DNA of 12,200 nucleotides, from assembly GCA_002401525.1 (NCBI GenBank), contig NVTH01000212.1, positions 1-12,200 of the forward strand, read 5' to 3'. The position numbers were made by a program, and so were the translations under genes. This stretch comes from Moraxellaceae bacterium (GTDB taxonomy: Bacteria > Pseudomonadota > Gammaproteobacteria > Pseudomonadales > UBA3067). Of the stretch, positions 1 through 12,200 are shown piece after piece. Each line of letters starts with the position of its first letter. Positions within the stretch are counted from its first letter, which is position 1. Under the pieces are notes generated by a model. The model was not told where the DNA came from and did no database searches. It saw only the letters and a list, made by a program, of their open reading frames with translations.

Positions 1-1
1 G

Positions 2-37
2 GATGAAATTATGCGTTTAATCACGACAAATGAGTAA
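2..37 (+). CDS. Possible C-terminal tail of a gene entering from the left
   Basis: The first bases can be read as an open frame of eleven codons, DEIMRLITTNE, ending in TAA at 35-37. This would be the last part of a plus-strand gene convergent with metH. The composition is protein-like, but the stretch is far too short to identify a family, and an open frame of this length occurs by chance. No terminator-like hairpin follows it. The call is tentative and needs the sequence upstream of the window. Confidence 0.22.
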   Translation, partial: DEIMRLITTNE

Positions 38-112
38 GAATCCTGGATTGAGGGTCCTCTACAGGGCATTAAATATGCGGGCTGTGGGAGGTTATGTCTT
101 TTTTAGACGGAA

Positions 113-137
113 AATCCTTAGTACCCCATTAAGGATT
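113..137 (-). terminator. Weak stem-loop overlapping the metH stop codon
   Basis: An 8-bp perfect inverted repeat (AATCCTTA at 113-120, TAAGGATT at 130-137) has a 9-nt loop. In the metH transcript it lies over the stop codon at 129-131 and is followed by TTCC rather than a long U tract. The stem is AT-rich, so it is at best a weak intrinsic terminator; it could instead only protect the 3' end. No better terminator is visible between metH and the left edge. Confidence 0.3.
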
Positions 138-3100
138 ATAAGACAAGTTCGGGTTGAGCCATCTTTCAGCTTCGTTCAAGCTGATGTCTTTACGGGTGGC
201 GTAGTCTTCTACTTGGTCTTTGTTTATTTTGCCTACCCCAAAATATTTTGATTGCGGATGAGAAAAGTAATAACCACTGACGGAGGCCGCAGGCCACATG
301 GCGTAATGTTCCGTGAGTGAAATTCCTGCTTTGAGTTCGGCATCGAGAAGCTTAAATAAAGTTCCTTTTTCAGTATGGTCCGGACAAGCTGGGTAGCCGG
401 GAGCAGGGCGTATGCCTTGGTATTTCTCTTTGATTAATTCTTGATTGGTAAACTCTTCCACGGGTGAATAGCCCCAGAACTCTTGCCTAACCCGCTGATG
501 CATTTGTTCTGCAAAGGCTTCCGCAAGGCGATCAGCGAGGGCTTTGACCATAATGCTGTTGTAGTCGTCGCCTTTTTCTTCGTATTCTTTAGCAATTTCA
601 TCCGCGTTGATGCCGGTGGTGACTGCAAAGCCGCCGATGTAATCGTCTGAATTCATCCCTTCTGGTGCGATAAAGTCTGCCAAACAGAGGCTTTCTTTTT
701 TAACTTTTTTATCGTGTTGCTGACGCAGAAAGTGAATGGTTTCGAGCGTTTGGCCACGAGATTCATCTTCATAAAGTTGTACGTCGTCGTCCCCAATACG
801 ATTAGCGGGCCAGAATCCAATCACTCCGCGGGCGCGGATTAGGCTTTGATCAATCAATTGGTCGAGTATTATTTCAGCGTCGTGAAAAAGCTGAGTGGCC
901 GCTTCACCGACTACTTTGTCGGTTAGTATCTTGGGGTATTTTCCGGCTAAATCCCAGGTGATAAAAAACGGCGTCCAATCAATAAATTCTTTGATGGATT
1001 TTAAATCGTAATCTTCGAATACCTTAATGCCGGTAAATTGCGGTTTGGGTGGCGTGTAGTTTTGCCAGTCGATTGAAAATGATTTCTCTCGTGCCGCGCT
1101 GATGGTGATTCGTTGGGCTTTGGCGGTTCTATTTTTATTGCGTTCGCGAACGCCTTCGTATTCTTCCCTACGTTCTGCAACAAACGGTGTTTTTAATTGC
1201 TCGCTTAACAGCTGTGTAGCAACGCCCACGCTGCGAGAGGCGTCTGGCACGTAGACGGTAATATCATTGGTATACTGAGGTTCTATTTTTACTGCGGTAT
1301 GGGCTTTCGAGCAGGTGGCGCCGCCGATTAATAATGGGAGATGGAAATCCTGCCGTTGCATTTCCCGGGCTAGATGAACCATTTCATCAAGGGAGGGGGT
1401 AATTAATCCGCTGAGGCCGATTATATCCACTGATTCTTCGATGGCTGTTTTTAAAATGGTTTCTGCAGCGACCATTACGCCCAGGTCGACTACTTCGTAG
1501 CCATTGCATTGCAGCACCACCCCGACAATATTTTTGCCGATGTCGTGCACGTCACCTTTTACGGTGGCCATCAAAATTTTGCCTTTTGATTTCCGACCTT
1601 CGCCTTTTTCTGCTTCGATAAAGGGCACTAGGTGCGCCACTGATTGCTTCATCACACGTGCGCTTTTAACCACTTGAGGCAAAAACATTTTGCCGTCACC
1701 GAAAAGATCTCCCACGACATTCATGCCCGACATCAATGGGCCTTCGATAACCTCGACTGGCCGTTTGGCTTGCAGTCGCGCTTCTTCGGTGTCTTCAATA
1801 ATGTAAGTGTTGACGCCTTTGACCAAGGCGTGTTCGAGGCGTTTCTCAACACTTAATTCACGCCAAGATAGGTCTTCTACTTTTGCCTTGGCGCCAGGAC
1901 CGCCACGATATTGCTCGGCAACCTCCAATAAACGGTCTGTTCCGTCGGGCCGTCGATTTAAGATGACGTCTTCGACCGCTTGCTTTAAATCTTTAGGAAT
2001 GTCTTCGTAGATTGCCAGTTGTCCGGCATTGACGATGCCCATGCTTAGGCCGGCTTTTATGGCGTGATAGAGGAATACTGCATGGATGGCTTCCCGCACC
2101 GGACTGTTGCCCCGAAAGGAAAAAGAGACATTACTAACCCCACCGGAGATCTTGGCGTGAGGCAGGTTTTTTCGGATGTATTTGCAGGCGTTGATGAAAT
2201 CCACTGCGTAATTATTATGTTCATCGATTCCGGTGGCAACGGCAAAAATATTCGGATCGAAAATAATGTCTTGAGGCGGGAAGCCCACTTCATCCACTAG
2301 TATTCGATAGGATTTTTCACAGATTTCAATCTTGCGTTGTTCGGTATCCGCCTGGCCCTGTTCGTCGAAGGCCATCACGATGACTGCCGCGCCGTATTGC
2401 ATGCACAGTTCGGCTTTTTCAATAAAATCTTGTTTGCCTTCCTTCATACTGATGGAATTGACAATGCCTTTGCCTTGGATGCACTGCAGTCCCGCTTCTA
2501 TGATTTCCCACTTAGAGGAGTCGATCATAATGGGTACGCGGCAAATATCAGGTTCGGAAGCAATCAAATGTAAGAAGGTGACCATGGCTTGCTTCGATTC
2601 AAGCATGCCTTCATCCATGTTGATGTCGATTATGGGAGCGCCGGCTTCCACCTGCTGACGGGCCACTTCAAGTGCGGTGTCGTAATCCTCTTCGATGATT
2701 AATCGTGCAAATCGTTTTGAACCAGTAACGTTGGTTCTTTCGCCGACATTCACAAACAAGGTGTCTTCACTAATGCTGTAAGGCTCTAAACCACTGAGGT
2801 GGCAATGCGGTGCTAGATCGGGCTTTTGGCGAGGTGGGTGCTTGGCCACGGCATTGGCGATGGCTTCGATGTGTGCTGGACTGGTGCCACAGCAGCCGCC
2901 GATGATATTAACGAACTGGCTGGAGGCAAACTCTTCCACAATGGCGACCATTTCTTCCGGCGTTTCGTCGTATTCGCCGAATTCGTTGGGCAGACCTGCA
3001 TTGGGGTGAGCGCTGACGTAGGTATTGGATATTTTTGAGAGAGTTTCGACGTAAGGTCTGAGTTCGGCAGCTCCTAAAGCACAGTTAAGCCCGATGGAAA

Positions 3101-3830
3101 GAGGCTTGGCGTGTGCAACGGAGTACCAAAATGCTTCACAAGTTTGACCGGAAAGAGTTCGGCCACTGGCATCAGTAATGGTGCCAGAAATCATTATGGG
3201 TAATTCTTCGCCCGAGTCTTTAAAATATTTTTGTACTGCAAAAATGGCAGCTTTTGCGTTTAAGGTGTCAAATACGGTTTCGATTAGGATGATGTCGCTG
3301 CCGCCTTTAACCAAGGCTTCTGTGGCGGTGTAATAATTGGCGACTAATTCATCAAAGGTGACGTTTCGAAAACTTGGATTGTTGACGTCCGGGGACATTG
3401 TCGCCGTGCGGCTGGTGGGGCCGACTACGCCAGCAACGAAGCGCGGTTTATGCGGTGTTTTTGCCGTGAATTCGTCAGCGATTTCACGGGCGATTCGAGC
3501 GCTTTCAAAATTTAGCTCAGCGACTAAATGCTCCATGTTGTAGTCCGCTTGGGAGACTACGGTTGAATTGAAGGTGTTGGTTTCTAGAATGTCAGCGCCG
3601 GCTTCTAAATAGGCTTGATGAATTTCGCGAATGATCTTTGGTTGACTTAAAGAGAGTAAGTCGTTGTTACCTTTGACGTCTTGCGCGTGTTCTGTAAATC
3701 GACTGCCGCGATAATCTTGCTCTTCAAGGTGATAGCCTTGGATCATGGTGCCCATGGCGCCATCCAAAATAAGGATTCGGTCTTCTAAGGCGGAATACAG
3801 GGATTTAATACGTTCTAACCGAGGGCTCAT
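129..3830 (-). CDS. metH: Cobalamin-dependent methionine synthase MetH
   Basis: This cytosolic enzyme transfers the methyl group of 5-methyltetrahydrofolate through cobalamin to homocysteine, giving methionine. All four modules are present in 1233 residues (E. coli about 1227). The homocysteine domain covers about 1-330, with zinc-ligand cysteines at 250, 313 and 314 ([11 protein letters not shown]). The pterin/folate domain covers about 355-640 ([11 protein letters not shown] at 361-371). The cap and B12-binding region covers about 650-885, with the cobalamin-ligand motif DVHDIG at 760-765 (His762). The SAM-dependent reactivation domain covers about 900-1233, with [12 protein letters not shown] starting at Arg1141. 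The start gives [20 protein letters not shown], which lines up with the start of E. coli MetH; the Shine-Dalgarno is weak (GGAAAC well upstream). The gene stands alone and is divergent from nfuA. I saw no cobalamin riboswitch in the 260-nt leader and no clear MetJ box array. No missing catalytic residue was noticed. Confidence 0.98.
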
Positions 3831-3984
3831 AAAGGATTCGTTTCCAGGACTGTGAGGATCGCTAAGGCGGCCTAGTGCTTGGCATTGTGTTTGCGCTGTC
3901 GATGCGTTGTCTATGCAATGGCCATTTGAAGCCGTTAAGTTTAACAGAATCTTAGTAATTACGTCTTGGGGAGTTTAGCTTTGA

Positions 3985-3997
3985 TTATCAATGATAA
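3985..3997. promoter_or_regulatory. Palindrome TTATCA-A-TGATAA in the metH/nfuA spacer
   Basis: A perfect 6-1-6 inverted repeat lies in the divergent spacer, about 155 nt upstream of metH and 94 nt upstream of nfuA. It sits in an AT-rich context containing GATTAT and GATAAC, which resemble pieces of a Fur box. The match to the classical 19-bp Fur consensus is poor, and the arms run in the opposite orientation. It is a candidate operator for an unknown dimeric regulator; assigning it to Fur or IscR would be guesswork. Confidence 0.25.
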
Positions 3998-4049
3998 CCG
4001 CCTATTTAAGAGCAATACATTTGAGGGTGCGGCAGGTTTGAATAGGGTA

Positions 4050-4055
4050 TATAAT
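4050..4055 (+). promoter_or_regulatory. -10 box (TATAAT) upstream of nfuA
   Basis: A perfect TATAAT lies 35 nt upstream of the nfuA ATG, which would place transcription start near 4062 with a leader of about 29 nt. No good -35 hexamer lies 16-18 nt upstream; TTGAGG at 4021-4026 is too far (23 nt). This could mean dependence on an activator, but a chance AT-rich match cannot be excluded. Confidence 0.42.
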
Positions 4056-4090
4056 GGGTGTTTATAGTTGACTAAATTGGTAGGGTTTAA

Positions 4091-4684
4091 ATGTCTGAGC
4101 AATACGTTAAGATCACCGAATCGGCACAAGAATATTTGGCTGAATTATTAGCGAAACAGGAAGTTGAGGGGATCTCTGTGAGGGTTTTTGTCGAAAACCC
4201 CGGTACCCCTAGGGCTGAGTGCTGCATGGCTTATTGTGCTCCGGAAGAGCTCATTGAAACCGATTTGAAAATGGAGCTGGATCATTTTTCGGCCTACATT
4301 GAAGACGCCAGTGTCGATTATCTTGTCGACGCGGTGATTGATTATTCGAAGGACAGTATGGGAGGTCAGCTGACTTTTCGCGCCCCTCGTTCCAGAGTGC
4401 CTCAATTAGGGCCTAATCCTAGCCTTGAAGAACGCATTAATTTCGTGCTTCATAATGAAGTCAATCCCTCTCTTGCGTCACACGGTGGCAATGTTTCCTT
4501 AGTGGAGTTAGCGGATAATGAAGAAACTGCAGTGCTTCAATTTGGCGGGGGATGCCAGGGTTGCTCAGCGGTGGACATGACGTTAAAGGACGGCGTTGAG
4601 AAAACCTTGCTGGAACAAATCCCTGAGCTTAAAAAAGTCGCCGACGTCACTGATCACAGTAATACCGATAACGCCTATTATTAG
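4091..4684 (+). CDS. nfuA: Fe-S biogenesis protein NfuA
   Basis: NfuA is a cytosolic carrier that receives 4Fe-4S clusters and delivers them to apo-enzymes, notably under oxidative stress or iron limitation. The 197-residue product (E. coli 191) has the expected two domains. A degenerate A-type-carrier-like N-terminal domain covers about 1-100, with cysteines at 44, 45 and 49. The C-terminal Nfu domain covers about 110-185, with the cluster-binding CxxC at Cys155 and Cys158 (GGGCQGCSAVDMTLKDGVE). The ATG follows a weak AGGG Shine-Dalgarno (TAGGGTTTAAATG), and the N-terminus MSEQYVKITESAQEYL fits the family. Its own promoter is likely (TATAAT at 4050-4055). The downstream neighbour on the same strand is a peroxiredoxin-like gene, which suggests, without proving, a shared oxidative-stress theme. 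Confidence 0.97.
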   Translation: MSEQYVKITESAQEYLAELLAKQEVEGISVRVFVENPGTPRAECCMAYCAPEELIETDLKMELDHFSAYIEDASVDYLVDAVIDYSKDSMGGQLTFRAPRSRVPQLGPNPSLEERINFVLHNEVNPSLASHGGNVSLVELADNEETAVLQFGGGCQGCSAVDMTLKDGVEKTLLEQIPELKKVADVTDHSNTDNAYY

Positions 4685-4695
4685 ACGTTGCTAAG

Positions 4696-4722
4696 TTGAC
4701 TTAATTTAATGACTAATAATAA
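4696..4722 (+). promoter_or_regulatory. Possible promoter for the peroxiredoxin-like gene
   Basis: TTGACT (4696-4701) and an AT-rich TAATAA (4717-4722) are 15 nt apart in the 75-nt spacer between nfuA and the next gene. The spacing is short and the -10 is poor. It could supply separate transcription, but read-through from nfuA is equally possible because no terminator hairpin is visible in the spacer. Confidence 0.25.
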
Positions 4723-4759
4723 AAACTAAGGCAGTCTGTTCCTTTTTTGGAGGCTGATT

Positions 4760-5623
4760 ATGGATCGATACAAACCTTTATATATTTCCACTTATGTGGG
4801 CGCAGTGTTTCTAACGTCCTTTGCAATTCTTTACCATTTTTTCACCGCCACCGTGAATCTCGCGTGGCTTGGTGCGGCAATCGCGATGTGGCCGGTGACA
4901 TTAATGTTTGTGAGATTTGGAACGCTTAACGTGGTGCGTACCTCAAAAAATATGAACTCGTTAATTGGGTTGGTGGTTTTTGGGGCGGTGTTGTCTCTTT
5001 TGGGTGCCAGATTAGACGTTACTGCGGAAGCCAATTGGGTTCCTGTTTCCTATGCATTAGTGGGGCTGCTGGGTTTTTTAGTGTATGTATTTTGGTATTC
5101 TCGCTTTGATCGCGGGGATAACCGAATCATTAAAGTGGGCCATAAGCTACCTTCCTTTGTACTGTTCGATGTGGAAGGCGCTGAGCTTAGTGAGCGGGAT
5201 TTTACGGGCAAACCCACGCTCTTTATGTTCTACCGAGGCAATTGGTGTCCGTTTTGTGTGGCACAAATTAAGGAGTTGGTGGCCCAATACAAGGAGATTA
5301 TAGCGCTGGGCGTCGATGTGGTTTTGGTAAGTCCTCAGTCTCAACAGAATACGCGAACACTAGCAAAGAAATTTGATGTGCCCTTTAAATTTTTAGTGGA
5401 TGAAGACAATAAGGTGGCGGAAACCTTTGAGATATTAAATGAGAATGGGACGCCACTAGGGCTTGGCTTGTTGGGGTATGAATCGGACACTGTTTTACCC
5501 ACGGTCTTTATTACGGATCAGCAGGGTAAAATAGTCTACGTCGATTTAACTGATAATTATCGAGTAAGGCCCGAGCCTGAAGCATTCCTGAATATTTTAA
5601 AAGGCGTTGTAGAGGCCGCCTGA
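4760..5623 (+). CDS. Membrane-anchored peroxiredoxin-like (AhpC/TSA, redoxin) protein
   Basis: This 287-residue protein has two parts. Residues 1-115 contain about four hydrophobic segments (near 8-28, 34-52, 67-82 and 97-113). Residues 125-287 form a thioredoxin-fold redoxin domain. The redox motif is YRGNWCPFC with Cys163 and Cys166, a CxxC arrangement found in Prx-like proteins of the AhpC/TSA superfamily. DNYRVRPEP at 265-273 is the usual C-terminal landmark of that group. It probably reduces peroxides or acts as a thiol-disulfide oxidoreductase at the membrane. The side of the membrane is unclear: four segments with the short basic N-terminus inside would leave the redox domain in the cytoplasm. 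The start is supported by a strong GGAGG at 4749-4753, 6 nt before the ATG. The gene follows nfuA and ends before a strong terminator. The N-terminal membrane part is not recognised as a named family. Confidence 0.85.
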   Translation: MDRYKPLYISTYVGAVFLTSFAILYHFFTATVNLAWLGAAIAMWPVTLMFVRFGTLNVVRTSKNMNSLIGLVVFGAVLSLLGARLDVTAEANWVPVSYALVGLLGFLVYVFWYSRFDRGDNRIIKVGHKLPSFVLFDVEGAELSERDFTGKPTLFMFYRGNWCPFCVAQIKELVAQYKEIIALGVDVVLVSPQSQQNTRTLAKKFDVPFKFLVDEDNKVAETFEILNENGTPLGLGLLGYESDTVLPTVFITDQQGKIVYVDLTDNYRVRPEPEAFLNILKGVVEAA

Positions 5624-5656
5624 TATTGTGGTGATGGGTGCGTTAGCGCTAAAGAG

Positions 5657-5691
5657 AATAAAAAAGGCGACCTAAGGTCGCCTTTTTTATT
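5657..5691. terminator. Bidirectional intrinsic terminator
   Basis: The perfect stem GGCGACC (5666-5672) / GGTCGCC (5676-5682) has a TAA loop. It is flanked by six A (5660-5665) on one side and six T (5683-5688) on the other, and pairing can extend through the A/T tracts. It gives a U-tailed hairpin on both strands, so it should end the plus-strand redoxin transcript and the minus-strand DAHP synthase transcript, which converge here. Confidence 0.93.
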
Positions 5692-5730
5692 ATTGCCGCA
5701 TAGCACCGAAGCAGTGATTGTTTAAAGGTT

Positions 5731-6807
5731 TTATTTTTCGATTCGCTTCGGTAGTACATCCCTAAGTTTGTTTGCCATGTCAGTCAATGACTTCTCGGTG
5801 GTTTCCCAATCAATGCAGCCATCCGTAACAGAAACTCCGTATTTCAATTGGCTCAGGTCCTGGGGGATTTTCTGGTTGCCAGCATTGATGTTGCTTTCAA
5901 TCATAAGGCCCAGAATGGAACGGTTACCCTCTAATATTTGTTGAGTGACATCATTAATTACTGAGGGTTGGAGTTCCGGTTTTTTACTGGAATTAGCATG
6001 GCTGCAGTCAATCATTATGTTTTCGGCTATGCCAGCTCGCTGTAATTTTTCTTCGCAGTTCGCCACACTTGCCGCATCGTAATTGGGCTTGCCATTGCCT
6101 CCACGTAGAACGATGTGCGCATAGGGGTTGCCAGCGGTGTTAATGACAGCTACTTGACCTTCGTTGTTGATGCCTAAGAAATTGTGTGGGCTGGCAACAG
6201 AATGCAGTGCATTAATCGCTACTTCTAGGTTTCCGTCAGTGCCATTCTTAAAGCCTACTGCGCTGGATAGTCCGCTGGACATTTCTCTGTGTGTTTGAGA
6301 TTCAGTCGTGCGCGCCCCGATTGCGGACCAAGCAATCATATCTTGTAAATACTGCGGAGAGATGGGGTCTAACGCTTCGGTTGCGGTCGGTAAGCCTAGT
6401 TCGGCTAGGTCAATCAAAAGCTTACGACCAATATGCAGACCTTCTTCAATTTCGAAGCTGTCGTCTAAATGAGGGTCGTTGATAAGACCTTTCCAACCGA
6501 CAGTAGTGCGCGGCTTCTCGAAATAGACCCGCATGATCAAAAACAAGGTATCGGAAAGCGTATCAGCGAGTTGTTTGAGTCGGTTGCCGTAATCTATCGC
6601 GGCTTTCACATCGTGAACAGAGCAGGGGCCAATCACCACCATCATCCTAGGATCTTTTCGGTCAAGGATGTTTTGAATGGTTTCACGACCCGCTAATACG
6701 GATTGGGCGGCCTTATCGCTAGTAGGCACCTCTTTTTTAAGCTGAGAGGGAGTAATAAGAACGTCTTGGGCTCGAATATTGACGTTTTCTATCTTTTTAT
6801 CCTGCAT
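5731..6807 (-). CDS. aroF: Class I DAHP synthase (3-deoxy-7-phosphoheptulonate synthase), AroF-like
   Basis: This cytosolic enzyme joins phosphoenolpyruvate and erythrose-4-phosphate, the first step of the shikimate pathway to aromatic amino acids. The 358 residues match the short type I family. By alignment to E. coli AroG, the metal and substrate residues are present: Cys62 (GPCSVHD), Arg93, Lys98, Arg166 (SAIGARTTESQ), Lys187 (GFKNGTDG), His270 (DCSHANSS), Glu304 and Asp329 (SVTDG). The stretch around TEALDPISPQYL and the DCSH motif resemble tyrosine-sensitive AroF more than AroG (which has GEFLDMITPQYL and DFSHANSS). The isozyme and its feedback ligand are inferred from remembered sequences and are less certain than the enzyme family. 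The start is preceded by GGTGGAAA as a modest Shine-Dalgarno. It is monocistronic and ends at a strong terminator. I found no clear TyrR box upstream. Confidence 0.93.
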   Translation of the reverse strand: MQDKKIENVNIRAQDVLITPSQLKKEVPTSDKAAQSVLAGRETIQNILDRKDPRMMVVIGPCSVHDVKAAIDYGNRLKQLADTLSDTLFLIMRVYFEKPRTTVGWKGLINDPHLDDSFEIEEGLHIGRKLLIDLAELGLPTATEALDPISPQYLQDMIAWSAIGARTTESQTHREMSSGLSSAVGFKNGTDGNLEVAINALHSVASPHNFLGINNEGQVAVINTAGNPYAHIVLRGGNGKPNYDAASVANCEEKLQRAGIAENIMIDCSHANSSKKPELQPSVINDVTQQILEGNRSILGLMIESNINAGNQKIPQDLSQLKYGVSVTDGCIDWETTEKSLTDMANKLRDVLPKRIEK

Positions 6808-6915
6808 GAGTCTGTTTCCACCAATTTTAGGACCCAGGAGTATAATCGAAACCTGTCTAAGAGGTGTAGCCCTTTTGGTGGGATTTTTAACGTCAATAGT
6901 CCATTACTGGATGGC

Positions 6916-6921
6916 ATTATA
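6916..6921 (-). promoter_or_regulatory. Possible -10 box for the DAHP synthase gene
   Basis: A perfect minus-strand TATAAT (plus strand ATTATA) lies about 108 nt upstream of the ATG. The hexamer 17 nt further upstream is CAATAT, a poor -35 match, so the assignment rests on the -10 alone. Confidence 0.28.
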
Positions 6922-7088
6922 CACTTAGAGCCTTGTTTATATTGCTTTTAATAGCGTTGGGCTTTAAGTGGTGTCGTGTGCAAAATGTGCTTAATTTAGC
7001 GGATGTTAGGTTTCATAAAAAGTGCCAAATCGCTAAAAAAAAGCTTCAAAACATGTCTAGGGCCCCCTGTATTCTTGGACGCTTTGTA

Positions 7089-7133
7089 TTGATCAATGCC
7101 TTGATTCCATAGCTTTGATTTCAATTCCTTGAG
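7089..7133 (+). repeat. Four spaced TTGAT/TTGAG motifs upstream of the kinase gene
   Basis: TTGAT occurs at 7089, 7101 and 7115, and TTGAG at 7129, with spacings of 12, 14 and 14 nt. The first copy lies in the palindrome TTGATCAA. The cluster ends about 80 nt before the kinase start. It could be a binding array for a regulator; chance recurrence in AT-rich DNA is the alternative. Confidence 0.2.
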
Positions 7134-7213
7134 CTAATCTTAAATGAGGGAATAAGAATTTTTTTGCATAGGCAAAGACCCTCTTGATGAATTAAGTTTA
7201 TGGTTAGTTTGAC

Positions 7214-9736
7214 GTGATAAAACGAGTAATGTATTGGGTTGCGTTGTTGGCAGCGAGCCTTTGCTGCAGCCTTGTAGTTGGCAATGACTTTGTTAGTAAA
7301 GACTTTATTGTAAGCGGTGTTATTGCCGATGACTTTCCCGCCGATGATTTTGCCCAAATCGACAGTTCAGAAGAAAAGGTCAATGTTGGTTTGTTTTTGA
7401 AATATTTCGAGGACGCTGAGCAGCAGCTGACGATAAAGAACGTAGATACTTTGCCTATTCTCGGGCAGTTCAAGAAATACCAAGGCAAGGTATTTAATGC
7501 CGGTTATTCTAAATCAAATTATTGGCTGCATTTTGAATTCCAGGTGAATGATCTCGAAAATCATGAATTATCGCGCTATTTGGAGATTGATAATTCTCTG
7601 TTAGGCGTTTTAGAAATCTATCAGCGTAATTCAGAGGGTGGTTTTGAGGTAATCAAAACAGGCGTTAATAATTATACCCACTCCGCGCTTATTCATTACA
7701 GCTCATACCTTTATCCGCTGAAATTTGCTAGCAATGAGCCAATGGAGTTTTTTATTAAAGCGTCATCGTCATCGTCGGTGACTGTGCCGATCTATTTGTG
7801 GCGTCCGGATATATATCTGAAGAGTAAGTCAGATCAAAGAATATTCTACGGTATTTTATACGGCATTATGTTGACGATGTGCATTTATAACGTATTTTTA
7901 TTTTTTGCGATTAGGGAATCATGCTACTTATTTTACAGTTTATACGTGATCGCAATTCTGTCGATCGTGAGCGCTTACAGTGGAATTACAGCGCAATATT
8001 TCTTAAGTAATTCCCCGCTAATGTTGACCCGTTCAGTTTCGATAAGCGGAATGTTGGCAATCTATTTTTCTTGCCAATTCACGCGAGGTTTTTTACACAT
8101 AGAAAGTTATAGTCCTAGAGCAGATCAAGTATTTAACCGTTTTTCACAGTTGATGTTAATGATGATTCCGCTTCTTTGTATTGAATTTATTCGTGAGAAA
8201 ATAATATCGGTGTCGGCGGCCTTGCCGTTGCTTTGGATAGCGATAAGCTTTTGGGTAGGACTATTGGCCTTGAAAAATAACATCCGAGAGGCTCGATTCT
8301 ATATCGCCGGATGGGCCATGTTACTTATCTCTATTTTGGTTTTGGTGCTGAGCCTATTTGATGTGTTCCCAGTAGGATTTTATTCTGAACATGGCTTTAA
8401 AATAGGCGTGGTATTGGAGTCAATCGTTTTCGCCTACGCACTAGCAGATCGAACCCATAATATGCAACGAGAAAGAGTCATGTTGCAAAAGTCAGTGCTG
8501 CAAATTTCAGAGCGCAGCAACAAAATTAAAGATGAGTTTCTTGCCACGATAAGTCATGAGTTTCGCACGCCGATGAATGGCGTATTGGGCGCATTACAAA
8601 TGATGCGATCAGTACCAGTCTCTAACGAAGGCGTTAGGTACTTGAAAATTGCTAACCGATCAGCGTCTGATATGATGGACATTATTGATGGTATTCTAAA
8701 TTTTACTGAGGTTCGATCGGGAAATCTAAAAGTTAAGAAACAACAGTTTGCGCACCTCGATTTAGTCACTAAAATTACTTGGATTTATCAAAAGAGATTT
8801 AAAGAGAAAGGATTGAAGTTCGAAACTAAATTCTCTGCTGAAACGGATCAATTGGTTAATGGCGATATGGAAAAGATTGAACAAGTCATCGTCCAAGTGC
8901 TTGATAATGCCTTAAAATTTACCCATGAGGGATCTGTTAGTTTTGAGGTGAGCGGTTCGCTGAGTGAGGATGGAAACGAAATTGGCATCAATTACTTGGT
9001 GTCTGATACAGGCGTAGGCATCACCGAAGAGAGAAGCGAGCAGGTTTATGAGGCTTTTCGGCAACAAGACTCTTCAAATACCCGCGCATACGGTGGCCTC
9101 GGTATTGGGATGGCGATTAGTCGACGACTATTAGAATTAATGGACGGCAGCATTAGCTTTTCTGGAAACGATGGTGGTGGGACGGTATTTGAGATTGCGA
9201 TAGTGTACGAGATATACCGAAGGCCAATGAGTCAAGCCAAGGACGATATAAGACGCAAAAAAATTGAAGCTAATCGTAAATCTAATTCAGAACCTGGCCA
9301 CATAGCAGTCAATTCCAGAATTCTTGTGGTGGAAGATAATCTTGTCAATCAAATGATATTAAAGTCGATGCTCAAAAAAATGGGTTATCAGACGTTGGTA
9401 GCCGGTAATGGCCGAGAAGCGGTTGTTTTGCTCGAGCACGAGACTGTGGATGCTATTCTGATGGATTGTCAAATGCCTGTAATGGATGGATATGAAGCCA
9501 CACGAGAAATTCGTTGCTTGACCAATAGCAATTGCGATAAACCAATCTTAGCGGTAACAGCCAATGTGATGGCCACTGATAGGGGGAAATGTTTAGAGTC
9601 AGGCATGGATGATTATATTAAAAAACCTGTCAGCACGGAAATTATTAAAGAAAAACTAGATCATTGGCTGAGCCCTGAGCACGCGTTAGCTCGTGGTAAA
9701 GGTAAGCCTGATAGCAATACAGATTTGGAACATTAA
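7214..9736 (+). CDS. 7TMR-DISM hybrid sensor histidine kinase
   Basis: This 840-residue inner-membrane sensor passes phosphate from His to Asp. Visible parts in order: signal-type hydrophobic segment (about 5-23); periplasmic 7TMR-DISMED2-type sensory domain (about 55-198, with NYWLHFEF at 102-109); seven membrane segments (about 210-412); HisKA with phospho-acceptor His448 (ISHEFRTPMNG); HATPase with N box Asn565 (DNALKFTHEG), G1 DTGVGI at 598-603 and G2 GGLGIGMAIS; and a receiver (about 701-820) with acidic pair Glu707/Asp708, phospho-acceptor Asp751, Thr782 and Lys804. No HPt domain follows, so a separate HPt protein is expected. The start used is GTG at 7214; ATG at 7229 (MYWVALLAASLCC) is an equal or better candidate, as neither has a strong Shine-Dalgarno. 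The gene ends 46 nt from convergent csgG. DISMED2 domains often sense carbohydrate-like ligands, so control of surface behaviour is plausible, but a link to curli is only proximity. Confidence 0.93.
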   Translation: MIKRVMYWVALLAASLCCSLVVGNDFVSKDFIVSGVIADDFPADDFAQIDSSEEKVNVGLFLKYFEDAEQQLTIKNVDTLPILGQFKKYQGKVFNAGYSKSNYWLHFEFQVNDLENHELSRYLEIDNSLLGVLEIYQRNSEGGFEVIKTGVNNYTHSALIHYSSYLYPLKFASNEPMEFFIKASSSSSVTVPIYLWRPDIYLKSKSDQRIFYGILYGIMLTMCIYNVFLFFAIRESCYLFYSLYVIAILSIVSAYSGITAQYFLSNSPLMLTRSVSISGMLAIYFSCQFTRGFLHIESYSPRADQVFNRFSQLMLMMIPLLCIEFIREKIISVSAALPLLWIAISFWVGLLALKNNIREARFYIAGWAMLLISILVLVLSLFDVFPVGFYSEHGFKIGVVLESIVFAYALADRTHNMQRERVMLQKSVLQISERSNKIKDEFLATISHEFRTPMNGVLGALQMMRSVPVSNEGVRYLKIANRSASDMMDIIDGILNFTEVRSGNLKVKKQQFAHLDLVTKITWIYQKRFKEKGLKFETKFSAETDQLVNGDMEKIEQVIVQVLDNALKFTHEGSVSFEVSGSLSEDGNEIGINYLVSDTGVGITEERSEQVYEAFRQQDSSNTRAYGGLGIGMAISRRLLELMDGSISFSGNDGGGTVFEIAIVYEIYRRPMSQAKDDIRRKKIEANRKSNSEPGHIAVNSRILVVEDNLVNQMILKSMLKKMGYQTLVAGNGREAVVLLEHETVDAILMDCQMPVMDGYEATREIRCLTNSNCDKPILAVTANVMATDRGKCLESGMDDYIKKPVSTEIIKEKLDHWLSPEHALARGKGKPDSNTDLEH

Positions 9737-9782
9737 AAGTTAATAGAGCGATAAAATCGTCTTTGAAACTGAAATCTTTGAT

Positions 9783-11177
9783 TTACAAAATGGGGTTGTT
9801 TTGGATTTTTCGAACCCAAGGTTGATAAGATTTAAGCTTTGGCGGAAGCTTCTGTAATGCATCGCGAGCCGCTTGTTTCGTGGTATATTTTCCTACAGTT
9901 GCTGCATACCACCTTTTTCCTTCTTTGATAAACTCGATGTAATTAATTTGATTTGGGTTGAGACCATTTTCCGTAATGAAGGGGGCGATGGCTTGTCGAT
10001 TGGAGGTGGCCACTAATTGCACGGTATAAAATTGAATATTTTCGGGTGACGAGGAATTGTTTGGGCGAAGGTTCGCTGAGTTATTTTGTTTTTGTTGCGG
10101 TTTCGGTTGAGACTGAGACCGAGATTGGCCTTCGGGCTGATTTTTATTTTCGGAAGAGCTTTGTTTTGTATTGCTTGAATTCGGCGAGGTGTTTTTTGAG
10201 ATCGGTGGTGCCGCAGTCATTGGTGGAGGTGACGGTGATGCTAATGTATTGGCGGTTGCTGAGTTTTCTTCCGTCGGTGCTTTCAATAGCGACCGGCTAT
10301 TCGCTAGCCAGTGGTCATTGCTATAGGCTTTGATAATGGGGTGGTTTAAATCGTTGGGGTCATTTAAACCCCAATTTCGTTTATGAATCCCGGTGACAAT
10401 TAGACGAATAACGGCAGATTCGATGGCGTCCAACACGATCACTTGGGTGGGTTCATTGCGTGTGAATCCCGTTTCAAGTTCAAGTAAGCGTTTAAATTTG
10501 ACGAATCGAAACACCCCAAAATTGACTTGTACGGATAGAATTGCGCGCGTTACCGAGACCGAATTGACAATTTTTCCAGAATAGATGTCAACGGCTCTCA
10601 AGCTGATGGTCACTTGATCAACGCGGTATTGTTCTGAACCGCCTATGCCGAAGTATTTGGCCCCCATGCCACCGGTTCGTATGTCTGTGTCGTAGGCAAT
10701 TATTCCACCTTCGATAATAATGTTGGCGCCTAATAAAGGGTTTAAATCAGCATTGGGCTGGGTTTTTTTTAAGGTGGCACGAATGATTTTTCGCTCGGTT
10801 AAAATGTTTTGTAGACCTTCACGCTCTACCGGGATAAACCATCCCGAATCCTCTAGCGCACCGACTAACATTGCACTGGCGCCTTGGGTTACGGCCGTCG
10901 AAAAAGAACTTGCGGGTGGGGGTTTGTATTGACCCGTTTGATCCCTGAATCCGTAAACAGCAGTGACTATTCGTCCTTGGGATTGAGGTAAATTAATTAG
11001 GTCCATGTGAATGTCGCTAGGGGTATCCCAGTCGCGAATTTTATGCAGCGGGCCCACTAAATGATCGCTAATAGTTTTTGATACGGAGCGGGTCATTTGG
11101 CAGCCGCTCAGTATTACAGAATTCAATAAAAGAAAACTAAACAATAATCCAATTGATCGATATTTGAATAAATCCAT
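9783..11177 (-). CDS. csgG: CsgG curli secretion lipoprotein with C-terminal SPOR domain
   Basis: CsgG forms the outer-membrane pore that exports curlin subunits. Residues 1-26 are a lipoprotein signal ending in the lipobox LSGC (Cys26). Residues about 60-272 align well with E. coli CsgG, with landmarks such as ASSFSTAV, GWFIPVEREGLQNILTERKI, AKYFGIGG, GVFRFVKFKRLLE and NEPTQ. The protein is unusually long: 464 residues against 277. About 295-378 is a low-complexity linker rich in S, P, Q and N. About 381-458 is a SPOR-type domain (FYTVQLVATSNRQA, then GKRWYAATVGKYTTKQAA and LPPKLKSYQPWVRKI) resembling that of DamX. SPOR domains bind peptidoglycan stripped of stem peptides. The gene lies 7 nt after csgF, so coupled translation is likely; the Shine-Dalgarno is weak. 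The pore eyelet region reads KPPPASSF where E. coli has KPYPASNF. The fusion is continuous in one frame with no sign of an assembly break. Confidence 0.95.
   Translation of the reverse strand: MDLFKYRSIGLLFSFLLLNSVILSGCQMTRSVSKTISDHLVGPLHKIRDWDTPSDIHMDLINLPQSQGRIVTAVYGFRDQTGQYKPPPASSFSTAVTQGASAMLVGALEDSGWFIPVEREGLQNILTERKIIRATLKKTQPNADLNPLLGANIIIEGGIIAYDTDIRTGGMGAKYFGIGGSEQYRVDQVTISLRAVDIYSGKIVNSVSVTRAILSVQVNFGVFRFVKFKRLLELETGFTRNEPTQVIVLDAIESAVIRLIVTGIHKRNWGLNDPNDLNHPIIKAYSNDHWLANSRSLLKAPTEENSATANTLASPSPPPMTAAPPISKNTSPNSSNTKQSSSENKNQPEGQSRSQSQPKPQQKQNNSANLRPNNSSSPENIQFYTVQLVATSNRQAIAPFITENGLNPNQINYIEFIKEGKRWYAATVGKYTTKQAARDALQKLPPKLKSYQPWVRKIQNNPIL
10044..10295 (-). repeat. Low-complexity S/P/Q/N linker within csgG
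   Basis: This stretch encodes roughly residues 295-378 of CsgG, between pore and SPOR domain. It contains short iterations such as SPSPPP, SRSQSQPKPQQKQ and repeated S/N runs, and few hydrophobic residues, as expected of a disordered spacer. In the DNA, near-repeats such as GAGACTGAGACCGAGA on the plus strand suggest slippage-prone sequence, so its length may vary among strains. Confidence 0.75.
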
Positions 11178-11184
11178 TTCTATT

Positions 11185-11637
11185 CTAAAAACTTGATTCT
11201 ACGCTAAAGGTCGTTGCCTCTCCGGTAATGCGGTCGGTCGTCGATACTTGGACTCTACCATCGCCAAGATCAATTATATCGATAATAAAATCGGTGGTTT
11301 CCGTCTGGCCTGGAATTAAATTTCCTTCTTCGTCGACAAATGTTTGAGAAAGTGTATTTGTGAGCCGATTAAGCAGTGCTCGTTGCAGGCGATCATTGAA
11401 TTCTTCCAAAGGACTAATCTCATCATCTTCTTCTTGAGCGGGGTCTTTTAATTTATTTTGTGCTTGAGCTGAATTCATTAGCACGCTGCCATTCAGGTAG
11501 TTACCACCGAATGAAGGGTTATTAGGGACATAAATTAATGAGGAAGCGAGCAGTGATGCGGGCGTTAAAAGTCCAAAAACTATTGTTATAAATACTAATC
11601 GAATGAGGGGAGGGCGGCCAATCTTTTGATACTTCAT
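11185..11637 (-). CDS. csgF: Curli assembly factor CsgF
   Basis: CsgF binds the CsgG pore at the cell surface and promotes curli nucleation and anchoring. The 150-residue protein (E. coli 138) has an N-terminal signal peptide of about 31 residues, with likely cleavage at SLLA/SSLIY. This gives the mature start SSLIYVPNNPSFGGN, which has the same length up to FGGN as E. coli CsgF. Family landmarks follow: NPSFGGN (40-46), LMNSAQAQN (53-61), then an acidic segment PAQEEDDE and a C-terminal region DFIIDIIDLGDGRVQVSTTDRITGE like the E. coli [25 protein letters not shown]. In E. coli, csgE precedes csgF; here no csgE is seen upstream. The gene is 7 nt ahead of csgG, so the two form an operon. The Shine-Dalgarno is weak (ACAGG, distant), and the start fits the signal peptide. 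Mature position 17, the constriction Asn in E. coli, is Leu here. Confidence 0.94.
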   Translation of the reverse strand: MKYQKIGRPPLIRLVFITIVFGLLTPASLLASSLIYVPNNPSFGGNYLNGSVLMNSAQAQNKLKDPAQEEDDEISPLEEFNDRLQRALLNRLTNTLSQTFVDEEGNLIPGQTETTDFIIDIIDLGDGRVQVSTTDRITGEATTFSVESSF

Positions 11638-11729
11638 TATAAGTGTTTAACCTGTTCGATATCGAGTCTCTGTAATAGTTCGTCAAAGTGGATGCTGGTT
11701 TTAAACTAAATGAATGATTAATGGGCGAT

Positions 11730-11984
11730 TTAAGCGTTTATAGTCACTACTTCAGTGTAGTTGATAGGCATTGACCGTGCTGAATTTGGCGGGTTGAAGG
11801 TTTTGGCTTTATCTTCTTTGGAGGGGAACGTTGTTTTCAGTTTTAGTCTTAAGTTGATGTTCAGATCGATGTTCGGCTTTAGTTTTTCGTATTTGTAACG
11901 TTACCATTCGTCTGGTGTCATATCAGGATCAAACCGTCGTCCACGTTGATTGTTTTGATGGGGTAAGTTGGGAGTGCGGGGGCT
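11730..11984 (-). pseudogene. Possible decayed small ORF between curlin and csgF
   Basis: On the minus strand one frame stays open for 27 codons (11984-11904), hits TAA at 11901-11903, then stays open for another 56 codons to TAA at 11730-11732. The two halves read as if continuous: PHQNNQRGRRFDPDMTPDEW, stop, RYKYEKLKPNIDLNIN and onward to NYTEVVTINA. If the TAA were CAA the frame would be uninterrupted for 84 codons. No ATG opens the first half except the internal one before TPDEW, and a different frame carries an ATG inside the nearby hairpin. The composition looks like a basic, soluble peptide, but no family was recognised. Open frames of this length can arise by chance, so the call is weak. 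Confidence 0.3.
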
Positions 11985-12010
11985 TCATGCCCCCTACCCA
12001 AGAGGTGGGT
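11978..12010 (-). terminator. Tandem stem-loops directly after the curlin stop codon
   Basis: ACCCA/TGGGT (11996-12010, 5-nt loop) begins 2 nt after the curlin stop. GGGGGC/GCCCCC (11978-11994, 5-nt loop) follows. Neither has a U tract behind it, so a standard intrinsic terminator is not supported. An alternative outer stem (CCCAA at 11997-12001 with TTGGG at 11968-11972) would enclose the GC hairpin and compete with the first one. An attenuator or a 3'-end protector that keeps curlin mRNA above csgFG mRNA is a reasonable guess; a repeated extragenic palindrome is another. Confidence 0.4.
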
Positions 12011-12012
12011 GT

Positions 12013-12200
12013 CTAGAATCCTTGTAAAATACTTGCTGAGTTGCCATTTCCTTTTTGTTTTACGAATGCTTGCTGATTGGTGCCTTGTTGACATACTGCA
12101 GAGTTATTGCGGTCACCCAATTGTTTGACTCGAAGTAAGTTGTCCGTGCCATGTTGAGACGCAAAGGCGTAGTTTCCGTCACCTTGTTGTAGCAGGCGGC
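12013..12200 (-). CDS. Curlin-repeat fibre subunit (CsgA/CsgB family), 3' end only
   Basis: Only the last 61 codons are in the window; the 5' part lies beyond 12200. They contain curlin repeats with an exact 22-residue period: QQGDGN, QLGDRN and QKGNGN, with a second Q-x-G (QHG, QQG) halfway between, as in the strand-loop-strand units of CsgA and CsgB. The protein ends SASILQGF, close in form to the CsgA ending (Q-x-G-x-G-N then NATAHQY). It would be secreted through CsgG and assemble into amyloid on the cell surface. One Cys (SAVCQQG) lies in a repeat, which is uncommon in curlins. Whether this is the major (CsgA) or nucleator (CsgB) subunit cannot be settled from the tail. It is upstream of csgF on the same strand, 375 nt away. 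Confidence 0.9.
   Translation of the reverse strand, partial: RLLQQGDGNYAFASQHGTDNLLRVKQLGDRNNSAVCQQGTNQQAFVKQKGNGNSASILQGF

Follow-up and report, generated by a model that had tools for sequence, protein, structure and literature searches.

Each subunit of CsgG, the secretion pore of the curli (type VIII) system, bears an N-terminal lipid and crosses the membrane with two hairpins, such that both of its termini are placed in the periplasm. On this periplasmic side CsgG is capped by CsgE (PMC7304575), and as the E. coli protein has been purified with C-terminal tags as a pore complex with CsgF (PMC7304575, PMC6957492), additions to the C-terminus are tolerated. The word "peptidoglycan" is absent from the main text of these CsgG-CsgF structure papers, as are SPOR domains from the main text of a 2012 survey of curli systems, which reported that CsgG size does not depend on how large CsgA is and included systems devoid of csgE (PMC3521004). 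In the literature we examined, nothing was encountered that would determine where on the cell curli pores are placed. SPOR domains studied so far bind glycan strands free of stem peptides, a ligand enriched at the septum, and in the 2019 account of this interaction they are confined to proteins of division and morphogenesis (PMC6895207). For the SPOR domain of DamX the same account presents Q351, S354 and W416 as key to septal localization and describes a basic patch comprising R380 and K418 (Alcorlo 2019, PMC6895207).

The window analyzed here is a stretch of 12,200 nucleotides that constitutes a complete contig of a draft genome (G000). It codes for a CsgG protein with a C-terminal SPOR domain (hereafter CsgG-SPOR; Table 1) in one uninterrupted frame running from an ATG at 11177 to a stop codon at 9783-9785. 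The match to the CsgG profile scores 238.4 bits against a cut-off of 20.8 and extends over positions 3-207 of 210, thereby covering the whole domain, and in sequence comparisons with the PDB residues 55-285 align to E. coli CsgG (E 9e-69). The lipobox typical of the CsgG family was read from the sequence, and the glutamine at +2 fits outer-membrane sorting under the +2 rule for lipoproteins. As the score with the NCBIfam CsgG equivalog model PRK15184 is 255 bits against a cut-off of 505, we place the protein in the CsgG family only, outside that equivalog. In the tail, the SPOR profile match reaches 38.6 bits against a curated cut-off of 21, and residues 373-459 align to the SPOR domain of DamX (PDB 2lfv; E 3.7e-6). 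Consequently, the single frame, lipobox, full CsgG core, linker and SPOR domain named in a preliminary description of this DNA were all recovered; the linker, put there at about 85 residues, is present but slightly longer, at about 95, with pLDDT under 50 throughout residues 287-380.

Table 1. Features of the curli locus in the window (strand and positions as in the 12,200-nucleotide stretch)
Feature	Position	Strand	Basis
csgG-SPOR, 464 aa; subunit of the curli secretion pore, with SPOR at the C-terminus	9783..11177	-	frame, Pfam and PDB sequence matches
Lipoprotein signal peptide, residues 1-26, lipobox LSG-C26, Q at +2	11100..11177	-	by eye from the sequence
CsgG core, residues 63-270	10368..10991	-	Pfam PF03783, E 6.5e-71; own-genome search, identical coordinates
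S/P/Q/N-rich linker, residues 287-380, predicted disordered, fast evolving	10038..10319	-	pLDDT under 50 (AlphaFold); residues 295-380 30% identical to G001
SPOR domain, residues 383-457, DamX-like	9807..10031	-	Pfam PF05036, E 1.4e-9; own-genome search, identical coordinates; fold; Q387 and W454
csgF, 150 aa, 7 bases upstream of csgG-SPOR	11185..11637	-	Pfam PF10614, E 1.9e-29
csgE remnant, 3' end (about a dozen codons and stop; remainder absent)	11901..11942	-	12-residue match
Curlin (csgA/B-type) gene, 3' end, cut by contig end	12013..12200	-	Pfam Curlin_rpt, E 1.6e-12, 3 stretches

The architecture occurs in five genomes, that of the window and four others (G001, G024, G064 and G015), which represent three families of one gammaproteobacterial order and carry the gene in curli operons; all five are draft assemblies (74, 89, 98, 87 and 81% complete for G000, G001, G024, G064 and G015, respectively). 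The protein from G001, which belongs to the same genus as the window, is 73% identical to CsgG-SPOR over residues 2-378 and has its SPOR domain within the same 510-residue frame; those of G064 and G024 match residues 16-461 and 28-461, and in G015 the core and SPOR matches lie within one frame of 542 residues. As the same architecture is seen in four other genomes, it is neither a chance nor an assembly accident, and this recurrence, together with the conservation of SPOR beyond the linker, leads us to reject an artefact of frame or assembly. A first search for relatives encompassed 95 genomes, the window's own included, among which the three other genomes of the window's family, from another genus, gave no match whatever. 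Across 390 genomes of the order a close CsgG was found in 35, and five of these 35, the same five, have a SPOR domain; the main CsgG frames of the remaining 30 are 283-386 residues long, the absence of SPOR being judged by frame length alone for G294, G159, G242 and G311 (366 residues). A second draw of 389 genomes of the order, the same set minus G000, returned no further CsgG-SPOR. Every genome examined from the families of G024 (2/2) and G015 (1/1) possesses it.

Six of 369 genomes of the class contain a close CsgG; of these, the window's genome alone has SPOR, and the other frames are 261-308 residues long. Named genomes gave at least 568 confirmed CsgG loci, and in the 80 of them that were kept there was neither a SPOR match at E 0.01 nor a long tail like that of the window, the longest extension being the CsgF-like tail of L003 (see below). 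From 398 genomes of the phylum, 122 of which have a CsgG-family match, 12 of the longer frames showed no SPOR by Pfam. Taken with the absence of any description of CsgG joined with SPOR from the open-licence literature that we searched, these counts (0/80 kept loci and 5/35 genomes with a close CsgG) lead us to reject a common, already described architecture and bear out its presumed rarity. A separate case of tail extension was seen in L182 (G866), where CsgG ends in 211 residues rich in Pro, Ala and Thr, with no Pfam domain at E 0.1.

We then examined the SPOR domain itself. In a full-length AlphaFold model built with five sequences the core was poorly modelled (mean pLDDT 41.6), and the SPOR block displayed a predicted E-H-E-E-H-H-E succession with pLDDT of 73-88; modelled alone (93 residues, alignment of 23 rows) the domain reached a mean pLDDT of 86 and a pTM of 0.73, with the RNP-like beta-alpha-beta-beta-alpha-beta fold characteristic of SPOR. 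Among solved structures, the DamX SPOR domain 2lfv matches best in both the sequence and the Foldseek comparison and is the first row in VIA-align, in agreement with the resemblance originally proposed, and a weak or chance match is ruled out by the Pfam E of 1.4e-9 along with the Foldseek and structure comparisons. A Burkholderia exported protein (6ozd) scores close to DamX SPOR in the comparisons with solved structures. By alignment, the places of DamX Q351, S354 and W416 are taken by Q387, A390 and W454, and those of the basic patch residues R380 and K418 by K418 and R456. RlpA likewise has an alanine at the place of S354. Q387, the conserved glycan-contact glutamine, and W454 are invariant in all five CsgG-SPOR proteins and in the 23 aligned SPOR rows. 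The place of DamX R380 is more variable, with Lys in G001, Val in G015, His in G024 and Leu in G064, and the Pfam scores of the relatives range from 28.3 bits in G001 to values below the cut-off of 21 in G015 (20.2), G024 (17.1) and G064 (14.6). Based on the retention of the glutamine and tryptophan ligand residues, we consider it quite probable that the tail binds denuded glycan.

In a tree of 111 CsgG rows built from the core, with linker and SPOR omitted, the five CsgG-SPOR proteins lie on one side of a branch with an SH-aLRT of 88, and in a tree of 23 SPOR rows they also group together (91/77; 88% of 200 bootstrap trees), supports which in both trees fall short of the tree program's star. 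In the core tree, named rows from Microbulbifer, Pseudomonas and Modicisalibacter group with genomes of the window's order, which is on this ground probably Pseudomonadales in GTDB. Furthermore, a one-residue insertion in SPOR is shared by all five CsgG-SPOR proteins and found in none of 18 other SPORs. As the window SPOR is 31-35% identical to those of the other CsgG-SPOR subclade, no higher than its 27-35% identity to other SPORs, a single origin rests on the trees and the insertion, and the simplest reading of these sequences would be one fusion in the common ancestor of the five.

Past residue 285, the tails of the 111 CsgGs have a median length of 9 residues, against 179-257 in the five, 93 in G150 and at most 50 in the others; linkers in the relatives, estimated from tail lengths, have roughly 120 to 175 residues. 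Between G000 and G001 identity is 90% in the core, 30% in the linker and 72% in SPOR, and between G024 and G064 it is 90, 41 and 84%. The corresponding pN/pS values, which serve as a ranking only as dS is saturated, are 0.09, 0.72 and 0.21 for the first pair and 0.07, 0.59 and 0.11 for the second. That SPOR is constrained past a drifting linker, in each of the two pairs, speaks for a functional domain carried on a tether.

The genome adjoining the five in the core tree, G150 (support 94 for all six), has a different tail: its CsgG (L139:6735-7874; the same gene in L003) bears, where SPOR would be, a copy of the C-terminal domain of CsgF that is 48% identical over 62 residues to its own CsgF and matches Pfam CsgF below the cut-off (E 0.0037). 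A complete csgF adjoins this gene, and inspection by eye showed no ORF for csgE in the stretch from curlin to csgF. In E. coli the C-terminal part of CsgF is extracellular, whereas the C-terminus of CsgG should be periplasmic. A 1008-residue usher-like protein of G009 (L195:4164-7190) ends in a DamX-like SPOR (E 2.3e-9), the label deriving from its DUF4402 neighbors and a chaperone-like neighbor (a PapD_N match below cut-off), with no Pfam usher match. In a 194-genome sample of the order its body is matched in six genomes, the other five matches stopping at residues 835-876, before SPOR. This protein is possibly another exporter of fibres that ends in SPOR.

As for genomic context, csgF and a curlin gene lie beside csgG in the window, as in curli systems, and between them only a remnant of csgE is found, its 12-residue match scoring 47, a value to be set against a maximum of 30 over 60 mononucleotide shuffles; we do not count csgE as defining, since curli systems without it have been published. 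No CsgE was found at E <= 1 in the window's genome, a draft that is 74% complete. G001 has an intact csgE where the window, from the same genus, has the remnant. In G001, G024 and G015 the curlin genes, csgE, csgF and csgG-SPOR are close together, and in G064 csgF lies beside csgG-SPOR and the contig ends 210 bases further. The retention of both csgE and csgF in three of the four relatives suggests that SPOR goes with the usual accessory proteins and disfavors the earlier suggestion that it stands in for them. Scans for promoters (3 sites versus 4.9 expected) and terminators (6 versus 3.1 expected, all six on the + strand) gave none usable for the operon. On its other side, csgG is accompanied by a 7TMR-DISM hybrid histidine kinase in G000 (7214-9736 of the window), G001 (L135:9485-11869) and G150 (L139:3878-6706), and by a guanylate cyclase-FHA protein at the same place in G024, with a similar ORF seen by eye in G064; these neighbors are possible curli regulators.

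Taking these observations together, we propose, with a probability of roughly 0.6, that CsgG-SPOR forms a curli pore from which up to nine SPOR arms extend in the periplasm and hold it at denuded, mainly septal, peptidoglycan. The core would form the usual, presumably nonameric, ring in the outer membrane, and given the predicted topology up to nine SPOR domains would hang beneath the pore, each reaching the wall over its linker of about 95 residues. There they would bind glycan strands without stem peptides, such as amidases produce at the division septum, and several weak contacts might together provide avidity. The pore and the curli base would thereby be expected to concentrate, or be retained, at septa and young poles; we rate such septal or polar enrichment as slightly favored over its absence. 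More tentatively, and at somewhat less than even odds, curli export might be wired to division, with SPOR capture of amidase-made glycan confining the installation or retention of pores to septa and new poles, and with fibres growing from the junction of the daughter cells. If so, no earlier curli system would have had a wall-targeting module of its own, and the module would have been retained from the ancestor that the three families share.

The main rival to septal placement is a plain mechanical anchor, in which the arms would hold the pore and fibre base against shear on any denuded glycan with no special septal placement. It calls for an anatomy identical to that of the septal reading and is consistent with linkers that are long and change quickly, as tethers might; moreover, attachment of secretion channels to peptidoglycan is known, in modes that vary (PMC9239104). 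However, the glycan bound by the SPOR domains studied is enriched at the septum (PMC6895207), and many other peptidoglycan-binding domains could serve for pure anchoring, on account of which we regard this alternative as unlikely, though deserving serious attention. It is considerably less probable that the SPOR is a protein-protein module, contacting division or peptidoglycan-synthesis proteins or the substrate path in place of glycan: the invariance of Q387 and W454 in all five proteins speaks against this, even if the SPOR proteins DamX and DedD also interact with peptidoglycan synthases (PMC7642682) and the domains of G015, G024 and G064 have drifted.

Two further explanations have little to commend them. 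That the fusion is neutral, or an assembly artefact without function, might be entertained given that every member comes from a draft assembly, but five assemblies with differing linkers, SPOR conservation past the diverged linker in two independent pairs and the kept ligand residues render it very improbable. We give even less credence to the idea that SPOR took over from an accessory protein, for instance CsgE, that had been lost. The remnant gene and the failure to find CsgE in the window's genome would be in line with such a loss, but that draft is incomplete, and the co-occurrence of CsgE with CsgG-SPOR in G001, G024 and G015 indicates that SPOR came first and is compatible with CsgE. We accordingly retain a pore held at mainly septal glycan as the preferred reading. 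With a natural CsgG that has a domain of the septal-glycan type, one can ask directly, at the level of a domain, whether amyloid secretion is affected by placement.

CsgG-SPOR can be compared with several known systems. Like E. coli CsgG (PDB 4uv2, 4uv3, 3x2r, 6l7c) it is a lipoprotein, aligns along the core and is adjoined by csgF; unlike the E. coli protein, which ends soon past the core, it has 179 residues beyond residue 285, including SPOR. At the columns of the E. coli pore residues Y51, N55 and F56 it has P, S and the same F, respectively. Across the 111-row MAFFT alignment of CsgGs these columns hold Y in 1, N in 9 and F in 110 rows. It shares with DamX the glutamine and tryptophan of the SPOR domain, but DamX is a cell-division protein, and the NCBIfam DamX equivalog model scores only 22.4 bits here against a cut-off of 256. 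RlpA, which is present with a C-terminal SPOR in the window's genome (L147), is likewise a predicted outer-membrane lipoprotein with this domain (PMC6895207), but it is a lytic transglycosylase and not a pore. In PilQ the peptidoglycan-binding domains of an appendage pore are required for recruitment of the pilus machinery to midcell and future division sites (PMC5285504); those, however, are N-terminal AMIN domains serving type IV pili, whereas here a C-terminal SPOR serves curli. The domain is thus taken beyond proteins of division and morphogenesis. Legionella LspD, a type II secretin, is another secretion channel of the outer membrane that incorporates SPOR (PMC9239104, PMC6617341), but it belongs to another channel family and carries the domain N-terminally, before N0, rather than on a C-terminal tether. 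Hence, SPOR on a secretion channel is not new, but with respect to the literature searched its CsgG version is, and CsgG becomes the second channel family, after LspD, in which the pore carries this domain.
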